Source: Candidatus Gastranaerophilales bacterium (GTDB lineage Bacteria > Cyanobacteriota > Vampirovibrionia > Gastranaerophilales > Gastranaerophilaceae). From it: 64,000 bases of DNA. Made by a program: the position numbers and the translations under genes. The stretch covers positions 62,001-126,000 of the forward strand of contig CALVAN010000004.1 in the NCBI GenBank assembly GCA_944325555.1, given 5' to 3'. Below, piece by piece: positions 1 to 64,000 of the stretch (the first letter of the stretch is position 1; each line of letters opens with the position of its first letter). A model generated the notes under the pieces. The model made no database searches. It saw only the letters and a program-made list of their open reading frames with translations, and was not told the origin of the DNA.

Positions 1-19
1 AATTTTGAAATTGTAATAA

Positions 20-50
20 AAAAGACTGTCGTTTAACGGGACAGTCTTTT
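20..50. terminator. Intrinsic terminator
   Basis: An 11-bp perfect stem (20-30 with 40-50) around a 9-nt loop, with A-rich and T-rich flanks, so it can work in both directions. It separates fixC from whatever lies upstream of the window. Confidence 0.8.
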
Positions 51-123
51 TGCATTTGCTTTTAACTCATTCTAATATAAAGATTAATTTTCAACCCTAA
101 ACTCTTTTACGACAAACGGTTTA

Positions 124-153
124 TTGCGGTGAAGCCGGAATTAATAGTATAAT
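124..153 (+). promoter_or_regulatory. Possible fixC promoter
   Basis: A perfect TATAAT lies at 148-153. The -35 match (TTGCGG at 124-129, 18-bp spacer) is weak. It would give a leader of about 25 nt holding an AGGGGG ribosome site before the ATG at 184. Confidence 0.45.
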
Positions 154-183
154 TAATTAGACTCAGGGGGCTTTATACGAAAT

Positions 184-1488
184 ATGACCGAAGAAAATAA
201 ACAGAATAAAACAGATGTTATAGTTGTTGGTGCAGGACCTGCAGGTGTCAGTGCCGCTGTTACTGTTGCACGCAGCGGTAAAAAAGTTGTACTGGTGGAA
301 AGAGGAAATTATGCCGGTGCAAAAAATATGTACGGTGGTGTTATATATTCTCACGCTGCTGCTGAAATTTTCCCAAATTACAAAGAAGCCCCTATAGAAA
401 GATTTGTTTCAAAACACAGTTACGTGCTTTTGTCGGAACAAGATTCCACCACAATATCTTATAAAAACCCGTCGCATAACGAAAATGCTTTTGTTATAAC
501 ACGTGCAAACTGGGATAAGTGGTGTGTTGAACAGGCAATAAATGAGGGTGTTTATTATGCACCCAACACTCTTGTTAAAGAGTTAATTGTAAAAGACGGC
601 AAAGTTATCGGCATAAGAACCGACGTGGAAGAATATTATGCGGAGGTGGTGATTATTGCGGACGGCGTAAACTCATTGCTCGCAAGACAGCTTGGTCTTA
701 GAAAAGACATGAGGCCTAAAGATGTCTTTCTCGGTGTAAAAGAGGTTATTAAGCTTCCGTCAGAAGTTATTGAGCAGCGCTTCGGTTTGACAAACCATGC
801 GGGTTGCGCAATGGAGCTTGTCGGGGAGCCTTTTAACAATATGTTTGCAATGGGAATTATTTACACAAACAAGGATTCCGTTGCCGTAGGGCTTGGCGTC
901 GGGCTGGATGATTTAAAGAATCATAAGGTTAAACCGTATGAACTTTTGGAAAAGATGAAAACCCACCCGTTTGTTGCTGATATTATAGAGGGCGGAGAGC
1001 TTTTGGAATATTCCGCTCACCTGATTCCGGAAGGCGGCTATAACAGGCTGCCTCAATTATACACTGACGGTGCAATGGTTACGGGTGATGCTGCAATGCT
1101 TGTTAACAACGTTCATTTTGAAGGAACGAATTTTGCTATGATAAGCGGAAAATATGCCGGTGAAACGGCTCTTGAGGCTTTTGAAAAAGCTGATTTTTCT
1201 AAAAATCAGCTGTGCCTGTATAAGAAAAAACTGGACAACAGTTTTATTTTAAAAGATTTGAAAACTTACAAGGATGTTGTAAAAACAATTACCGGAAGGT
1301 CAAATTCCATTGGTTATTATTCTAAAAAAGTTAATGAATTTTTTGGAATATTTACAACCGCCGACGGAGTTGAGAAAAAAGGTAAATTCCAGAAATTTAC
1401 AAAACACTTTTTTACAAAACGCAGTCTTGCGGAACTTTTTAAAGACGGTTTCGCCGGTATAAAAGTTATGTTTGATATATTGAAATAA
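184..1488 (+). CDS. fixC: FixC-like flavoprotein-quinone oxidoreductase
   Basis: This 434-residue flavoprotein passes electrons from an electron transfer flavoprotein (FixAB type) towards quinone. An N-terminal FAD-binding Rossmann motif (VVVGAGPAGVSAA, about residues 14-26) and a second nucleotide contact (GAMVTGDAAMLVNN, about residue 295) are visible. The length fits FixC (about 430). FixX follows after 16 bp, so the two are one operon. fixA and fixB are not in the window, and a terminator stands just upstream, so they must be elsewhere. In FixABCX systems NADH oxidation is bifurcated to quinone and ferredoxin; whether that happens here depends on FixAB being present. A general geranylgeranyl-reductase-type FAD enzyme is the main alternative, made unlikely by the adjacent FixX. 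Confidence 0.85.
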   Translation: MTEENKQNKTDVIVVGAGPAGVSAAVTVARSGKKVVLVERGNYAGAKNMYGGVIYSHAAAEIFPNYKEAPIERFVSKHSYVLLSEQDSTTISYKNPSHNENAFVITRANWDKWCVEQAINEGVYYAPNTLVKELIVKDGKVIGIRTDVEEYYAEVVIIADGVNSLLARQLGLRKDMRPKDVFLGVKEVIKLPSEVIEQRFGLTNHAGCAMELVGEPFNNMFAMGIIYTNKDSVAVGLGVGLDDLKNHKVKPYELLEKMKTHPFVADIIEGGELLEYSAHLIPEGGYNRLPQLYTDGAMVTGDAAMLVNNVHFEGTNFAMISGKYAGETALEAFEKADFSKNQLCLYKKKLDNSFILKDLKTYKDVVKTITGRSNSIGYYSKKVNEFFGIFTTADGVEKKGKFQKFTKHFFTKRSLAELFKDGFAGIKVMFDILK

Positions 1489-1504
1489 TGCTCGGATAAC
1501 AGAT

Positions 1505-1792
1505 ATGAACGAAAAAATTCCTGAAAAAATTGAAGACAAACTCTTTAGCGTCAAGTATAGAACTGACTCGCAGTGCCATTTGAAGCCTGACCAATCAAAA
1601 TGCTTGCAATGTCTTGAAAAAACCTGTACAATAGTATGTCCGGCGAATGTTTACTGCTATAATGAAACAGAAAAAAAACTCACCGTAAGTTACGAAAAAT
1701 GTTTGGAATGCGGTGCCTGCAGAGTAGCCTGTAAACATATTGATTGGACTTACCCTAAAAGCGGCAAGGGCGTTCAATTTAAAAAATCATAA
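1505..1792 (+). CDS. fixX: FixX-like ferredoxin
   Basis: A 95-residue iron-sulfur protein, the partner of FixC. It has two cysteine groups, CLQCLEKTCTIVCP and CLECGACRVACKH, enough for at least one 4Fe-4S cluster and typical of the FixX family in size (about 95-100). In the family it docks on FixC and relays electrons to quinone. It starts 16 bp after fixC, so translation and transcription are probably coupled. The start ATG at 1505 gives the expected length. Confidence 0.85.
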   Translation: MNEKIPEKIEDKLFSVKYRTDSQCHLKPDQSKCLQCLEKTCTIVCPANVYCYNETEKKLTVSYEKCLECGACRVACKHIDWTYPKSGKGVQFKKS

Positions 1793-1820
1793 GTTTTCAA
1801 AAAATTAAAAGGAGAGAGGT

Positions 1821-2213
1821 ATGAAAGAAGAATACAGCCACAACTACCGCAGATGGTACGACAAAGACCCGATTTTATCAAAATCCATGAGTACTCTGGA
1901 AAAATCAGACGACGAAACGCAGATTAAAGTTGCGTTGAATGTTATTAAAATTATTATCGAACACAACATTGCGGAACATACATACACGGGTGTTGAAGAT
2001 ATGATGACCGCAGTAGAAGACGGTCTTGTGGAAAAGGGCAAAAGCAGATGGTATGATCTTGATACAACCGTAAGAACCGCTATTAATATGCTTGAGAACA
2101 GCCCTCTTCCCGTGCAAAAAGCCGTTGCCAAAGAAATGGCAAAGATGGTTGTGGACAAAATTAAAGAAGATAAAGACGAACAAGACGACGACGAAACAGA
2201 AGAAAACGAATAA
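1821..2213 (+). CDS. Small acidic hypothetical protein
   Basis: A 130-residue protein I do not recognise. It opens with charged aromatic residues (NYRRWYDKDP), has a helical middle (ALNVIKIIIEHNI) and ends in a very acidic tail (KEDKDEQDDDETEENE). It has no signal peptide or membrane segment, so it is probably cytoplasmic. A strong ribosome site (AAAGGAGAGAGG) precedes the ATG. It lies 28 bp after fixX and 26 bp before recJ in the same direction, so it may share their transcript. Confidence 0.75.
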   Translation: MKEEYSHNYRRWYDKDPILSKSMSTLEKSDDETQIKVALNVIKIIIEHNIAEHTYTGVEDMMTAVEDGLVEKGKSRWYDLDTTVRTAINMLENSPLPVQKAVAKEMAKMVVDKIKEDKDEQDDDETEENE

Positions 2214-2239
2214 TTCGTTTTTGATACTTATATTACAAA

Positions 2240-4609
2240 ATGGAAAAAATCTGGAAAACAAAAGAACTTGTTGAACCCTCAGAGGATTTGATTCAGGCTG
2301 CGGGGAACAAACTCCTTGCGCAGCTGCTTGTACAAAGGGGCATGGATACCGTAAAAAAAATACGGGATTTTTTGCAGCCCTCGCAGATGAAAATAACCTC
2401 TCCTTTTGCTTTTACGGATATGGAAAAATCCGTAGACAGGATTTTTGATGCCATAGAAAAGCAAGAAAAAATTATTGTTTACGGCGACTTTGACGCAGAT
2501 GGCGTTACATCATCTTCTCTCCTTTACAAAACTCTGCGTCATTTAAACGCAAATGTTGAATTTTATATTCCCAACAGAGAAAACGAAAACCACGGGCTAA
2601 ACTCAAAAGCTCTTGTAAAACTGATAGCAAAACATAAAGCAAAGTTGATAATCACGGTTGATTGCGGGGTCAGCGATGTTGAACAGGTAAATTTTGCCAA
2701 CGGGTTTAAGGTTGACGTAATCATTACCGACCACCACGAGGCTCCCGAAATTTTGCCCGAGGCTTTTGCCATTATAAACCCCAAAGCATTTAATTCTTTG
2801 AAAAAAGATTTGACCGTGGAAGAAATCGAGGCTTTGAATCAGCTTGCGGGTGTGGGTGTTGCGTTTAAATTGGCGTGTGCTTTGCTTGAAAAAAAAGAAG
2901 ATTATGACTTTGCAAACGAGCTTTTGCCGCTGGTGGCTGTCGGTACGATTGCGGATGTTGTGCCCTTGCTTTATGAAAACCGCTCATTTGTGGAAGCCGG
3001 CTTAAAGCTTATAGAGCAGGGGGCGCATTACGGGTTGTCACAACTTTTGAGTGTCGGCGGGTATGATGTACAAAACGGTTTGACTTCGGAAAATATTGCT
3101 TTTGGCGTTGCCCCCAGAATCAATGCCGCAGGACGTCTTGATACGGTAGACAATGCCGTAAAACTCTTGATTTCCGATAACAAGGCAGAAATAGACCTTT
3201 GTGCGCAGGAGCTTGATAATTTAAACCGCATTCGTCAGGATTTGTGCGACAACATGTATGAAGAAGCGCTGGAAATGCTTCAAAATGAACCGCCGCAGGA
3301 AAGCATTATACTTTACAAAGAGGGCTGGCATATCGGCATAATCGGTATTGTCGCTTCAAAACTTGTTGAAAAATTCTATAAGCCCGTATTTTTGATGACA
3401 AAAGACGAAAACACAGGTTTTATCAGATGTTCTTCAAGAAGCATCCCGGAAATTCATATCCGTGACGCTATTGCACAAAACGAAAACCTTCTGGAATATT
3501 TCGGCGGACACTCACAGGCTGCGGGGCTTGTGTTTGACCCTAAAAAATCCTCTTTTGAAACGGTTAAACATGCATTAAACGAAGCCGTAAAACTTCAGCT
3601 TGACGGAAGAAAGCTCATTCCTTCAATCGAAGCGGATTTGGAACTTGATTCTTCGTTTATTTCGGTAGATTTGATTGATACTCTCTCAAAGCTTGAACCT
3701 TTTGGGGAAGGCAACAAGGCACCTTTGTTTATTACAAGAAATCTTATTTTAAACAATGTCCGTACTATGGGGCAGAAAAATAATCACCTCAAAATATTTT
3801 GCGAAAATGAACAGAACAAACCTTTTGAGTGTGTGTATTGGAATCACTGTGAGTTAAACATTCCGCAGGGCAAAACTTTTGATGTTGTTTTTTATCCGAA
3901 GCTTAATGTCTTTAACGGGATTACGACGATTCAGCTTGATGTTCAGGATATAAAATCAGAGTTTGAGATAAAACAAACAAAAACTGATTTTAAATTTTAT
4001 GACCACCGTAAAAAAACAGATATTTTCAGGCAAATTTGCGACTACCTGAACACTACAAAAGTGCCGACAGAGGTGTTTGCGCAAAACAAAAGCGTATGTG
4101 AAAATTTGAAACACTATAACGAGATATTTTCTCTTGTTCGCAGCAGAAAAAATCTCTCGCCCTGCTCTCAGGTTATGTTTTTTGATTATCCCGCAAGCGA
4201 ATCCGTTATGAGTGAAATTATCAAAAAAACCGGTGCAAAGGTTTTGCATTTTATGAATTACAACAACCAAAATATCGAGCCTCAGGAGTTAATAAAAAAT
4301 ATCTCCGGCATGTTGAAGTATGTTTCAAATGCCAAAAACGGAGAGGTTGTTCTTTCTGATATAGCTGATTTTCTCGGGATTTCCGACGAGGTTACGGAAC
4401 TTTGTTTTGATATGCTCGAGTCACTCGGTATGTTCGAAATAGAGAGCAAAAACGTTAATACATACAAGATAGTATTTTTACATCCCGTTGAGTATTCCAA
4501 AGTACAGGAGAGTGAAATGTTTGAGGAGTTGCAAAACGAGCTGCAAAAGATTTATGACTATCGCAGCAAACTTTTGACAATGCCGCTTGAAGAGCTTGTG
4601 ATTGCTTGA
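2240..4609 (+). CDS. recJ: Single-strand DNA exonuclease RecJ
   Basis: RecJ degrades single-stranded DNA 5' to 3' in recombination and mismatch repair. The DHH phosphoesterase core is clear: motif DFDADG at 83-88 and TDHHEAP with DHH at 164-166, then the DHHA1 motif FGGHSQAAGL near residue 420. At 789 residues it is the long form like Bacillus RecJ, not the 577-residue E. coli form. The extra C-terminus (about 560-789) ends in what looks like a winged-helix segment. The start ATG has no good Shine-Dalgarno site. Confidence 0.93.
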   Translation: MEKIWKTKELVEPSEDLIQAAGNKLLAQLLVQRGMDTVKKIRDFLQPSQMKITSPFAFTDMEKSVDRIFDAIEKQEKIIVYGDFDADGVTSSSLLYKTLRHLNANVEFYIPNRENENHGLNSKALVKLIAKHKAKLIITVDCGVSDVEQVNFANGFKVDVIITDHHEAPEILPEAFAIINPKAFNSLKKDLTVEEIEALNQLAGVGVAFKLACALLEKKEDYDFANELLPLVAVGTIADVVPLLYENRSFVEAGLKLIEQGAHYGLSQLLSVGGYDVQNGLTSENIAFGVAPRINAAGRLDTVDNAVKLLISDNKAEIDLCAQELDNLNRIRQDLCDNMYEEALEMLQNEPPQESIILYKEGWHIGIIGIVASKLVEKFYKPVFLMTKDENTGFIRCSSRSIPEIHIRDAIAQNENLLEYFGGHSQAAGLVFDPKKSSFETVKHALNEAVKLQLDGRKLIPSIEADLELDSSFISVDLIDTLSKLEPFGEGNKAPLFITRNLILNNVRTMGQKNNHLKIFCENEQNKPFECVYWNHCELNIPQGKTFDVVFYPKLNVFNGITTIQLDVQDIKSEFEIKQTKTDFKFYDHRKKTDIFRQICDYLNTTKVPTEVFAQNKSVCENLKHYNEIFSLVRSRKNLSPCSQVMFFDYPASESVMSEIIKKTGAKVLHFMNYNNQNIEPQELIKNISGMLKYVSNAKNGEVVLSDIADFLGISDEVTELCFDMLESLGMFEIESKNVNTYKIVFLHPVEYSKVQESEMFEELQNELQKIYDYRSKLLTMPLEELVIA

Positions 4610-4640
4610 TTTTGACGTAAAGTTAGCTTTGTTTAATATT

Positions 4641-6140
4641 CTAACAATATTTTTTAACGGTTTTATCCAGCAAAGCAACAAAGGTGTCTTCGTAATGCTT
4701 GCAGTTTTCCTGTGATTTTGCTTCGAACCTGAGTGTAAAAACGGGTTCCGTGTTGCTTTGTCTAATCATTGCGAATCCGTCTTCAAGGATGATTCTCATA
4801 CCGTCCAGCGTGATAATATCTTTTATTTTTGTACCGAACAAATCGGGATTTTCTGCAACCGCTTTTTGCATGTCTTCAAGAACAACCTTTTTAAAATCGT
4901 TGGGGCAGCGGAATCTTACCTCTTTTGAAGTGCAAACGCCGTCAAAAGGTTTTAAAAGGTCTTCTATTTTAAATTCCGGATTTTGGAGTTTTTGTTTTGC
5001 AATAATTTCGATAATTCTGCAGCCCGCATAAATAGCATCGTCAAAACCGTAATATCTGTCTTTAAAGAAGGTATGACCTGACATTTCACCTGCAAGTATT
5101 GCATTTGTTTCCTTCATTTTTGATTTGATATAACCGTGACCTGTTTTGGTCATAATGGCTTTGCCGCCCATATTATCGATTGTGTCATACAACACCTGAG
5201 AGCATTTAACCTCGGATACAACAACAGGGTGTTCTCCTCTGCGAGCAAGGGGTTCAATGATGTCTTGAGCATAAATTAAAAGCAGCTTGTCACCTGTTAA
5301 GGCATTGCCTTTTGAATCAATAACACCGATTCTGTCGGAATCTCCGTCAAAAGCAATACCTACATCTGCTTTTTCTTCAACAACTTTCTTTTTGAGGGTT
5401 TCCAGCGTTTTTTCGTCGCTCGGATTTGGGTGATGATTGGGGAAAGTTCCGTCGGGTTCGCTGAAGAGTTCCACAACCTCACAGCCTAAATCTCTGTACA
5501 GTTGCGGGGCAACAACACCTGCCGTGGCGTTGCCGCAGTCTGTTACAACTTTTATACCTCTGCCGATTGAGGCAAATTTGTTAACAATGTTTTCGCTGTA
5601 TTGCTCTATTATGTCGTATTTTCTTACAATGCCGTGTCTGTTAGAGGTGTCACGTATGTTAACCTCTTCCATGGCAAAAGCTTTAACTTCTTTAATTTGT
5701 TCTTCAGTTAAAGAGGCTTTATTAAATGTCATTTTTAATCCGTTATATTCACTCGGGTTGTGGCTGGCTGTTACAATCAAGGCGCCGTTAACTTTGCCGA
5801 CGCTGATAACGGTTTCGGGAATTTGGGCAAACTCTGAATAATACCCAAGCGGTGTCGGTACCATACCAATATTGAGTACACAGGCACCTGTTGAGGTTAC
5901 ACCTTTTATCAAAGCATTTGTAAGGGATTCCGAATGTGTCCTTGCATCTTGCGCAACACTTACCCAGATATCTTTTGCGGTAATTTGTTTGTCTTCAGGC
6001 AGATGTTTGTTTAAATTTTCTACGACAAATCTTACATAACCTCTGCCGGCAAAGTAGAACAGTTCTTCCGTTACATCTTCACCGTAAATACCTCTTATAT
6101 CATTTTTCCCAAATGCTCTAAAATCCAGTGTGTTTGTCAT
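4641..6140 (-). CDS. Phosphomannomutase/phosphoglucomutase
   Basis: An alpha-D-phosphohexomutase that interconverts hexose 1- and 6-phosphates for envelope sugar synthesis. It shows the four family motifs: the phosphoserine loop TASHNP (Ser about residue 126), the metal loop DGDSDRIG (about 260), the sugar loop GEMSGH (about 345) and a C-terminal phosphate loop (RQSNTEP). The frame can be extended to a TTG at 6158, but I chose the ATG at 6140 (499 residues) because CGAGG sits 6 nt before it. It converges on recJ with a 31-bp gap. Substrate preference (mannose or glucose) cannot be read from the motifs. Confidence 0.92.
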   Translation of the reverse strand: MTNTLDFRAFGKNDIRGIYGEDVTEELFYFAGRGYVRFVVENLNKHLPEDKQITAKDIWVSVAQDARTHSESLTNALIKGVTSTGACVLNIGMVPTPLGYYSEFAQIPETVISVGKVNGALIVTASHNPSEYNGLKMTFNKASLTEEQIKEVKAFAMEEVNIRDTSNRHGIVRKYDIIEQYSENIVNKFASIGRGIKVVTDCGNATAGVVAPQLYRDLGCEVVELFSEPDGTFPNHHPNPSDEKTLETLKKKVVEEKADVGIAFDGDSDRIGVIDSKGNALTGDKLLLIYAQDIIEPLARRGEHPVVVSEVKCSQVLYDTIDNMGGKAIMTKTGHGYIKSKMKETNAILAGEMSGHTFFKDRYYGFDDAIYAGCRIIEIIAKQKLQNPEFKIEDLLKPFDGVCTSKEVRFRCPNDFKKVVLEDMQKAVAENPDLFGTKIKDIITLDGMRIILEDGFAMIRQSNTEPVFTLRFEAKSQENCKHYEDTFVALLDKTVKKYC

Positions 6141-6234
6141 AATAGCCTCGTATTTCAATTTTTTTATATTATCTCACAAAAAGCTTTAAAGGTAAAATTT
6201 GCAATCTTTGCAGGAGCAAGTTAAAAGGTAATTT

Positions 6235-6243
6235 TGATATAAT
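6235..6243 (+). promoter_or_regulatory. Extended -10 promoter of sugar permease
   Basis: TGATATAAT is a perfect extended -10 (TG-N-TATAAT, hexamer 6238-6243). It ends 7 nt before the GTG at 6251, which would make the mRNA leaderless. Confidence 0.55.
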
Positions 6244-6250
6244 TGTGTTT

Positions 6251-7126
6251 GTGAAAAAATCAGTAAAAAATTTGTTAACGGAAAATTTTAAGATAAATAT
6301 GTTTGTTTTGCCTGCTTTGGCCGGCACATTGATATTTATTGTTATTCCCGTATTTTTTTCTTTTTATTTAAGTTTTTGCAAATGGGATTTGCTTTCTGAC
6401 ATTCAATTTGTGGGACTTAAAAATTATGCAACGCTTTTTTCTTCACCTGCTTTCGGGATAATTATAAAAAATACTATTGTTTTTGCACTGTCCACGGCTG
6501 TTATTGCAATAATCATTCCTTTGATTCTTGCAGCTGTGCTTAATAATAAAATAATGGGAACTGAATTTTTTAAAACGGCGTATTTTTTGCCGTTCATTAC
6601 GCCAATGATAGTTATAGCTATTGCTTGGGAGTGGATTTTTGACCCGAATAACGGGTTATTAAATTATGTTTTAAGAGCACATATTAACTGGCTGTATGAC
6701 ACAAAAACCGCAATGATTGCACTTATTATAGTTTCTGCCTGGAAACTTATAGGCTACAATATGGTAATTTTTCTTTCCGGTTTTTCTTCAATAAATTCGA
6801 ATATCTATGAAGCGTCAAAAATTGACGGTGCAAATGAAATACAAACTTTTTTTAAAATAACTCTGCCGCTTTTAAGCCCGACAATATTTTTTGTACTTGT
6901 AATAACGACTATTTCGTCATTTCAAGTTTTTGATTTAATTTATCTTATGACGCAGGGCGGGCCTATGGATTCGACAAATGTGCTTGTGTACTGGATATAC
7001 AAAAACGCTTTTGAATATTTTAATATAGGTGAAGCTTCGGCAGGAGCATATATTCTGTTTTTAATAATCCTGATTTTAACTGTTATTCAATGGACAACTC
7101 GTAAAAAATGGGTTTTTAACGAATAA
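6251..7126 (+). CDS. Sugar ABC transporter permease (MalF/UgpA type)
   Basis: A 291-residue inner membrane protein with about six transmembrane helices. The EAA loop that contacts the ABC ATPase is visible (EASKIDGANEIQTFFKITLP, about 190-210). The family imports sugars or glycerol phosphate. It stands alone: no second permease, binding protein or ATPase is nearby, so the partners must be encoded elsewhere. I prefer the GTG at 6251, 7 nt after a perfect -10, over the GTG at 6245; an ATG at 6299 is a further option. Its 3' end overlaps gmk by 11 bp on the opposite strand. Confidence 0.85.
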   Translation: MKKSVKNLLTENFKINMFVLPALAGTLIFIVIPVFFSFYLSFCKWDLLSDIQFVGLKNYATLFSSPAFGIIIKNTIVFALSTAVIAIIIPLILAAVLNNKIMGTEFFKTAYFLPFITPMIVIAIAWEWIFDPNNGLLNYVLRAHINWLYDTKTAMIALIIVSAWKLIGYNMVIFLSGFSSINSNIYEASKIDGANEIQTFFKITLPLLSPTIFFVLVITTISSFQVFDLIYLMTQGGPMDSTNVLVYWIYKNAFEYFNIGEASAGAYILFLIILILTVIQWTTRKKWVFNE

Positions 7127-7682
7127 CGGATTTAATAACTCTTTCCAGTTCGTCCAAAGCTCTGTCTAAATCATCGTTAACAATTGTGTAATCGTAATTT
7201 TTGGAGCATTCAATTTCTCTTTTTACTTCGTGCAAACGTCCCTGAATTGTTTCTTCATCCTCTGTGTTTCTGCCTCTCAGACGGTGTTCAAGCTCTTCTA
7301 TTGAAGGGGGCAGGATAAATATTAATACGGAATCGGGAAGTTTCTTCTTTATTTGCAGGGCGCCTTTTGTTTCTATTTCAAGAATCAGGTTTTTGCCTTT
7401 ATCAAGGTTTCTTTCAACCCACGCTTGTCTTGTGCCGTAATAGTTTCCGTTGAACTCTGCCCATTCCAAAAAGTCGCCGTTTTCAACTTCTTTTAAAAAT
7501 TCTTCTTTAGTAACAAAAAAATAGTTAACACCGTCGGCTTCTCCGGGGCGGGGGCTTCTTGTCGTTGCGGAAATAGAAACCTCAAGCTGCGGATTTTTTT
7601 CAAGCAGCTTTTTTAAAAGTGTCCCTTTTCCAACACCCGATGAACCCGATATTACAAATAATTTGCCTTTTTTAGTTTCCAT
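7116..7682 (-). CDS. gmk: Guanylate kinase
   Basis: Phosphorylates GMP to GDP with ATP in purine salvage and synthesis. It has the P-loop GSSGVGKGT at residues 13-21, the GMP-binding stretch TTRSPRPGE near 41-49 and the lid region RLRGRNTEDEE. At 188 residues it is slightly short for the family (about 205), ending soon after the last helix. It overlaps the convergent permease gene by 11 bp. It has its own near-consensus promoter at 7706-7734. Confidence 0.95.
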   Translation of the reverse strand: METKKGKLFVISGSSGVGKGTLLKKLLEKNPQLEVSISATTRSPRPGEADGVNYFFVTKEEFLKEVENGDFLEWAEFNGNYYGTRQAWVERNLDKGKNLILEIETKGALQIKKKLPDSVLIFILPPSIEELEHRLRGRNTEDEETIQGRLHEVKREIECSKNYDYTIVNDDLDRALDELERVIKSVIR

Positions 7683-7705
7683 TTTTGTTTACCGTATTGT
7701 TTCAA

Positions 7706-7734
7706 ATTATACATAAATATTTTTTACATAGCAA
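7706..7734 (-). promoter_or_regulatory. Promoter of gmk
   Basis: On the minus strand TTGCTA (7729-7734), a 17-bp spacer and a perfect TATAAT (7706-7711). It predicts a leader of about 17 nt before the gmk ATG. Confidence 0.7.
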
Positions 7735-7764
7735 AAAAAATTATTCCTGTTTTTTGTAGCGGGT

Positions 7765-9168
7765 ATGATAACCCCGATTTTAAAAAGTTATATATATTCA
7801 TACACAAATATTGAACCTTCGAAACGGATTCAAAATCCGACTCAGGCAGATAATACCGTGCTTGATTTAAACAAACTGCCCTCTTACAAATATCAAATAT
7901 CTTTTGGCTGCAGTGAAGAAGAAAAAATAAAAAAATATATAAAAAATAGAAAAAGAAGTCTTAACCGGCAGCATATCTCTTATAAAAATATAAATATGTA
8001 TAATATTAACAGGCTTGAGGGAATACAAGAAGGTATTGATGTTTTTAAAGGGCTTTCCATGCGGCAGATAAAATATCTTGCCCAGCACTCTACAGAATTT
8101 GTGCTTCAAAGAGGATGCCATAATATGTGCGCTCACTGCTATGCAAGTGCTATGCCGCCTTCTTATCAAAAAGCGCCCGATAAAATAAATAAAATAGATT
8201 TTGAAGACTTCGAAAAACTTTATTACGGTTTTCAAGAGTTAAATAAAAGGCTCGGTTTCAGTATTTTCAAAAATTCCAAAAACGAATATAACACATTATT
8301 TCACGATGCGGATTCTTCAACGATATTTTTGCAGGATAAAAACGGCAAAGTTTATGATTACCTTGATCTGGCAAAAATGGTAAACGAACTTACCGAAAAG
8401 GAAATTGTATTTGATACTGCCGGCTGGAATATACAAGATAAAAAAACACAGGAAAGAATGGAAAAACTGGTTGAAAAAGCCTTAAATTCCAATGAATATG
8501 ATTTTGTGGCATTTAATCTTTCTGCAAATCCTTTCCATGCGTTGAATCATCGTGCCTTGCAACATTTAAAGAACGGAAATTATGCACAATACAAAAAAAT
8601 TCGTGATATTTATACAACAAGAATGGCAAATGTATTGTTTACTTTTACTCCTTTAATAGAAAAAGAGAGAGTTCGTTTAATTGTCAGGGCGCTGCCTAAT
8701 GAAACAAAAAACGCAAACGGTTATCGTGAAGATGATTTGTTTATGTTGTACAGTGAAATATTTAATAAACTTTTCAAACTTTATAAACAGGACTATGAAA
8801 GCGGTGCGCACAAAGTTATAAAGGATAAAGATCAGATAGAAAAAAATATTGATTATCTTAATGAAGAATTAAAAAATATCGAGCAGGCATTGGGCATAAA
8901 CGGCAGGATGGCAGATCTTGTTACCGATAAAAAAATTTTTGCATACAAAAATACAAAAGCACGCACCTATAAAGATCCTCAAAAAGCGGTAAAAGGTTTT
9001 AAAGATGGTATCATTGACGTTAACGGCAAACTGTATATAACAAACTGGTATGAAAACTATCCAACCGATATACAGCTTAATTACAAGAATAAAGACAAAA
9101 AAACGGCTGACATAAGTCCATATCTTAATGAAAAGATGATTACTTCAGATATGCTGGATACTTTGTAA
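7765..9168 (+). CDS. Radical SAM protein of unknown role
   Basis: A 467-residue protein whose only clear motif is the radical SAM cluster site C118-x3-C122-x2-C125 (RGCHNMCAHCYA), which binds a 4Fe-4S cluster and S-adenosylmethionine. Downstream, alternating strands and helices fit a partial TIM barrel (EIVFDTAGW, DFVAFNLSAN, RVRLIVRALP). There is no obvious second cluster in the C-terminus. The first 110 residues are unusual and hold YQISFG at 43-48, a motif repeated in another small protein of this window. The gene is monocistronic, divergent from gmk, and has no clear Shine-Dalgarno site. Substrate and product are unknown. Confidence 0.7.
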   Translation: MITPILKSYIYSYTNIEPSKRIQNPTQADNTVLDLNKLPSYKYQISFGCSEEEKIKKYIKNRKRSLNRQHISYKNINMYNINRLEGIQEGIDVFKGLSMRQIKYLAQHSTEFVLQRGCHNMCAHCYASAMPPSYQKAPDKINKIDFEDFEKLYYGFQELNKRLGFSIFKNSKNEYNTLFHDADSSTIFLQDKNGKVYDYLDLAKMVNELTEKEIVFDTAGWNIQDKKTQERMEKLVEKALNSNEYDFVAFNLSANPFHALNHRALQHLKNGNYAQYKKIRDIYTTRMANVLFTFTPLIEKERVRLIVRALPNETKNANGYREDDLFMLYSEIFNKLFKLYKQDYESGAHKVIKDKDQIEKNIDYLNEELKNIEQALGINGRMADLVTDKKIFAYKNTKARTYKDPQKAVKGFKDGIIDVNGKLYITNWYENYPTDIQLNYKNKDKKTADISPYLNEKMITSDMLDTL

Positions 9169-9259
9169 CGAAATTGTAATAAAACGGTTAATTTTGTCAA
9201 AAATTAAATTGCAGATTACTTTACATGGGCAGAAGTGTAAGAAATAGGAGATTTTTATT

Positions 9260-9916
9260 ATGTCAGTAGGTTCGGTAAATTCCAACGTATCAGTCGGACA
9301 ACAACAGCCAGTCAAAAAAAACAATGCAAAACGCACTGCAGCATATATAGGTGCAGGTGTCGGCACGGCTGCGGCTATTACCGGTGCAGTTGTGTATAGA
9401 AAAAATATTGCCGGTGTTTTTAAAACATTAAAAGATATGTTTACACCGTTAAAAACAAAATTGGTTTCTAATGTTTCCGATTTAGGTTCAACTGTCGGGG
9501 ATAAAGTCCAAAAGGCTGCCAAAGAGGTAAAAACCAAAGTAGGCGAAGGCGTTGATACTTTAAAAGAAAAAACGGAACCTCTTAAGGAAAAAATCCAAAA
9601 TGTAGCGGATGATGTTAAAGATAAAGTTGATGACGGAGTTGACGCATTAAAAGACAAAGCCAAACAAGTAAAAGAAGAAGTAAAAGAAAAAGTTGCAAAC
9701 TCCGAAACCGCACAAAATATTAAAAACGAAACGGAAGGCTTTTTCAAAAAAACAGGCGAATTCTTTAAAAAAGGTTTTACAACAACCTGGAACTTTACAA
9801 AACAGGCTTTTAACTGGGTAAAAGATAAAGTTGTCGACTTTTTTAAAGAAATTAAAACCTTTCTTTCAAATATGAAAAAAGAGGCAGCTGAACAGGTTGC
9901 ACAAGGCACAAAATAA
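9260..9916 (+). CDS. Membrane-anchored amphipathic repeat protein
   Basis: A 218-residue hypothetical protein. After a polar N-terminus, residues about 27-46 form one transmembrane helix (AYIGAGVGTAAAITGAVVY). Residues about 60-180 are a run of near-repeats with alternating lysine and aspartate/glutamate (VKDKVDDGVDALKDKAKQVK), resembling LEA or apolipoprotein amphipathic helices, or an elongated coiled coil. The end has further amphipathic segments with tryptophans. GGAG lies 10 nt before the ATG. A strong terminator follows, so it is a single-gene unit. Function is unknown; membrane association by the repeats is inference. Confidence 0.75.
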   Translation: MSVGSVNSNVSVGQQQPVKKNNAKRTAAYIGAGVGTAAAITGAVVYRKNIAGVFKTLKDMFTPLKTKLVSNVSDLGSTVGDKVQKAAKEVKTKVGEGVDTLKEKTEPLKEKIQNVADDVKDKVDDGVDALKDKAKQVKEEVKEKVANSETAQNIKNETEGFFKKTGEFFKKGFTTTWNFTKQAFNWVKDKVVDFFKEIKTFLSNMKKEAAEQVAQGTK

Positions 9917-9947
9917 ATATTGACATAATAAAATAATATAAACAAAT

Positions 9948-9977
9948 AACAGCAGGTTTTAAACAAAATCTGCTGTT
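9948..9977 (+). terminator. Intrinsic terminator before bioB
   Basis: A 13-bp stem (9948-9960 with 9965-9977, one G-T pair) and a 4-nt loop. It ends only 17 nt before the bioB ATG, so bioB needs a promoter overlapping or following it. Confidence 0.75.
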
Positions 9978-9982
9978 TATTA

Positions 9983-9988
9983 TATTAT
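9983..9988 (+). promoter_or_regulatory. Possible bioB -10 hexamer
   Basis: TATTAT lies 6 nt before the bioB ATG and no Shine-Dalgarno site is present, as at other predicted leaderless genes here. There is no convincing -35. A perfect TTGACA at 9920-9925 has no well-spaced -10. Confidence 0.35.
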
Positions 9989-9994
9989 ATAGTT

Positions 9995-10903
9995 ATGCTT
10001 GATAAAGAGGAATTGATAAGATTATATAATCTGGATTTGCAGGAGCTGTTGAACATATCCCAAATGTATGTAAAAAACGAAGTGGAGTTTTGTTCTCTTA
10101 TAAATGCAAGGAATGGTAAATGTTCTCAAAACTGCAAATACTGTGCACAGAGCTCTCATTACAATACAGAAATAGATTCTTTTCCGCTGGTTGACATTCA
10201 AGAGGTAACAAAGGCGGCAGAAGATGCTCTGTCACACGGTGCCTCAAGATTTGCAATAGTAACTTCAGGAAAAACTCCCGATGAAAGCGATTTTGACAAA
10301 ATGCTTGAGATGATCGGGGAAATTAATAAAATAGAAGGACTAAAAAGCTGTGCTTCTATAGGTATATTGAATGAAGAACAGGCAAAAAAACTTGCACAGG
10401 CTGGTTTAAAACGTTTCCATCACAATATCAACACCTCAAGAAGCTATTATCCTCAAGTTTGCACAACACATTCCTTTGAAGAGAGGATAAATACCTGCAA
10501 ACTTGTGAAAAAATACGGAATGGAGCTTTGCTGCGGTGTGATTCTAGGCATGGGCGAGACAGAAGAACAGCGTGTTGAAATGGCAATGATTCTTTCGGAA
10601 ATTCAACCCGATTCAATTCCGATAAATATTCTCATGCCGATAGCACATACACCTTTTGAAAGTTATATTGATAAAATTGGTGAAGAAGATGTGCTGCGCA
10701 CCATGGCTGTTATAAAAATTGCTAACCCAAAATCTGTTGTCAGGTTATGCGGCGGCAGAATACGACTGAGTAAGAAAAATCAGGAAAAAGCTCTTATGAC
10801 CTCTGTTGACGGACTTATGGTGGGGAATTATCTGACAACAATAGGGGCTGACCCAAAACAAGATATTGAAATGGTGCAAAATTTAGGAAAGAAGATTATC
10901 TGA
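9995..10903 (+). CDS. bioB: Biotin synthase
   Basis: Inserts sulfur into dethiobiotin to form biotin, the last step of the pathway. The radical SAM cysteines are C43, C47 and C50 (CSQNCKYCAQSS), followed by family motifs HHNINTSRSYY and GMGETEEQR. The length of 302 residues is within the family range, slightly short. The stop overlaps the ruvA start (TGATG), so the two genes are translationally coupled even though their functions are unrelated. No other bio genes are in the window. Confidence 0.93.
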   Translation: MLDKEELIRLYNLDLQELLNISQMYVKNEVEFCSLINARNGKCSQNCKYCAQSSHYNTEIDSFPLVDIQEVTKAAEDALSHGASRFAIVTSGKTPDESDFDKMLEMIGEINKIEGLKSCASIGILNEEQAKKLAQAGLKRFHHNINTSRSYYPQVCTTHSFEERINTCKLVKKYGMELCCGVILGMGETEEQRVEMAMILSEIQPDSIPINILMPIAHTPFESYIDKIGEEDVLRTMAVIKIANPKSVVRLCGGRIRLSKKNQEKALMTSVDGLMVGNYLTTIGADPKQDIEMVQNLGKKII

Positions 10904-11544
10904 TGTTTGATTACATAAAAGGCAAAATTGTTTCAAAGCAAAATAACATAACAGGCGCTGCGTCATTTGTTGTGGAGTGCAACAATATCGGCTATTTGAT
11001 TAATACAACAGGGAGAGCAGTTGCTGCAGCAGGGCAGGAAGGTACTGATACAAAGGTTTATACAACTCTTATTCATCGTGAAGACGCAATGATTTTGTGC
11101 GGATTTTTAAATAAAGAGGATAGGGATATCTTCAATATTTTAATGACGGTGTCCGGTGTCGGTATGAAGGTAGCTCTTGTTTTGCTTGATGAATTTTCCG
11201 GATGTGATTTGATTTCGGTTGTCATAAAAGGTGATTACAAGGAACTTTCACGTGCAAAAGGCGTTGGACCTAAGCTTGCACAAAAAATTATACTCGAGCT
11301 TAAAGACAAACTCATTAACTGGCAGAAAAATTCTCCGCTTGATTTGTCGGAAGTTGCCGATGATAGTGTTGTTTCTGAAGTTTCTTCTGAAGCTTTGAAT
11401 GAGGTTCAGGCGGTGCTTTTATCTTTGGGGTATTCTATACAAGAGGCTAAAGCCGCCATAAAACAGGCATGTAGGGTTGTTGATAAAAAAGATTCGTCCG
11501 AGGATATTTTAAAAGAAGCATTAAGCTGTCTTTCACAAGACTGA
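10903..11544 (+). CDS. ruvA: Holliday junction helicase subunit RuvA
   Basis: RuvA binds four-way DNA junctions and loads the RuvB motor for branch migration. The OB fold at the N-terminus (MFDYIKGKIVSK), two helix-hairpin-helix motifs (VSGVGMKVALVLL near 83 and AKGVGPKLAQKIILEL near 118) and a C-terminal domain III (EVQAVLLSLGYS) are all present in the usual order. The 213-residue length is normal. It overlaps bioB by one base. ruvB and ruvC are not in the window. Confidence 0.95.
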   Translation: MFDYIKGKIVSKQNNITGAASFVVECNNIGYLINTTGRAVAAAGQEGTDTKVYTTLIHREDAMILCGFLNKEDRDIFNILMTVSGVGMKVALVLLDEFSGCDLISVVIKGDYKELSRAKGVGPKLAQKIILELKDKLINWQKNSPLDLSEVADDSVVSEVSSEALNEVQAVLLSLGYSIQEAKAAIKQACRVVDKKDSSEDILKEALSCLSQD

Positions 11545-11572
11545 TTACATTGATGTAAAACCTCGGGTTTTA

Positions 11573-11581
11573 TGCTAATAT
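11573..11581 (+). promoter_or_regulatory. Extended -10 promoter of comM-like gene
   Basis: TGCTAATAT is an extended -10 that ends 9 nt before the ATG at 11591. A small hairpin (AAAACC/GGTTTT, 11557-11571) stands just before it and may end the ruvA transcript. The predicted leader is only a few nucleotides. Confidence 0.45.
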
Positions 11582-11590
11582 GACCTTGTT

Positions 11591-13144
11591 ATGGTTTCAC
11601 GGGTAATTACATCAACAGTTATAGGTATTGAGGCTTACAAAATTTTGGTTGAGGTTGATTTAATCCAATCAATTCCAGCTGTTATAATTGTTGGTTTGCC
11701 TGATACGGCTGTGTCCGAGGCAAAAGAAAGAGTCCGCTCGGCAATCAAAAATTCCGGCTTTTCTTTTCCTAATAAAAAAGTTGTTGTGAATCTTGCCCCT
11801 GCCGATATAAGAAAAGAGGGCACAAATTATGACCTGCCTATTGCTATGGGCATACTTGCAGGTGACGGCGTTGTTGATGAAAATTTGATTAGAAATACCG
11901 CATTTTTGGGAGAATTGTCTTTAGACGGGTCTTTAAGAGCTGTTAACGGTATTTTGCCGATTGTTTCGGGTTTAAAAGATTTGAATATCGAACAGGTGGT
12001 TGTGCCCGGAGAAAATGCAAAAGAGGCTGCACTGGTTCCCGATGTAAAAGTTTTGTGCGCCGATACTCTGAGCGATGTCGTTAAACATTTTTGTACAATC
12101 CCGGAGGAAAGAAAAGAGCTGGAAACCTGCGAAGTTGATATTGAGGATTACTTAAATGAATATACAACAACACACTACGAGTTTGATTTTAAGGATATAA
12201 AAGGGCAAATAAAGGCTAAAAAAGCGCTGGAAATAGCTGCTGCGGGCGGGCATAACATTTTGCTTTCCGGCCCTCCGGGATCGGGTAAAACTCTTTTGTC
12301 AAAAAGTTTTGCGTCTATTTTGCCGCCGCTGGAGCTTGAGGAAGCCATTGAACTGACTAAAATATACAGTGTGTCTGGACTTTTGCACAGCGACAGCCCG
12401 CTTATAAACAAGCGTCCGTTCAGGGCGGTGCATCATACGGCTTCTGCCGTGGGAATAATAGGCGGCGGCTCCCGTCCAAAACCAGGAGAAATCACACTTG
12501 CTCACAGGGGAGTGTTGTTTTTGGATGAAATTGTCGAGTTTCCCCGTCAGGTGCTAGAGGTTTTGCGTCAGCCGCTAGAAGACGGCGAGGTTGTTATTTC
12601 TCGTGCACAGACAAGCATAAAATATCCTGCGGATTTTATATTACTCGGGGCGATGAACCCATGCCCGTGCGGGTATCTGGGGGACTCTCAAAAACAGTGC
12701 ACCTGTTCGGAGTTTCAAATACAAAGGTATCGTTCAAGACTTTCGGGACCGCTGCTGGACAGGATTGATATACAGATAGAAGTTCCGAGATTGACTCCTG
12801 AAGAGCTTTTAAATACAAAAGTTAAAGCAGAATCTTCGTCAGAAGTGAGAAAAAGAGTTGTTAAAGCACGAAAAATTCAAGCAGAACGGTATAAAGACTA
12901 TCCTATTTTTACAAATTCACAGCTTAATGCGGAGTTAATTAAAGTATTTTGTAAACTGGATGATAACAGCGAAACTCTTTTGAAAACCGCAATATCAAGG
13001 TTTAATCTTTCCGGCAGATCATATGACAGAATACTTAAACTGGCAAGAACAATAGCTGACCTTGAAGAAAGCGTTAATATAGAAAGTTCGCACATTGCGC
13101 AGGCTTTGCAGTATCGTAATTTTGTTGAAAATTCTGTTGTATAA
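11591..13144 (+). CDS. comM: YifB/ComM-family AAA+ ATPase
   Basis: A 517-residue member of the magnesium-chelatase-like ComM family. ComM is a hexameric helicase that helps branch migration during natural transformation; in other species the role is unclear. The N-terminal Lon-like domain (residues about 1-170), the Walker A motif LSGPPGSGKTLL (about 225-236), Walker B GVLFLDEIVEF (about 305-315) and a C-terminal lid domain are present. A cysteine pair group (PCPCGYLGDSQKQCTC) in the middle is also a family trait. The ATG lacks a Shine-Dalgarno site. Confidence 0.9.
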   Translation: MVSRVITSTVIGIEAYKILVEVDLIQSIPAVIIVGLPDTAVSEAKERVRSAIKNSGFSFPNKKVVVNLAPADIRKEGTNYDLPIAMGILAGDGVVDENLIRNTAFLGELSLDGSLRAVNGILPIVSGLKDLNIEQVVVPGENAKEAALVPDVKVLCADTLSDVVKHFCTIPEERKELETCEVDIEDYLNEYTTTHYEFDFKDIKGQIKAKKALEIAAAGGHNILLSGPPGSGKTLLSKSFASILPPLELEEAIELTKIYSVSGLLHSDSPLINKRPFRAVHHTASAVGIIGGGSRPKPGEITLAHRGVLFLDEIVEFPRQVLEVLRQPLEDGEVVISRAQTSIKYPADFILLGAMNPCPCGYLGDSQKQCTCSEFQIQRYRSRLSGPLLDRIDIQIEVPRLTPEELLNTKVKAESSSEVRKRVVKARKIQAERYKDYPIFTNSQLNAELIKVFCKLDDNSETLLKTAISRFNLSGRSYDRILKLARTIADLEESVNIESSHIAQALQYRNFVENSVV

Positions 13145-13230
13145 TTTTTTGTAACGATTTATTAAAGTAATGGCAAAATATCTTATGTTCGGCTTTAAAT
13201 TATAAGCGAGCATTTAATCGGGAGAAAAAA

Positions 13231-13623
13231 ATGAATATCAGACCCTTAAACGGTTTTTACACACCAAACATTAATAAAAATGTATATAAAAATAATGAAA
13301 GAGTGAGCTTTAAAGCTGCACAACATGATGATACCGAAGATGATATAATTGTAAATCGTCTTATTAATACTGTACAAGGCGGTTTAATAATGTTCAGCGG
13401 AATGATAGGAGTTTTAGCTGGAATCGGTATAGAAAAAGGCATGACAATGATGGATTCTAAAAACATTGTTGACAGATTTGAAAAAGTTGCAAATGACCCT
13501 GAAATTAAAAAAGATACCTTTATGGTTAAAGATGTAACAGGTGATGACAACCCTGATATGATTCTATTTAAAAAAGACGGTTCTAAAGTAGTATTTGATT
13601 TGACTGATGGAACTGTAAAATAA
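13231..13623 (+). CDS. Small membrane protein with VSFKA motif
   Basis: A 130-residue unrecognised protein. The N-terminus is polar with aromatic residues and ends in RVSFKA (residues 24-29), echoing the YQISFG motif of the radical SAM protein. A hydrophobic helix follows (about 50-68, LIMFSGMIGVLAGIGI). The C-terminal half (about 75-130) is a small soluble domain with acidic turns (VTGDDNPDMILFKKDGSK). A good ribosome site (GGGAG) lies before the ATG. A bidirectional terminator follows. My impression that such short SFG/SFK motifs are common in Gastranaerophilales is from memory. Confidence 0.75.
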   Translation: MNIRPLNGFYTPNINKNVYKNNERVSFKAAQHDDTEDDIIVNRLINTVQGGLIMFSGMIGVLAGIGIEKGMTMMDSKNIVDRFEKVANDPEIKKDTFMVKDVTGDDNPDMILFKKDGSKVVFDLTDGTVK

Positions 13624-13631
13624 AAACATAA

Positions 13632-13662
13632 AAAAAGAGGTCTTATCAAAAGACCTCTTTTT
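13632..13662. terminator. Bidirectional intrinsic terminator
   Basis: A 13-bp perfect stem (13632-13644 with 13650-13662) around a 5-nt loop, serving the two convergent small genes on each side. Confidence 0.88.
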
Positions 13663-13672
13663 AATAATTAAA

Positions 13673-13858
13673 CTATTCAAAAGATAGCATATCGTGCCCC
13701 GGAATTCTTTCGAGAGAATTTTCTTTAAGAGCGGATGCCATTCTTTCTGCTATTCCTTTTCTAAATGTCGGTGCTTTTTCAATAGTCGCTTCTTCTACTT
13801 TTGACAATATTCTCCTAAACATTTTTTTGCCATTTAAACCACTCATTACAGACCTCAT
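13673..13858 (-). CDS. Small basic hypothetical protein
   Basis: A 61-residue open frame that is probably a gene: it ends 10 bp from a shared terminator and AAAAAGG lies 6 nt before its ATG. An in-frame second ATG at codon 5 also has an AGG 6 nt upstream. The protein is basic and helical (MFRRILSKVEEATIEK), with no signal or membrane segment. No family is recognised. The first ribosome site is part of a palindrome (see 13865-13880). Confidence 0.5.
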   Translation of the reverse strand: MRSVMSGLNGKKMFRRILSKVEEATIEKAPTFRKGIAERMASALKENSLERIPGHDMLSFE

Positions 13859-13864
13859 TTCTAA

Positions 13865-13880
13865 CCTTTTTGTAAAAAGG
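13865..13880 (-). promoter_or_regulatory. Palindrome covering a ribosome binding site
   Basis: CCTTTTT-GT-AAAAAGG is a perfect 7-bp inverted repeat. On the minus strand the 3' arm is the ribosome site of the 61-residue gene, so folding would hide it. The A/T-rich stem is weak. Confidence 0.35.
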
Positions 13881-14044
13881 CTTAATTAATTAAAGTAAAT
13901 AAACACAAAATATTATTTAGATGACCATATATTTTATTAATTATATTATGCACCTTTTTTTTTATTTTGCCAATACATTTGTAGTAGTAAATCCAAAATT
14001 GTTACATTTACACTTTTAAAAATTACTCAAAGTTAACAAAAATA

Positions 14045-14073
14045 TAGACATTCGGACATGTTAATACTAAGAT
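14045..14073 (+). promoter_or_regulatory. Probable fabI promoter
   Basis: TAGACA (14045-14050), a 17-bp spacer and TAAGAT (14068-14073). The leader of about 20 nt then carries AAGGAG. Upstream, 13881-14044 is very A/T-rich with no other feature seen. Confidence 0.5.
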
Positions 14074-14101
14074 ACAATTATACTAATTAAGGAGATTTTT
14101 T

Positions 14102-14917
14102 ATGAAATTAATGGAAGGCAAAAAAGGTATTATTTTTGGTGTTTCTAACGCCAGAGGTATTGCTTATGCTATTGCTAAACAAATTCACGAAGCAGGGGCT
14201 GAAATTGCATTTACTTATGCTAACGAAGCTATGGAGTCAAGAGTACGTCCTTTGGCAGAAGAAATGAATGCAAAAATGATTGTTGAATGTGATGTTACAA
14301 ACGAAGAACAAGTTAAAAGCGTTTTTGCACAATATGAAAAAATTTATGGAAAATTGGATTTTGTTATCCACGCAGTTGCCTTTGCTCATAAAGAAGACTT
14401 GATGGGTGATTTTATAGACACTTCAAAAGAAGGATGGGATACAGCTTTAAGCGTAAGCGCATATTCTCTTGTATCTCTTGCAAGAGCTGCAAAACCGTTG
14501 TTTAATGAAGGCGGTGCTATCCTTGCTTTAACATATCTCGGATCAGAAAAGGTAGTTGCAAATTACAATGTAATGGGTGTTGCAAAAGCTACACTTGAAG
14601 CTTCTGCAAGATATCTTGCTGATAATCTCGGTAAAATCGGCGTAAGAGTCAATTGTTTGTCTGCCGGTGCGGTTAAAACATTGGCTGCAAAAGGTATTTC
14701 TGGATTTGACAGAATGTTAAAAGCAGCTATTTTAAAAGCTCCGTTAAGAAGAAATGTTTCACTCGAAGATGTCGGTAAAACAGGATTGTATCTTGTTTCT
14801 GACCTGGCTTCCGGTGTTACCGGTGAAGTTGTTCACGTAGATTGCGGCTGCCATTGTGTTTATGCTTCAGTAGATGAGATGGAAGCTACATACGCATATC
14901 AAAAAGAACATCAATAA
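14102..14917 (+). CDS. fabI: Enoyl-ACP reductase FabI
   Basis: Carries out the last reduction of each fatty acid elongation cycle with NAD(P)H. It is a short-chain dehydrogenase of the FabI type: the nucleotide loop GVSNARGIAYAIA at about 14-26 and the paired tyrosines with Y-x6-K (TYLGSEK, then YNVMGVAK) at about 146-163 are present. The length (271) is close to E. coli FabI (262). AAGGAG sits just before the ATG. It is a known type of target for triclosan-like inhibitors. It is monocistronic, with its own terminator. Confidence 0.95.
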   Translation: MKLMEGKKGIIFGVSNARGIAYAIAKQIHEAGAEIAFTYANEAMESRVRPLAEEMNAKMIVECDVTNEEQVKSVFAQYEKIYGKLDFVIHAVAFAHKEDLMGDFIDTSKEGWDTALSVSAYSLVSLARAAKPLFNEGGAILALTYLGSEKVVANYNVMGVAKATLEASARYLADNLGKIGVRVNCLSAGAVKTLAAKGISGFDRMLKAAILKAPLRRNVSLEDVGKTGLYLVSDLASGVTGEVVHVDCGCHCVYASVDEMEATYAYQKEHQ

Positions 14918-14926
14918 GTTTTTACT

Positions 14927-14952
14927 AAGGGCAAACCTCATCGTTTGCCCTT
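14927..14952 (+). terminator. Intrinsic terminator after fabI
   Basis: A 10-bp stem rich in G and C (AAGGGCAAAC with GTTTGCCCTT), a 6-nt loop and a T run. Confidence 0.88.
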
Positions 14953-14999
14953 TTTAAATTTATAACTAATTTTAGTCGAAACTATAAGGAAGTAGAAAA

Positions 15000-16430
15000 A
15001 TGATGAAAAAAAACAAAACAAAAATTGTTGCCACACTTGGGCCTTCCAGCTGTGAAGAATCAACTATTGAAGAACTCGTTCTTGCTGGTGCTACAATGTT
15101 TAGAATTAACACTTCTCACAACACTGCAGAAGCTCATGCAGAAACAATTAAAAGAATCAGAAGTGTAGAAAAAAGATTAAAAACTTTTATTCCTGTAATG
15201 GTAGACCTTCAGGGACCAAAAATCAGAGTAGGTAATTTGATTGAACCTATTCCGATAGAACCCGGTAAAGAACTTGTTTTGGAATATGGTCTTGAACAAA
15301 CAGATCCTAACATTGTTCCGGTTGATTATAAAGGTGTTGCTGAAGATGTCCGTGAAGGCGAATATATTCTTTTAGATGACGGTAAAATCAGAATACAGGT
15401 TATCAAAAGAGAAGGCTCTAGAGTCCATGTTAAAGTTATTGACGGAGAATTGCTTAAACCAAGAAAAGGTATTAATATCCCCGGCGGTACAAAAAGCCTT
15501 TCAGCTATTACGGAACGTGACGTAGATTTTATTAAATTTGCTGTAGATAATGATGCAGATTATTTAGCTTTGTCTTTTGTAAGAGACAAAGACGATATCT
15601 TGCTTGCTAAAAAATATTTAAGCCACTTTGGTGCTGATATTCCTATAGTAGCTAAGATTGAAAAACCTGAAGCAGTAAAAAATATTGAATCAATTCTTGA
15701 TGTAGTTGATGCTGTTATGGTTGCACGTGGTGACCTCGGTATTGAACTTGCTCCGGAAAAAGTTCCAATGGTGCAAAAACAAATTGTGGATGCTGCATTT
15801 GCTCACAGAAAAACTTGTATCGTAGCTACACAAATGTTGGAATCTATGATTGACAATCCGATTCCGACAAGAGCAGAAGCTTCTGACGTTGCTAATGCTA
15901 TTTTGGATGGTACAGATGCTGTAATGTTGTCAGGTGAAACTGCCGCAGGTAAACATCCTGTAGAAGCTGTTAAAATGATGGCTATGATTGCTCATGAAGT
16001 TGAACAAAGTGATTTTGTAAGCTATAACCTTGATTTGCCTATGAATCCTAACTATGAACCTACTCCGCAGGCTGTTGCTGCTGCTGCAGTTAAAATGGCT
16101 AAGGATTTGGGTGCAAAAGCTATTCTTGCCTTTACGCATACAGGTTATACGGTAAAACTGCTCTCTAAATTAAGACCGTCAGTTCCGGTAATGGCTATCT
16201 CAGACAGCGAAAAAGTTTGCAGAAAATTGAACCTGTTCTGGGATATGCACCCTTATCAAAAAGATTGGGATGTTGTTTTGAATGACGAATTGTTGAAAAA
16301 AATCGACAAATTGTTATTGGAAAAAACAGAATTTAAAAAAGACGACAGAGTTATCATTATCGGTTCTATTCCTAAACTTATTACCGGAAGAACAAACTTT
16401 GTACGTGTTCACAGAATGTGTGCATTTTAA
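15000..16430 (+). CDS. pyk: Pyruvate kinase
   Basis: Makes pyruvate and ATP from phosphoenolpyruvate and ADP in glycolysis. Motifs are clear: KIVATLGPSS at 8-17, the K/Mg region VMVARGDLGIE (about 240), and TRAEASDVANAILDGTDAVM (about 290). The length of 476 is normal and there is no extra PEP-utiliser domain at the C-terminus. Two ATGs lie in tandem (15000 and 15003) with AAGGA 9 nt before the first. It has its own terminator. Confidence 0.96.
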   Translation: MMKKNKTKIVATLGPSSCEESTIEELVLAGATMFRINTSHNTAEAHAETIKRIRSVEKRLKTFIPVMVDLQGPKIRVGNLIEPIPIEPGKELVLEYGLEQTDPNIVPVDYKGVAEDVREGEYILLDDGKIRIQVIKREGSRVHVKVIDGELLKPRKGINIPGGTKSLSAITERDVDFIKFAVDNDADYLALSFVRDKDDILLAKKYLSHFGADIPIVAKIEKPEAVKNIESILDVVDAVMVARGDLGIELAPEKVPMVQKQIVDAAFAHRKTCIVATQMLESMIDNPIPTRAEASDVANAILDGTDAVMLSGETAAGKHPVEAVKMMAMIAHEVEQSDFVSYNLDLPMNPNYEPTPQAVAAAAVKMAKDLGAKAILAFTHTGYTVKLLSKLRPSVPVMAISDSEKVCRKLNLFWDMHPYQKDWDVVLNDELLKKIDKLLLEKTEFKKDDRVIIIGSIPKLITGRTNFVRVHRMCAF

Positions 16431-16452
16431 TTTCTGTATAAAACGATACATA

Positions 16453-16484
16453 AAAAGGACTGTCATAAAATGGCAGTCCTTTTT
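16453..16484. terminator. Intrinsic terminator after pyk
   Basis: Stem 16453-16465 with 16471-16483 (13 bp with one G-T pair), followed by a T run. Confidence 0.85.
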
Positions 16485-16599
16485 GTTATAAAGTCATTTT
16501 AGTAAAAATCAAAGTTTTAAGGATAAAACTATAAAATACTTTTTTTACGTGTATAATTTATTTATGTACTTACAAATTATACTGTCGGAGTTTACATAA

Positions 16600-17064
16600 A
16601 TGAGCAACATTCTAAAGTGGAGTTTTAAAAATGCAATTATCGGTATGTTTGCAACATTTGCAGTGTTAGTTGTAATAGCTGCGTTTGCTGCACCTGCGCT
16701 GGCTTCTATGAAAGTTTTTGTTGTTTCTGATTTTTTGTATAATTTTTTGCATAAACTTTGTAAAGTTCATGGCTCATCATTGTTTTTAATTTTGGGGCAT
16801 CCTATAGCTATTTGTGCAAGATGTATGGGCGGATATATTTCAGGTGCAATAACAATGTACGCATACTTGCATAAATTTAAAATGAACAAAATTGTTTATA
16901 TAATAATAGGCACTCTTGCAATAGGAGAGATTGTTGCCGAATATTTTAATTTGTTTGTAACAAATGATTTTATCAGATTGATAGACGGTCTGTTTTTGGG
17001 TGCGTTTGTTGGCATGACTATCATAAAAATATTGGATTGGCTTGAAGGTAAAAAAGGCTGGTAG
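16600..17064 (+). CDS. DUF2085 family membrane protein
   Basis: A 154-residue inner membrane protein with about four helices. The family signature is seen: a Cys in the first loop (HKLCKVHG), then PIAICARCMGGYISG near 70-84 with the C-A-R-C pair, and a long helical end. The role of DUF2085 is unknown; the paired cysteines suggest metal binding or redox, which is inference. CGGAG lies 11 nt before the ATG. Its neighbours are unrelated. Confidence 0.7.
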   Translation: MSNILKWSFKNAIIGMFATFAVLVVIAAFAAPALASMKVFVVSDFLYNFLHKLCKVHGSSLFLILGHPIAICARCMGGYISGAITMYAYLHKFKMNKIVYIIIGTLAIGEIVAEYFNLFVTNDFIRLIDGLFLGAFVGMTIIKILDWLEGKKGW

Positions 17065-17262
17065 TTGTCTGAGAGCACATGTTTTAAGATTTTGAAATTT
17101 TAATTGCACAAAAATATTGCATTTCAATTTTATTAACAATTTGTTACAAAAATTAGCCAATAATAAGATATTAATTTTACATAAAGAACTTTATTTTTTA
17201 AAAAACAAATTACATTTTTTATATTAATTAAACATTAGAAGTATTCCATGAGTCAAAAAAAA

Positions 17263-17271
17263 TGTTATAAT
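17263..17271 (+). promoter_or_regulatory. Extended -10 promoter of HEAT protein gene
   Basis: TGTTATAAT is a perfect extended -10, about 150 nt before the start codon at 17427. No good -35 is seen. Confidence 0.5.
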
Positions 17272-17426
17272 AGAAAAACAGAGAAGAATAAGTGTTCTCT
17301 TTACCCTTTATAAAGATATGTAAAGAAGTTGTTTACAATCAATGCCAAACAGTCAATAAATTCAAAAAATAATTTTTTATATATACGTGTAGGAATAATT
17401 TAAGTAGGTAATGTCGGAGGAAAGAC
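17272..17426 (+). promoter_or_regulatory. Structured 5' leader of HEAT protein gene
   Basis: The leader between the -10 and the ATG holds two inverted repeats, AGAGAA/TTCTCT (17280-17300) and TGTAAA-N7-TTTACA (17319-17337), then a strong GGAGG site. The stretch 17065-17262 before it is A/T-rich and shows nothing else. I do not recognise a known riboswitch. Confidence 0.3.
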
Positions 17427-18281
17427 ATGACAATTAGTGTGAACTCAAGAAAAAAACAAGCAAAAAAATCTTTTGATGAATTACTCAATGATTTGAGAAC
17501 AAGTAATTCTGAAAAGGTTAGATATAATGCTGCTCGTATTCTTGGAGAAATTGGCGATTCACAGGCTGTTGAACCGCTGATTGATGTTCTTAAAAACGAC
17601 AAAAACGGTTCAGTTCGTTTATATGCTGCAAGAGCACTTGGCGAACTTGGCGATATCGCTGCAACTACGCCTCTTATCGAATCTTTAAGAGAAGACCGTA
17701 ACGTAGACGTTCGAGTACGTGCTGCACGTGCATTGGGTCGTTTAGGCGGTAAAGAAGTTGTTGAACCGTTAGTTGAAGCATTGAATGACGAAAATCCACA
17801 AGTTTGTATCACTGCTACCGATGCTTTAATCGAAATTGGTGATGTTGCTACAGATGCATTAATTGAATCTTTGGATCACGAAAAGGTTAACGTTAGATGC
17901 GATGCAACAAGAGCATTGGGCGAAATAGGCAACCCTAAAGCAGTTGATAAAATCATCACTATGCTGAACGATGAATGGGTAAATGTCAGAATTTATGCAG
18001 TAACTTCTTTAGGTAAATTGAATGATAAAAAAGCAGTTCCTGCTTTGATAGAAGTTATGCAAAACAAAAAAGAAAATGATTTAGTAAGAGCCGGTGCAGC
18101 TGCTGCATTGGGTGTTTTAAGAGATCAAAGAGCATTGATGCCGTTGAGAGAACTCATTATGGCAGCTGATGAACTCGGTGAACTCGAAGACACAGCTCTT
18201 AAATCATTCAAAAAGATCATGGCCGCAAACTGGCAGGCTATTCCGGGTGCTGCACCTCAAAAGAAAACAGCAGGTGTTTAA
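17427..18281 (+). CDS. HEAT-repeat protein (PBS lyase-like repeats)
   Basis: A 284-residue protein made of about seven HEAT-like repeats of about 31 residues, each with the pattern VR..AA.ALGE.GD..AV.PLI. These form a right-handed solenoid that binds proteins. The same repeat type occurs in cyanobacterial bilin lyases (CpcE/F, NblB), but there are no phycobilisome genes here, so a scaffold role is more likely. A GGAGG site precedes the ATG. It sits upstream of, and convergent with, the flgB-flgC-fliE unit, sharing a terminator; no functional link is implied. Confidence 0.85.
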   Translation: MTISVNSRKKQAKKSFDELLNDLRTSNSEKVRYNAARILGEIGDSQAVEPLIDVLKNDKNGSVRLYAARALGELGDIAATTPLIESLREDRNVDVRVRAARALGRLGGKEVVEPLVEALNDENPQVCITATDALIEIGDVATDALIESLDHEKVNVRCDATRALGEIGNPKAVDKIITMLNDEWVNVRIYAVTSLGKLNDKKAVPALIEVMQNKKENDLVRAGAAAALGVLRDQRALMPLRELIMAADELGELEDTALKSFKKIMAANWQAIPGAAPQKKTAGV

Positions 18282-18321
18282 ATTAAACCCGATGTTAAAC
18301 TGACATAAAACCAAAATTAAT

Positions 18322-18351
18322 AAAAGCCTCTTAATTGATTAAGAGGCTTTT
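18322..18351. terminator. Bidirectional intrinsic terminator
   Basis: A 13-bp perfect stem with a 4-nt loop (18322-18334 with 18339-18351). It ends both the HEAT gene and the flagellar unit ending with fliE. Confidence 0.9.
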
Positions 18352-18373
18352 TATTATTTAGGTTTGTGCAGGA

Positions 18374-18904
18374 TTATACCCTGACATTGTATATTTCATT
18401 GTATGCGTTAATGAGTCTGTTTCTCATTTGCAGTGCCATTTGCATTGTTAAATTTGCTTTTTGCGATGCAAGCATTACTTCGTGAACACTGATATCTCCG
18501 CCTGAGGCAAAGGTTTCCGCAGCTTCGTAAGCTGCATTTTGAGAAGCGTTTACGTCATTTAAACTTTTAGAAAATGCATTGCCTATGTCGTTTGCCATGT
18601 TTTCAACCGGAGAGTTTGAACGCTTTTTGTTTGAGTCCATGGAGCTTTCCTGAGGTTGAGTCACGTTATCCAATCTTTCAATGGGAGAGATTCCCATATT
18701 CTCAAGCCCGACATTCATTTGAATGCCCGTATTTATAATCGGTCCTTGTGGAAGATTGCTCATCTCCTGCATTTTTCCGTTCAGAATATTGTCAAAAGCG
18801 GTCATTCCGTTTTTGTCGGACGTTATGTTGAACGCTTCCATATTCTGGCTGAAGATTTTGTTGTAATTTTGTATGGAATTGTTTGCTATCTGGTTAAATT
18901 GCAA
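18374..18904 (-). CDS. fliE: Flagellar MS ring-rod junction protein FliE
   Basis: FliE joins the MS ring to the proximal rod and is exported early by the flagellar secretion system. The last 75 residues match the family (SVHEVMLASQKANLTMQMAL, then the RNRLINAYNEI end). At 176 residues it is much longer than usual (about 105): the first 95 or so residues are a polar extension without family features. The TTG start is supported by AGGAG 8 nt upstream. It is the last gene of the unit and lies 66 bp after flgC. Confidence 0.85.
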   Translation of the reverse strand: MQFNQIANNSIQNYNKIFSQNMEAFNITSDKNGMTAFDNILNGKMQEMSNLPQGPIINTGIQMNVGLENMGISPIERLDNVTQPQESSMDSNKKRSNSPVENMANDIGNAFSKSLNDVNASQNAAYEAAETFASGGDISVHEVMLASQKANLTMQMALQMRNRLINAYNEIYNVRV

Positions 18905-18970
18905 TTTTTATACTCCTGTTTTATTATTGCCGGAAACTTTGGATTTTCCAAAGCTCCGGCTCAACGATGA

Positions 18971-19477
18971 TTAGATTCTTAATGCGGCATTAATCATGCC
19001 TTTGGTGGTTTCTGCTGTGGTAACGTTAGCTTCGTAAGCTCGGGAGGCTGATACCATGTTTACCATTTCTTCTACAACATTTATGTTTGGCAAGGTAACA
19101 AATCCGTCAGCATCCGATTCAGGGTTTGACGGGTCATAGACGGTTTTATACGGGTCGTTTGCAGGTGTAATTTCTGCTACTTCTACCCCTTGAGATATTG
19201 TTCTGTCGTCGTAAGATATTCCGCCCTTGAGCATCATTGTGTTATTTGTGGGGCTGAAAAACACCTCGTGCTGTCCGTCAGGAAATGCAGGAGCGTGCGA
19301 GCCTAATCTGTCAGCGTATATAGCTTTGAAACTTACGTTTTTTTTGATGTAAACCCCCGGTGTACCGTCAGGGTTTCTTGTTGTGTTAACGTTGGCAATG
19401 TTGCTGGCGATGTTGTCCATCATTGTTCTTTGGGCATACATGCCGCTGCCTGAAATGTCGAATGCACTAAAACTCAT
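18971..19477 (-). CDS. flgC: Flagellar basal-body rod protein FlgC
   Basis: A proximal rod subunit. The N-terminal rod motif (GSGMYAQRTMMDNIASNIAN) and the C-terminal motif (VNVVEEMVNMVSASRAYEAN type) are both visible. The length of 168 is slightly above the usual 135-150. It starts 3 bp after the flgB stop, with GGAGGA inside the end of flgB. Like other rod proteins it has no signal peptide and goes through the flagellar export channel. Confidence 0.93.
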   Translation of the reverse strand: MSFSAFDISGSGMYAQRTMMDNIASNIANVNTTRNPDGTPGVYIKKNVSFKAIYADRLGSHAPAFPDGQHEVFFSPTNNTMMLKGGISYDDRTISQGVEVAEITPANDPYKTVYDPSNPESDADGFVTLPNINVVEEMVNMVSASRAYEANVTTAETTKGMINAALRI

Positions 19478-19480
19478 TTA

Positions 19481-19993
19481 TTATGAACTTCCTCCGCCTC
19501 TTACTACATCAAGCAGGTTTGACATAAAACGCCCCTCTAAGGTAGCGAGGACATTGTATTGGGCACCTGCTTTAGCCATGTCCATCATTTCTTCTTCCAC
19601 GTTTACGTTGTTGCCGTTTCCGTAGTCAATCCAGCTTGTATCTCTAATAACTTCGGGAGCATATCCGTTTAGGTCGGATTGGGTCTGCTGAATATACATA
19701 AACTGTTCTTGCGGAAGCCTTTGAGCTATATTTTGAACCGGGGTCGTTGATGGTGCATAGCCTGTTTTATAAGTTTCGTTTTTGTATGCCTGACTGTTTA
19801 TTTGTCTTAAGTCACGTCTTACGTCGTCTTTTGCAATGATTTCTCTTAACTGGTCTTCGAATGCAACCTGTTTTCTCTGATACTCGGGTGTCATTGCGTT
19901 AGCTGTGTTAGAGGCAATAGCTGTTTGTCTTTTAACAAGTCCGTCCATTGCAAGTTTTGATACTTCAATGGCTCTTACATTAAACAAATCCAA
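19481..19993 (-). CDS. flgB: Flagellar basal-body rod protein FlgB
   Basis: A proximal rod subunit, 170 residues, longer than the usual 130-140. It has the N-terminal pattern (KLAMDGLVKRQTAIASNTAN) and the C-terminal pattern (VNVEEEMMDMAKAGAQYNVL). The TTG start at 19993 is well supported by GAGGAGGT 5 nt upstream. It is 28 bp after the histidine kinase gene and 3 bp before flgC, so regulator and rod genes share one operon. Confidence 0.92.
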   Translation of the reverse strand: MDLFNVRAIEVSKLAMDGLVKRQTAIASNTANAMTPEYQRKQVAFEDQLREIIAKDDVRRDLRQINSQAYKNETYKTGYAPSTTPVQNIAQRLPQEQFMYIQQTQSDLNGYAPEVIRDTSWIDYGNGNNVNVEEEMMDMAKAGAQYNVLATLEGRFMSNLLDVVRGGGSS

Positions 19994-20021
19994 TTTTTAC
20001 CTCCTCTCTGTTTTTTGTTTT

Positions 20022-21287
20022 TTAAAGTTTTGGTATTGATATTTCAAAGGTTGTTCCATTTTTATTGGAACTTACAAGTTTTAAATCGCCGTATTGTTCC
20101 TGCATTGCTTCTTTTGATATATACAAGCCGAGTCCGCTGCCAGTAACTTTTGAAGTGTATCCTTCTTCAAAAACTTTTTCACTGTTATCTTTTTCTATGC
20201 CGCAGCCGTTGTCTGATATAAGAATTTTTAGCATATTATCTTCGGTGATTTCTGTTTTAACTTTAATAACACCATTTTTATCTACCGCATCAATAGCGTT
20301 GTAGAAAAGGTTTATCATTACGTTAAGCAGTTTGTTTTCGTCGGCAAGAATATTGCCGTCATAGCTGTTTGATACCTCAAATCTGACTTCCTGCTGCTGG
20401 GCTTTTGCGTTAACAAGTTCAATTGCGTTTTGCAGGATTTTAGCAAAGTTGTGTGTTTCGAGTTTGGCGCTTTGTATTGTTCGGAGTTCCGTTAATAGTA
20501 CTCCGATGGCATCTTTTGATTTTTTAATGCTTGATACGGCATTTGTAATGGAATCGTGCAGCTCTGCATTTTTGACCATTTCAAGTCTTTTTTCGATTAT
20601 TTTTGAATACAAATCAATAATTGAAAGGTGATTTTTTATGTCGTGTGAGATTACTTTAGTTTTTGTTGAAATGTACTCATATTTTTTTACAATGTCATCG
20701 CTTTCTCCGAGCAGCCCTGCTTCTGCCTGCGTAAGTGCAGCTTCTTCCACAAAGGAATCGGCAAAGTTGATAAATTTATGTACCGCCTGATTTAAAAGTT
20801 CGTTGCCTCTGCGCTCGGGAGTGTATTCTTGTGTATATCTCATTAAATCGATTTTGGAATTTTGAGAGATAATACGTATTACGTTGTTAATCTCTTTTGA
20901 GTTAAGCATATAATACAAGCATGAGGTATCTTTTACAGGTTCTGTGGAATAATCCCACAAAATACATGCGGAATATCTTGGTGAAAGCAGTACAAGAAAT
21001 TCCGTTTGCCCCCAGATATCGTCTTTTGTAAGATTTTCCCCGTTTGTTACATCGTCAAAGGAGTAAACTTCGGCATTTGTAAACTCAAGTCTTTTTAAAA
21101 CACCGTCAAGCTCTTTTGTGTCAAAAACTCTTATAAGAACAACGGCTTTTTGAGTTTGGGCTTCCAAAAGCGGTTCAAGTGCAAAGCGAAACAAACCTTT
21201 AACGGTTTGTTTCGTTACGGGTTTTGTTTGCCCCAGATAAATTAAATCTTTCAAAAGATTTTTTTGTCTAAAGTTTGCTCCGCTCAT
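20022..21287 (-). CDS. Cytoplasmic sensor histidine kinase
   Basis: A 421-residue two-component kinase with no membrane segment. The first 200 residues are an unrecognised sensor region that recalls DICT-like domains (VKGLFRFALEPLLEAQ); this is tentative. The phospho-acceptor is in SHDIKNHLS (about residue 218), and the ATPase domain has the N box NLFYNAIDAV, G1 ISDNGCGI and G2 GSGLGLYIS. It lies between a NarL-type response regulator and flgB in one minus-strand unit, so it probably controls flagellar genes. The intergenic gap to the regulator (171 bp) holds hairpin repeats. Confidence 0.9.
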   Translation of the reverse strand: MSGANFRQKNLLKDLIYLGQTKPVTKQTVKGLFRFALEPLLEAQTQKAVVLIRVFDTKELDGVLKRLEFTNAEVYSFDDVTNGENLTKDDIWGQTEFLVLLSPRYSACILWDYSTEPVKDTSCLYYMLNSKEINNVIRIISQNSKIDLMRYTQEYTPERRGNELLNQAVHKFINFADSFVEEAALTQAEAGLLGESDDIVKKYEYISTKTKVISHDIKNHLSIIDLYSKIIEKRLEMVKNAELHDSITNAVSSIKKSKDAIGVLLTELRTIQSAKLETHNFAKILQNAIELVNAKAQQQEVRFEVSNSYDGNILADENKLLNVMINLFYNAIDAVDKNGVIKVKTEITEDNMLKILISDNGCGIEKDNSEKVFEEGYTSKVTGSGLGLYISKEAMQEQYGDLKLVSSNKNGTTFEISIPKL

Positions 21288-21388
21288 TAATCATACCATT
21301 ATTTAAATGCGGGACTTGTTTGATTGTCCCTTGCTTTTTGGATTCGTTTTGTTCGCTCCGCTTTGCTTTTTAATTTCTATACAGCACG

Positions 21389-21467
21389 CAGAAGCTTCGC
21401 TTCTGACTTAGCTTGCCTCCATCTCGCACGATACTCAATCGTGCTCGTGGAGTCCTTGCTATATAGC
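21389..21467. repeat. Palindromic intergenic repeat cluster
   Basis: Three inverted repeats in a row: CAGAAGC/GCTTCTG (21389-21405), a long CTCC...GGAG hairpin (21417-21452) with an inner CGCACGAT/ATCGTGC-type stem, and the palindrome GCTATATAGC (21458-21467). The last contains the stop codon of the response regulator. Similar pieces (GGAGTCCTTG next to a hairpin) recur at about 49.3 and 57.8 kb. Confidence 0.6.
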
Positions 21468-22169
21468 GATTTTGACTTTTCTTCTGTTCAAAAATCCGTT
21501 GTTCAATGCATACAAAACAGCCTGTGTTCTGTCATTGACCTGCAGTTTTTGAAAGATATTGTTGACGTGGGTTTTTACTGTTGTTTCTGAAATAAACAGT
21601 TTTTGTGCCACGCCTTTGTAAGTTATGCCCTGTGTCAACAGGTCAAGAACTTCTTCCTCTCTTTGAGTAAGATAGTTCAAGAGGTTTTCTTCGTCCTCTG
21701 TGTTTTCTGTTTCTTCTTTGAAGGACTGTTGAAAATATTCGAAAAATCTTGAGGACAAAGTTGCAGGAAGATAAATCTTGCCCGCTGCAACTTCGTCTAT
21801 TGCATAGATGAGTTGAGCCGATGCCATTGTTTTTAAGATATAGCCTTTAGCACCGATTTTCATGGCTCTGAAGATTAAGTCAGGATCATCATAGCCTGTT
21901 AAAGCGATGATACGCACTCCCAAATCAAGTTTTTCAATCTCTGCTATTGCAGTCAGACCGTCTTTTTCAGGCATGTTGATGTCCATTAAAACGATTTCGG
22001 GACGATACTTCTTAATAAGACTGATTGCAACACTTGCGCTTGTTGCTGTTGCCACAACATCAAAATCGCTTTCGATTTCAATCAACTCTTTGATGCCTGA
22101 CAGATGTTCATAGTTGTCATCTACTATGATGATTCTGGCTTTTTTCTTAAATTCAATCCCTCTTCTCAT
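21459..22169 (-). CDS. NarL/LuxR-family response regulator
   Basis: A 236-residue regulator. The receiver domain (about 10-130) has the acidic pair IIVDDN, the phospho-aspartate in IVLMDIN (about residue 62) and the lysine in YILKTM. The C-terminal LuxR helix-turn-helix is at about 170-232 (LTQREEEVLDLLTQG, ETTVKTHVNNIFQKL). GGGGGGAG lies just before the ATG. It heads the unit regulator-kinase-flgB-flgC-fliE and has the shared flagellar upstream element. It may bind one of the inverted repeats there; that is inference. Confidence 0.92.
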   Translation of the reverse strand: MRRGIEFKKKARIIIVDDNYEHLSGIKELIEIESDFDVVATATSASVAISLIKKYRPEIVLMDINMPEKDGLTAIAEIEKLDLGVRIIALTGYDDPDLIFRAMKIGAKGYILKTMASAQLIYAIDEVAAGKIYLPATLSSRFFEYFQQSFKEETENTEDEENLLNYLTQREEEVLDLLTQGITYKGVAQKLFISETTVKTHVNNIFQKLQVNDRTQAVLYALNNGFLNRRKVKIAI

Positions 22170-22208
22170 CTACTCCCCCCAAGATTTTATTTTTTGAATA
22201 AATTAATC

Positions 22209-22229
22209 GTGTAATTATATTATTTACAC
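22209..22229. promoter_or_regulatory. Inverted repeat GTGTAA-N9-TTACAC
   Basis: A 21-bp interrupted palindrome about 40-60 nt before the regulator start codon, in the size range of an operator for a dimeric regulator. It is not present in front of the other flagellar operon. Confidence 0.4.
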
Positions 22230-22241
22230 ATGGTATATTAC

Positions 22242-22282
22242 CTCTAAATGCAGTAGGCTCTCATCGGCTAGGGGATTGAAAT
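22242..22282 (-). promoter_or_regulatory. Shared flagellar upstream element, copy A
   Basis: Minus-strand layout: ATTTCAA-N10-GATGAGA-N3-TACTGCAT-W-TAGAG. All four blocks and spacers match copy B at 32252-32292 exactly. It ends 72 nt before the start codon of the regulator gene. In this copy the second block is preceded by GCC, giving GCCGATGA, close to the FliA -10 core, but no FliA -35 is seen. Confidence 0.6.
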
Positions 22283-22313
22283 AACAGTAATTTAGCATCT
22301 ATCTGCTGATGTA

Positions 22314-22325
22314 GACCACATGGTC
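22314..22325. promoter_or_regulatory. Inverted repeat GACCA-NN-TGGTC
   Basis: Lies 31 bp upstream of copy A of the flagellar element, inside TAGACCA-CA-TGGTCTA. A related repeat stands upstream of copy B. It may be an activator site. Confidence 0.45.
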
Positions 22326-22483
22326 TATAAACGGGTGTTTTTATTTACTGCGACAAGGATTTGGGCGTTGTAAAAAAATAATTTATTAGTATTATTTTTC
22401 AAATTTGAACTAGTAGATTTAAATTAGTCACAATGTACCAGTTCCCCTTTAAAAAGCTGATTTGTTATGTTAAATTTAAAATC

Positions 22484-22836
22484 AGGAGCAGCCGGATAAT
22501 CGCGCGGATGAAAAACTCCGTGAGGAAAGTCCGGGCACCCAAGGGCAGACCGCCTGATAACGTCAGGTGCGGGCGACCGTGAGGACAGTGCCACAGAAAT
22601 GATGACTGCCGATGATTCCTGATTTGTCAGTGAATACAGGCGATGGTGCAACGGCGAGGTAAGAGCTCACCGGCAAGGCTGAGAGGTCTTGGCCAGGTAA
22701 ACCCCGGTCGGGTGCAAGGTTGATAAAAAGGTTAAGGTGACCCGCCGTCTTTTGACAAACCGCTTGAGCTTGCAGGCAACTGCAACCCCAGACAGATGAT
22801 TATCTAAAAACAGAACCCGGCTTATGAGCTGCTCCT
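22484..22836 (+). ncRNA. rnpB: RNase P RNA
   Basis: The catalytic RNA that removes 5' leaders from tRNA precursors. The universal core is clear: GAGGAAAGTCCGGGC near 22531, the ACAGAA element near 22594 and the 3' element ACAGAACCCGGCTTAT near 22810-22825. The two ends pair (AGGAGCAG with CTGCTCCT), which forms helix P1 and, with the T run that follows, the terminator. The size (about 353 nt) fits bacterial type A. A possible promoter (TTGAAC, 18 bp, CACAAT) lies near 22405-22435. Confidence 0.95.
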
Positions 22837-23550
22837 TTTTTATTGTTTTGCTTCACGCTCGGTACTATCGTTCGTGTATAATAGAGCAGAGTCGCAGGCA
22901 GGGCATGTCCGATATCTGTTGTCATTCTGAAGCGTCGGTCGTTGCGTTATGCGAGGATTGTGTGTGTTCAGAATCTTATCGATATTCTTCGTTGTCTTTC
23001 ATAATTGGTAAGATCCTGAGCTCGCTTCGCTCCTCAGGATGACATCGGAATAGGATAAACTTTAGCCACACACGTATTGCACGGCCTTTTGACCGGATTG
23101 CCGTGCTCACTTGTGTTCGCTCGCAATTGTATATGTTATGTAATTCAGTGACAAAAATAATTTTTTCTTAACATAAATAATCAAAAATCGACCTTTGTAA
23201 GAACTCTGAAAAAATGATTAAGAGTTTTTGTCAAAGAATTGGTGGCACATAAAACAAAAACCTTTGTTTTTATTTTTTATGTTCATTTTCTTTCTTTTTT
23301 GCGATTAAAAGAAAGAAAATGAACCAAAAGAAAGAAAAGAACGCTAATCAAAAGAAACAGTAAGATGTTTTATCAAAGATTTTGCCGTGACAAGCTACGG
23401 TCAAAATCTTCTCAAAACACAACTGTTTCTAATCGAAGTTTCGTCAGGGCTCCGCCCCGAACCCTATACGGCTTACTTTGTAAGCCGTGGAATATAACAA
23501 ACAGTAAAATTTATTTTCGCTTTGTTTGCTCCGTCCGTCCGCAAATCCGC
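22837..23550. repeat. Gene-free stretch of interspersed hairpins
   Basis: About 700 bp with no credible gene. It holds ATCCTGAG/CTCAGGAT (23013-23040) within a sequence of the widespread TTCGCTCCTCAGGATGACA kind, a perfect 18-bp stem with an 8-nt loop (23281-23298 with 23307-23324), a hairpin at 23376-23410 and GGCTCCGCCC near 23450. Base composition differs from neighbouring genes. The short open frames here run through these palindromes and look like chance. Confidence 0.6.
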
Positions 23551-23592
23551 AAAAAAAAAGGGCAAAACTATCTTATATCCCTAGTCACGCCC
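23551..23592 (-). terminator. Probable terminator of the flg operon
   Basis: On the minus strand GGGC-N3-ACTA pairs with TAGT-N3-GCCC and is followed by nine T residues. It lies 32 nt after the flgL stop. Confidence 0.55.
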
Positions 23593-23623
23593 GTAAATTA
23601 AATAATGGTAAGATTAAACTTTT

Positions 23624-24559
23624 TTACATATAATTCAATAGAGATTGGTTTTGAACTATCGTATAAGCCTGCATTGATGCCTGATAAGCGTAATTTTGCT
23701 TTATGTATTCGGAAATTATTTCTGCTTGGTCCACTTCTTGCAGATTTTGTTTTTGAGATTCCAGAATAATATTTGTTTCACTGATAGTATTAAGCGTCAT
23801 TTCCATTTTTGCGGAACTTGCACCGAAAATCGATTGAATTTCCGACACATTTTTAATTGAATTTTGGATGTTATCCAGCTGTGCCGTAATTTGTGTGGTA
23901 TCGGCAGGATCAAGGTTCAAAGCTGCTTCCAAATCGCCTAAAACTTTAAACAAACCTTCACCGGTTGGCGGGTCAGTTGTGTTGTCAAAGTTTCCAAATA
24001 CTGCATCGCCTGCAATATTAAGATCTACGTATATGCCGTCTGATATTTCGAGTTTTCTTGCATAACCCGGGTCATCTGACGGTGTGCCGTGATATACTAT
24101 TGAACCGTCATCTTCAAGTGTATATGCCGGAGTAGTTGTATTTGCGCCGCTAAAAATATAAAGCCCGTTGTACTGTGTATTTGCAAGTGCTACTATACTT
24201 TCTTTTAATTCTTTTATTTCAAGTTTACATGCAGTTATTGTTTCAGTACCACCTGCACCGTTAGCAGCCTGAATCGCAAGATCGTTAATTCTTTGCATTT
24301 TTTCTATTATTGTAGAAAAAGTCGAGTCCTGATAATCCAATTGAGTCGTCGCATTGTTAATATTGGTTTCATAAGTTTCCATTTTTTGCAGACGTGTGTT
24401 TAAATCCATAATAGAAGTTGAGTCAATAGGATTTTCTGAAATATTAGTAAACTTTTTACCTGAATTAAGTTTGTTATATATTTCATACAGTTTATTTTGC
24501 TGCTCCATAAGGGAGTTCATCATACTGGAATTATTATAAGTTGTTGATCTTATTAACAT
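23624..24559 (-). CDS. flgL: Flagellar hook-filament junction protein FlgL
   Basis: FlgL (HAP3) joins the hook cap protein FlgK to the flagellin filament. The flagellin-type N-terminal coiled coil (NSLMEQQNKLYEIYNKLNSG, then NISENPIDST) and the C-terminal helices (YAYQASMQAYTIVQNQSLLNYM end) are present. The length (311) is normal. It lies 12 bp after flgK and is the last gene of the operon. There are no flagellin genes in the window. Confidence 0.93.
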   Translation of the reverse strand: MLIRSTTYNNSSMMNSLMEQQNKLYEIYNKLNSGKKFTNISENPIDSTSIMDLNTRLQKMETYETNINNATTQLDYQDSTFSTIIEKMQRINDLAIQAANGAGGTETITACKLEIKELKESIVALANTQYNGLYIFSGANTTTPAYTLEDDGSIVYHGTPSDDPGYARKLEISDGIYVDLNIAGDAVFGNFDNTTDPPTGEGLFKVLGDLEAALNLDPADTTQITAQLDNIQNSIKNVSEIQSIFGASSAKMEMTLNTISETNIILESQKQNLQEVDQAEIISEYIKQNYAYQASMQAYTIVQNQSLLNYM

Positions 24560-24571
24560 ATTGACCTCTTA

Positions 24572-26125
24572 TTATGCTCCTAATTGGGTTATTATTTCCA
24601 TCAAATCTGCTGCTGTATTAAATACTCTTGCCGAGGCTTCGTAAGAACGCTGGAATTTGATTAAGTCCGAGAGTTCCTGATTCAAATCCACACCGGTGTA
24701 TGCGTTTCTTTGTTCTTCGGCTTGAGTAGCAACTGATTGCTGTGCAGTAGCTGCTTCGTTTATTGTTTGTACTTTTGAACCTATGTCAGCTACAAGACTT
24801 GTAATAAATCCGCTCAGAGTTTGACCTTCGCCGGCTGGCGTTGAGTTACTTAAATCAGGGATTTTTAAGGTTTCAAGCTGATTAAATCTCTCAAGGTTAG
24901 ATGTATTGCCCACGGCGTTGGGGTCCATATCGGCATCGCCCCGTGCTGTAGCAATAAGCTTAGGATCTTTTAAAATTGCATCATTAATTTTTATATTTGC
25001 TGCTGTAAAATCTCCGCCGCCTTCTGCAACAAAGATAGGTTCCGTTGCCTGAACCAGCTGTCCGTTTTCGTCTATACAATAAGGTATGGTGCCGTCTGCG
25101 GTTCCGGTTTGTATATTATTCATTTCTTCGGCAAAGGCTTTGGCTATGCGGTCAATCTGCTCAAGAACGGATTTATAGCTGAGTTCTCCGTTTGCACCGG
25201 AATCAATAATTGCTTTTATTGAGCCTGATGTGAATTGGCCTGTAACGTCTGATTTTTTTACATTGCCCTCCATATCAAGAAGCTGGATTGCAACCGGGTT
25301 ATTATCATCGTCAGTTTGAACAGCTTTTAACTGAAGTTTTTGTTCGCCGCCTTCTACAAGAACTTTGTTGCCCAGATGAACATTAACCGTGCCGTTAGTG
25401 TTTGTTGTTATGGTAAGGGGCATTGCCTGCGAGATTTCGTCTAACAAAACATCTCTCTGGTCTAACAGGTCATTGTTTGCACTTCCGCCTGCCATTGATT
25501 TTGATATTTCGGTGTTGATTTCAGCAAGTTGAGCAAGTTTGTTGTTCAGTTCATCAACACTCATTTTAATTTGTGATTTGTCAAAGCTGTCAGGGTCGCC
25601 TATTGTACCGACTGCCTGTTCTCTCATGGATTGCAGGCTCGAGGACATGCTGTTTAACATATTAGCAACATCTTCTGCTGCTTCAACAAAAGCTATGCGG
25701 TATGCATTGTTAGTCGGATCTGTTGTCAGAGCCTGTGAAGCAGAGAAAAAGTCTGACAATTTTTGCTGCAAACCTGTTGAACTCAATTCGTTGTTCATCA
25801 AATTTTCAATATTATTTGTCATTGAACCTATCTGGTTGTAGTAGCCGTATTCCGTGTATTGTTCTCTAAAGTAATTGTCAAGCCACTGGGCACGGTTGCG
25901 GTTTATTGCCACAAGCTGTGCACCGCTTCCTATTTGCAGGCTGCCGATTGATGAACAGTAATTATACGAATTGTAAGCCGGAATAGAGCTGAAGGCAACA
26001 CTTTGTTTTGAATAACCTGTGGTATTCATATTTGAAATGTTGTTGCTCACAACGTTTAATGCAGCTTGGTTATTTGCAATTGAATGCTGTGACATATTCA
26101 AAATACTGATTAATGAAGTTGACAT
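24572..26125 (-). CDS. flgK: Flagellar hook-associated protein FlgK
   Basis: FlgK (HAP1) is the first hook-filament junction protein, 517 residues. The N-terminus carries the rod/hook signature (SIANNQAALNVVSNNISNMN) and the C-terminus the LNQELSDLIKFQRSYEASAR motif that packs into the coiled-coil core. The variable middle is of ordinary length. It lies 17 bp after flgN, its export chaperone gene. Confidence 0.95.
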   Translation of the reverse strand: MSTSLISILNMSQHSIANNQAALNVVSNNISNMNTTGYSKQSVAFSSIPAYNSYNYCSSIGSLQIGSGAQLVAINRNRAQWLDNYFREQYTEYGYYNQIGSMTNNIENLMNNELSSTGLQQKLSDFFSASQALTTDPTNNAYRIAFVEAAEDVANMLNSMSSSLQSMREQAVGTIGDPDSFDKSQIKMSVDELNNKLAQLAEINTEISKSMAGGSANNDLLDQRDVLLDEISQAMPLTITTNTNGTVNVHLGNKVLVEGGEQKLQLKAVQTDDDNNPVAIQLLDMEGNVKKSDVTGQFTSGSIKAIIDSGANGELSYKSVLEQIDRIAKAFAEEMNNIQTGTADGTIPYCIDENGQLVQATEPIFVAEGGGDFTAANIKINDAILKDPKLIATARGDADMDPNAVGNTSNLERFNQLETLKIPDLSNSTPAGEGQTLSGFITSLVADIGSKVQTINEAATAQQSVATQAEEQRNAYTGVDLNQELSDLIKFQRSYEASARVFNTAADLMEIITQLGA

Positions 26126-26142
26126 GGTTCTTTTCCTGTTTT

Positions 26143-26643
26143 TTAAGCTTCTTCTACAATTGATGACATTTTCAGCCTGTCATCCGTGATGTTTTGACCT
26201 TTTGCATTGTATTCATTATTAACTGTTGTTACGCCTTTGAGCATTGCTTCTATTGTTTTGCCCGTTAAAAGCAGGCCGTGTTTTGTAAGTTCTATATTAA
26301 TTTTTTCGAGTTTATAAATTCTTTTAGCAAGCTCGTTAACTTCTGCTTTTTTCTGTTCAAGCTTTTTGGCAGTTTGTTCATCTGTATTTTTAATTTTGTT
26401 GATGATATCCGTTATGGAAAATGTCGGGATATCAAGGGATTTTGTAACGGTTTTTCTTGCTTCGGACAGGTCGTTGATTGTTTTGTAAGTGTTGATAATT
26501 TTTGCATCAACATCATACAGGTCTGTGGCCTTGCCTTTGATAAGAATCTCTTTTTTATCCGTATAGAGTTTTTCTATGTTTTTGTATCCGTCTATTTCTT
26601 TATCTATAAGATTTTCAAGTTCTTTTATCTGTTCTGTAATCAT
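26143..26643 (-). CDS. flgN: FlgN-like flagellar export chaperone
   Basis: A 166-residue all-helical protein (for example LIDKEIDGYKNIEKLYTDKK) with no signal or membrane segment. FlgN binds FlgK and FlgL and delivers them to the export gate. The sequence is only generally FlgN-like, but its size and its place directly before flgK and flgL make the call likely. It has 17 bp to flgK. Confidence 0.7.
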   Translation of the reverse strand: MITEQIKELENLIDKEIDGYKNIEKLYTDKKEILIKGKATDLYDVDAKIINTYKTINDLSEARKTVTKSLDIPTFSITDIINKIKNTDEQTAKKLEQKKAEVNELAKRIYKLEKINIELTKHGLLLTGKTIEAMLKGVTTVNNEYNAKGQNITDDRLKMSSIVEEA

Positions 26644-26672
26644 AATTTTCTCCCGTGTTATTTAAAAATTTT

Positions 26673-26957
26673 TCAGGCAAGGTATTCTACAATAACGCTT
26701 CTGCCATAGCTTAGCCCGTATTTGATATCGTCGTCCGTGAGGTCGTTTTCTCCTACCATTTGCGCATATTTTTTGATTTCGTTTACGTTTTGTGATTTTA
26801 AAATTGAATCATCGTTTATATCAATTCCTTCCGAAACTTTCGGTTCGTTTGTTTGTATTGTTTCGGCAGAAGGTGCGGCTTTTGTATTTTTAAATGCATT
26901 GGCTGCATTTAAAAGTTGTATTGCGCTTACGTGTGATGAATTAACTGACCCTAACAT
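26673..26957 (-). CDS. Small protein in the flgM position
   Basis: A 94-residue protein between flgJ and flgN, where flgM (anti-sigma-28) often lies. Like FlgM it is small, with a polar, probably disordered N-terminal half and a helical C-terminal half (NEIKKYAQMVGENDLTDDDI, then GLSYGRSVIVEYLA). The usual FlgM ending (KI..IK..I..G.Y.VD) is not clear, so I leave the symbol out. It starts 6 bp after flgJ. No known sigma factor gene is in the window to pair with it. Confidence 0.45.
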   Translation of the reverse strand: MLGSVNSSHVSAIQLLNAANAFKNTKAAPSAETIQTNEPKVSEGIDINDDSILKSQNVNEIKKYAQMVGENDLTDDDIKYGLSYGRSVIVEYLA

Positions 26958-26963
26958 TTATAC

Positions 26964-27371
26964 TTATATCTCCTTGTCGACTCTTGGCATTTTCCCTGCA
27001 GTTGCAGCGTTGGCTGCGGTGATTTCATCCGCTTCTTTCGGAAGTGATTTTTCCATTTGTGTATAAATTTGTTTTGCAAAACCTACTGTTGAATTCGGGT
27101 TGGAAGCAATCTGGCGTCCGACTTCGTTAAAGATAAAGGATTTGAATTTATCCATGTATTTGTCATCACTGCCAAAGATTCCGCCTTCTTTGTCCACGCT
27201 TTTATCAAGTGCGGAAATCATTTTTGTCACAAATATGGCTTCAAATTCTGTTGAAACTTTTTTTAACTGAGCTTTTTGTGAGCCGAGTCTTTTGATGTTA
27301 TCAAGAGTTTGAACATCCGTATTGATGATATCTGCTGGTAATGATGATGTTTGTGCTGATATAAATGACAT
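26964..27371 (-). CDS. flgJ: FlgJ N-terminal-type rod assembly protein
   Basis: A 135-residue protein matching only the rod-capping half of FlgJ (FEAIFVTKMISALDKSV, then GGIFGSDDKYMDKF-like MYDE region). The muramidase half found in enterobacterial FlgJ is absent; the operon instead starts with a separate transglycosylase gene (31561-32178). It lies 1 bp after flgI, so the two are tightly coupled. Confidence 0.85.
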   Translation of the reverse strand: MSFISAQTSSLPADIINTDVQTLDNIKRLGSQKAQLKKVSTEFEAIFVTKMISALDKSVDKEGGIFGSDDKYMDKFKSFIFNEVGRQIASNPNSTVGFAKQIYTQMEKSLPKEADEITAANAATAGKMPRVDKEI

Positions 27372-27372
27372 G

Positions 27373-28476
27373 TTAGATTACCTCTATTTCCGCCTGAAGG
27401 CTGCCTGCTTCTCGAAGTGCCTGCAGGATTGATATTAAGTCAATCGGTGTAACGCCGATTGCGTTGAGTGCTCTGACTAAATCATTGAGTGTGCTGTTAG
27501 CAGGCATGGTGACAAGGCTTCCCGTACCTTTGTTAACCGATATTGCGCTGTTGGCGAAAGCTGTTGTTGAGCCGCCGGTAAACGGTTCGGGCTGTGAAAT
27601 CTGATTTGTTGTTTGTACTGTTACCGTTATGTTTCCGTGAGCAACTGCAGCCGGAAGAAGTTTAACTTCGCTGCCTATGACAACAGTTCCTGTTCTTTCG
27701 TTAACAACGACTCTTGCTTTGTCGTTTGTTGCATCCACCATCATGTTTTCGAGTATTGAAAGGAAGGCGATTCTGTCGTTGTTAAATTTTGCCGGGATTG
27801 CAACTTTGATGCTTGAACCGTCCATGGCTCTTGCTGCAGTAACGTTTTTGCTTATTGCATTTGCAACTCTTGTTGCCATTGTGTAATCCGAGCGGTCAAG
27901 CAGAAGTGTCAGAGAATTTTCGTCCCCGATTGTAGTGTTAATATCTCTTTCAACAATACCGCCTCTTGGGATTCTTCCTGTTGTTGTAATGGCTGTTCTT
28001 GTACTGGAGCCGTTGGAGTCTTTTGAAATACCGCCGACTGATACGGGCCCTTGACCGATTGCAACAATTTCTCCGTTAGGTGCACGCAATTGAGTTTGTA
28101 CAAGTACACCGCCTTCAAGGCTCTTTGCGTCCGCCATTGTGGAAACGGTTAAGTCAATCTGGTCGCCGTTTTTAGCAAACGGTGGAACTGTTGCGGTAAC
28201 GAGAACCGCAGCTGATGAACCTTTTTGGATATAGTTTGATTGTTCAATTACCGTACCGAGGTTTTTTAATAACATCTGGTTTGTAATCTGGGTTGAACGG
28301 GAGTTGTCGCCTGTACCTGGCAAACCGACCACAACACCGTAACCGACAAGCTGGTTGTTTCTGACACCTTTTACGTGGGCAATGTCTTTGATTCTTACCA
28401 TTGCCGACATTGTTTCTATCGGAAACAGACCAGTTATCATTAATGTTATTAAAAGTATTGTGAATAATTTTTTCAT
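27373..28476 (-). CDS. flgI: Flagellar P-ring protein FlgI
   Basis: FlgI forms the periplasmic ring around the rod. A signal peptide (LFTILLITLMITGLFP) precedes the mature start with the family motif VRIKDIAHVKGVR and GYGVVVGLPGTGD. The ending (GVTPIDLISILQALREAG) is also typical. At 367 residues the length is normal. It needs FlgA as chaperone, encoded upstream in the same operon. Its presence with FlgH shows a diderm cell envelope. Confidence 0.96.
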   Translation of the reverse strand: MKKLFTILLITLMITGLFPIETMSAMVRIKDIAHVKGVRNNQLVGYGVVVGLPGTGDNSRSTQITNQMLLKNLGTVIEQSNYIQKGSSAAVLVTATVPPFAKNGDQIDLTVSTMADAKSLEGGVLVQTQLRAPNGEIVAIGQGPVSVGGISKDSNGSSTRTAITTTGRIPRGGIVERDINTTIGDENSLTLLLDRSDYTMATRVANAISKNVTAARAMDGSSIKVAIPAKFNNDRIAFLSILENMMVDATNDKARVVVNERTGTVVIGSEVKLLPAAVAHGNITVTVQTTNQISQPEPFTGGSTTAFANSAISVNKGTGSLVTMPANSTLNDLVRALNAIGVTPIDLISILQALREAGSLQAEIEVI

Positions 28477-28502
28477 TTTTATTATCCTGTTTTTGTTTGT
28501 TA

Positions 28503-29144
28503 TTAGAACAGATATCTTACTGCTCTGTTGATGAAGCCTTCGTTGCCTGCTCTTGTTACAGAACCTTTGCCTGCCAGTGCGAATTGCAGGTTGGCAACGT
28601 TTCTTGAACTTACCTGACCGTTCTGGTCAATCCATCTTGGATCTACAACACCGCTAACAAGAAAGTCTACTCTTTCCGTTCCGTTCAGTATTGTTTTTTT
28701 ACCCTGTACCATAAGGTTTCCGTTAGGTAAAAGCTGTACAACCTGTACTGTGACATAATCGGTCACGCCCATTGAACGCTGGTTTGAGGTTGTACTTTCT
28801 ACTGTGTTGGATCCCCCGAAATTGTTAAACTGGTTGTTTAACGGGGTGCCCGGTAAAATTTTGTTTAAGAAGTTTGTAAAGTTGTCGACGGTATTTGAAG
28901 ATCTGTCAGCGGAATAGTTTAACGAATCGTTGACGGTAATAGTTTCGTTTAAAACGATTGTAACAAGGTCGCCGACAGAACGTGCTCTTACGCTGCCAAA
29001 GAGAGATTTAGGCTCGGCATAAAACGACTGGGACGCCCCTAAAACATATAACGATTCAGATTTAGCACTTTGTATGCCCGACAGAATCATTAAAAATGCC
29101 GCAAGTACTATTATTATTTTTTTTGTATTTTTAATCTTAGCCAT
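28503..29144 (-). CDS. flgH: Flagellar L-ring protein FlgH, no lipobox
   Basis: FlgH forms the outer membrane bushing of the flagellum. The family core is clear (SVGDLVTIVLNE near 55-66, VQVVQLLPNGNLMVQGKK, and SGVVDPRWID). The N-terminus is a signal sequence (IIIVLAAFLMILSG), but no cysteine follows and the whole 213-residue protein has none. Canonical FlgH is a lipoprotein with a Cys after the signal, so this one is probably cut by signal peptidase I. It lies 26 bp before flgI. Confidence 0.93.
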   Translation of the reverse strand: MAKIKNTKKIIIVLAAFLMILSGIQSAKSESLYVLGASQSFYAEPKSLFGSVRARSVGDLVTIVLNETITVNDSLNYSADRSSNTVDNFTNFLNKILPGTPLNNQFNNFGGSNTVESTTSNQRSMGVTDYVTVQVVQLLPNGNLMVQGKKTILNGTERVDFLVSGVVDPRWIDQNGQVSSRNVANLQFALAGKGSVTRAGNEGFINRAVRYLF

Positions 29145-29175
29145 TTTTTATTTTATCTCTCCCCTGAAAAAATTT

Positions 29176-29907
29176 TTATATCTGTACAAGCACCTGATTT
29201 GTTCCTATGACTTCGCCTGTATATATTTTATTAAACCTTTTGTTTTTTACCTGAATCATATCGCCTTTGTTGCCCTGCATAAGAGCTATCCCTTCTACAG
29301 AAACATTCAGGTTTGAATTTGTTCTAAAGTTAACTGTCACCATTGCATTTTTTATAACATCCGGTTTTGCCATGGTGTATCTTTTTGTGATTATGTCACC
29401 GGGATAAAACATCTTTTTGGCAACAAGTTCTTTTGATATATCGTTCGCATTCACCGTGTTATCAAGGTTGCCCATGATATCAACTTTTTTAAATTCCACG
29501 GATTGAAGCGGTATAACTTTATCTCTTGCGATAACTTCTTTTGCAACGGCTACATATTTGTAGGCTTTTGTTTCAATCGGGACATAATATGTTCTTGCAT
29601 ATGAATTGTTAACTTTGATATTTACTTTTTTAAATTCTTTGGCGGTCATATTGTTGTAACCGTTGGAAACAATTTCTACGGTTACTTTTCCGTCAGGAAG
29701 ATTAAAGCTCTGTATGGGAATATGTCCGACAGTAACATCACACTCATCAAGGTCATATTTTTCCAGATCTTTTTTAGCCTGCGCAGCAACAAGAGATTTA
29801 AACTTTTCTGCGGGCAGAACCTGAGCAAAGCACTGTGAAGCAAGTCCTGTTAATACAAAACCCGTTAATGTCAAAATTGTTAAAGATGTTTTAATTAATT
29901 TTTTCAT
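29176..29907 (-). CDS. flgA: P-ring assembly chaperone FlgA
   Basis: FlgA helps FlgI assemble in the periplasm. A signal peptide (SLTILTLTGFVLTGLASQCFA) is followed by an N-terminal domain and the C-terminal SAF domain (AKEVIARDKVIPLQSVEFKK, then MFYPGDIITKR). The end ...EGIALMQGNKGDMIQVKN is typical. The length of 243 is normal. It lies between flgG and flgH in the operon with 25-31 bp gaps. Confidence 0.93.
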   Translation of the reverse strand: MKKLIKTSLTILTLTGFVLTGLASQCFAQVLPAEKFKSLVAAQAKKDLEKYDLDECDVTVGHIPIQSFNLPDGKVTVEIVSNGYNNMTAKEFKKVNIKVNNSYARTYYVPIETKAYKYVAVAKEVIARDKVIPLQSVEFKKVDIMGNLDNTVNANDISKELVAKKMFYPGDIITKRYTMAKPDVIKNAMVTVNFRTNSNLNVSVEGIALMQGNKGDMIQVKNKRFNKIYTGEVIGTNQVLVQI

Positions 29908-29932
29908 GTTGCTTTCTTTTTATCTGAAATTA

Positions 29933-30721
29933 TTAGCTGACAATCTGGTTGGTTGTTCTTAAGATATCAGAGGCTGCCGTAATGATTTTTGAGTTTGTTT
30001 CAAACGCTCTTTCGGCTTTGATAAGGTTAATCATTTCGTCAACGATTTGTACGTTTGAGCCTTCCAAAAACGCCTGTTGAATGGAACCAAGCCCGTCCTG
30101 ATCGGGTGTGCCGGGGATAGGAGTACCCGATGCCGGAGTTTCTACAAACAGGTTGTGACCTATGGATAACAAGCCTGACGGGTTCTGGAATCTTACAAGC
30201 TGAATTTGTCCGACAATTGTTTGTGTGTTGTCGTTGCCTACTTTAACGGAAACGTTACCGTCCGGTGTGATGTTAACTTCGGTTGTGTTTTGCGGAATTG
30301 TGATTTGCGGCTGCAGAAGATATCCGTCTGATGTACACAACTGACCTACAGCATCGGGAGAAAAAGAACCGTCTCTTGTGTAAGCTAAAGTTCCGTCAGG
30401 TCTTACAATCTGGAAGAAGCCTTCACCTTCGATAGCCATATCGTATTTGTTACCCGTGCTTTGCATTACGCCACCCGTCATAACTTTTCTTGTGGCAGAA
30501 GTTTTTACACCCAGCCCGATTTCAACACCGACAGGCTGGTAGGTACCCTGTGTAATCATTGCACCCGGCGTTCTTACTGCGGTTGAGAGAAGGTCTTGAA
30601 ATTCGGCTCTGGATTTTTTGAAGCCTGATGTGTTAACGTTAGCAACGTTGTTAGCCACAACGTCCAAATTGTTTTGTTGTGCTATCATCCCTGTTGCTGC
30701 TGTCGTTAGTGATCTTAACAT
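29933..30721 (-). CDS. flgG: Flagellar distal rod protein FlgG
   Basis: FlgG builds the distal rod that passes the P and L rings. Motifs at the N-terminus (TGMIAQQNNLDVVANNVANV) and C-terminus (VQIVDEMINLIKAERAFETN) match the family, as do the middle (YDMAIEGEGFFQI, GTLAYTRDGSF). The length of 262 is exactly usual. It follows flgF by 27 bp. Confidence 0.96.
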   Translation of the reverse strand: MLRSLTTAATGMIAQQNNLDVVANNVANVNTSGFKKSRAEFQDLLSTAVRTPGAMITQGTYQPVGVEIGLGVKTSATRKVMTGGVMQSTGNKYDMAIEGEGFFQIVRPDGTLAYTRDGSFSPDAVGQLCTSDGYLLQPQITIPQNTTEVNITPDGNVSVKVGNDNTQTIVGQIQLVRFQNPSGLLSIGHNLFVETPASGTPIPGTPDQDGLGSIQQAFLEGSNVQIVDEMINLIKAERAFETNSKIITAASDILRTTNQIVS

Positions 30722-30748
30722 TTTATTTTATCTCCCGTGGATTATTTT

Positions 30749-31564
30749 TTATGAGTTTAGTCTGCCTAAATTTATTGTTTGTGAAAGCTGGTTTGATTTT
30801 TCTCTTACCAGTGTACTGAGTGTTTCATAGTTACGTGAAACATTGATTGAATTAATCATTTCGTTAATTACATTTGCGTTAGAAAGTTCGATTGCGCCCT
30901 GTTGAATTGAAAATTTTTGTGCTCTTAATTCAGGGTTTGTATTTATGTCTTTCGGAACATACATTGAGGTGCCGATTGCCATCATGTTATCTTTGTCCGC
31001 AAAATCAAAAATACCTATTCTTTGCAATGCCTGAGTATTTTCATTTCTTGTTGCAACAATCATCCCGTCTTCGTTTACAGTCAATTGTTTTTCCGAACTT
31101 ATGTTTAATTCGACCATGTTCAAACGGATGGGCTGGTTAAGTTCGTCTAAAACAAGGTTGCCCTGCATGTCTGTTAATAGGTTTTGAGAATTTATGCAAA
31201 AAGAACCGTTTCTTGTGTACATAATGCTTCCGTCGGGTGCTCTCAATTTAAAGAAGCCGTCGCCTTCAATACCTAAATCAAGCGGGTTGTCCGTTCTTGA
31301 TAAAGTGCCTTGAGAAAATTCGTGGACAAGTTTGTTTGTAACAGAGCCCATGCTTATTTCGCCTACTAACCTGCCGTCGTGGTTTTTGGGGTTGTTTCTT
31401 TCAACGGGTTCTTCAATGAGCGCATTGTAAACGTTTCTGAAAGACAAACCTTCTTTTTTATAGCCCGCTGTGTTAACGTTGGCTATGTTGTTTGCGATGG
31501 AATCCTGAAAATCAATCAGGCTCATCATACCTTTTGCTGCTATGTCGATACCTCTTGAAATCAA
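30749..31564 (-). CDS. flgF: Flagellar proximal rod protein FlgF
   Basis: A FlgF/FlgG-family rod protein, 271 residues. It has the N-terminal motif (DFQDSIANNIANVNTAGYKK), the central DLGIEGDGFFKLRAPDGSIM segment and the C-terminal NVINEMINSINVSRNYETL. The paralogue just downstream fits FlgG better, so this copy is called FlgF. Its start overlaps the stop of the transglycosylase gene by 4 bp. Confidence 0.9.
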   Translation of the reverse strand: MISRGIDIAAKGMMSLIDFQDSIANNIANVNTAGYKKEGLSFRNVYNALIEEPVERNNPKNHDGRLVGEISMGSVTNKLVHEFSQGTLSRTDNPLDLGIEGDGFFKLRAPDGSIMYTRNGSFCINSQNLLTDMQGNLVLDELNQPIRLNMVELNISSEKQLTVNEDGMIVATRNENTQALQRIGIFDFADKDNMMAIGTSMYVPKDINTNPELRAQKFSIQQGAIELSNANVINEMINSINVSRNYETLSTLVREKSNQLSQTINLGRLNS

Positions 31565-32178
31565 GATTGACCTCCCTGTGTTGAGTATTTTTGATACATA
31601 CTCATGATATTTTTAACGTAGTTTTGTGTTTCTTTATAAGGCGGTATGCCGTTATATTTTGCAACTGCATTAGGACCTGCATTGTATGCGGCAAGGGCAA
31701 GAGATTTGTCGCCGCCGAATCTGTCTAAAAGGCCTTTAAGATATTTTGTTCCGCCTGCGATGTTTTGCTCCGGGTCATAGGCATCTTTTACGCCAAGTGA
31801 ATTAGCAGTAGCCGGCATAAGCTGCATTAATCCCATTGCCCCGCAGTGAGAAGTCACATCGCTTTGAAAACCTGATTCCTGTTTTATAACCGCTTTAACA
31901 AATGCACTGTCAAGACCGTTTTTGGCGGAATATTGCTCTATAAGTGCATCGATATCTGCATTGCCGTCCGGTTTTGAAACTAACTCACTGGAAAATATTT
32001 TTTGTGCAAACGGGGTGTCTTTTACTTTTTCCGGTTTTTTAGACATGTTGGCATCAAGAATTTTTTGAAAATCCTGATTTGATGTGACAGGATTTGTGCC
32101 AAAAGAATTCAGGCTGTTGAAAGTGCTTTCAATAGCTTGTATGCGTCTTAGAGTAATATCTAATCCCGTAAGTTCCAC
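31561..32178 (-). CDS. Lytic transglycosylase of the flagellar operon
   Basis: A 205-residue SLT-fold enzyme that would cut peptidoglycan so the rod can pass. The catalytic glutamate is in KQESGF (about residue 107), followed by GAMGLMQLMPATA and AYNAGPNAVAKY. The first 75 residues are polar with no signal peptide, so export by the flagellar channel, as for FlgJ, is likely but is inference. It is the first gene of the operon and overlaps flgF by 4 bp. It supplies the activity missing from the short FlgJ. Confidence 0.9.
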   Translation of the reverse strand: MELTGLDITLRRIQAIESTFNSLNSFGTNPVTSNQDFQKILDANMSKKPEKVKDTPFAQKIFSSELVSKPDGNADIDALIEQYSAKNGLDSAFVKAVIKQESGFQSDVTSHCGAMGLMQLMPATANSLGVKDAYDPEQNIAGGTKYLKGLLDRFGGDKSLALAAYNAGPNAVAKYNGIPPYKETQNYVKNIMSMYQKYSTQGGQS

Positions 32179-32251
32179 TATTCTTTTTTCCTGCCCAAGT
32201 TAATTTCTTACCATTATCGGGAGATAATACACTCCCTCATACATTAAATTA

Positions 32252-32292
32252 CTCTATATGCAGTATTTTCTCATCAACCCGATGGTTGAAAT
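32252..32292 (-). promoter_or_regulatory. Shared flagellar upstream element, copy B
   Basis: The same ATTTCAA-N10-GATGAGA-N3-TACTGCAT-W-TAGAG layout as copy A. It ends 73 nt before the start codon of the transglycosylase gene, against 72 nt for copy A. A GGGAG/CTCCC hairpin (32220-32237) lies between it and the gene. Confidence 0.6.
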
Positions 32293-32307
32293 TTTTTTGG
32301 GCATATT

Positions 32308-32319
32308 GACCATGTGGTT
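32308..32319. promoter_or_regulatory. Inverted repeat GACCA-NN-TGGTT
   Basis: The counterpart of the 22314-22325 repeat, here 15 bp upstream of copy B of the flagellar element. One arm has a mismatch. Confidence 0.4.
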
Positions 32320-32371
32320 AATTGTTTAAATCGTTGAAGAATTACAAATTTAATATTAAACAATAAACTAA

Positions 32372-32399
32372 TTGCAAAACTTGCACACTACTGTAAAAT
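32372..32399 (+). promoter_or_regulatory. Promoter of oligopeptide permease genes
   Basis: TTGCAA (32372-32377), a 16-bp spacer and TAAAAT (32394-32399), ending 6 nt before the ATG at 32406. No Shine-Dalgarno site exists, so the mRNA would be leaderless. Confidence 0.55.
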
Positions 32400-32405
32400 A
32401 GTTTT

Positions 32406-33374
32406 ATGCAGCTTATTATTTATATATTAAAAAGATTTTTGCAAGCGATACCGTTGTTATTTTTGGTATCAATCATAAGCTTTTTTATAATAAGACTCAG
32501 TCCCGTCGACCCTCTCGGGGAATTAAGACTTAACCCTTCAATTTCTCAGGAAACTTTAAAAGCCGAGCAGCAGCGGCTTGGATTGGATAAACCTAAAATC
32601 GTGCAATATGGTTTGTGGTTGAAAAGCTTTTTAAAAGGCGATTTAGGTGTCACTGTTACAGGAGAAAAAGTCAGTGTAAAGCTTATGGAGCGTATTCCTA
32701 ACACGCTTTTGCTTACCAGCGTGGTTATTTTGTTAACATGGCTTGTCGGGATACCGCTCGGGATTTATGCCGCATTGCATTGGAAAGAACCTATAGACAG
32801 GATACTTACGGTTGTAACAAGTATTGGTATGGCGATACCATCGTTTTTCTTTGCGCTTTTACTGTTAATATTTGCGGTAAAAACCGGCTGGTTTCCGACA
32901 GGCGGTATGACAAGCTACAACTTTTCCACGCTGTCGCCTTTTCATAAGGTGCTGGATGTTGCACATCACCTTGTATTGCCTGTGATTGTGCTTTTTACGA
33001 TTTCTCTTTCCGGTTTGCAAAGACAAATGAGAGGAAATCTGCTCGATGTATTAGGTTCGGATTACGTAAAATTTGCACGTGCAAAGGGGCTTAGCGAGAA
33101 CAAAGTAGTTTACAAGCACGCTTTAAGAAACGCAATTAACCCTATGGTTACACTTTTGGGGTTTGAGTTTGCTTCGTTACTAAGCGGGGCAGCTTTGACA
33201 GAATATGTTTTTCAATATCCGGGGCTTGGAAGGTTGATTCTTGAGGCGGTTATGAAATCCGATATAAACCTTGTAATGGCATCATTGATGATGGGTACAA
33301 TAATGCTTGTTGCGGGGAATTTACTTGCGGATATTTTACTTAAACTTGTTGACCCGAGAGTGAGCGTGAACTGA
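32406..33374 (+). CDS. Peptide ABC transporter permease (OppB/DppB type)
   Basis: A 322-residue inner membrane permease with about six helices. The N-terminus (YILKRFLQAIPLLFLVSIIS) and the EAA loop (DYVKFARAKGLSENKVVYKH) are typical of OppB/DppB proteins, which import peptides or nickel. It overlaps the second permease by one base (TGATG). Binding protein and ATPase genes are not adjacent, so the system is completed elsewhere. Confidence 0.9.
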   Translation: MQLIIYILKRFLQAIPLLFLVSIISFFIIRLSPVDPLGELRLNPSISQETLKAEQQRLGLDKPKIVQYGLWLKSFLKGDLGVTVTGEKVSVKLMERIPNTLLLTSVVILLTWLVGIPLGIYAALHWKEPIDRILTVVTSIGMAIPSFFFALLLLIFAVKTGWFPTGGMTSYNFSTLSPFHKVLDVAHHLVLPVIVLFTISLSGLQRQMRGNLLDVLGSDYVKFARAKGLSENKVVYKHALRNAINPMVTLLGFEFASLLSGAALTEYVFQYPGLGRLILEAVMKSDINLVMASLMMGTIMLVAGNLLADILLKLVDPRVSVN

Positions 33375-34444
33375 TGAATAAAAATTCCGTGCTTGCTCAA
33401 ATTTTTAAAGACAAATATGCAACAACTGCCGTTGTTGTGCTTTTGATTTTGTATCTCGGGATTTTGTTTGCGGATTTTCTCGCTCCGTATTCAAAAGAAT
33501 TTTCAGACAGGCACAGGGCTTATGTGCCGCCGTCACAGGTTTTTACGATTGATGAAAACGGGAAATTTTCAAGACCGTACACCTATAACTATAAAAGATA
33601 TTTTAATCCTGATGAATTGAAAATTACTTATAAATTAGACAGAAGCAAAAAGTATTATTTGAAATTTTTTGCCAAAGGCGAGCCGTACAAGTTTCTCGGT
33701 TTAATCCCCATGCAAAGGCATCTTGTAACGGTTGAAAAAGACGGCAGGTTGTTTTTGCTCGGTACTGATATAAACGGGCGTGATATTTTTTCGAGGATTC
33801 TTTTTGGCGGAAGGATATCTTTGACCATAGGTTTTCTTGCTTTGTTTATTTCGTTTCCTTTGGGTATGCTCTACGGCGGGATTTCGGGATATTTCGGCGG
33901 TATTGCGGACAACCTTATGATGAGGGTTTCCGAGGCGATAATGTCTATTCCGAGTTTTTATCTTTTGATTATTCTTGCGGCGATTCTGCCTTCTAATATG
34001 ACAAGCATACAGAGGTTTTCTTTGATTGTAGTGATACTTGCTCTTATCGGCTGGGCAGGATTTTCACGTGTTGTAAGAGGGATGGTTCTATCTATAAAGA
34101 ATCAGGAGTTTATACAGGCGGCGGAATCTATCGGGGCATCAAAGCTGAGAATTATAATTAAACATCTGCTGCCGCAGACCTTGAGTTATGTAATTGTTGC
34201 AATGACTTTATCCGTGCCGTCTTATATATTGTCTGAATCGGGTTTGAGCTTTTTGGGGCTTGGCATACAGCAGCCTGATGCAAGCTGGGGGAATATGCTG
34301 AAAGAAGCGCAGGAGTATGTTAATATTATCTACAGACCATGGCTTCTTGCTCCGGGTTTTTTAATTTTTATTGCGGTATTATCTTTTAACCTGATAGGTG
34401 ATACAATAAGGGATATCTTAGACCCCAAAAGCAAGGTCAGATAG
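33374..34444 (+). CDS. Peptide ABC transporter permease (OppC/DppC type)
   Basis: The partner of the OppB-type permease. It has the short cytoplasmic N-terminus and first helix (VVVLLILYLGILFADFLAPY), a periplasmic insert of about 90 residues, GTDINGRDIFSRILFGGRIS and the EAA loop (EFIQAAESIGASKLRIIIKH). At 356 residues it is longer than the usual 300 because of the insert between helices 1 and 2. It starts inside the stop of the preceding gene. Confidence 0.9.
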   Translation: MNKNSVLAQIFKDKYATTAVVVLLILYLGILFADFLAPYSKEFSDRHRAYVPPSQVFTIDENGKFSRPYTYNYKRYFNPDELKITYKLDRSKKYYLKFFAKGEPYKFLGLIPMQRHLVTVEKDGRLFLLGTDINGRDIFSRILFGGRISLTIGFLALFISFPLGMLYGGISGYFGGIADNLMMRVSEAIMSIPSFYLLIILAAILPSNMTSIQRFSLIVVILALIGWAGFSRVVRGMVLSIKNQEFIQAAESIGASKLRIIIKHLLPQTLSYVIVAMTLSVPSYILSESGLSFLGLGIQQPDASWGNMLKEAQEYVNIIYRPWLLAPGFLIFIAVLSFNLIGDTIRDILDPKSKVR

Positions 34445-34475
34445 AGTATTTTAGTTACGGGATAATTGAGGATAG

Positions 34476-35186
34476 ATGGAACAGTTTATATTTCAGCATT
34501 TAATAATTAATAAAGTTATGCTTTTAGACATACTTCTTGCGATTGTACTCGGGTTTGCAATCGGTTTTGAAAGAGAAATTACAAACAAATGGGCAGGGTT
34601 GAGAACGCACATGCTTGTTTGTCTTGGTTCTTGTATATTTACATTGCTTTCAATACACGCTTTTCCCGTATATGCGCACAGCCCTCAGGCTGATCCTGCA
34701 AGAATTGCTGCCCAGATATTAACCGGTATAGGTTTTATAGGCGGTGGTACTGTTTTAAGACATGGATATTCGATTTACGGCTTGACTACAGCAGCTACAC
34801 TATGGATTACGGCGAGTATAGGTATGGCATGCGGCTGTGGATTTACTGCACTTGCTACTATTTGTACAGTGTTGGCCGTTGGTACTTTAGTTTTAATCAG
34901 AATTTTTGAAAAACAGTATATCCACAAAGGCTCTAAAAACCCGAGAAGATTTAAAGTAAGTTTTTATACCGAGATGAATACCGCTGATGATATTTATTCT
35001 AAGATTATTCAAAATTTTAATTCTATATTCGAAATAAATAAGGTGAATTCAAATTCCAATCCCGGATTGATGAAAATTAGTTTTAAACTGGATATATTTG
35101 ACAAAAATCCTGTACAATTTTTACATAAGGAATTAAATTTAGTGGAAGGTATTGAATCAATTTCAATACAGGAACTTTATGAATAA
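34476..35186 (+). CDS. MgtC/SapB family membrane protein
   Basis: A 236-residue inner membrane protein with about five helices in the first 150 residues. The family signature is clear (GFAIGFEREITNKWAGLRTH at about 26-45, and GIGFIGGGTVLRHG at about 88-101). The C-terminal 80 residues form a soluble ACT-like domain. MgtC proteins are linked to magnesium limitation and control of the F-ATPase in pathogens; the general role is unsettled. Its end overlaps the following TPR gene by 8 bp. Confidence 0.88.
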   Translation: MEQFIFQHLIINKVMLLDILLAIVLGFAIGFEREITNKWAGLRTHMLVCLGSCIFTLLSIHAFPVYAHSPQADPARIAAQILTGIGFIGGGTVLRHGYSIYGLTTAATLWITASIGMACGCGFTALATICTVLAVGTLVLIRIFEKQYIHKGSKNPRRFKVSFYTEMNTADDIYSKIIQNFNSIFEINKVNSNSNPGLMKISFKLDIFDKNPVQFLHKELNLVEGIESISIQELYE

Positions 35187-36453
35187 AACGGCTGTATTTG
35201 AATATTTAAGAACTATTTTTATATCACTATTAATCGCACTTGTTATTGCGAGTGTTGCAACGGCATTTTCTAAAGTAGTGGCAAAGCATCATATTCAAAT
35301 GGCTGCTAAAATAACTAATACTCCAAAAGACGATGCAATAATTAAAGAACTTATTAAAAAAATTTCAGGTTTATCTGCGCAAAATCCCGGAGATTATGTT
35401 TTAAATGTTAAACTGGGTAATTTGTATGAACTTATGCTTGATGAAAAAAATGCGGAAGAACAATATAAAATTGCCATAAACAAATCGCCTTATGGCGTTT
35501 ACAGCTCATATTTCGGTTTGGCAAATTTGTATTTAAAACAGGGAAAACATAAAGAAGCTTTAGCTATTGTAAAAAAACTAAAAAACACTGACCACAAACC
35601 GCTTCTTATTGCCAAAGGCGATTTTTATATGAATCTTGGTGATTTGTTGTGGAAAGAAAATGATTATGAAGAGTCGGTAAAGCAATATAAAGTCGCATAT
35701 TTTTATTACAAAAAAGTTGATTCGGAAAAGAAGGATTCTGCAATTGTAGGTATTTTAGATTGTTACAACAAAATTGCAGATGAAGATTTCAAAAAACATA
35801 AAATTGATGAAGCTATAGAAAGTCTGGAAACGGCTTTGCTGTATAAAGAAACCTCTATTGTGTATTACAAACTGGCTATATTGTATAAGGATGTTAACCC
35901 TATAATTGCAAACTCTTATATGGAAAAAACCTATAAAATGGATCCGGGGTTGATTAATTTTGATATTTATGAAGAAATTTTGATAAAGTTAATGCGTTAT
36001 TATTATCTGCAAAGTCAGGATATAAAAACGGAACTTTATCACAACAAACTCAGGGCAATAAGAAATTTTGAAAAAAGGTATTATATTACGCCTGATGACG
36101 TTAAGATAAATATCCAAAAACTGCAGCTAAAAAATAATTTGTTGCGTTCAAAACAAACTGTCAAAGTCAAATTTAACATAGAAAATACATCAAAATCCGA
36201 TTTTAATACACTTTTTGTGACAGTTAGTTTAAAATATGACCATGACTCAAAAGAAATATATTCAACAAAATTGTATTCTAAGAAAAAACCGTTAAAGACA
36301 CGGACAACTTCTCCCGAGTATGATTTTCAATATACATACAGCGACAAAGACGAAATATTTTCGGCAAAGGATATAGAGCTTGAGTTTTATGTTTCTAAAA
36401 AAGATAATATGCGGAAAATTCTTGTAAAATCAGTAAAACTTGAAAGGTTTTAA
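35179..36453 (+). CDS. Membrane-anchored TPR protein
   Basis: A 424-residue protein with one N-terminal transmembrane helix (about 10-32) followed by several tetratricopeptide repeats (about 60-260; for example NLYELMLDEKNAEEQYKIAI). The C-terminal third (about 310-424) is mostly beta strands and may be an Ig-like domain. The frame extends to a TTG at 35152, but the ATG at 35179 has AGGAA 6 nt upstream. It overlaps the MgtC-like gene by 8 bp, which implies coupled translation. It probably scaffolds envelope proteins; the partner is unknown. Confidence 0.75.
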   Translation: MNKTAVFEYLRTIFISLLIALVIASVATAFSKVVAKHHIQMAAKITNTPKDDAIIKELIKKISGLSAQNPGDYVLNVKLGNLYELMLDEKNAEEQYKIAINKSPYGVYSSYFGLANLYLKQGKHKEALAIVKKLKNTDHKPLLIAKGDFYMNLGDLLWKENDYEESVKQYKVAYFYYKKVDSEKKDSAIVGILDCYNKIADEDFKKHKIDEAIESLETALLYKETSIVYYKLAILYKDVNPIIANSYMEKTYKMDPGLINFDIYEEILIKLMRYYYLQSQDIKTELYHNKLRAIRNFEKRYYITPDDVKINIQKLQLKNNLLRSKQTVKVKFNIENTSKSDFNTLFVTVSLKYDHDSKEIYSTKLYSKKKPLKTRTTSPEYDFQYTYSDKDEIFSAKDIELEFYVSKKDNMRKILVKSVKLERF

Positions 36454-36537
36454 ACGGATTTTGTAAAAAAATTGTAAGAATACTTCAAAATTTTTTATTA
36501 ACAATGTAAAATGACATAAAAGGAGTAGTATAGGGAT

Positions 36538-37371
36538 TTGGAAATACTTCATAAAGAAAATCAACAGTTATATTCGGATGTTCCGCCTACAAAATTGCGC
36601 AATAAGGATGAAAAATTCCGCAAAGCGCAAAATATTCCCTTTTGGATGTGGGTTGCCGATATGTTTTTTTATAACATGCTGGAAAACAGATTTTTCTCTT
36701 TAAAAATTAAAAACGAGGAAAATTACAAAAAACGCAATCCTGATTTTTCCAATATTATTTATGCACCGCATAACAATTGGTGGGACGGTATTGTAGGCTA
36801 CAATTTATGCCGCAGAGTTTTTAAAACAAAAATCAGAATGATGATTGAAGAAATGAACAGATTCCCTATCCTTGCGAAGGCAGGGGCTTTTCCTGTTAAC
36901 AAAAAATCCGCTCAGGCATCTATGCAGGCATTGCAGTATTCTGTGGAAATGCTTTGTGACAAGGAAATTTCTCTCTGGTTATTTCCGCAGGGGATTATCA
37001 GACCGCCTATGTACAGACCGATTGAATTTCAAACCGGCATGGCTTATATAGCAAAAAATGTCGTAAAAAAAGCAGGCGGTATAAATCTTATTCCTGTGGC
37101 TGTCAACTATCCGTTTTTGCGTGAGGACAAACCCGAAGTTCTGTGCGAAGTCGGCGAACCTGTTATAATTACAGATACCAACTTTGACAGAAAAGAGTTG
37201 ACTCACAAACTTGAACACGATTTTGAAGCTTTGTGTGATAAACAGTTTGAGGATATAAGACACGGACATGTGGAAGAGTATGAGTATTTGTACAAACAAA
37301 AACTAAAATGGTACAAAAAGCTCGAAAAACGTCTTAAAAAGATAGATATGCCGCCCGGGTCCGGTGTATAA
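36538..37371 (+). CDS. PlsC-like acyltransferase
   Basis: A 277-residue member of the 1-acylglycerol-phosphate acyltransferase family, which adds acyl chains to lysophosphatidate or related lipids. The catalytic H-x4-D motif is in APHNNWWDG (about residues 76-84), and the acceptor motif is FPQGIIRPP (about 150). The N-terminal 60 residues are polar with one hydrophobic segment. The start is TTG; AAAGGAG lies about 12 nt and AGGG 3 nt before it. It is a single-gene unit. Confidence 0.8.
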   Translation: MEILHKENQQLYSDVPPTKLRNKDEKFRKAQNIPFWMWVADMFFYNMLENRFFSLKIKNEENYKKRNPDFSNIIYAPHNNWWDGIVGYNLCRRVFKTKIRMMIEEMNRFPILAKAGAFPVNKKSAQASMQALQYSVEMLCDKEISLWLFPQGIIRPPMYRPIEFQTGMAYIAKNVVKKAGGINLIPVAVNYPFLREDKPEVLCEVGEPVIITDTNFDRKELTHKLEHDFEALCDKQFEDIRHGHVEEYEYLYKQKLKWYKKLEKRLKKIDMPPGSGV

Positions 37372-37466
37372 AATTTTTATTATTAATTTTTGTTTACAAT
37401 TTTGGCAATTTTTTCCGCTAAAAATACTTACATGAAATATGGATATTTTTTAGAGGAGAAATTTTT

Positions 37467-37991
37467 ATGGCAGAATTATCAGTACAAAGCGTAAACGCAA
37501 TAACATATACAGCTGCACCGGCAGAAGCAAAAGCTGCAGGCACAACAGAAACAGCATCCGGTGGTAAAACACTCGGGGCTTCCGATACCGTAGAAACCAA
37601 CAAAAACGGTATGCCCAAACTTACACCTGTAATGTATGAAATCAAAGACGGTGATTCTTTAATGAAAATTGCCGCTGAATTTGACTTAAAGATTACAGAC
37701 CTTATTCAACAGCTAAAAGATAGTGGCAAGTTGCCAAAGGATTATGATCCTAATGTTTCACACAAACACGATATTCCGTGGATGAAAAAGGGTAATAAAA
37801 TAAAAATTTCATATCCTGCTACTGATGAACAAAAAGCAAAATATGAAGAATTCTGTGAAAAAAGAACACATGAATATTACAACCGCAAGGCGGCAGCTGA
37901 AAGAAAGGCTAAAGCAGAGGCAAAAGCTAAAGCACGTGCGGAGTATGATGCTTTGCCATGGTATGTAAGACTATTTAAAGACAGACCATAG
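37467..37991 (+). CDS. LysM-domain protein
   Basis: A 174-residue protein with one LysM peptidoglycan-binding domain at about 55-110 (YEIKDGDSLMKIAAEFDLKI). It has no signal peptide; the N-terminus is rich in alanine, threonine and serine, so how it would reach the wall is unclear. The C-terminus is a charged helix of lysine and alanine (AAERKAKAEAKAKARAEY) and ends in YVRLFKDRP. A strong ribosome site (AGAGGAGAAA) precedes the ATG. Its stop directly abuts the convergent hpt stop with no gap. Confidence 0.8.
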   Translation: MAELSVQSVNAITYTAAPAEAKAAGTTETASGGKTLGASDTVETNKNGMPKLTPVMYEIKDGDSLMKIAAEFDLKITDLIQQLKDSGKLPKDYDPNVSHKHDIPWMKKGNKIKISYPATDEQKAKYEEFCEKRTHEYYNRKAAAERKAKAEAKAKARAEYDALPWYVRLFKDRP

Positions 37992-38528
37992 TTATTCAAA
38001 ATAACCGATATAAGGCAGGTTGCGCATATAGCCTTCGTAGTCTAAGCCGTAGCCTACAACAAATTTGTCATCGATATCGAATCCGTAATAATCGGGTTCG
38101 ATATTGACTTTTCTGGCGGTCTTTTTATTTAAAAGTGTTACCACTTTAAGATTTTTTGGCTTGTGTGTTCGGCAAAGGATGTTTATTAAAAACTCCATTG
38201 TGCAGCCTGTGTCAATGATATCTTCAACTATTAAGACATTTTTGTCCTCAAGATGCGGCAGGGTCAAATCGATTGCCTGAACATTGCCTGATGAGGTTTT
38301 TGCATTGCCGTAGCTTGAAACTCTGATGAATTCCATTTCCACGGGCATTTTTAAATATTTTGCAAGGTCGCAGCAAAACATTGTGGAACCTTTTAATACG
38401 CAAATTAAAACAAGTTCGTTGTTCGTGCCGCAGTCTTTGTTAATTTTTTCTGCAAGCTCTTTTGTTTTTTGTTCTATTTGTTCCTGTGTAAAAAGAATTT
38501 TTAAATCTTCAACTTTTCTGTCGAGCAT
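37992..38528 (-). CDS. hpt: Hypoxanthine phosphoribosyltransferase
   Basis: Salvages hypoxanthine and guanine to nucleotides using PRPP. The PRPP motif VLIVEDIIDTGCT (about 95-107) and the early loop LVLICVLKGSTMF are present. The length of 178 is normal. It is the last gene of a minus-strand unit and begins 4 bp after tilS; tilS and hpt are neighbours in many bacteria. Confidence 0.94.
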   Translation of the reverse strand: MLDRKVEDLKILFTQEQIEQKTKELAEKINKDCGTNNELVLICVLKGSTMFCCDLAKYLKMPVEMEFIRVSSYGNAKTSSGNVQAIDLTLPHLEDKNVLIVEDIIDTGCTMEFLINILCRTHKPKNLKVVTLLNKKTARKVNIEPDYYGFDIDDKFVVGYGLDYEGYMRNLPYIGYFE

Positions 38529-38532
38529 AAGT

Positions 38533-39900
38533 TTACACCTGTTCTTTTATTGTTAATATATGTGTCGGGAGAGTTTTGGCTCTCAGTTTTTCGCTGAGAC
38601 AGACGCCTGTCGCCCATAAGACTTCATTACCTTTGCATAAAAGTATGATATCATCTCTTTTAAATTTTTCTATGCCTTTGTTTATAAACAGCTTTTTGAG
38701 CTTCATTGTTCCTTCCATTCCGAAAGGCTGAACGATATCTCCGTGTGTGCGTGTGCGCAGTGTTAATCCGTCAAAACCGTTTAAATATACATAAGCTTTT
38801 GGCTCATTTGCTTTAGGAAATTCGGGCGGGTTGTGTTCTTTGTATTCTTCAATATGAAAAATAGTGTCGTGAAATTTATATGTGCCGCAGCCTGTTATTT
38901 TGACTTCTTCCGTAATTTTTTCGGGTTCTAAATCCTGAATTGTACAAATTTTTTCTTTAGAAGCAAACAACCACAGGTCTTTTGTTAAAGAAAGAGTTTT
39001 GCCCGATTTGTATTTTGCACTTTTGTTTATAAAGTCATAAATTTCTTCCACCTTTTTGGAATCGTAATCCAGATTTTGTTCTATGAGAAAGTCCAGTATA
39101 AATTTGTTTTGTACATCTTTTGAAAGTTCAATAAATTTTTGTGTAATAAAATATCCGTCTTTGACAATATCTTTTTTTATTTTGGACAGGTATTCTTTGA
39201 CAATATTTTGTTCGGAAATGGCAATGCGTGAAAGATTCAAAATAACATCATCTATTTTTGGGTTGATTGTCTTAAGCTCCGAGATTATCTGGTGGCGTAT
39301 AAAATTGCGGGCATATTTTGTGTCAAAATTGCTGGAGTCATTGTTTGGTACAAGTTTGTTAATTGTACAGTATTTGACGATATCTTTTCTGGAAAAATTC
39401 ATCAAAGGTCTGTAAATTTTGCACTCATCAAGGGCAGAGGTTTCTAATATTCCGCACAAACCTTTTACTCCGGTGCCTTTTGACAGTCTGTAGAGGATAG
39501 TTTCGGTATTATCCGATTTTGTGTGAGCCAAAAATATTCCGTCTGCGTGGAATTTTTTATAACATTTCTTGAAGAATTCCTGACGTTTTTCCCTTGCAAC
39601 AGTCTCTGTTTTTGGCAGACCTTCGGGTAAAGTTTCGCAATAGAGTTCAATATTATTTTCTTTACAGTATTTTTGACAGTTTTCCTGTTCAATTTCTGCT
39701 TCTTTCCCCCGCCAGTTGTGGTTCAGATGCAGTGCTATCAGTTTAAAACCTGTTTTTTGTGAAATTCTTTGCAGCATGTCCAGCATGCACATGGAATCAT
39801 ACCCGCCTGAAAATCCGACCACAAAGGTCTTTTCTTGTGATAACAGATTGTATTTTTTTAAAAAACTTTTAACCTTACTAATCATTTCTGCAAACTTCAA
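38533..39900 (-). CDS. tilS: tRNA(Ile)-lysidine synthase
   Basis: Modifies the wobble cytidine of a tRNA-Ile to lysidine, changing its codon from AUG to AUA. The ATP pyrophosphatase loop SGGYDS is at residues 31-36, followed by LHLNHNWRG and the C-terminal TilS domain (GTMKLKKLFINKGI). The length of 455 is normal. Its start overlaps the end of the LdpA-like gene by 23 bp, and hpt follows after 4 bp. Confidence 0.94.
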   Translation of the reverse strand: MKFAEMISKVKSFLKKYNLLSQEKTFVVGFSGGYDSMCMLDMLQRISQKTGFKLIALHLNHNWRGKEAEIEQENCQKYCKENNIELYCETLPEGLPKTETVAREKRQEFFKKCYKKFHADGIFLAHTKSDNTETILYRLSKGTGVKGLCGILETSALDECKIYRPLMNFSRKDIVKYCTINKLVPNNDSSNFDTKYARNFIRHQIISELKTINPKIDDVILNLSRIAISEQNIVKEYLSKIKKDIVKDGYFITQKFIELSKDVQNKFILDFLIEQNLDYDSKKVEEIYDFINKSAKYKSGKTLSLTKDLWLFASKEKICTIQDLEPEKITEEVKITGCGTYKFHDTIFHIEEYKEHNPPEFPKANEPKAYVYLNGFDGLTLRTRTHGDIVQPFGMEGTMKLKKLFINKGIEKFKRDDIILLCKGNEVLWATGVCLSEKLRAKTLPTHILTIKEQV

Positions 39901-40798
39901 TCAGTCTTTGTGCCTGTGCTACCGCATCCGTCAAATTCTTATCCTTAACAATTTTTCTGGCATAAGAGCCGATACTGATTCCATTATATCTAAGAGAACA
40001 CATTTTTGCTAACTCTGATGTTTTTTCATTTGTTCCGCCCGACATAAATATGTATGTACCGTAAGGCTGTACAAGGTGTGCCATGGCAACAGCCTGCAGG
40101 GTGGAGTTAAAGGTGTTGTCACCGCCTGACATAGGAACGCCGTCAGCCTGAATAATAAAATTTGTGTCGCCTTTCCACTTTGTGACTTTGTTTATGAGTT
40201 TTTTTACTCTTTCGTTGCTATAGAATTTTCTGTCCAAACAAAGGCTCAAAGCGCCTTTGAAATTTTCTATAACATATTTTATTTCTTTGTCGGGGATTTT
40301 TTTTGTGGAAAGGTGGATTTCAATGCAATCGAGTTTGTATTTTTTAGCAATTTTGACTATTCTTTCCACATCATATTCACATTCGGTAAAGGAAATTGCC
40401 TTGCAGTCATCACATTTTTGGCAGCCGATGCAATTTTCTTGTATTACTTTATAACTGTCTTTATCGGGAACAATTGCATTTTGCGGACATTTTTTTGCGC
40501 ATTTGCCGCAATTTTTGCATTTGTCTTTGTTTATTAGACATTTTTGGATATGAGTATCGCCTGAAAGCCCCATGCTGATTGAATAATAAAAATCTTCGGG
40601 ATTTTTTCCGGATTTTTTTACCCCTCTCAAGACAGCTTCCACTGCTTCTTTAGATGGGTTTATGTCGAACATGTCCGCACCTGCTATGGCGTATATTGTG
40701 ACTAAATCCTCAATCTCTTCAAAATGTTTGTTCCCTAGCCCCAGCACAAGTTTGAAGATTTTTTTGGTATTTAATGTATCAAGGAGTTTTTGCTTCAT
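39878..40798 (-). CDS. LdpA-like iron-sulfur protein
   Basis: A 306-residue protein. The first 90 residues are a barrel-like segment (FKLVLGLGNKHFEEIEDLV, then AIAGADMFDINPSKEAV). Two 4Fe-4S ferredoxin motifs follow (CKNCGKCAKKCP and CIGCQKCDDC at about 93-135), then a third region (KYKLDCIEIHLSTKKIP and a long C-terminus). This order resembles LdpA, the redox-sensing input protein of the cyanobacterial circadian clock. LdpA identity is from memory of the family. It is first in an operon with tilS and hpt and has TATAAT 6 nt before the ATG. Confidence 0.6.
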   Translation of the reverse strand: MKQKLLDTLNTKKIFKLVLGLGNKHFEEIEDLVTIYAIAGADMFDINPSKEAVEAVLRGVKKSGKNPEDFYYSISMGLSGDTHIQKCLINKDKCKNCGKCAKKCPQNAIVPDKDSYKVIQENCIGCQKCDDCKAISFTECEYDVERIVKIAKKYKLDCIEIHLSTKKIPDKEIKYVIENFKGALSLCLDRKFYSNERVKKLINKVTKWKGDTNFIIQADGVPMSGGDNTFNSTLQAVAMAHLVQPYGTYIFMSGGTNEKTSELAKMCSLRYNGISIGSYARKIVKDKNLTDAVAQAQRLIEVCRND

Positions 40799-40804
40799 GA
40801 TGTA

Positions 40805-40810
40805 ATTATA
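40805..40810 (-). promoter_or_regulatory. -10 of LdpA-like/tilS/hpt operon
   Basis: A perfect TATAAT on the minus strand, 6 nt before the ATG, with no Shine-Dalgarno site between. No good -35 is seen at 16-18 bp. Confidence 0.5.
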
Positions 40811-40978
40811 CTATGCAAATATTGTGTAAAATATTACAAAATTTTAAGCACAGTCTCTTGACCTGTAACTCCAATCCTCATAAGCTTTTCTATAAGATAA
40901 GATAAGTGAACCTGAGTTATGCCCGTTTCTTTTAAAACTGCTTTAATAAATGAAAAGCAGTAAAAATCGAGGGTAAAA

Positions 40979-41584
40979 ATGAAAAAAATATTTGCGTTCA
41001 CTCTTGCTGAGGTACTTGTAACATTGATGGTTATCGGTGTAATTGCGGCAATGACCATCCCGACATTGAATCAAAATATCGGGGATAATCAAAGTGTAGC
41101 TGGGTGTTTAAAGGCTTATTCGGTTTTACAGCAGGCAGTAAACAGACTGAAACCTGATTTTGGACCTGTGGGTTTTGGTACAAAATGGAATAATTCGGAG
41201 GAATTTTGGAACGCTTTTGTTGCGAACGTGAATGCTGTTAAGGTCTGTTCAAAAGATAACGGCTCGGAATGCTTTGCTCAAAAAGATTATAAAAAACCGG
41301 ACGGTTCTGTTTGGACTGTAACTGAAAGTTATTCACTAATTTTTGCTGACGGTATGATTTTGAATTACATCAATACTGATCATGATGGCGGAGGTTACGG
41401 GTTATCTGAAGAAGACACAAAAAATTTGCTCGCACGTTTTGTAGTTGATATTAATGGGCGAAAGGGGCCTAATATGATAGGTCGTGACGGTTTTTTGTTT
41501 TATCTTGTGAAAGGCAAGGGGATTGTCCCCGGATACACAGAAGAAAGAATTATTAAAGAGAAAAAACTTCACCGTCTGGATTAA
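40979..41584 (+). CDS. Type II secretion/type IV pilin-like protein
   Basis: A 201-residue prepilin. The N-terminus is the class III type: a short basic leader (KKIFA), then FTLAEVLVTLMVIGVIAAMT, with Glu at position 5 of the mature helix. The residue before the cleavage site is alanine, not the usual glycine. The soluble C-terminal half has two cysteines that may pair (CSKDNGSEC). Pilin assembly genes are not in the window. Its ribosome site is GAGGG. Confidence 0.8.
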   Translation: MKKIFAFTLAEVLVTLMVIGVIAAMTIPTLNQNIGDNQSVAGCLKAYSVLQQAVNRLKPDFGPVGFGTKWNNSEEFWNAFVANVNAVKVCSKDNGSECFAQKDYKKPDGSVWTVTESYSLIFADGMILNYINTDHDGGGYGLSEEDTKNLLARFVVDINGRKGPNMIGRDGFLFYLVKGKGIVPGYTEERIIKEKKLHRLD

Positions 41585-41619
41585 AGAATATTTTTTAACA
41601 AATAATTATATTAATTTTA

Positions 41620-42831
41620 TTATGAAAAAATATTTTGTCCGTGCTCTTTGCTTTCTTGCTGCGGGTCTTGCATTGTACCCACCTGAAAACAGTTTCGTCC
41701 GAATTTTGCCTCAAGGTTGTCCCATACCTGCGCAAGCTTTTTAGCTTTTTTGGTTTTTTCGTCCTCAAACAAAAACAGCTGCGAGGCTGCTTTTTCGGAT
41801 AATTTGTCCGCATAAATTCCCGACGACCTGTAAATAATATTAGGGTCATAGAGTTTTTCAAGCATTTTATCCGCATACTGGTTTATCAAAAACTCGCTGT
41901 CTGTCGGCTCGGGCAGCACCATTCTTTCCGTAAACACTCTGAAATCTTTTGTGCGAAGCATGACAAACACAATCTCCGTTTGCATTCCCAGTTTTCTTAA
42001 TTTGGAGCAAACCTGATGCGAGTGATAATGCAGGGAGCCTTTAATATATTCTTTGTCGTTTGTAAAATGACTGAAGGCGCTTGTTTTTTGTATTGATTTT
42101 GGCAGTTCTATTTTTGCGTCTACGGGGTATGCGCTGACTCCGCTTAATTCCATTTTTAGTTCAAGCCCTCTTTTGCCCCAGATTTTTTTTAGCCAGAACT
42201 CGTTTTGTTTAACAATTTCGCTGCATTTGTTTATTCCGTATTTGTGAAAGAGTGCCGCAGAGTTTCTGCCTATGCCCCATATGTCTTCTATGTATGTGCG
42301 GCGCAGGATTTCGTCGATATCTCTTATTCTTATCCGGCAAAGACCGTTTAGGGTTGTATCTTTTTTGGCTTTTTCGCAGGCCAGTTTGGCAAGGGTTTTG
42401 GTCGGTGCAAGCCCTATTGATACGGGTACGCCGATTTCCTGCTCTATTTCGGTTTTAATTTTTGCGATGATATCTTCGTAAGAGCAGCGGTAGAGTTTTT
42501 TTAATCCCGTTAAATCCAAAAATGCTTCATCAATGGAGTATTGCTCAACATCAGGCGTGTAGCTCATAAGTTTAACCATTATTCTGTTTGAAATGTCATG
42601 GTACAGTTTGAAATTTCTTGAGATATATATGACGTTTTTGAACTCTTTTCTTGCCTTAAAAAGCGGGTAGCCCATGGGAATTCCCATTTCTTTTGCTTCT
42701 TTTGAGCGTGCAATTATACAGCCGTCGTTGTTGCTCAAAACGCATACGGCTTTGTTTGCCAGAAGCGGGTTCATGAGCTGCTCACAGGAAACAAAAAAGT
42801 TATTACAATCTACAAGTGCTATCTCTGCCAT
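41620..42831 (-). CDS. umuC: Y-family DNA polymerase UmuC-like
   Basis: A translesion polymerase (Pol V catalytic subunit type), 403 residues. The N-terminal active site is ALVDCNNFFVSCEQ, followed by SNNDGCIIARS and the catalytic YSIDEAFLDL (about 101-110). The little finger domain follows. It ends just before the pilin gene, its 3' end being 35 bp from the convergent stop. It lies 128 bp after the LexA-like gene, with a terminator between; AAGG precedes its ATG. SOS-type control is likely. Confidence 0.92.
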   Translation of the reverse strand: MAEIALVDCNNFFVSCEQLMNPLLANKAVCVLSNNDGCIIARSKEAKEMGIPMGYPLFKARKEFKNVIYISRNFKLYHDISNRIMVKLMSYTPDVEQYSIDEAFLDLTGLKKLYRCSYEDIIAKIKTEIEQEIGVPVSIGLAPTKTLAKLACEKAKKDTTLNGLCRIRIRDIDEILRRTYIEDIWGIGRNSAALFHKYGINKCSEIVKQNEFWLKKIWGKRGLELKMELSGVSAYPVDAKIELPKSIQKTSAFSHFTNDKEYIKGSLHYHSHQVCSKLRKLGMQTEIVFVMLRTKDFRVFTERMVLPEPTDSEFLINQYADKMLEKLYDPNIIYRSSGIYADKLSEKAASQLFLFEDEKTKKAKKLAQVWDNLEAKFGRNCFQVGTMQDPQQESKEHGQNIFS

Positions 42832-42875
42832 GTTTTAGACCTTATTTAAATGTTTTACGAAGAAAAAAGAAAATC

Positions 42876-42923
42876 AAAGCGGAGAACCGTCAAAAGATTT
42901 ATCTGCAAAATAATCTCCGCTTT
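42876..42923 (-). terminator. Terminator after LexA-like gene
   Basis: A 10-bp G/C-containing stem (42876-42885 with 42914-42923) with a long 28-nt loop; T-rich sequence follows on the minus strand. Confidence 0.5.
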
Positions 42924-42959
42924 TTAATTTATTAGGAAGGATATCTAGAGTTAAAATTT

Positions 42960-43547
42960 TTATAACTGTCTTGCAATCCCCGTTGCCACACCGAAAATGG
43001 TCAGGACTTCTTTAGGGATTATATTGGGGTACTGAGGATTTTCGGGCTGAAGCCAGATTTTTCCGTCCTTTTGTCTGTAGGTTTTCAGGGTGTAGCCATT
43101 GTCAATGTACGCAAGAACAATGTCACCGTCTTTTGCGTAGGGTGTTTTTTTGACTATTACCTTGTCACCGTCAAAGATACCTGCATTGACCATAGAGTCC
43201 CCCGATACGGTAAACATAAACACTGACGGGTTATCAAGGTCAAAATCTTCGTCTAAAGATACACGCCTTTCTATAGTATCTTCCGCCACGGTGGCAAAGC
43301 CTGCCCTTACTGAGGAGGTGAACAAAATTGCGCCGAAACATTCGGGATTTATAAAAAACTTTCCGTTTTTTTCTTTTATGAGTTCACACTCCTTGAGTTT
43401 TTTAAAATACTGCCAGACAGAGTTCTTATGTTTAAACCCGAAGGTCTGTGCGATTTTTTCAAAACTCGGAAGAGGTTCTTTGCCGTAGGCTTTTTTGAGG
43501 TTTTCAAAAAAGTTTTTTTGTTTTTCACTGAGGTTTTCGTTTAACAT
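42960..43547 (-). CDS. LexA/UmuD-like S24 repressor-peptidase
   Basis: A 195-residue protein with an N-terminal winged helix (about 8-65, KIAQTFGFKHKNSVWQYFKK) and a C-terminal S24 self-cleaving domain. The cleavage site is A82-G83 (VRAGFA), the nucleophile S118 (GDSMVN) and the general base K155 (YTLKTY). It is either the SOS repressor LexA or a UmuD-type partner of the UmuC downstream; the DNA-binding domain and the operator in its own promoter favour a repressor. The mRNA is predicted to be leaderless. Confidence 0.85.
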   Translation of the reverse strand: MLNENLSEKQKNFFENLKKAYGKEPLPSFEKIAQTFGFKHKNSVWQYFKKLKECELIKEKNGKFFINPECFGAILFTSSVRAGFATVAEDTIERRVSLDEDFDLDNPSVFMFTVSGDSMVNAGIFDGDKVIVKKTPYAKDGDIVLAYIDNGYTLKTYRQKDGKIWLQPENPQYPNIIPKEVLTIFGVATGIARQL

Positions 43548-43553
43548 AATATT

Positions 43554-43582
43554 ATTATAGACAGTTGTCTATAAAATGTCAA
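43554..43582 (-). promoter_or_regulatory. Consensus promoter with LexA-type operator
   Basis: Minus strand: TTGACA (43577-43582), a 17-bp spacer and TATAAT (43554-43559), a perfect consensus. The palindrome TATAGACA-GT-TGTCTATA (43556-43573) covers the spacer and the -10, so a bound repressor would block it. The ATG starts 6 nt after the -10. Confidence 0.8.
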
Positions 43583-43689
43583 CATTTGTTTTTGCAAATT
43601 TAAAGTTATGTATTTTTAAAGCTTAAACAGGCAGTATTAAGCACCGTTTTGCGGGGGAAACGGTCATAGATTTTTTATATAGTACGGGA

Positions 43690-45027
43690 TTATTTTATGC
43701 TGTCGGGTTTGCCTATTCTTAAATTAACGGCAAACAACAATAATGCCACGGGTAAAATCTGCAGCATTAGCCTGTCCATGGAATTTTGCGTAAGCCATGT
43801 AATGTCATGCGGTGAGAAAAGGTAAACCATAAAATATCCCGCAACAAGCAGCACAAATACAATTAAAGAAAGTATAAAAGGAGTTTTGTTGATATTTTTA
43901 ATTTTAAATCCCTTAATGCAAAGCAATGCCAAAACAATCAAAAGCGGAAAACGAAGCAAAAACATCTTTGCAAAAGATTTGAGGATAATAATGTATCTGC
44001 TAAAATCAAGTGCAAAGTTATATGTTTTTAATGCAACAAAACCCGCAATCAAATCATTGGCTGCGTGGGACATATTTTTGTATAAAATAAGCAGCGCCAG
44101 AGGAATAATTGCCGTTAAAAAAGCAAGCCCCAGTCTTTTGTATTTTTTTGAGAAGAAAAAATATCCCAAAATTGTTGCCATATACACGGCAAAAAACAAC
44201 ATGCCTTCGTTTTTTGTCCATGCACTCAAAGCGCCAAAAATTATCGAAAGTACTATATAAGAAAATTTTTCTTTTCTGAAGTACAAAAATAAACTTACTA
44301 TTGTGCACAAATACATATAAGCCAACGGTATATCGGCGCATTGGGCGGCACCGTTTACAAGGAAAATATCTAATATCATAAATACCGAAGTCACCGCTAT
44401 AGCAGCTTTTTCGCTTTTAAAGTAGGTGATTGCCTGATACAAAAGGTACACAAGCCCGAAGGTGAAGAATAAGCCGATTGTGGCATTTATTGCATAATTT
44501 TCAACACCGGTATAGCTCCATAACCTTGCTGTAGTTGCAGGGAGCATCATCGGATAATCGTTATGCGACATAAAATGGGGAAGCGAAAATACATTCTGCC
44601 ACAGCGGATTGTTTAAAAACAAAAATTCGGCTTTGATGTTCCAAATTCTAAAGCCGTCCCAGCTGCCCATCGGATTATTTATAAAATATTTAAAATAAAT
44701 CAAAACAGCGTACAAATTCAAAAGATAAAACCAGTTAGACAGTTTTTTGAATTTATGTTTGCTCAAATCGGGTTTTTCTTCATTGTAATAAAGCAATGCA
44801 AGCACTACAACAAGAGCCAGTTCAAACCATTTAAAACACTCAAAGCTGTTTATGTGCAAACATAAAAACAGAAAATATAAAATAGAATTTATACCGAAAC
44901 CGAGCGGAATCGCAAACAGCAGTCTGAATCTCAGCTCCATTTCTCTTGATATTATTGATACGGCAAAATAGCCGCTGAACAGAGTGACCAGTAATCCGAG
45001 TATGAATCCTAACAATGAGCCTGTCAT
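43690..45027 (-). CDS. Polytopic membrane glycosyltransferase-like protein
   Basis: A 445-residue protein with about 11 transmembrane helices. The loop GSWDGFRIWNIKAEFLF (about 118-134) with its Asp and Trp resembles the GT-C glycosyltransferases (ArnT/PMT types), which use lipid-linked sugars. The start overlaps the stop of the small upstream gene by one base. Donor and acceptor are unknown. Confidence 0.6.
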   Translation of the reverse strand: MTGSLLGFILGLLVTLFSGYFAVSIISREMELRFRLLFAIPLGFGINSILYFLFLCLHINSFECFKWFELALVVVLALLYYNEEKPDLSKHKFKKLSNWFYLLNLYAVLIYFKYFINNPMGSWDGFRIWNIKAEFLFLNNPLWQNVFSLPHFMSHNDYPMMLPATTARLWSYTGVENYAINATIGLFFTFGLVYLLYQAITYFKSEKAAIAVTSVFMILDIFLVNGAAQCADIPLAYMYLCTIVSLFLYFRKEKFSYIVLSIIFGALSAWTKNEGMLFFAVYMATILGYFFFSKKYKRLGLAFLTAIIPLALLILYKNMSHAANDLIAGFVALKTYNFALDFSRYIIILKSFAKMFLLRFPLLIVLALLCIKGFKIKNINKTPFILSLIVFVLLVAGYFMVYLFSPHDITWLTQNSMDRLMLQILPVALLLFAVNLRIGKPDSIK

Positions 45028-45479
45028 TATTCTTCTATCCTTTTAAATATATATGTTTTGTCGTTAATTTTTTTGTAAATCTTAAACCCGTCAGGTATTT
45101 CAATATTTTTAGGCGTGTTTTCATAAGCACCTATTAAATAATTTTCGAGTTTATCATTTTTTAAAACTGACGGGACTATTGCATATTGTGCAATATAGAA
45201 ATTTCTGATTGAAGGTTCCAGGTCAAAAACGCTGTTCTGCGGCGTGTCTGACACAAATCCGATTTTTCCCTCGTCTTGAAAATTTTCTATATTTTTAACT
45301 GCCGTTTTTATGTCTTTTACCTGTGAATAAAAAGCGTTTTTCCCCATATAATCAACAAACAGCATGGTGAATGGTATTTGCACAAGCAAAAACAGGTATT
45401 TAAGATTCCACAAAATAATCAGCAGAAAAATTACACGAAAAATAAACCTGTCGGGGATTTTGTGGAGTTTAAATATCAT
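45027..45479 (-). CDS. Small single-helix membrane protein
   Basis: A 150-residue protein with a hydrophobic N-terminal segment (about 15-40, FIFRVIFLLIILWNLKYLFL) and a soluble remainder, possibly periplasmic. It lies between coaE and the membrane glycosyltransferase, with a 4-bp ATGA overlap with coaE and one base shared with the next gene. I chose the ATG at 45479 because of this overlap and AAAGG 8 nt upstream; an ATG at 45485 is too close to that site. It is probably a partner of the glycosyltransferase, which is inference. Confidence 0.65.
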   Translation of the reverse strand: MIFKLHKIPDRFIFRVIFLLIILWNLKYLFLLVQIPFTMLFVDYMGKNAFYSQVKDIKTAVKNIENFQDEGKIGFVSDTPQNSVFDLEPSIRNFYIAQYAIVPSVLKNDKLENYLIGAYENTPKNIEIPDGFKIYKKINDKTYIFKRIEE

Positions 45480-46066
45480 AACCATAACCTTTCGAGTGTT
45501 TTTTCAATCTGAGTTTCGAGTTCAATAAGATTGTTGTTGTTTTCGATTATAAAATCGGCGAGGTTTCTCTTTTCCTCTTGCGAAACCTGTGCATTGATAC
45601 GTTCCAGTGCGTGTTCAAGAGGGTAGCCTCTGCGTGTCATCAGCCTTTGAAGGCGGATTTTTTTATCCGCACAAACGAGAATTGTTCTGTCAAAAAGGTT
45701 TTGCATATTTTCTTCAAAAAGCAAAGGCACGGAAGCAACAACGATTTCTTCGTTTTCGTTTTCTTCAAAAAATTCGAGTATCCTTTTTTCAACAAGCGGA
45801 TGCAATATGTCCTCGAGCGCTTCCATTTTTTCGGGGTCGGCAAAAACAATCAGCCCTATTTTATGGCGTCCGAGTCTGCCGTCTTCAAGGAAAATATCCT
45901 GATCAGGAAAAAGTGCTTTAACCTTTTCGATAACTTCTTCGTTATCATCCATTAATCTGTGGCAAATCCAGTCCGCATCGATGACAGGGATGCCTTTTTT
46001 TTCTATATAACTTTGTACAATTGATTTACCTGAGGCAATATTGCCTGTGAGACCTACTTTTAGCAT
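45476..46066 (-). CDS. coaE: Dephospho-CoA kinase
   Basis: The last step of coenzyme A synthesis. The P-loop GNIASGKS is at 8-15, followed by DADWICHRLM and the lid (RLMTRRGYPLEHALERIN). The length of 196 is normal. It lies 26 bp after cysS and overlaps the next gene by 4 bp, so the chain cysS-coaE-membrane pair is probably one transcript. Confidence 0.94.
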   Translation of the reverse strand: MLKVGLTGNIASGKSIVQSYIEKKGIPVIDADWICHRLMDDNEEVIEKVKALFPDQDIFLEDGRLGRHKIGLIVFADPEKMEALEDILHPLVEKRILEFFEENENEEIVVASVPLLFEENMQNLFDRTILVCADKKIRLQRLMTRRGYPLEHALERINAQVSQEEKRNLADFIIENNNNLIELETQIEKTLERLWL

Positions 46067-46092
46067 ACATTTGCCAACCTTCTATAAGTTAA

Positions 46093-47529
46093 CTATTTTA
46101 ATTCAAAAACCGTTCCTTCTTTGGAATCTTTTAAGACTATGTTGATTTTATCGAGAGAATTTCTTATTGCATCAGCAGTTGCCCAGTCTTTCTGTGCTCT
46201 GGCGTTGTTTCTTACCTCGATAATCTTTTCCATGGCTTCTTTTGCGCCGATATTCTTGTCCTCGATAAAGTCAAAGTCATCAATAATCGTTGACAGCTTT
46301 TCTTTAAGCTGATTTTCGTCAAGTTCAACTTTTTCCAAATCAAAGCCCATTACACGTGCAAGCCTTATCAGCATCGAAATATATTTTATTGCGTCTTCTT
46401 TGTTGTTTGCATCTTTTGCTTTGTTCGCTTTTGTTGCAATTTCAAAAAGTACGGCAAGCGCTTTAGAGGTGTTGAAATCTTCGTCCATTGCGGCTTTGAA
46501 TTCTTCTATTTCTTCACCCTCGATGTTTTCAATCAAAGCATCTTTGCCGACCCATGCGAGAACATTGTTTGCTGCATTTTTAAGTCTTTTTGCCCCCGCA
46601 GCTGCAGCTTCCAGAGCTTCGTCGTTAAATTCTACAGGCATTCTGTAGTTGTTTGTTAAGATAAAGAATCTGATTGTATTGGCGTCATATTTTTCCAGCA
46701 GCCCGTCGATTGTTATGAAGTTGCCAAGAGATTTTGACATTTTTTCTTTGTTAATGGTAACAAAGCCGTTGTGCAGCCAGTATTTTACAAACCTGCAGCC
46801 GTTGGCGCATTCTGATTGTGCAATTTCGTTTTCGTGGTGCGGGAAGATTAAATCCGCACCGCCTGCGTGGATATCAATTTCATCAGCGAGATGTTTTTTG
46901 CTCATAGCGGAGCATTCTATGTGCCAGCCCGGTCTGCCTACACCCCAAGGGCTTTTGTAACCGAATTTTTCGTCTTTTTTCCACAGTGCAAAATCAAGAG
47001 GGTCTTCTTTTATGGAAGAAGCTTCCACTCTGGCTCCGGCTTCAAGGTCATCAATGGGCTGTTTGCTCAAATAGCCGTATCTGGGGAATTTTTTAACTCT
47101 AAAATAGACATCTCCGTCAGCTTCATAGGCGTAACCTTTTTCTATAAGAGTTTTAACCATTTTTATCATGTCGCCCAGAGTCTTTGTGGCAAAAGGTTCA
47201 ACATCAGGTTTAAGGTTGTTGAGCTTTTTCATGGACTCTGTGAAGATGTCATAGTATTTTTTTGCAATTTCATCAGGTGTGCAGTTTTCTTTAACGGATT
47301 TGTTAAGGATTTTATCGTCCACATCCGTTACATTGCGGCAGTATTTTACGTCATAACCGAGGAATTTTAAATATCTATAAACCACATCCCAAGTTATATA
47401 ACAGCGTGCATGCCCAAGGTGCGGGTGATCATATACGGTAGGACCGCATACGTACATGTTTACGTGGTTGCCGTTTATGGGCTTAAATTCCTCTATGGTA
47501 TTTGAATAAGTATTAAATAATTTCAACAT
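46093..47529 (-). CDS. cysS: Cysteinyl-tRNA synthetase
   Basis: Charges tRNA-Cys. The class I motifs are HLGH (37-40) after the zinc ligand C28 (YVCGPTVYDH), and KMSKSLGN (about 260). The zinc site continues with GWHIECSAM and HHENE. The length of 478 is normal, with the usual C-terminal anticodon region. It is the first gene of the operon. Confidence 0.96.
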   Translation of the reverse strand: MLKLFNTYSNTIEEFKPINGNHVNMYVCGPTVYDHPHLGHARCYITWDVVYRYLKFLGYDVKYCRNVTDVDDKILNKSVKENCTPDEIAKKYYDIFTESMKKLNNLKPDVEPFATKTLGDMIKMVKTLIEKGYAYEADGDVYFRVKKFPRYGYLSKQPIDDLEAGARVEASSIKEDPLDFALWKKDEKFGYKSPWGVGRPGWHIECSAMSKKHLADEIDIHAGGADLIFPHHENEIAQSECANGCRFVKYWLHNGFVTINKEKMSKSLGNFITIDGLLEKYDANTIRFFILTNNYRMPVEFNDEALEAAAAGAKRLKNAANNVLAWVGKDALIENIEGEEIEEFKAAMDEDFNTSKALAVLFEIATKANKAKDANNKEDAIKYISMLIRLARVMGFDLEKVELDENQLKEKLSTIIDDFDFIEDKNIGAKEAMEKIIEVRNNARAQKDWATADAIRNSLDKINIVLKDSKEGTVFELK

Positions 47530-47745
47530 AATAACACTAACCTGATTTTGCTTAATAATAATTAATATATTACAACAAAACGGCTGTTCTTGAAAGTACC
47601 TGTAATGGTATTTATGCAGTTGTTTTATATTGAGGGTTGTTGCAGAGGGGGGTCTTATTCTCTGGGGCGGCTTAGAATTTTATACGAATCATATCTTAAA
47701 AATTTCGATTGTGTCCACTGTCATATAGTGCACAAAATAAAAATC

Positions 47746-47789
47746 CCCCGTTATTATTTATGATAAAATTAATAAATAATTATACGGGG
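47746..47789 (+). promoter_or_regulatory. Leader hairpin covering the nhaD-like ribosome site
   Basis: CCCCGTTATTATTTAT pairs with ATAAATAATTATACGGGG (two unpaired bases). The 3' arm CGGGG is the Shine-Dalgarno site of the gene at 47797, so folding would block translation. The rest of 47530-47745 shows no gene; a possible -10 (TATAGT) is at 47724. Confidence 0.4.
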
Positions 47790-47796
47790 AGAAATT

Positions 47797-49140
47797 ATGG
47801 AAACAATATTAAATTATATACAAAACCATGCGTTGATGTTTTCGACAACAATTTTGATTGTTGCATATATATTTATTGCGTGGGAAAAAATCTCAAAAGT
47901 AACCGTTGCAATGCTGGGTGCGGCTCTGACTCTTGTACTCGGACTTTTGGCGCAGTCAAAGGGGCACGATGCAATCGACCCGCATTATTTTATCAATTTT
48001 GTTGATTTTAACGTGATTTTTCTTTTGATCAGCATGATGATTATAGTAAGCATTGCAAGTAAAAGCGGTATTTTTACGTGGGTGGCTAATGCTCTTTTAA
48101 AAAAAACCAAAGGTCATCCGACAAAAATTTTAATTACTCTGGGGTGTTTTACTGCTTTTGCATCAGCATTTTTGGATAACGTAACAACAGTTATACTTGT
48201 TGTACCGGTTACATTTTTGATAGCTAAAAAACTGGATATAAATCCTATACCTTATTTGATAACAGAAATTTTAGCCTCAAACATAGGCGGTACGGCTACT
48301 CTTATAGGCGACCCGCCTAATATTATCATCGGTAGTAAAGCCGGATTCACTTTTATGACATTTTTGCTGGAGCTTACTGATATTGTATGTTTAATTTTTG
48401 CGGTAACAATGTTTATTTTATGGCTGTGTTTTAAAAAAGATCTTGTTGCAACAAAAGAAAAAATGGAAGCTGTTGCCGAATTGGATAATTCACATACCAT
48501 TACGGACAAAGCTCTTGCAATACGTTCGTCAATAACACTTTTGCTGGTTATTTTAGGTTTTATTTTGCATGATGTAATTCATATGGAGTCATACGTAATA
48601 GCTCTTGCGGGTGCAAGCTTTTTGCTGATTTTTGAAGAGCCTAAAAAGATACTGGAAGGTGTTGAATGGAATACCATATTTTTCTTTATAGGTTTGTTCA
48701 TAATAATTGGCGGTTTTGAAGCCGCCGGCGGAATTTCAATAATGGCAAAATGGATTCTTGACGTAACAAACGGCAATGAATCTGCTGCAGCTATGCTGAT
48801 TTTGTGGGCATCTGGCATTTTGTCCGGTGTTGTTGATAATATTCCATATACGGCAACCATGGCTCCTATGATATATCAAATACAGCTTGTTGAAGGCGCA
48901 CAGTATGCTCATCCGCTGTGGTGGTGCCTGTCACTGGGGGCTTGTCTTGGCGGAAATATGACAATAATAGGCGCCGCAGCAAACGTAATAGTTTCTGAAA
49001 CTGCAGCTGCATACGGCAAGCCGATTTCCTTTATGAAATACTTAAAATACGGGGTAAGTATAACAGTTGTATCCTTGTTAATGAGTTCTGTCTATATATA
49101 TTTCAGATTTTTGTTACCCGCTGCGCATGCTGCCCAGTAG
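47797..49140 (+). CDS. NhaD/ArsB-type ion transporter
   Basis: A 447-residue inner membrane protein with about 12 helices. The family signature (SNIGGTATLIGDPPNIII, about 160-177) and the second one (GVVDNIPYTATMAPM, about 340-354) are present. The family exchanges sodium for protons or exports arsenite; there are no ars genes here and the DNVTTV motif fits NhaD-type antiporters better. It is a single-gene unit with a possible translational hairpin in front. Confidence 0.85.
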   Translation: METILNYIQNHALMFSTTILIVAYIFIAWEKISKVTVAMLGAALTLVLGLLAQSKGHDAIDPHYFINFVDFNVIFLLISMMIIVSIASKSGIFTWVANALLKKTKGHPTKILITLGCFTAFASAFLDNVTTVILVVPVTFLIAKKLDINPIPYLITEILASNIGGTATLIGDPPNIIIGSKAGFTFMTFLLELTDIVCLIFAVTMFILWLCFKKDLVATKEKMEAVAELDNSHTITDKALAIRSSITLLLVILGFILHDVIHMESYVIALAGASFLLIFEEPKKILEGVEWNTIFFFIGLFIIIGGFEAAGGISIMAKWILDVTNGNESAAAMLILWASGILSGVVDNIPYTATMAPMIYQIQLVEGAQYAHPLWWCLSLGACLGGNMTIIGAAANVIVSETAAAYGKPISFMKYLKYGVSITVVSLLMSSVYIYFRFLLPAAHAAQ

Positions 49141-49390
49141 AAACAGAAGGAATTTTGTCTGAGTGGGACCTCGCTAGTAGGAGTGGTACACACTCTGCCG
49201 AGCAAACAATCCAGTGAATTGTTTGTGAGAGGTAGCGAGTGGCGCCGAGTCTAGCATCTTACGACTCTGCCGAAGAAACAATTGATAATTGTTTCTGAGA
49301 GGTAGACCCCATGCACTTCCCTCCATTCGTAACGTGCCACCGGCACCTTCCGAACGGAGTCCTTGGGTACCCTTGTTGTATAGCTAATAT
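49141..49390. repeat. Cluster of degenerate hairpin repeats
   Basis: Two related units, each CTGCCGA-N-AAACAAT...ATTGTTT-N-GAGAGGTAG (around 49194-49240 and 49265-49305), then a CTCCATTCG...CGAACGGAG hairpin ending GGAGTCCTTG. No gene is seen. The last part resembles sequence at 21.4 and 57.8 kb. Confidence 0.55.
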
Positions 49391-49459
49391 TGTACTTGTT
49401 TATTGTACCCGTTCAATAAGTTGTCGGGGGCAGTTGACTATATGAAATTATTAGACAAA

Positions 49460-51070
49460 TTAAAGATTTTTTAAATCTTTTTTAGGATTTGATGATATCT
49501 GTCTTACGTTAAATTTTGATTTTAAAAACTCAAGCATATTCGGGGTTAAAACGTTAGCCGTACACACGGGCAGATAGATATTTTTTATTCCGAGATTGCG
49601 CAGATTAAACAAATGCGACATTGTATGCAGATTGCAGGTGGTAATAAACACACTCACCGGAAATTTTTCAAAATCCACACGGTTTTTAATGTGCGCAAGT
49701 ATCTTGTAAATCAAAGAAGAATTGAAGAAGGAATCAAAATACAAAATATTATCCTTTTTGGCGGTCATAACCGTGCTTATAACAAAATAATCATCGTTTA
49801 AATGTTGTTCCATTTCGCTGAAATATTCGCTGTGCATTGCTGCGTGGTTTAAAAGTCCTACTATTAGCAGATGTTTTATCTCTTTGTTTTCAATCTTTTT
49901 AATAAGCTCATCTACATTTTGCATGACTACATTTTCATCGTAGCCTACTTTAACGGTGGTGATTCTGTGGTTGTCTTTGTAACCTTCACTTTCCTGAGTA
50001 ATTTGAATAAGCTTTGAAAAGTCATTGTTTTCAATACGGCTCATTCCTTTGCCGCTGATAATATTGGTGGTAAATATTCTGCCACGGTAAAGTCTGTCAA
50101 GAAGATACTGAAAATTTCTTATAACAAGAACAGACCCTTTAAAAGAGGTAAAATCATACTGCACATTATCAAGTGATATCTGATAGTGTCCTTTCAAATT
50201 AGGGAAGTTTTCAAATTTAGGATAAGCATGTGCAACAATGAGCCCGTCATGGGTGTAAACATTTATATCTGTATCTTTCAAAGCTTCAAGAAGATTTTCC
50301 AAATCCTTAAGGTTTTGACCTGATACAAGTATGGACTTGCCTTTATTAACACCGATTTGTACATCGTTTAAAGAAATTTTGCCGTAATATTCTTCTTTGA
50401 ACTGATGTAATTTTTGATGAATTTGAAAATTTATCTTTGCAAAATCATGAATTTTTCTAAGGAGCTTAGACTCTTGCATGGTTGAAAAATTCAGGCTGTT
50501 AAACAGTTTTAATATTGCGTCTTCTTCCGGCACGTAGTCATCGGTGTAAGATTTTAGCTCCACAAGCCTTATACTTGCACTTTTAATCAGATTCAAAATT
50601 ATCTCGTAGATATTTTTTACATCCGAGTTTAAAATTTTGTTTCTTAAAACGGCCTGCTGTTCGCCCTGTTGGACGATAGCAGACATATTAAACTTCTTAA
50701 AATCTATATTGGATTTTAAAATCTGACAGTCTATATTTTCTTTGTCACAGATTGCAATATAAGATTCTTTTACGGATTCTTTTTCGTTGTGGATTTTATA
50801 AATCAAATCCTCAAACTCCTTGCGGTTGAATTCATACCCGATTAACACCACAGACAGGTAGTTTATAATTTGATTTTTAAGTTTTTTATTCTCGTAGCCG
50901 AGTTCCTGCATTTTTATGTAATAGTAAGTAATCTGCTTTAGTTCATAAAGCAAAACCTCCATAAGCGAGTAAACAATAGGGTCTATGCTGCAAAACCCCT
51001 CTATTGCACAATCGTTGTATGACATATTATCACCGGTCCAAAAGTTTTTATCGGAATATTTGTTAAACAT
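49460..51070 (-). CDS. Hybrid-cluster-protein homologue without metal ligands
   Basis: A 536-residue protein that follows Hcp (hydroxylamine/nitric oxide reductase) along its length. Matching segments include GKSILVSGQNLKDLENLL (244-261), INVYTHDGLIVAHAYP (269-284), GRIFTT (330-335) and LGIKNIYLPVCTANVLTPNML (493-513). Where Hcp has its hybrid-cluster ligands, other residues stand: Gln252 for His, Gly276 for Glu, Phe320, Leu406/407, Thr436 and about Phe448 for the four Cys, and about Asn480 for Glu. The N-terminal CxxC is also gone, though C21 and C27 remain. A segment of about 11 residues is missing near 438. The frame is intact, so it is a maintained non-enzymatic relative. Positions come from alignment by eye. 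Confidence 0.75.
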   Translation of the reverse strand: MFNKYSDKNFWTGDNMSYNDCAIEGFCSIDPIVYSLMEVLLYELKQITYYYIKMQELGYENKKLKNQIINYLSVVLIGYEFNRKEFEDLIYKIHNEKESVKESYIAICDKENIDCQILKSNIDFKKFNMSAIVQQGEQQAVLRNKILNSDVKNIYEIILNLIKSASIRLVELKSYTDDYVPEEDAILKLFNSLNFSTMQESKLLRKIHDFAKINFQIHQKLHQFKEEYYGKISLNDVQIGVNKGKSILVSGQNLKDLENLLEALKDTDINVYTHDGLIVAHAYPKFENFPNLKGHYQISLDNVQYDFTSFKGSVLVIRNFQYLLDRLYRGRIFTTNIISGKGMSRIENNDFSKLIQITQESEGYKDNHRITTVKVGYDENVVMQNVDELIKKIENKEIKHLLIVGLLNHAAMHSEYFSEMEQHLNDDYFVISTVMTAKKDNILYFDSFFNSSLIYKILAHIKNRVDFEKFPVSVFITTCNLHTMSHLFNLRNLGIKNIYLPVCTANVLTPNMLEFLKSKFNVRQISSNPKKDLKNL

Positions 51071-51179
51071 AACCGCATGTTAAACGAATTAATGAGTTAA
51101 TCCATTAACCGGCAGGGCTATAAAAAAATAATCTATATAACGGCATATTAAGACTATGCGCAGAAAATAAAATATATAG

Positions 51180-51185
51180 TATAAT
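51180..51185 (+). promoter_or_regulatory. Possible -10 of M16 protease gene
   Basis: A perfect TATAAT, about 30 nt before the ATG at 51216. No convincing -35 is present. Confidence 0.4.
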
Positions 51186-51215
51186 TTGTTATCAAATAAG
51201 AAAAAAGGACAGGTT

Positions 51216-53864
51216 ATGAAAAATATAAAAAATCTTTCAATTTTAATTTTCGTGATAGTGGTAGGTTTTGCACAATGTGTTTTTGCGCAGGACTATTCAA
51301 CCTTCAAACTCGACAACGGACAAACCGTTATCATTAAAGAAGTTCATGACAACCCGATAGTCACTATTGATACCTGGATAAAAACAGGTTCAATCAATGA
51401 AAATGACACAAACAACGGCGTTGCACATTTTTTGGAACACCTGTTCTTTAAAGGAACAACCAAACATCCGACAGGCGAGTTTGATAAAATTCTTGAATCT
51501 AAAGGTGCAATGACAAACGCTGCAACAAGCAAAGATTTTACTCACTATTACATAACCATTCCGTCTAAATATTTTAATCTTGCTATGGACTTGCATGCCG
51601 ATATGCTGCTTAATCCGCTTATCCCCAGTAAAGAACTGGAAAAAGAAAGGAAAGTGGTTATAGAAGAAATTGCAAAAACCAATGACAACCCCGAAAATAA
51701 ACTTTATGAAAATATGATAAAATCGCTTTACCAGAATCACCCGTACAAAAGACAGGTTATCGGTAAAAAAGAAATTATAGAAAACATCCCAAGAGAAGAA
51801 ATACTGTATTTTTACAACACCTGGTACAATCCGTCTAATATGATAACTGTTGTTGTCGGAGATGTTAACACACAGGATGCATTGAATGTTATAAAACATG
51901 ATTTCAACAAAAAGGAAGCTAAAAAAATAAAACTTCCGGAGTACAAACAGGACAAATACCTTGAAAAATCAAAGGAAGTAACAGCTCATGACAAAGTAAA
52001 AACAGGCTATATGATGATAGGCTTCAGAGGTGTTCCCCAGCAGGATCGCTCTGACAGCTATGCACTTGATGTGCTGGCAACAATACTGGGTGACGGCCGT
52101 TCTTCTAAATTATACCAATCGGTTAAAGAACAACAGCAGCTTGCATACAGCATTTCAGCAGGACATGCCTCAATGAAGGATGACAGCATTTTATACGTAA
52201 GCGCTAACTTTATCCCCATAAACAAAGAAAAGGTTAAAAAAGCCGTTTTTGATGAAATTGAAAAGATAAGAAACGGCAACTTTGACGAAAAAGAAATTCA
52301 AAAAGCAAAAAGCATAATTGAACGGGATACCTTCTATTCAAGAGAGTCCACCTCTAATATAGCAAACGAACTCGGTTATACAACGCTTGTTTATGGTGAT
52401 TCCAAATATTATGACGAATACATAGAAAATATAAACAAGGTAACAAAAAACGATATCATAAAAGTTGCAAAAAAATATCTCAACCCCAATCAGGCAGCTA
52501 TTTCTATAATGCTTCCGGACGAAACCTGTCAGGAAAATACAAAACAGATAAGTCATATTAAAAAACATACTCACCCTAACAAACCTGTGCTTGTAAAAAA
52601 AGACAAATCAATTTCTCAATACAAATTGCCCTGCAACATAAACTTAATCATCAACCACAATCATCTTAATGACATTGTGGCAATGACTGTTTATTCAAAA
52701 GGCGGAAATTATATAGAAAAAAAGCCCGGACTTGCAACAGTAACGGCAACTCTTATGCTTAAAGGTACTAAAAAATACTCTATGCTTGATTTGTCACAAA
52801 TAATGGAACAGAACGGTATAATAATAGAACCGTCTAATAGTTCTGACATGTTTAGTATTGCGGTTAAAACCACAAAAAATGATCTTCCGCTTACTTTTGA
52901 ATTGTTAAACGAAATAGTCAACAATGCTTCACTCGATGAGCAGCAGCTTGAGAAAGTAAAAAAAGAAAAGCTTCAGGCAATCCAAAGAAACAGAGATTTG
53001 CCGGTGAATGTTGCACTGGAAGAATTTAAAACGGCTATCTGGCATGGTACACCTTACGGTGTTACGGGCAAAATTCTGGAAAAAACAATTCCGACAATAA
53101 ATCATAATGACATCACGGAATATTACAACGCACTTTTCTATCCGGAAAATCTTGTAATATCAGTTAACGGAAACGTTAACGACAGCGATATAATCAATGC
53201 AATTACAGAAATTTTCTGTTTAGATAAGCAAACAAATGTCCAAAAATTTGACTATCGCACATACAAAAACGTTTTTAAACCGCTAAACGCTAACAAAACA
53301 GTCGCAAAAGCAAAAGACGTAGAAGCAGCCTGGATTGTAATGGGTTGGCTTACGGACGGTGTGGAAAATCAAAAAGATGTGGCAACTTTGCAGGTCATCG
53401 ATTCAATTCTTGGCGGCGGTATGAGCTCCAGACTGTTCAACAGGCTTAGAGATGAACAGGGGCTGGCCTATCAGGTAGGTTCAAGCTTTGCTGCGAATGT
53501 AAATAAAGGGATATTCGCTCTTTACATAGGCACAAACCCGCAAACGGCGCAGCATTCCAAAAATGAACTTTTAAAACAGGTTAATCTGTTGAAAAAAGAG
53601 TTTGTTTCCGACAAAGAGCTGCAAGAGGCAAAGGATAAAATCCTCGGTAATTTTATACTTTCACAGGAAACAAATATGGAAAAAGCCTCAACTCTCGGCT
53701 GGTTTGAACTTTCGGGCAGAGGATACGACTACATAAACAAGTTTCCCGAGCTTGTAAAAAGTATAACAGCCACGGACATAATAAGAGTAGCGAACAAATA
53801 CTTTGAACAGCCATACGTATTCACGATAGTGGCTCCGCAAAACTGTATTAAAAATATTAAATAA
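51216..53864 (+). CDS. Exported M16 family zinc protease
   Basis: A two-domain (insulinase/PqqL-like) peptidase of 882 residues with a signal peptide (LSILIFVIVVGFAQCVFA). The first domain has the inverted zinc motif H71-F-L-E74-H75 and the third ligand at about E151 (RKVVIEE). The second half (about 440-870) is an M16 domain without this motif, usual for the family. The frame extends to a TTG at 51186, but the ATG at 51216 has AAAAGGA upstream. It acts in the periplasm or outside on unfolded peptides; the substrate is unknown. It is divergent from the Hcp-like gene. Confidence 0.9.
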   Translation: MKNIKNLSILIFVIVVGFAQCVFAQDYSTFKLDNGQTVIIKEVHDNPIVTIDTWIKTGSINENDTNNGVAHFLEHLFFKGTTKHPTGEFDKILESKGAMTNAATSKDFTHYYITIPSKYFNLAMDLHADMLLNPLIPSKELEKERKVVIEEIAKTNDNPENKLYENMIKSLYQNHPYKRQVIGKKEIIENIPREEILYFYNTWYNPSNMITVVVGDVNTQDALNVIKHDFNKKEAKKIKLPEYKQDKYLEKSKEVTAHDKVKTGYMMIGFRGVPQQDRSDSYALDVLATILGDGRSSKLYQSVKEQQQLAYSISAGHASMKDDSILYVSANFIPINKEKVKKAVFDEIEKIRNGNFDEKEIQKAKSIIERDTFYSRESTSNIANELGYTTLVYGDSKYYDEYIENINKVTKNDIIKVAKKYLNPNQAAISIMLPDETCQENTKQISHIKKHTHPNKPVLVKKDKSISQYKLPCNINLIINHNHLNDIVAMTVYSKGGNYIEKKPGLATVTATLMLKGTKKYSMLDLSQIMEQNGIIIEPSNSSDMFSIAVKTTKNDLPLTFELLNEIVNNASLDEQQLEKVKKEKLQAIQRNRDLPVNVALEEFKTAIWHGTPYGVTGKILEKTIPTINHNDITEYYNALFYPENLVISVNGNVNDSDIINAITEIFCLDKQTNVQKFDYRTYKNVFKPLNANKTVAKAKDVEAAWIVMGWLTDGVENQKDVATLQVIDSILGGGMSSRLFNRLRDEQGLAYQVGSSFAANVNKGIFALYIGTNPQTAQHSKNELLKQVNLLKKEFVSDKELQEAKDKILGNFILSQETNMEKASTLGWFELSGRGYDYINKFPELVKSITATDIIRVANKYFEQPYVFTIVAPQNCIKNIK

Positions 53865-53997
53865 GTTGTACAAAGTATTGATAATAAATATTATCAATTC
53901 CAAAAGTATCTGTGCGTGTAAAACGCCATTTGTTTTTTTGTTATTTTTATTTGTTTGTTTAACTTTTATTAATAATTTGATAAAAGCAGTAGGCAAT

Positions 53998-54957
53998 CTA
54001 GCGGCACAAATCTCCGCTTTTTACACAAAAACTCATATAAAACGGGGTAAAAATTTGCCCGAATTTCCCGAACAGTTTTAAACCGCTGATTTTCGCAATT
54101 TTATTATCACCCGTTACAACCCATAGTGTCTTTTTGTTTTTTTTCAAAATTAACCCCGGCTTATTATATTTTGTTTTGTTTTCAAAAAATTTAACTTTAC
54201 CTACCTGCAAAAAACTGTTTTTATGTGCAATATAAGCAGGCTGCCACGGGGTCAACGCTCTTATAATGCGATTTATCTCGTTTGATGTTTTGTCAAAATT
54301 TATTAAAATATCTTTTTCACAAATTTGAGGATAATATGAGGCGTCCTTTGCACTCTGGTTTGTCGGTATTATCATTTCGTTATTCATTGCTGTTAACAGT
54401 TCAGCCACTGCGGTTTTAGCAAGACTGCAACATTTGTTCTTAAGAGTTTCGCCTGTATCGCCATTATATCCCTGCAAAATTGAAATTTTTTTCTGCATAA
54501 GAATCGGTCCCGTATCAAGATTTTCATCCATCAAATGAAAAGTAATTCCTGTTTCGCTTTCGCCGTTCATAATTACTCTTATGTAGGGATTTGGTCCTCT
54601 GTATTTTGGTAAAAGTGAAGGGTGGCAGTTGATTGTGCCGATTTTAGGCAGTTCAATAATAGGTTTTTTGAATTTTTCACTCCATGAGCCGACGAGAATA
54701 ATATCCGGATTAAGCTTTAATATTTCTTTTCTGAAAGAGTTTGAATTAACGCTTCTTGCTTTAATCTCTCGCAAATTCAAACTCTTTATAAAGGAATAGT
54801 CTTTTCCGGGGGCAATAATGTCTTTAAAAAACAGCCAAAAGGGATGAATTTTAACACGTTCATGACGAAAAACTCCCACAACTTTATTTTTAGACTCTAA
54901 CGAACCCAAAATAAGGTTGCAAAACATTTTATCATAACCTACTACAACTATTCTCAT
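53998..54957 (-). CDS. Fmt-like formyltransferase
   Basis: A 319-residue enzyme of the methionyl-tRNA formyltransferase family using 10-formyl-tetrahydrofolate. The catalytic triad is N110, H112 (INCHPSLLPKYRG) and D148 (DENLDTGPIL), and the C-terminal domain (INRIIRALTPWQPAY) resembles Fmt. The N-terminal segment differs from standard Fmt (no GTPEFAV-like start), so a formyltransferase for another amine, such as a nucleotide sugar, is possible. It lies 6 bp after the YvyF-like gene. Confidence 0.8.
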   Translation of the reverse strand: MRIVVVGYDKMFCNLILGSLESKNKVVGVFRHERVKIHPFWLFFKDIIAPGKDYSFIKSLNLREIKARSVNSNSFRKEILKLNPDIILVGSWSEKFKKPIIELPKIGTINCHPSLLPKYRGPNPYIRVIMNGESETGITFHLMDENLDTGPILMQKKISILQGYNGDTGETLKNKCCSLAKTAVAELLTAMNNEMIIPTNQSAKDASYYPQICEKDILINFDKTSNEINRIIRALTPWQPAYIAHKNSFLQVGKVKFFENKTKYNKPGLILKKNKKTLWVVTGDNKIAKISGLKLFGKFGQIFTPFYMSFCVKSGDLCR

Positions 54958-54963
54958 TAATTA

Positions 54964-55308
54964 TCAAATTTCATTTTGTATTTTTTTTGCGCATGCGGAA
55001 CAGAGCATATTGGTTTTTCCTGCTATAGGAACAACATTTCCGCATTTAGCGCATTTCATTGTGACCTTTTGTGCTATTTTAACAAATTTTCCGGCAACAT
55101 AGAATGCCTCAAATTCGTCAATTGTAAGCCCGAATTTTTTTAATACTTCATCTAAGGAAATATGTTCTTCGGGGTACATTGTTACATATGCGTTTATTTC
55201 ACTTAACAATTTATTTTGCTCTTCAAAACATTTGTCACAAACATCTCTTTTATTGGACGTTTGTAAAAAAAGCGTTCCGCATTTTTTACAATTAGCAACA
55301 TTTGCCAT
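54964..55308 (-). CDS. YvyF-like flagellar zinc-ribbon protein
   Basis: A 114-residue protein with two CxxC pairs (CKKCG and CDKC near the N-terminus) and two more at the end (CAKCG and CSAC), framing a helical middle with a helix-turn-helix look (EVLKKFGLTIDEFEAF). The start MANVANCKKCGTLF fits the TIGR03826 family (Bacillus YvyF, in the flgM-flgN operon there). Here it is 29 kb from the flg operon. The Fmt-like gene follows after 6 bp. AAGGG is 9 nt before the ATG. Confidence 0.75.
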   Translation of the reverse strand: MANVANCKKCGTLFLQTSNKRDVCDKCFEEQNKLLSEINAYVTMYPEEHISLDEVLKKFGLTIDEFEAFYVAGKFVKIAQKVTMKCAKCGNVVPIAGKTNMLCSACAKKIQNEI

Positions 55309-55561
55309 AACATTCTACCCTTGTTTAAAAAAGTTTTTCGATAAAATATTATATGAACAATAACCAAAAATCAACATACAGACAGAGTATAAGCATATTA
55401 TATTGACAAAAAATCCATATAAATAGTATAAAGTGTATTGTATTGTAAAAAAAATTAAAAATTATGTACCTGTATTGTAAAATTTTATATACAATATTGT
55501 TACAAGTGTCAAATAGAACCATTTCAAAGTAAACGGCACTATAGATTATAAGAGAGATAAT

Positions 55562-56188
55562 TTGGACAACAATTTTAACAGCTTTGATAACCTTGAAACG
55601 TCGATTAGAAAATCTTCTGTCATTCAAGAGAGGATTAATCTTGTTTCAACTCACATGTACAAACAGTTTTTGGAGTATCAGCGCTCAACAATGAATGCTG
55701 CAGAAACTTTTGTAAAAATTACTGACAATATGCAAGCTACGGTTGAATATCTTAAACAGTCTTTTGCTGCAAGAGGCGTAGCTACTGATAATATATACTA
55801 CGAAACAGATGATACTAAATCAGTACTGATTCTTCATATTTTATGGCATACAATCAGCTTTACTACAAGATGGAATAATCAGCCGCAGGCGTTATATCGT
55901 GGAGTGGAAATGCCAATGATATCAAATAGAATCATCGCTCTTAAAGGTAATTTTAATGAAATTATTAAAAATGTAGAAGAAGAAAACATGCTTCATGCAG
56001 TGTTGGAGCAAGAGGTTGCATCTTTGTTTATTCCGGCTGAAAGAGGACAAAACTGTATTATAAAAATAAATCACCTCGGTAACAAAGAGTTTTATATAAA
56101 TCATATGGACGCTCCAAGAGAATTTTTGCTTAAGGTTATAGAAACAATCTGCGGCGGCGGCGTTTACCACGAAGAATTAAGACAGTAA
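55562..56188 (+). CDS. Hypothetical protein
   Basis: A 208-residue unrecognised protein without signal or membrane segments. The first 80 residues are helical (SSVIQERINLVSTHMYKQFL); the rest is mixed, with WHTISFTTRWNNQPQAL and a conserved-looking end (CGGGVYHEELRQ). The start is TTG with GAGAGA upstream. It is followed after 9 bp by a TPR-glycosyltransferase gene, so they form an operon. The A/T-rich region upstream (55309-55561) holds a possible promoter only. Confidence 0.6.
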   Translation: MDNNFNSFDNLETSIRKSSVIQERINLVSTHMYKQFLEYQRSTMNAAETFVKITDNMQATVEYLKQSFAARGVATDNIYYETDDTKSVLILHILWHTISFTTRWNNQPQALYRGVEMPMISNRIIALKGNFNEIIKNVEEENMLHAVLEQEVASLFIPAERGQNCIIKINHLGNKEFYINHMDAPREFLLKVIETICGGGVYHEELRQ

Positions 56189-56197
56189 GAGGGCGGT

Positions 56198-57679
56198 ATG
56201 GCAGACATACAAGAGGCTCTTAACTTACAATCACAAGGTAAATTAGACGAAGCTCAAAAAATTTATCTGGATTTTCTTGTTGAAAATCCAAAACAACCTG
56301 ATGTCTCTAATCTTTTGGGACTTATTTATCTGCAAAAACAAAATTTTCAAGAAGCACAAAAATATTTTGAATACGCAACACAAGGTTTTCCCTGCGCTGA
56401 ATATTATCAAAATCTGGGGTTGGCTTTTTACAAACAAAAAATATTTGAACGCTCAATGCAGTGTTTTGAAAAAGCAATTGAATACGAAGCCGGTAATGTC
56501 GATTTTGTAAGAAACTTTGCAAAAATGGCAAAAACTGCGGCTCAAGTTGATTATGCAATAAAATTTTATAAAAAATCTCTTGAAATAGAACCATATGATC
56601 ATATCGGATGGAATAATATAGGTCTTTTATATGAAGAAAAGCATGATTATAAATCTGCTAAAACAGCTTATGTTAAATCGATAAAAATAAAAAAGAACTA
56701 CGAAGCCATGCATAATCTGGGGGTTTTATATCGTGTGGAAAGAAATTTTCAAGAGTCGGTAAGATGCCTTAAAGATGCGCTAAAGTTGAATCCGACTTCC
56801 GAAAAGACTCTGCTTGCTCTCGGGATGTCTTATTTGTCGCAGAAGGATTTTAAAAACGGGTACAAATATTATATGGCCAAAAAGCCTGAAATAAAAACGT
56901 TGTATAAAAACCACTGGGACGGCACGGAACATAAAGACAAAACACTGCTTGTATATTACGATTCCGGTTTCGGTGACCAGATAATGTTTTGCAGGTATTT
57001 GAATTTTGTTAAAGACAAATTTAAAAATGTAAAATTTCTTACACACGTGTCACTGTTCAATCTGTTTAAAACTAATTTTCCGGATATTGATGTTGTACTT
57101 AATAATGACGGAAACTATGACTACAGCGATAATATAATGTATCTTAATTATCATCTCGGCATGGATTTTGACAATATTCCCGTTTCAGATGGTTATTTAA
57201 AGGTTGAAAAATCTTTTGATGAAAGCTTTAACACAACAAAGAAAAAGATAGGGCTTTTCTGGCAGGGGAATTATGACGGGTATAAGAACAGAGCAATTGC
57301 GCTTCAAGAGCTTGAGCCGTTGTTTGGTATTGAAAATACCCAATTTTACGGTTTTGTAAAAGAGGACAAATTAAACCAGATTAAAAAATACCCTCAAATT
57401 ATTGATATAGGCAAAGATTTAACTGATTTTGCCTATACGGCTTCAAAATTAATGAATTTGGACTTGTTTATAACAATAGACACGGCTGCGGCAAACCTTG
57501 CGGGGGCGCTGGGTGTGAAAACATTTTTGCTGCTGCCTTATGCAAGCGAATGGCGCTGGTTTAGCGATACACAAACAACACCTTGGTACAACAGTATAAC
57601 AATTTTTAAGCAACAAAGCCATTGGGATTGGGCACCTGCTATAAAAGAAATACAAAAAGAACTTAAAAATTCCTATTGA
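56198..57679 (+). CDS. TPR protein with glycosyltransferase-like domain
   Basis: A 493-residue protein. Residues 1-230 are about six tetratricopeptide repeats (LGLIYLQKQNFQEAQKYFEY type). Residues 250-493 resemble a GT-B glycosyltransferase (ADP-heptose or O-GlcNAc transferase type) with YYDSGFGDQIMFCRYL, GLFWQGN and the nucleotide-sugar region LFITIDTAAANLAGALG. Such TPR-GT fusions modify proteins or glycans; the substrate is unknown. AGGGCGG lies before the ATG. Confidence 0.8.
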   Translation: MADIQEALNLQSQGKLDEAQKIYLDFLVENPKQPDVSNLLGLIYLQKQNFQEAQKYFEYATQGFPCAEYYQNLGLAFYKQKIFERSMQCFEKAIEYEAGNVDFVRNFAKMAKTAAQVDYAIKFYKKSLEIEPYDHIGWNNIGLLYEEKHDYKSAKTAYVKSIKIKKNYEAMHNLGVLYRVERNFQESVRCLKDALKLNPTSEKTLLALGMSYLSQKDFKNGYKYYMAKKPEIKTLYKNHWDGTEHKDKTLLVYYDSGFGDQIMFCRYLNFVKDKFKNVKFLTHVSLFNLFKTNFPDIDVVLNNDGNYDYSDNIMYLNYHLGMDFDNIPVSDGYLKVEKSFDESFNTTKKKIGLFWQGNYDGYKNRAIALQELEPLFGIENTQFYGFVKEDKLNQIKKYPQIIDIGKDLTDFAYTASKLMNLDLFITIDTAAANLAGALGVKTFLLLPYASEWRWFSDTQTTPWYNSITIFKQQSHWDWAPAIKEIQKELKNSY

Positions 57680-57683
57680 CCAC

Positions 57684-57712
57684 TTGACACTTTAACATGT
57701 CCTTAATATTAT
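57684..57712 (+). promoter_or_regulatory. tRNA operon promoter
   Basis: A perfect TTGACA (57684-57689), a 17-bp spacer and TATTAT (57707-57712). Transcription would start at about 57719, near the first tRNA. Confidence 0.65.
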
Positions 57713-57720
57713 AATCCTAT

Positions 57721-57792
57721 GCCGAAGTGGCTCAATGGTAGAGCAACGGTTTTGTAAACCGTAGGTTGTAGGTTCGATTCCTATCTTCGGCA
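57721..57792 (+). tRNA. tRNA-Thr (TGT)
   Basis: A 72-nt cloverleaf. The acceptor stem GCCGAAG pairs with CTTCGGC; the anticodon stem ACGGT/ACCGT holds the loop TTTGTAA with anticodon TGT; the T loop is GTTCGATTC. CCA is not encoded. Confidence 0.95.
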
Positions 57793-57831
57793 TTTTTTTG
57801 AAAACTAAATATGATTTGACGGGCAAAACAA

Positions 57832-57910
57832 GCCTTTGTGGCAAGGACTCCATTGAGAGTTGACTAAATGTCAAGTCGAAATGGAGGAGGGTAGCAGCAC
57901 TCCCTTGGTA
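57832..57910 (+). pseudogene. Broken 5' half of tRNA-Thr (GGT)
   Basis: GCCTTTGTGGC (57832-57842) and GGTAGC-A-GCACTCCCTTGGTA (57890-57910) match the acceptor, D and anticodon parts of the next tRNA with one extra base. Between them a 47-bp palindromic sequence replaces 5 D-loop bases. The 3' half is missing. Confidence 0.65.
57843..57889. repeat. Hairpin repeat inserted in tRNA fragment
   Basis: Nested inverted repeats CTCCATT/AATGGAG and GTTGAC/GTCAAG around a TAAAT loop. It begins AAGGACTCC, the complement of the GGAGTCCTT part of the repeats at 21.4 and 49.3 kb. Confidence 0.55.
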
Positions 57911-57925
57911 TTTGCAACAGATGAT

Positions 57926-57997
57926 GCCTTTGTGGCGCAGAGGTAGCGCACTCCCTTGGTAAGGGAGAGGCCACGGGTTCAAATCCCGTCAAAGGCA
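57926..57997 (+). tRNA. tRNA-Thr (GGT)
   Basis: A 72-nt cloverleaf. The acceptor stem GCCTTTG pairs with CAAAGGC; the anticodon stem CTCCC/GGGAG holds loop TTGGTAA with anticodon GGT; the T loop is GTTCAAATC. CCA is not encoded. Confidence 0.95.
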
Positions 57998-58007
57998 AAT
58001 TTAATAA

Positions 58008-58137
<130 letters not shown>

Positions 58138-58273
58138 AAATTAATATTTATACGGCACGCAGATACTTCGTATCTGTCTTTTTACCTCTTATAAAAGCAA
58201 CATTTAGTTGCTTTTATTCGGCAGAGTCTCTATTCAAAACGTGACATTTAGTCACCTTTTGAACAGAGTTCTT
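58138..58273. repeat. Hairpin block between the direct repeats
   Basis: Three hairpins with no gene: GCAGATAC-TTC-GTATCTG type (about 58157-58175), AAAAGCAAC-ATTTA-GTTGCTTTT (about 58194-58216) and TTCAAAA..GTGAC-ATTTA-GTCAC..TTTTGAA (about 58232-58262). The loop ATTTA recurs, as in the tRNA-fragment insert. Confidence 0.6.
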
Positions 58274-58330
58274 CCTGCCCACCACTTTAAAAGACTCCGT
58301 AAGGGGTCTTTTTTGTTGGGGTGGATTCTC
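58274..58330 (+). repeat. Direct repeat, tRNA-Tyr end copy 2
   Basis: A second copy of the tRNA-Tyr 3' end, CCA and terminator, without the rest of a tRNA. It keeps CCTGCCCACCACTTT exactly. Confidence 0.65.
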
Positions 58331-58375
58331 GGAAAAAGTAATTTTATAAAGTATTTAGATACTAATCGAACTGCT

Positions 58376-58663
58376 TTATTTCAACACAACATATTTTTTT
58401 AAAATTTCTTTTTGAAAACTTTCAGGAAGGTTTTCAAACTTTACAATATCGACAAGAAACGGGATATTACTTTCTTGTATTGCGTTTTTCAATTTTGTGA
58501 TATCACCCGTTCCGACAACGGCAATATCTAAATCACTTCCGCTGTGTGCTGTTCCGTCTACACGGCTTCCGTAAGCCCAGACCTGTGCTTCGGGAATAAT
58601 TTGTTGAAAAATATTTTTCAATTCCTCCAGATATTGCTCCGGCATAAGACAAGAATCAGTCAT
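58376..58663 (-). CDS. MNT-type minimal nucleotidyltransferase
   Basis: A 95-residue protein with the full GS-x10-D-x-D motif (G32-S33, D44, D46; YGSRVDG...GSDLDIAV). MntA-type antitoxins add AMP to a HEPN toxin; other members are of unknown role. It overlaps the HEPN-like gene by 8 bp, the classic layout of a HEPN/MNT pair. Confidence 0.88.
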   Translation of the reverse strand: MTDSCLMPEQYLEELKNIFQQIIPEAQVWAYGSRVDGTAHSGSDLDIAVVGTGDITKLKNAIQESNIPFLVDIVKFENLPESFQKEILKKYVVLK

Positions 58664-59072
58664 TTTTTATAACCTGTATAAGCCTTTCAGTATCTTTTAT
58701 AAAATCTTCTACAAGTGTCAAAGTTTCTTGTGCAAATTGTTCACCGTAGTCATGTGCGGTAGAATTTCTGTTATCACGGTATTTAAACCAGCGTTCAACC
58801 TCTTGTTCGGTTAAAAGAGAATGCTTGTTGGCGTAGCGGAACAAATCCTTAAATGTCAGCTCATCTACTGCTCTTTTAGAGGCAAAATAAGGTGTGATTT
58901 TTTTTCTCAAAAGCTTTGCGCTTTGTTCAATAGTCATTTCAAAGCCTTTTACAAGAGAATTTCTGTACATTTCATAATCAATAGAACCATCTTCAGCCTG
59001 TTTTAAAAGTTCATATGACTTTTTAAGAGTTTCAAGACATTTATGCAGATATTCAGTATTTATTTCACTCAT
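58656..59072 (-). CDS. HEPN-like partner (HI0074 type)
   Basis: A 138-residue helical protein of the nucleotidyltransferase-substrate-binding (HI0074) family. It has R102-NSTA-H107 (RX4H) of HEPN RNases within RDNRNSTAHDYG. With the MNT gene it forms a likely toxin-antitoxin module, although some HI0074/HI0073 pairs have no proven toxicity. GAGGTAAAGG precedes the ATG. It sits next to the tRNA repeats, a usual place for transferred modules. Confidence 0.85.
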   Translation of the reverse strand: MSEINTEYLHKCLETLKKSYELLKQAEDGSIDYEMYRNSLVKGFEMTIEQSAKLLRKKITPYFASKRAVDELTFKDLFRYANKHSLLTEQEVERWFKYRDNRNSTAHDYGEQFAQETLTLVEDFIKDTERLIQVIKND

Positions 59073-59174
59073 ACCTTTACCTCAAATTTTCTACATATTA
59101 ACATAAATCTGTACAACTTAACATCTTAAACCATACAAAAATGTCAGATATGCTTTTTAACAAGTACAAATTTT

Positions 59175-60551
59175 TTATTTTTTAGCCTTTAAAAATTTCT
59201 GCATTTCCAAAAGTGCGGTATAAGTAGGCATAATCAAAAGCTGTTCGCCCTCGTTTATACTGTCAATTGCGGAAAAAACAGCGGTTTTGATATCTTCTTC
59301 CACCTCGATTTTTTCGGGGTCAAAGCCTGCATACTTCATTCTTACAGCCATATCGTATGCCCTGATTCCGCTGACGGATATAGTGTTGGGGTAATCCTTT
59401 AAAAGCTCAAAATCAGCATCCCAAAGCCATGAAACATCACGTCCGTCGGCGTAGTTGTCGTTAATTATAATCAATAGTTTAGCGCAGGTATTTTTATTAA
59501 TGGTTCTTAAAACCTCTGAGGCTCCGGTGGGGTTTTTTATAAGCTGTACAAGAACATTTCTGCCGTTATATTCGAATTTTTCCGCCCTGCCGAAAACAGA
59601 TTTGTAAGAATGCAGCCCCTGTTGAATTATGTAGGGAGATATCCCCAATTCCAAAGCGGCACTGATTGCAGCCAGTGCGTTGTAGGCATTGTACAATCCG
59701 ACAAGAGGCACCCTGAAATATAAATCCTTTGTCAGTTCGTTTGTATTATTTTCGCCTTTGCGTGATATATTAACTTCCGAAAAATCGTCATAAATAATTA
59801 CGGAACCTTTGTAATCAGGTTCAACCCGTGTTCTGCCGCAATTTTCGCATTTGTATCTTCCGATATGTGCATAATATCTCTGTTCATAGGTTAACCCGCA
59901 GCCGCAGGAACAGTTAACCGCCTCAGCCGGAGCCTGTGAATCAACTGTTGCGGTTTTGTACGTTATTTTATTAAATCCGTAAAAAATCCTTTTATTATTG
60001 TCGCCTATATCATATAACATAGGGTCATCAGCATTGATAAAAACTTTAAGCTCGGGATTTTTGTCTATTGCCTGCTGTATTTTTTTTGCGGTGGTGTCCA
60101 GCTCTCCGTATCTGTCTAACTGGTCACGGAAAAGATTGGTCACAAGCAGATAATCAGCATTTATATAATCATACAATTTTGTAAGATAAGCTTCGTCTGA
60201 CTCTAAAACGGCATAATCAAATTTTGAAAAAGGTTTGTAACTTACAGCAAGAGAACTGGCAATTCCCGAGAGCATATTTGCTCCCTTTTCATTATGTAAC
60301 ACCGTGTTTTTTGCAGTTTTTAAAATATGAGCAAACAGTCCGGCCGTTGTGGTTTTTCCGTTTGTTCCCGTTATAGTTACAATGCTTTTTTTGCAATATT
60401 TTGATAAAAAAGATAAAAAGTTTTTTGATAGTTTTAAAGCTACTACCCCGGGCATAGAAGTTCCGGAGCTTTTCATTAAATGAAGTCCGTAATTAACAGC
60501 TTTTGCCGTAAATAATGCACTATAAAAACTTAATTTTTTGAACATTTCCAT
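59175..60551 (-). CDS. murT: MurT-like Mur ligase
   Basis: The ligase half of the MurT/GatD enzyme that amidates D-glutamate of lipid II. The ATP loop GTNGKTTT is at 62-69, a four-cysteine zinc insert (NCSCGCG and CENCG) at about 210-235, and the C-terminal DUF1727 domain with IKNPTGASEVLR. At 458 residues the length is right. The frame extends to a TTG at 60608, inside folC, but TATAAT lies 7 nt before the ATG at 60551, so I use that. GatD is not adjacent. Confidence 0.88.
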   Translation of the reverse strand: MEMFKKLSFYSALFTAKAVNYGLHLMKSSGTSMPGVVALKLSKNFLSFLSKYCKKSIVTITGTNGKTTTAGLFAHILKTAKNTVLHNEKGANMLSGIASSLAVSYKPFSKFDYAVLESDEAYLTKLYDYINADYLLVTNLFRDQLDRYGELDTTAKKIQQAIDKNPELKVFINADDPMLYDIGDNNKRIFYGFNKITYKTATVDSQAPAEAVNCSCGCGLTYEQRYYAHIGRYKCENCGRTRVEPDYKGSVIIYDDFSEVNISRKGENNTNELTKDLYFRVPLVGLYNAYNALAAISAALELGISPYIIQQGLHSYKSVFGRAEKFEYNGRNVLVQLIKNPTGASEVLRTINKNTCAKLLIIINDNYADGRDVSWLWDADFELLKDYPNTISVSGIRAYDMAVRMKYAGFDPEKIEVEEDIKTAVFSAIDSINEGEQLLIMPTYTALLEMQKFLKAKK

Positions 60552-60573
60552 ATTCTCGATTATATCGTAAAAT
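60545..60573 (+). promoter_or_regulatory. folC promoter
   Basis: TTTCCA (60545-60550), a 17-bp spacer and TAAAAT (60568-60573), ending 7 nt before the folC ATG. No Shine-Dalgarno site, so leaderless. Confidence 0.5.
60559..60564 (-). promoter_or_regulatory. -10 of murT
   Basis: A perfect TATAAT on the minus strand, 7 nt before the murT ATG and only 3 bp from the folC -10 on the other strand. The two promoters share the 29 bp between the genes. Confidence 0.5.
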
Positions 60574-60580
60574 GTGAAGT

Positions 60581-61852
60581 ATGGAAAATGCAAACTATGA
60601 AAAAGCAATAAATTTAATTACTTCACAGGAAAAATTCCATATCTGTCTTGGTCTTGAGCGGATATTAAAGGTGCTGGAGCTTTTGGGCAACCCGCAGGAA
60701 AAACTTAACATTATTCACGTTGCGGGCACAAACGGTAAAGGCTCTACATGTGCAATACTTTCTAAAATATTGACCTGTGCGGGTTATAAAACAGGACTTT
60801 ACACAAGCCCGCATATACTGGAATACACTGAAAGAATAAAAATAAATCAAAAAAATATTTCTAAAACGGATTTTGCGGATTTGATAACGGAAATCTCTAT
60901 ACTTGCAAAGATAAACGGAATTTATCTTACGGAGTTTGAACTTTTGACAGCTGCCGCATACAAGTATTTTGCCGACAAAGAAACAGATATCTGCGTAATA
61001 GAAACAGGCCTTGGCGGAAGGTTGGACGCAACTTCTGCCATAAGCAAAAATCTTTTATCAATAATCACTTCAATAAGTCTTGACCATGTTGACAGGCTCG
61101 GGGATACAATCGAAAAAATAGCTTACGAAAAAGCAGGCATTATAAAAAGCGGTTATCCGGTCTTAATCAGCAGCCAAAACAAAGGTTTTAAAACCGTAAA
61201 AAATATAGCAAACGAAAAAAACAGCGTTGTATTAACACCGCAAAAAAGCGTTGAGCTTTTTTATGAAAACAAAAAAAACTATGCTGTTTATGATAATAAA
61301 AAATACGAATTCAACTTGCTCGGATTATGGCAAAAAGAGAATCTGGAGCTTGTTTTTGAGGCTATAAATTACTTAAATCAAAACGGATATGAAATTTCTC
61401 CGGCAGCAATAATAAAGGCGCTTAAAGAAGTCAACTGGGTTTGCCGTATGCAGTATATTCCCAGGTTCAACCTGCTTATAGACGGCACGCACAACCCTGA
61501 CGGAGCAAGAGTTTTAAGGCAGAGTCTTGATTATTATTTTCCAGAAACAAAAAGGGTCTGGATATACGGATCTTTGCAAACCAAAGATTACAAAAAAGTT
61601 ATGTCAACTCTGTTCAGGCAAGAAGATGAGGTCTATTTTTACAATTTTGAATACCCCAACAGCGTTCCCTTTAAAATTCTGAAAGAATCAGTCCCTTCGG
61701 GGCTGCCCATAAACATGAGAGAGTTGGAATATCTTATAGCGGAGAACAAACAGTCTCTGATTATCATTTCGGGTTCTTTTTATATGATCGGGCAGATACT
61801 CAATTCAAGTAGTATTTTGCAAAATATTGCCGAGTTGGTTAATATCTATTAA
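60581..61852 (+). CDS. folC: Folylpolyglutamate/dihydrofolate synthase
   Basis: Adds glutamate to folates. The Mur-ligase-type P-loop GTNGKGST is at 49-56, followed by the family motif TSPHILEYTERIKIN, ETGLGGRLDAT (about 140) and DGTHNPDG. The length of 423 is normal. It starts 29 bp from the divergent murT start. Confidence 0.94.
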   Translation: MENANYEKAINLITSQEKFHICLGLERILKVLELLGNPQEKLNIIHVAGTNGKGSTCAILSKILTCAGYKTGLYTSPHILEYTERIKINQKNISKTDFADLITEISILAKINGIYLTEFELLTAAAYKYFADKETDICVIETGLGGRLDATSAISKNLLSIITSISLDHVDRLGDTIEKIAYEKAGIIKSGYPVLISSQNKGFKTVKNIANEKNSVVLTPQKSVELFYENKKNYAVYDNKKYEFNLLGLWQKENLELVFEAINYLNQNGYEISPAAIIKALKEVNWVCRMQYIPRFNLLIDGTHNPDGARVLRQSLDYYFPETKRVWIYGSLQTKDYKKVMSTLFRQEDEVYFYNFEYPNSVPFKILKESVPSGLPINMRELEYLIAENKQSLIIISGSFYMIGQILNSSSILQNIAELVNIY

Positions 61853-61940
61853 ATTTTTAATCGTTAATAATGTCATGAGCTTAAATTTTATTACCCCATA
61901 AAAATTTCAATTTGACATTTAAGAAAGGAAAAGGTCTGAC

Positions 61941-62630
61941 ATGTTAACGACAACTTACGAACAGGATACCGGCTTAATCAACGTGGTTATTGTTGAGGAT
62001 TACAAATTAACAAGAGTAGGGCTGCGTTCCACCATTAACGAGTTTGAAAATATTAAAGTGGTTGGCGAAGCCGAAGACGCAATCAAGGGGCTTGAAATTA
62101 TACAAAAACTAAAACCGCAGGTTGTTTTAATGGATTTGGGGCTGCCCGAGATGAACGGTATTGAAGCCACACAAAAAGTAAAAGAGCTTTCACCGGAATC
62201 AAAAGTCATAATACTGACCTCGCATGATAGAGAAGAAGAAGTTCTTGCTGCGCTTGGCTCAGGTGCGTCGGCTTATTGTCTTAAAGATATAGATCCCAAA
62301 ACTCTTTCTTCCGTAATAAGAAATGTTGCTAAGGGTGCTTGTTGGCTCGATTCTGCAGTAGCACAGGCGGCATTGAATCTTTTCCCAAAGCCTGAAAATA
62401 CTATTTTGCAATACAGCACTGATATATCGGATGCCAGAGCACAGCTTACGGAAAGAGAATTTGAAGTTTTAAGGCTGCTTGTAAAAGGGAAGAGTAACAC
62501 AGAAATAGCAAAAGAACTGATTGTATCAGTCCATACTGCAAAGGCGCATGTGTGCAGTATTTTGCAAAAGCTTTGCGTGGATGACCGTGTACAGGCTGCA
62601 GTAAAAGCAATTAAAGAAAATATTATATAA
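61941..62630 (+). CDS. NarL/LuxR-family response regulator
   Basis: A 229-residue regulator. The receiver domain has VIVEDY, the phospho-aspartate in VVLMDLGLPE (about residue 60) and the lysine in YCLKDI. The C-terminal LuxR-type helix-turn-helix is at about 158-222 (LTEREFEVLRLLVKG, SVHTAKAHVCSILQKL). GGAAAAGG precedes the ATG. No kinase is adjacent, so it is an orphan here. A terminator follows. Confidence 0.9.
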   Translation: MLTTTYEQDTGLINVVIVEDYKLTRVGLRSTINEFENIKVVGEAEDAIKGLEIIQKLKPQVVLMDLGLPEMNGIEATQKVKELSPESKVIILTSHDREEEVLAALGSGASAYCLKDIDPKTLSSVIRNVAKGACWLDSAVAQAALNLFPKPENTILQYSTDISDARAQLTEREFEVLRLLVKGKSNTEIAKELIVSVHTAKAHVCSILQKLCVDDRVQAAVKAIKENII

Positions 62631-62690
62631 TCATTTTTCCCGCTTAGTGTTTAGTTTTTATTAGGAGTATTTTTTTACACAACCGGAGAT

Positions 62691-62724
62691 AAAAAACCTG
62701 CCTCAGATTAAAGGCAGGTTTTTT
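62691..62724. terminator. Bidirectional intrinsic terminator
   Basis: A 13-bp stem (62691-62703 with 62712-62724), A/T at the foot and CCTGCCT/AGGCAGG above, with an 8-nt loop. It serves both convergent regulator genes. Confidence 0.9.
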
Positions 62725-62727
62725 GAT

Positions 62728-63339
62728 TTATCCTTTTTGACAGTATTCAACAAGTTCGTTTTGCCAGTCGTCGACTTTTTCTATATAAAAATCGGCGCCC
62801 TTTTTAAGACACATCTGCCTGTGTTCTTTTTTTGATGAGGCCGTCATTACACCGATAATAGTTGAACTGTCAGACATTTTAGAGAGCTTTACAAGTTCGT
62901 CCAGCAGCAAAAAGCCTTCTCTGTCTGTAGGTATGAATAAATCCATAACTACCATTTTGTATTCTCTCTTTTTAAATTTGTTGATTGCATCATATATTTC
63001 TTTGGCAATTGCAACATCATAACCGAGATTTCTGAACATTACGCCCAGCTGGTATGTGATTACGCCTAAATCATCCACTATTAGCACGGCTTTTTTATTT
63101 TCATCATAATCATCTTCTGCAGATTCTTTAATACCGGTCTGTTTTGTCTTTGAGGAAGCGTTAATCTCTTGTGTATTATCTGATTTAACCTGTCCCATTT
63201 TGCGTTTGATGTCAAGCAGTAAATCTTTTAACAAATCGAGATTAATATTTTTTTCTCCCGGCGGAATTTTGCCTACAAGGCCGTATAAATCTTCCAAAAA
63301 TTCCGTATCAACTTCTATTGTTCTTCTTTCTTCTGACAT
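62728..63339 (-). CDS. Receiver-domain protein
   Basis: A 203-residue protein. The first 80 residues are helical and unrecognised; residues about 85-203 are a receiver domain (VLIVDDLG, phospho-aspartate in MVVMDLF, then GVMTASS and the lysine in FYIEKV). There is no output domain after it, so it works by protein contact, as CheY-type regulators do. It lies upstream of no kinase; a small gene and an HD-GYP gene precede it on the same strand. Confidence 0.85.
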   Translation of the reverse strand: MSEERRTIEVDTEFLEDLYGLVGKIPPGEKNINLDLLKDLLLDIKRKMGQVKSDNTQEINASSKTKQTGIKESAEDDYDENKKAVLIVDDLGVITYQLGVMFRNLGYDVAIAKEIYDAINKFKKREYKMVVMDLFIPTDREGFLLLDELVKLSKMSDSSTIIGVMTASSKKEHRQMCLKKGADFYIEKVDDWQNELVEYCQKG

Positions 63340-63384
63340 ATTTTTTTCGTTTCTATTACTACCAATTATTATAATATGATTTTT

Positions 63385-63573
63385 TTAGAAAAATTGCCAC
63401 CATTTTTTTTTACTTTCCCGTTTTTTAAAGCTGTTCAATGACGTTTTTATGATATTAATCATTTGTATATCCGAAAGGGCAAAATGTTTTTGCAGGTCGT
63501 CAAAATACCTGAGTGCATATTTTTCTGCGGCTTTAAAATTATTATCTTTCCTGTTTAAAAGATTTTCACGCAT
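63385..63573 (-). CDS. Small hypothetical protein
   Basis: A 62-residue protein, helical, with a basic, tryptophan-rich end (KKRESKKKWWQFF). The frame extends upstream to 63621, but AAAGGAG lies 5 nt before the ATG at 63573. It is 45 bp before the receiver-domain gene in the same direction, so possibly cotranscribed. No family is recognised. Confidence 0.65.
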   Translation of the reverse strand: MRENLLNRKDNNFKAAEKYALRYFDDLQKHFALSDIQMINIIKTSLNSFKKRESKKKWWQFF

Positions 63574-63644
63574 TGTTACTCCTTTATACTCTATAATATA
63601 AAGAACCTCAGCGAAAAACATTATCAGAAGGATTAATAATAAGT

Positions 63645-64000
63645 TTAGTTATTTGTGTTTATGGTGGTATCCGATTTTACCAGAGTAACTATACTGTCAA
63701 AACAATCTTCAAACGCTTTCACAACAACCGGGTCAAATTGCGTGCCGGAAGCTTCTTTAATTTTGTTCAAAGCCTCATTAAGCTCAACTTTATTTCTGTA
63801 TATTCTATTGGAAATAATACTGTCAAAAGCATCTGCTACCGCAATAATTCTGGAACCCATAGGAATTTCTTCTCCTTTTATTCCGTACGGATAGCCGGTG
63901 CCGTCATATTTTTCGTGGTGGTATTTTATAATTTCGACAACATCTTTAAGCTGTTTTATATCCTCAAGAATTTTTACGCTGTAAGTGATATGTTTTTTAA
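63645..64000 (-). CDS. HD-GYP phosphodiesterase, C-terminal part
   Basis: The end of a gene that begins outside the window. The HD-GYP signature HHEKYDGTGYP is in frame at about 63890-63925, followed by IAVADAFDSI and EASGTQFDPVVVKAF. HD-GYP domains break down cyclic di-GMP, which controls motility. The domains before it are unknown. The frame stays open to the window end, so an ATG at 63860 is internal and not the start. Confidence 0.88.
   Translation of the reverse strand, partial: KKHITYSVKILEDIKQLKDVVEIIKYHHEKYDGTGYPYGIKGEEIPMGSRIIAVADAFDSIISNRIYRNKVELNEALNKIKEASGTQFDPVVVKAFEDCFDSIVTLVKSDTTINTNN

Follow-up and report, generated by a model that had tools for sequence, protein, structure and literature searches.

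Hybrid cluster proteins (Hcps) owe their name to an unusual Fe-S-O cluster, which is their defining feature. They belong to the prismane proteins (PF03063, TIGR01703) and include class I and class II enzymes such as those of D. vulgaris (1E2U) and E. coli (7DE4). In the same PF03063 superfamily, deviant CODHs have been described in which one or a few of the active-site ligands are altered (PMC9311411; PMC6344411). The protein described here goes further. It is encoded in a 64,000-nucleotide stretch of DNA (the window) from the 2.3 Mb genome of a Candidatus Gastranaerophilales bacterium, is homologous to Hcp over its full length, and has none of the seven residues that hold the hybrid cluster. 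We call it pseudo-Hcp.

The pseudo-Hcp gene is an uninterrupted reading frame of 536 codons (Table 1), in agreement with the initial annotation, and the assignment made there to full-length Hcp homologues was supported alike by Pfam, NCBIfam, phmmer and hhalign. The Pfam Prismane model (PF03063, Prismane/CODH) matched the protein with 117 bits (E 1e-33), and the NCBIfam Hcp models TIGR01703 and NF003658 with 223 and 227 bits (E about 1e-66), scores that fall short of the equivalog cut-offs of these models (361 and 367 bits). A phmmer search of the PDB returned Hcps exclusively, aligned end to end (best E 8e-36), and at E values up to 1 no CODH appeared among the hits. When hhalign compared the profiles of 18 clade members and of 12 canonical Hcps, 534 columns were aligned (probability 100, E 9e-79), and this alignment spanning the full length rules out chance similarity or misalignment. 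The predicted structure was only moderate (pLDDT 68), because the underlying alignment held 16 close sequences, and it was of low quality around several former ligand loops. In a Foldseek search with this model Hcps headed the list (E 8.6e-20, TM 0.61), and CODHs scored far below the Hcps. We rejected a phage or other mobile origin of the gene: PHROG gave no match, and the plasmid matches listed were Hcps at 23-26% identity. Scanning the gene for promoters and terminators gave no signal above that of shuffled sequences. Elsewhere in the window (39878-40798, minus strand) there is a gene for an LdpA-like protein (LdpA_C plus 4Fe-4S). It is related to a protein of the circadian input of photosynthetic cyanobacteria and is found here in a non-photosynthetic relative.

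The initial annotation, made by eye, had stated that the His, the two Glu and the four Cys ligands of the hybrid cluster are all replaced. The alignment showed this for all seven, and the positions given were right to within about one residue; the residue opposite E. coli C433 is M435 and not, as first thought, T436. The equivalent of C458 falls near F448 in a loop that is shortened here, and ligand E492 has become N480. A search of the alignment for hybrid-cluster ligands conserved at shifted positions found none. In the N-terminal cluster the first two cysteines (E. coli C3 and C6) are gone, as had been noticed, and C21 and C27 remain; genera such as g41 and g32 have kept none of the four. 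The loss of the hybrid-cluster ligand set is common to 136/136 aligned sequences of this kind from the same bacterial family. As judged from the sequences and from what is presently known of the ligands, the Hcp chemistry known to take place at the hybrid cluster is excluded. It is thus correct to call the protein stripped of its metal ligands, but it would be wrong to call it stripped of functional cysteines, because the clade has three new conserved ones, C108, C479 and C503.

Table 1. Coordinates in the window of the pseudo-Hcp gene and of selected codons; fractions refer to clade members.
Feature	Coordinates	Strand	Remark
Ligand-less Hcp homologue (pseudo-Hcp), 536 aa	49460..51070	-	without same-strand gene directly upstream
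C21 codon (= E. coli Hcp C18, N-terminal cluster)	51008..51010	-	kept in 109/136
C27 codon (= E. coli Hcp C25, N-terminal cluster)	50990..50992	-	kept in 111/136
C108 codon, new, 129/136, absent in canonical Hcps	50747..50749	-	near helix end, N-terminal bundle
Q252 codon, replaces ligand His (E. coli H249, D. vulgaris H244)	50315..50317	-	alignment
G276 codon, replaces ligand Glu (E. coli E273, D. vulgaris E268)	50243..50245	-	alignment
F320 codon, replaces ligand Cys (E. coli C317)	50111..50113	-	alignment
L407 codon, replaces persulfide Cys (E. coli C405)	49850..49852	-	alignment
M435 codon, replaces ligand Cys (E. coli C433)	49766..49768	-	alignment
C479 codon, new, 132/136, adjoins lost ligand Glu site (E. 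coli E492 = N480)	49634..49636	-	
C503 codon, new, 131/136, canonical Hcps have Thr/Ser (E. coli T515)	49562..49564	-	

Hcp relatives matching the query were present in 272 of the 288 genomes, and in 39 of the 41 genera, of the Gastranaerophilales family to which the window belongs. In the window's own genus the ligand-less protein occurs in 22/23 genomes. A canonical short Hcp with all ligands, encoded by a separate gene, is found in 13/23 and is absent from the window genome. One member of the genus holds only fragments of the short canonical gene (G137:C4:142731-143080), and further fragments lie in other members of the family, at G116:C19:7637-8064, G239:C3:85863-86291 and G048:C6:4827-4988. 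This bacterial family may be losing the true Hcp by repeated decay and retaining the ligand-less one. For the three pseudo-Hcp pairs with unsaturated synonymous sites dN/dS was 0.047-0.061, which means purifying selection. Together with the retention across the family, this upholds the earlier opinion that the gene is maintained; and ligand loss, the Hcp at the top of the fold matches and selection jointly justify the term Hcp pseudoenzyme, for a protein in which the known hybrid cluster is impossible.

In a tree calculated with the ligand columns masked, a single branch (SH-aLRT 100) separated all ligand-less proteins of the family from the rest. The tree was built by a quick method, was midpoint-rooted and had long branches, thus the branching order inside the ligand-less clade is uncertain. 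Searches of the class and the phylum outside the order yielded matches at the level of canonical Hcps only, and the one odd match (L280 in G413) turned out to be canonical, with part of the gene masked. The ligand-less proteins are a Gastranaerophilales-specific clade. Its members include tandem copies that have diverged from one another, three in L090 (G011, 5620-10482), of which the middle one is without C21 and C27, and pairs in L089 (G015, 417-3685) and L200 (G051). A shorter subgroup of about 475-500 aa (L151-L156, genera g21, g3, g26 and g36) has a strongly diverged C-terminal part, yet C479 and C503 are mostly kept.

Partly stripped forms were seen in three genomes of the sister family f7. 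L140 retains four of the four N-terminal cysteines and three of the seven hybrid ligands (E273, C317, C405), while L144 and L147 each retain two of the four N-terminal cysteines and two of the seven hybrid ligands (E273, C317). Ordinary long Hcps occur in other families of the order (within L137-L150). Because midpoint rooting places the f7 forms beside the canonical Hcps, outside the family clade, they may represent either an intermediate stage of one ligand loss or a parallel loss. The canonical long Hcps of the order adjoin a gene for a dicluster ferredoxin-like protein and/or an Rrf2 regulator; in L137-L142 and L150 the ferredoxin-like gene (about 270 aa) lies upstream of the Hcp gene and is accompanied by the regulator. 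No reductase is known for class I-type Hcps (PMC10210160), and the dicluster ferredoxin-like protein is a possible candidate for their electron donor.

Of the new cysteines, C479 stands one residue ahead of the site at which the ligand Glu was lost, and C503 is in a conserved loop. Predicted strands 472-475 and 497-500 precede them and would belong to a single beta-alpha-beta unit in the C-terminal domain; since C479 and C503 would thus lie at strand ends of the same unit, they should, judging from secondary structure and alignment, be neighbours beside the former active site. Both were lost together in four sequences of three lineages (L086/L198, L105, L154), and a single loss within the pair was seen in one sequence (L217). 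On the tree these co-losses gave four independent contrasts, of which one was against the outgroup, and none pointed the opposite way; with so few independent events the association is not significant (sign test, p 0.125). C108 is missing in 7/136 sequences, and some members have lost C108 alone, which weakens its candidacy as an obligate third ligand. Besides the cysteines, Y50, D306 and R329 are near-invariant, and at the positions of the latter two canonical Hcps have different residues.

A second clue comes from the gene neighbourhood. Among 110 pseudo-Hcp genes, two of which came from g33 and g19, the genera nearest to the window's, and the others from further genera, 60 had a glutaredoxin-type gene directly upstream on the same strand, with a gap of -8 to 30 nt, whereas such a gene preceded none of 14 canonical or f7 Hcp genes. 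The linked product, a small protein with the thioredoxin fold and in most cases a CPYC motif, comes in two types. The first is closest to GST_N_3 and glutaredoxin (37 loci, often beside the ribosomal rpsL-rpsG genes); the second, at 23 loci in other parts of the genome, is a true glutaredoxin. In a glutaredoxin tree based on few columns the two types lie apart, with unlinked glutaredoxins between them, and this suggests that two separate glutaredoxin lineages were recruited. In three of the four true-glutaredoxin-type genomes checked (G032, G018, G077), the linked gene was the only glutaredoxin above the Pfam cut-off.

Outside genus g8, C479 and C503 were both present in 58/58 of the glutaredoxin-linked loci. 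In g8, C479, C503 and C108 are all lost, and the linked glutaredoxin reads CPYS, the second active-site cysteine being gone. It must be noted that four of the six CPYS glutaredoxins accompany an intact C479/C503 pair, thus a strict dithiol coupling is not universal. C21 and C27 were both lost in 21/23 members linked to a true glutaredoxin and kept in 37/37 linked to the GST_N_3/glutaredoxin type; this difference tracks phylogeny and is not an independent correlation. There is no linked glutaredoxin in the window's genus, in g33 or in g19, and the upstream neighbour in the window's genus is just a divergent M16 peptidase. The window genome has two unlinked glutaredoxin genes and a homologue of GCS2-type glutamate-cysteine ligase. 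In a genus close to the window's, an unlinked glutaredoxin with a CPHS active site (L272, G019:C46, 1432-1827) is of the same kind as those linked to pseudo-Hcp in other genera, and may be a relic of a broken operon.

We propose that the pseudo-Hcps are former metalloenzymes which now work as dithiol redox proteins serviced by glutaredoxin, a reading to which we give an even chance of being right. Such a protein would keep the fold of Hcp but lack both the hybrid Fe-S-O cluster and the four-cysteine cluster at the N-terminus. C479 and C503, placed where two parallel strands end next to the former active-site pocket, would form a redox-active dithiol/disulfide, perhaps assisted by C108, and glutaredoxin, with glutathione behind it, would reduce or deglutathionylate the pair. 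Pseudo-Hcp would then be a cysteine-based reductase or redox relay, whose substrate could possibly be an S-nitrosothiol or a peroxide, echoing the ancestor. For the window's genus, an unlinked gene would provide the glutaredoxin. The wider scenario, in which an Fe-S-O scaffold was turned into a metal-free, glutaredoxin-driven cysteine enzyme, its partner was swapped from ferredoxin to glutaredoxin and partly stripped forms survive, is put forward more tentatively and falls a little short of an even bet.

A cysteine pair could bind metal instead, and the main rival to the dithiol reading is a rebuilt metal site. A metal or Fe-S centre might have been reassembled from C21, C27, C108, C479 and C503, five near-conserved cysteines present in most members, and the linked glutaredoxin would then be an Fe-S carrier rather than a reductant. 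Some glutaredoxins do carry a [2Fe-2S] cluster. Dedicated Fe-S carrier glutaredoxins are, however, of the CGFS type, and most of the linked ones are of the CPYC dithiol type. The related CooS-V Ch, a CODH with altered ligands, still has a cluster (PMC9311411), which speaks for a rebuilt centre; but only C479 and C503 persist where C21 and C27 are absent from nearly all true-glutaredoxin-linked members and C108 from a few sequences, so that no four-cysteine set exists clade-wide and the case for a rebuilt site is weakened. A two- or three-cysteine metal site is still conceivable, and on the whole we regard a rebuilt centre as unlikely.

The initial annotation had considered a structural or sensor role. 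The fold might indeed have become a non-catalytic scaffold or sensor, binding a partner or ligand, with the cysteines as a regulatory redox switch or a structural disulfide. All known catalytic ligands are gone, and the near-invariant Y50, D306 and R329 suggest a constrained surface or pocket. However, about 60 loci with flanks showed no output domain that was fused to the protein or recurred next to it, and the partner that does recur is an oxidoreductase. The near-invariant new cysteines and the glutaredoxin linkage indicate thiol redox chemistry instead, and we consider a scaffold or sensor rather unlikely. That pseudo-Hcp is a functionless, decaying Hcp gene is very improbable: the clade diverges fast (most other genera have about 28-38% identity to the window protein) and about eight family matches carry one in-frame stop, but the low dN/dS and the presence of the gene in nearly all genomes of the family led us to reject this explanation, and it is also at odds with the new near-invariant residues and with the canonical Hcp being the one that is patchy and in places fragmentary.

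If the dithiol reading is true, pseudo-Hcp would represent a new enzyme or redox-relay family, present in nearly all members of a large gut-bacterial family. It is better conserved than the true Hcp within its own bacterial family, with the cluster discarded. Annotation by homology would label it 'hydroxylamine reductase', a name that is probably wrong for hundreds of genomes. The partly stripped relatives, the partner exchange and the new cysteines make up a testable series for the repurposing of a metalloenzyme scaffold, and the protein offers an entry to the redox physiology of gut Gastranaerophilales. The earlier impression that no such family had been described agrees with our searches: a literature survey of titles, abstracts and hit counts, with subscription papers outside its scope, gave neither a ligand-less Hcp family nor an Hcp-glutaredoxin pairing, and the family libraries contained no described ligand-less Hcp family.

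It is instructive to compare pseudo-Hcp with the known systems. With glutaredoxin targets and dithiol reductases it shares a conserved cysteine pair and, at about half of the loci covered but not in the window's genus, a glutaredoxin gene in an apparent operon. To our knowledge no glutaredoxin target has the Hcp fold. The short, class III-like canonical Hcps of the same bacterial family (L048-L060) are of the same superfamily and often occur in the same genomes; unlike pseudo-Hcp, they are about 510 aa long, have all ligands and show a patchy, partly fragmentary distribution. CooS-V Ch and the other deviant CODHs (PMC9311411; PMC6344411) also have non-canonical active-site ligands on a PF03063 background, but CooS-V Ch still binds a cluster, whereas pseudo-Hcp is without the entire ligand set. 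The closest relatives are the class I and class II Hcps, with which pseudo-Hcp shares homology over the full length, the fold, the long N-terminal helical part, conserved glycines of the backbone and, in the central domain, the Y-T-H motif. It differs from them in that the seven hybrid ligands are replaced, two (in some genera all four) of the N-terminal cysteines are lost, C108, C479 and C503 are gained, and the neighbour is a glutaredoxin instead of a ferredoxin-like protein or Hcr.
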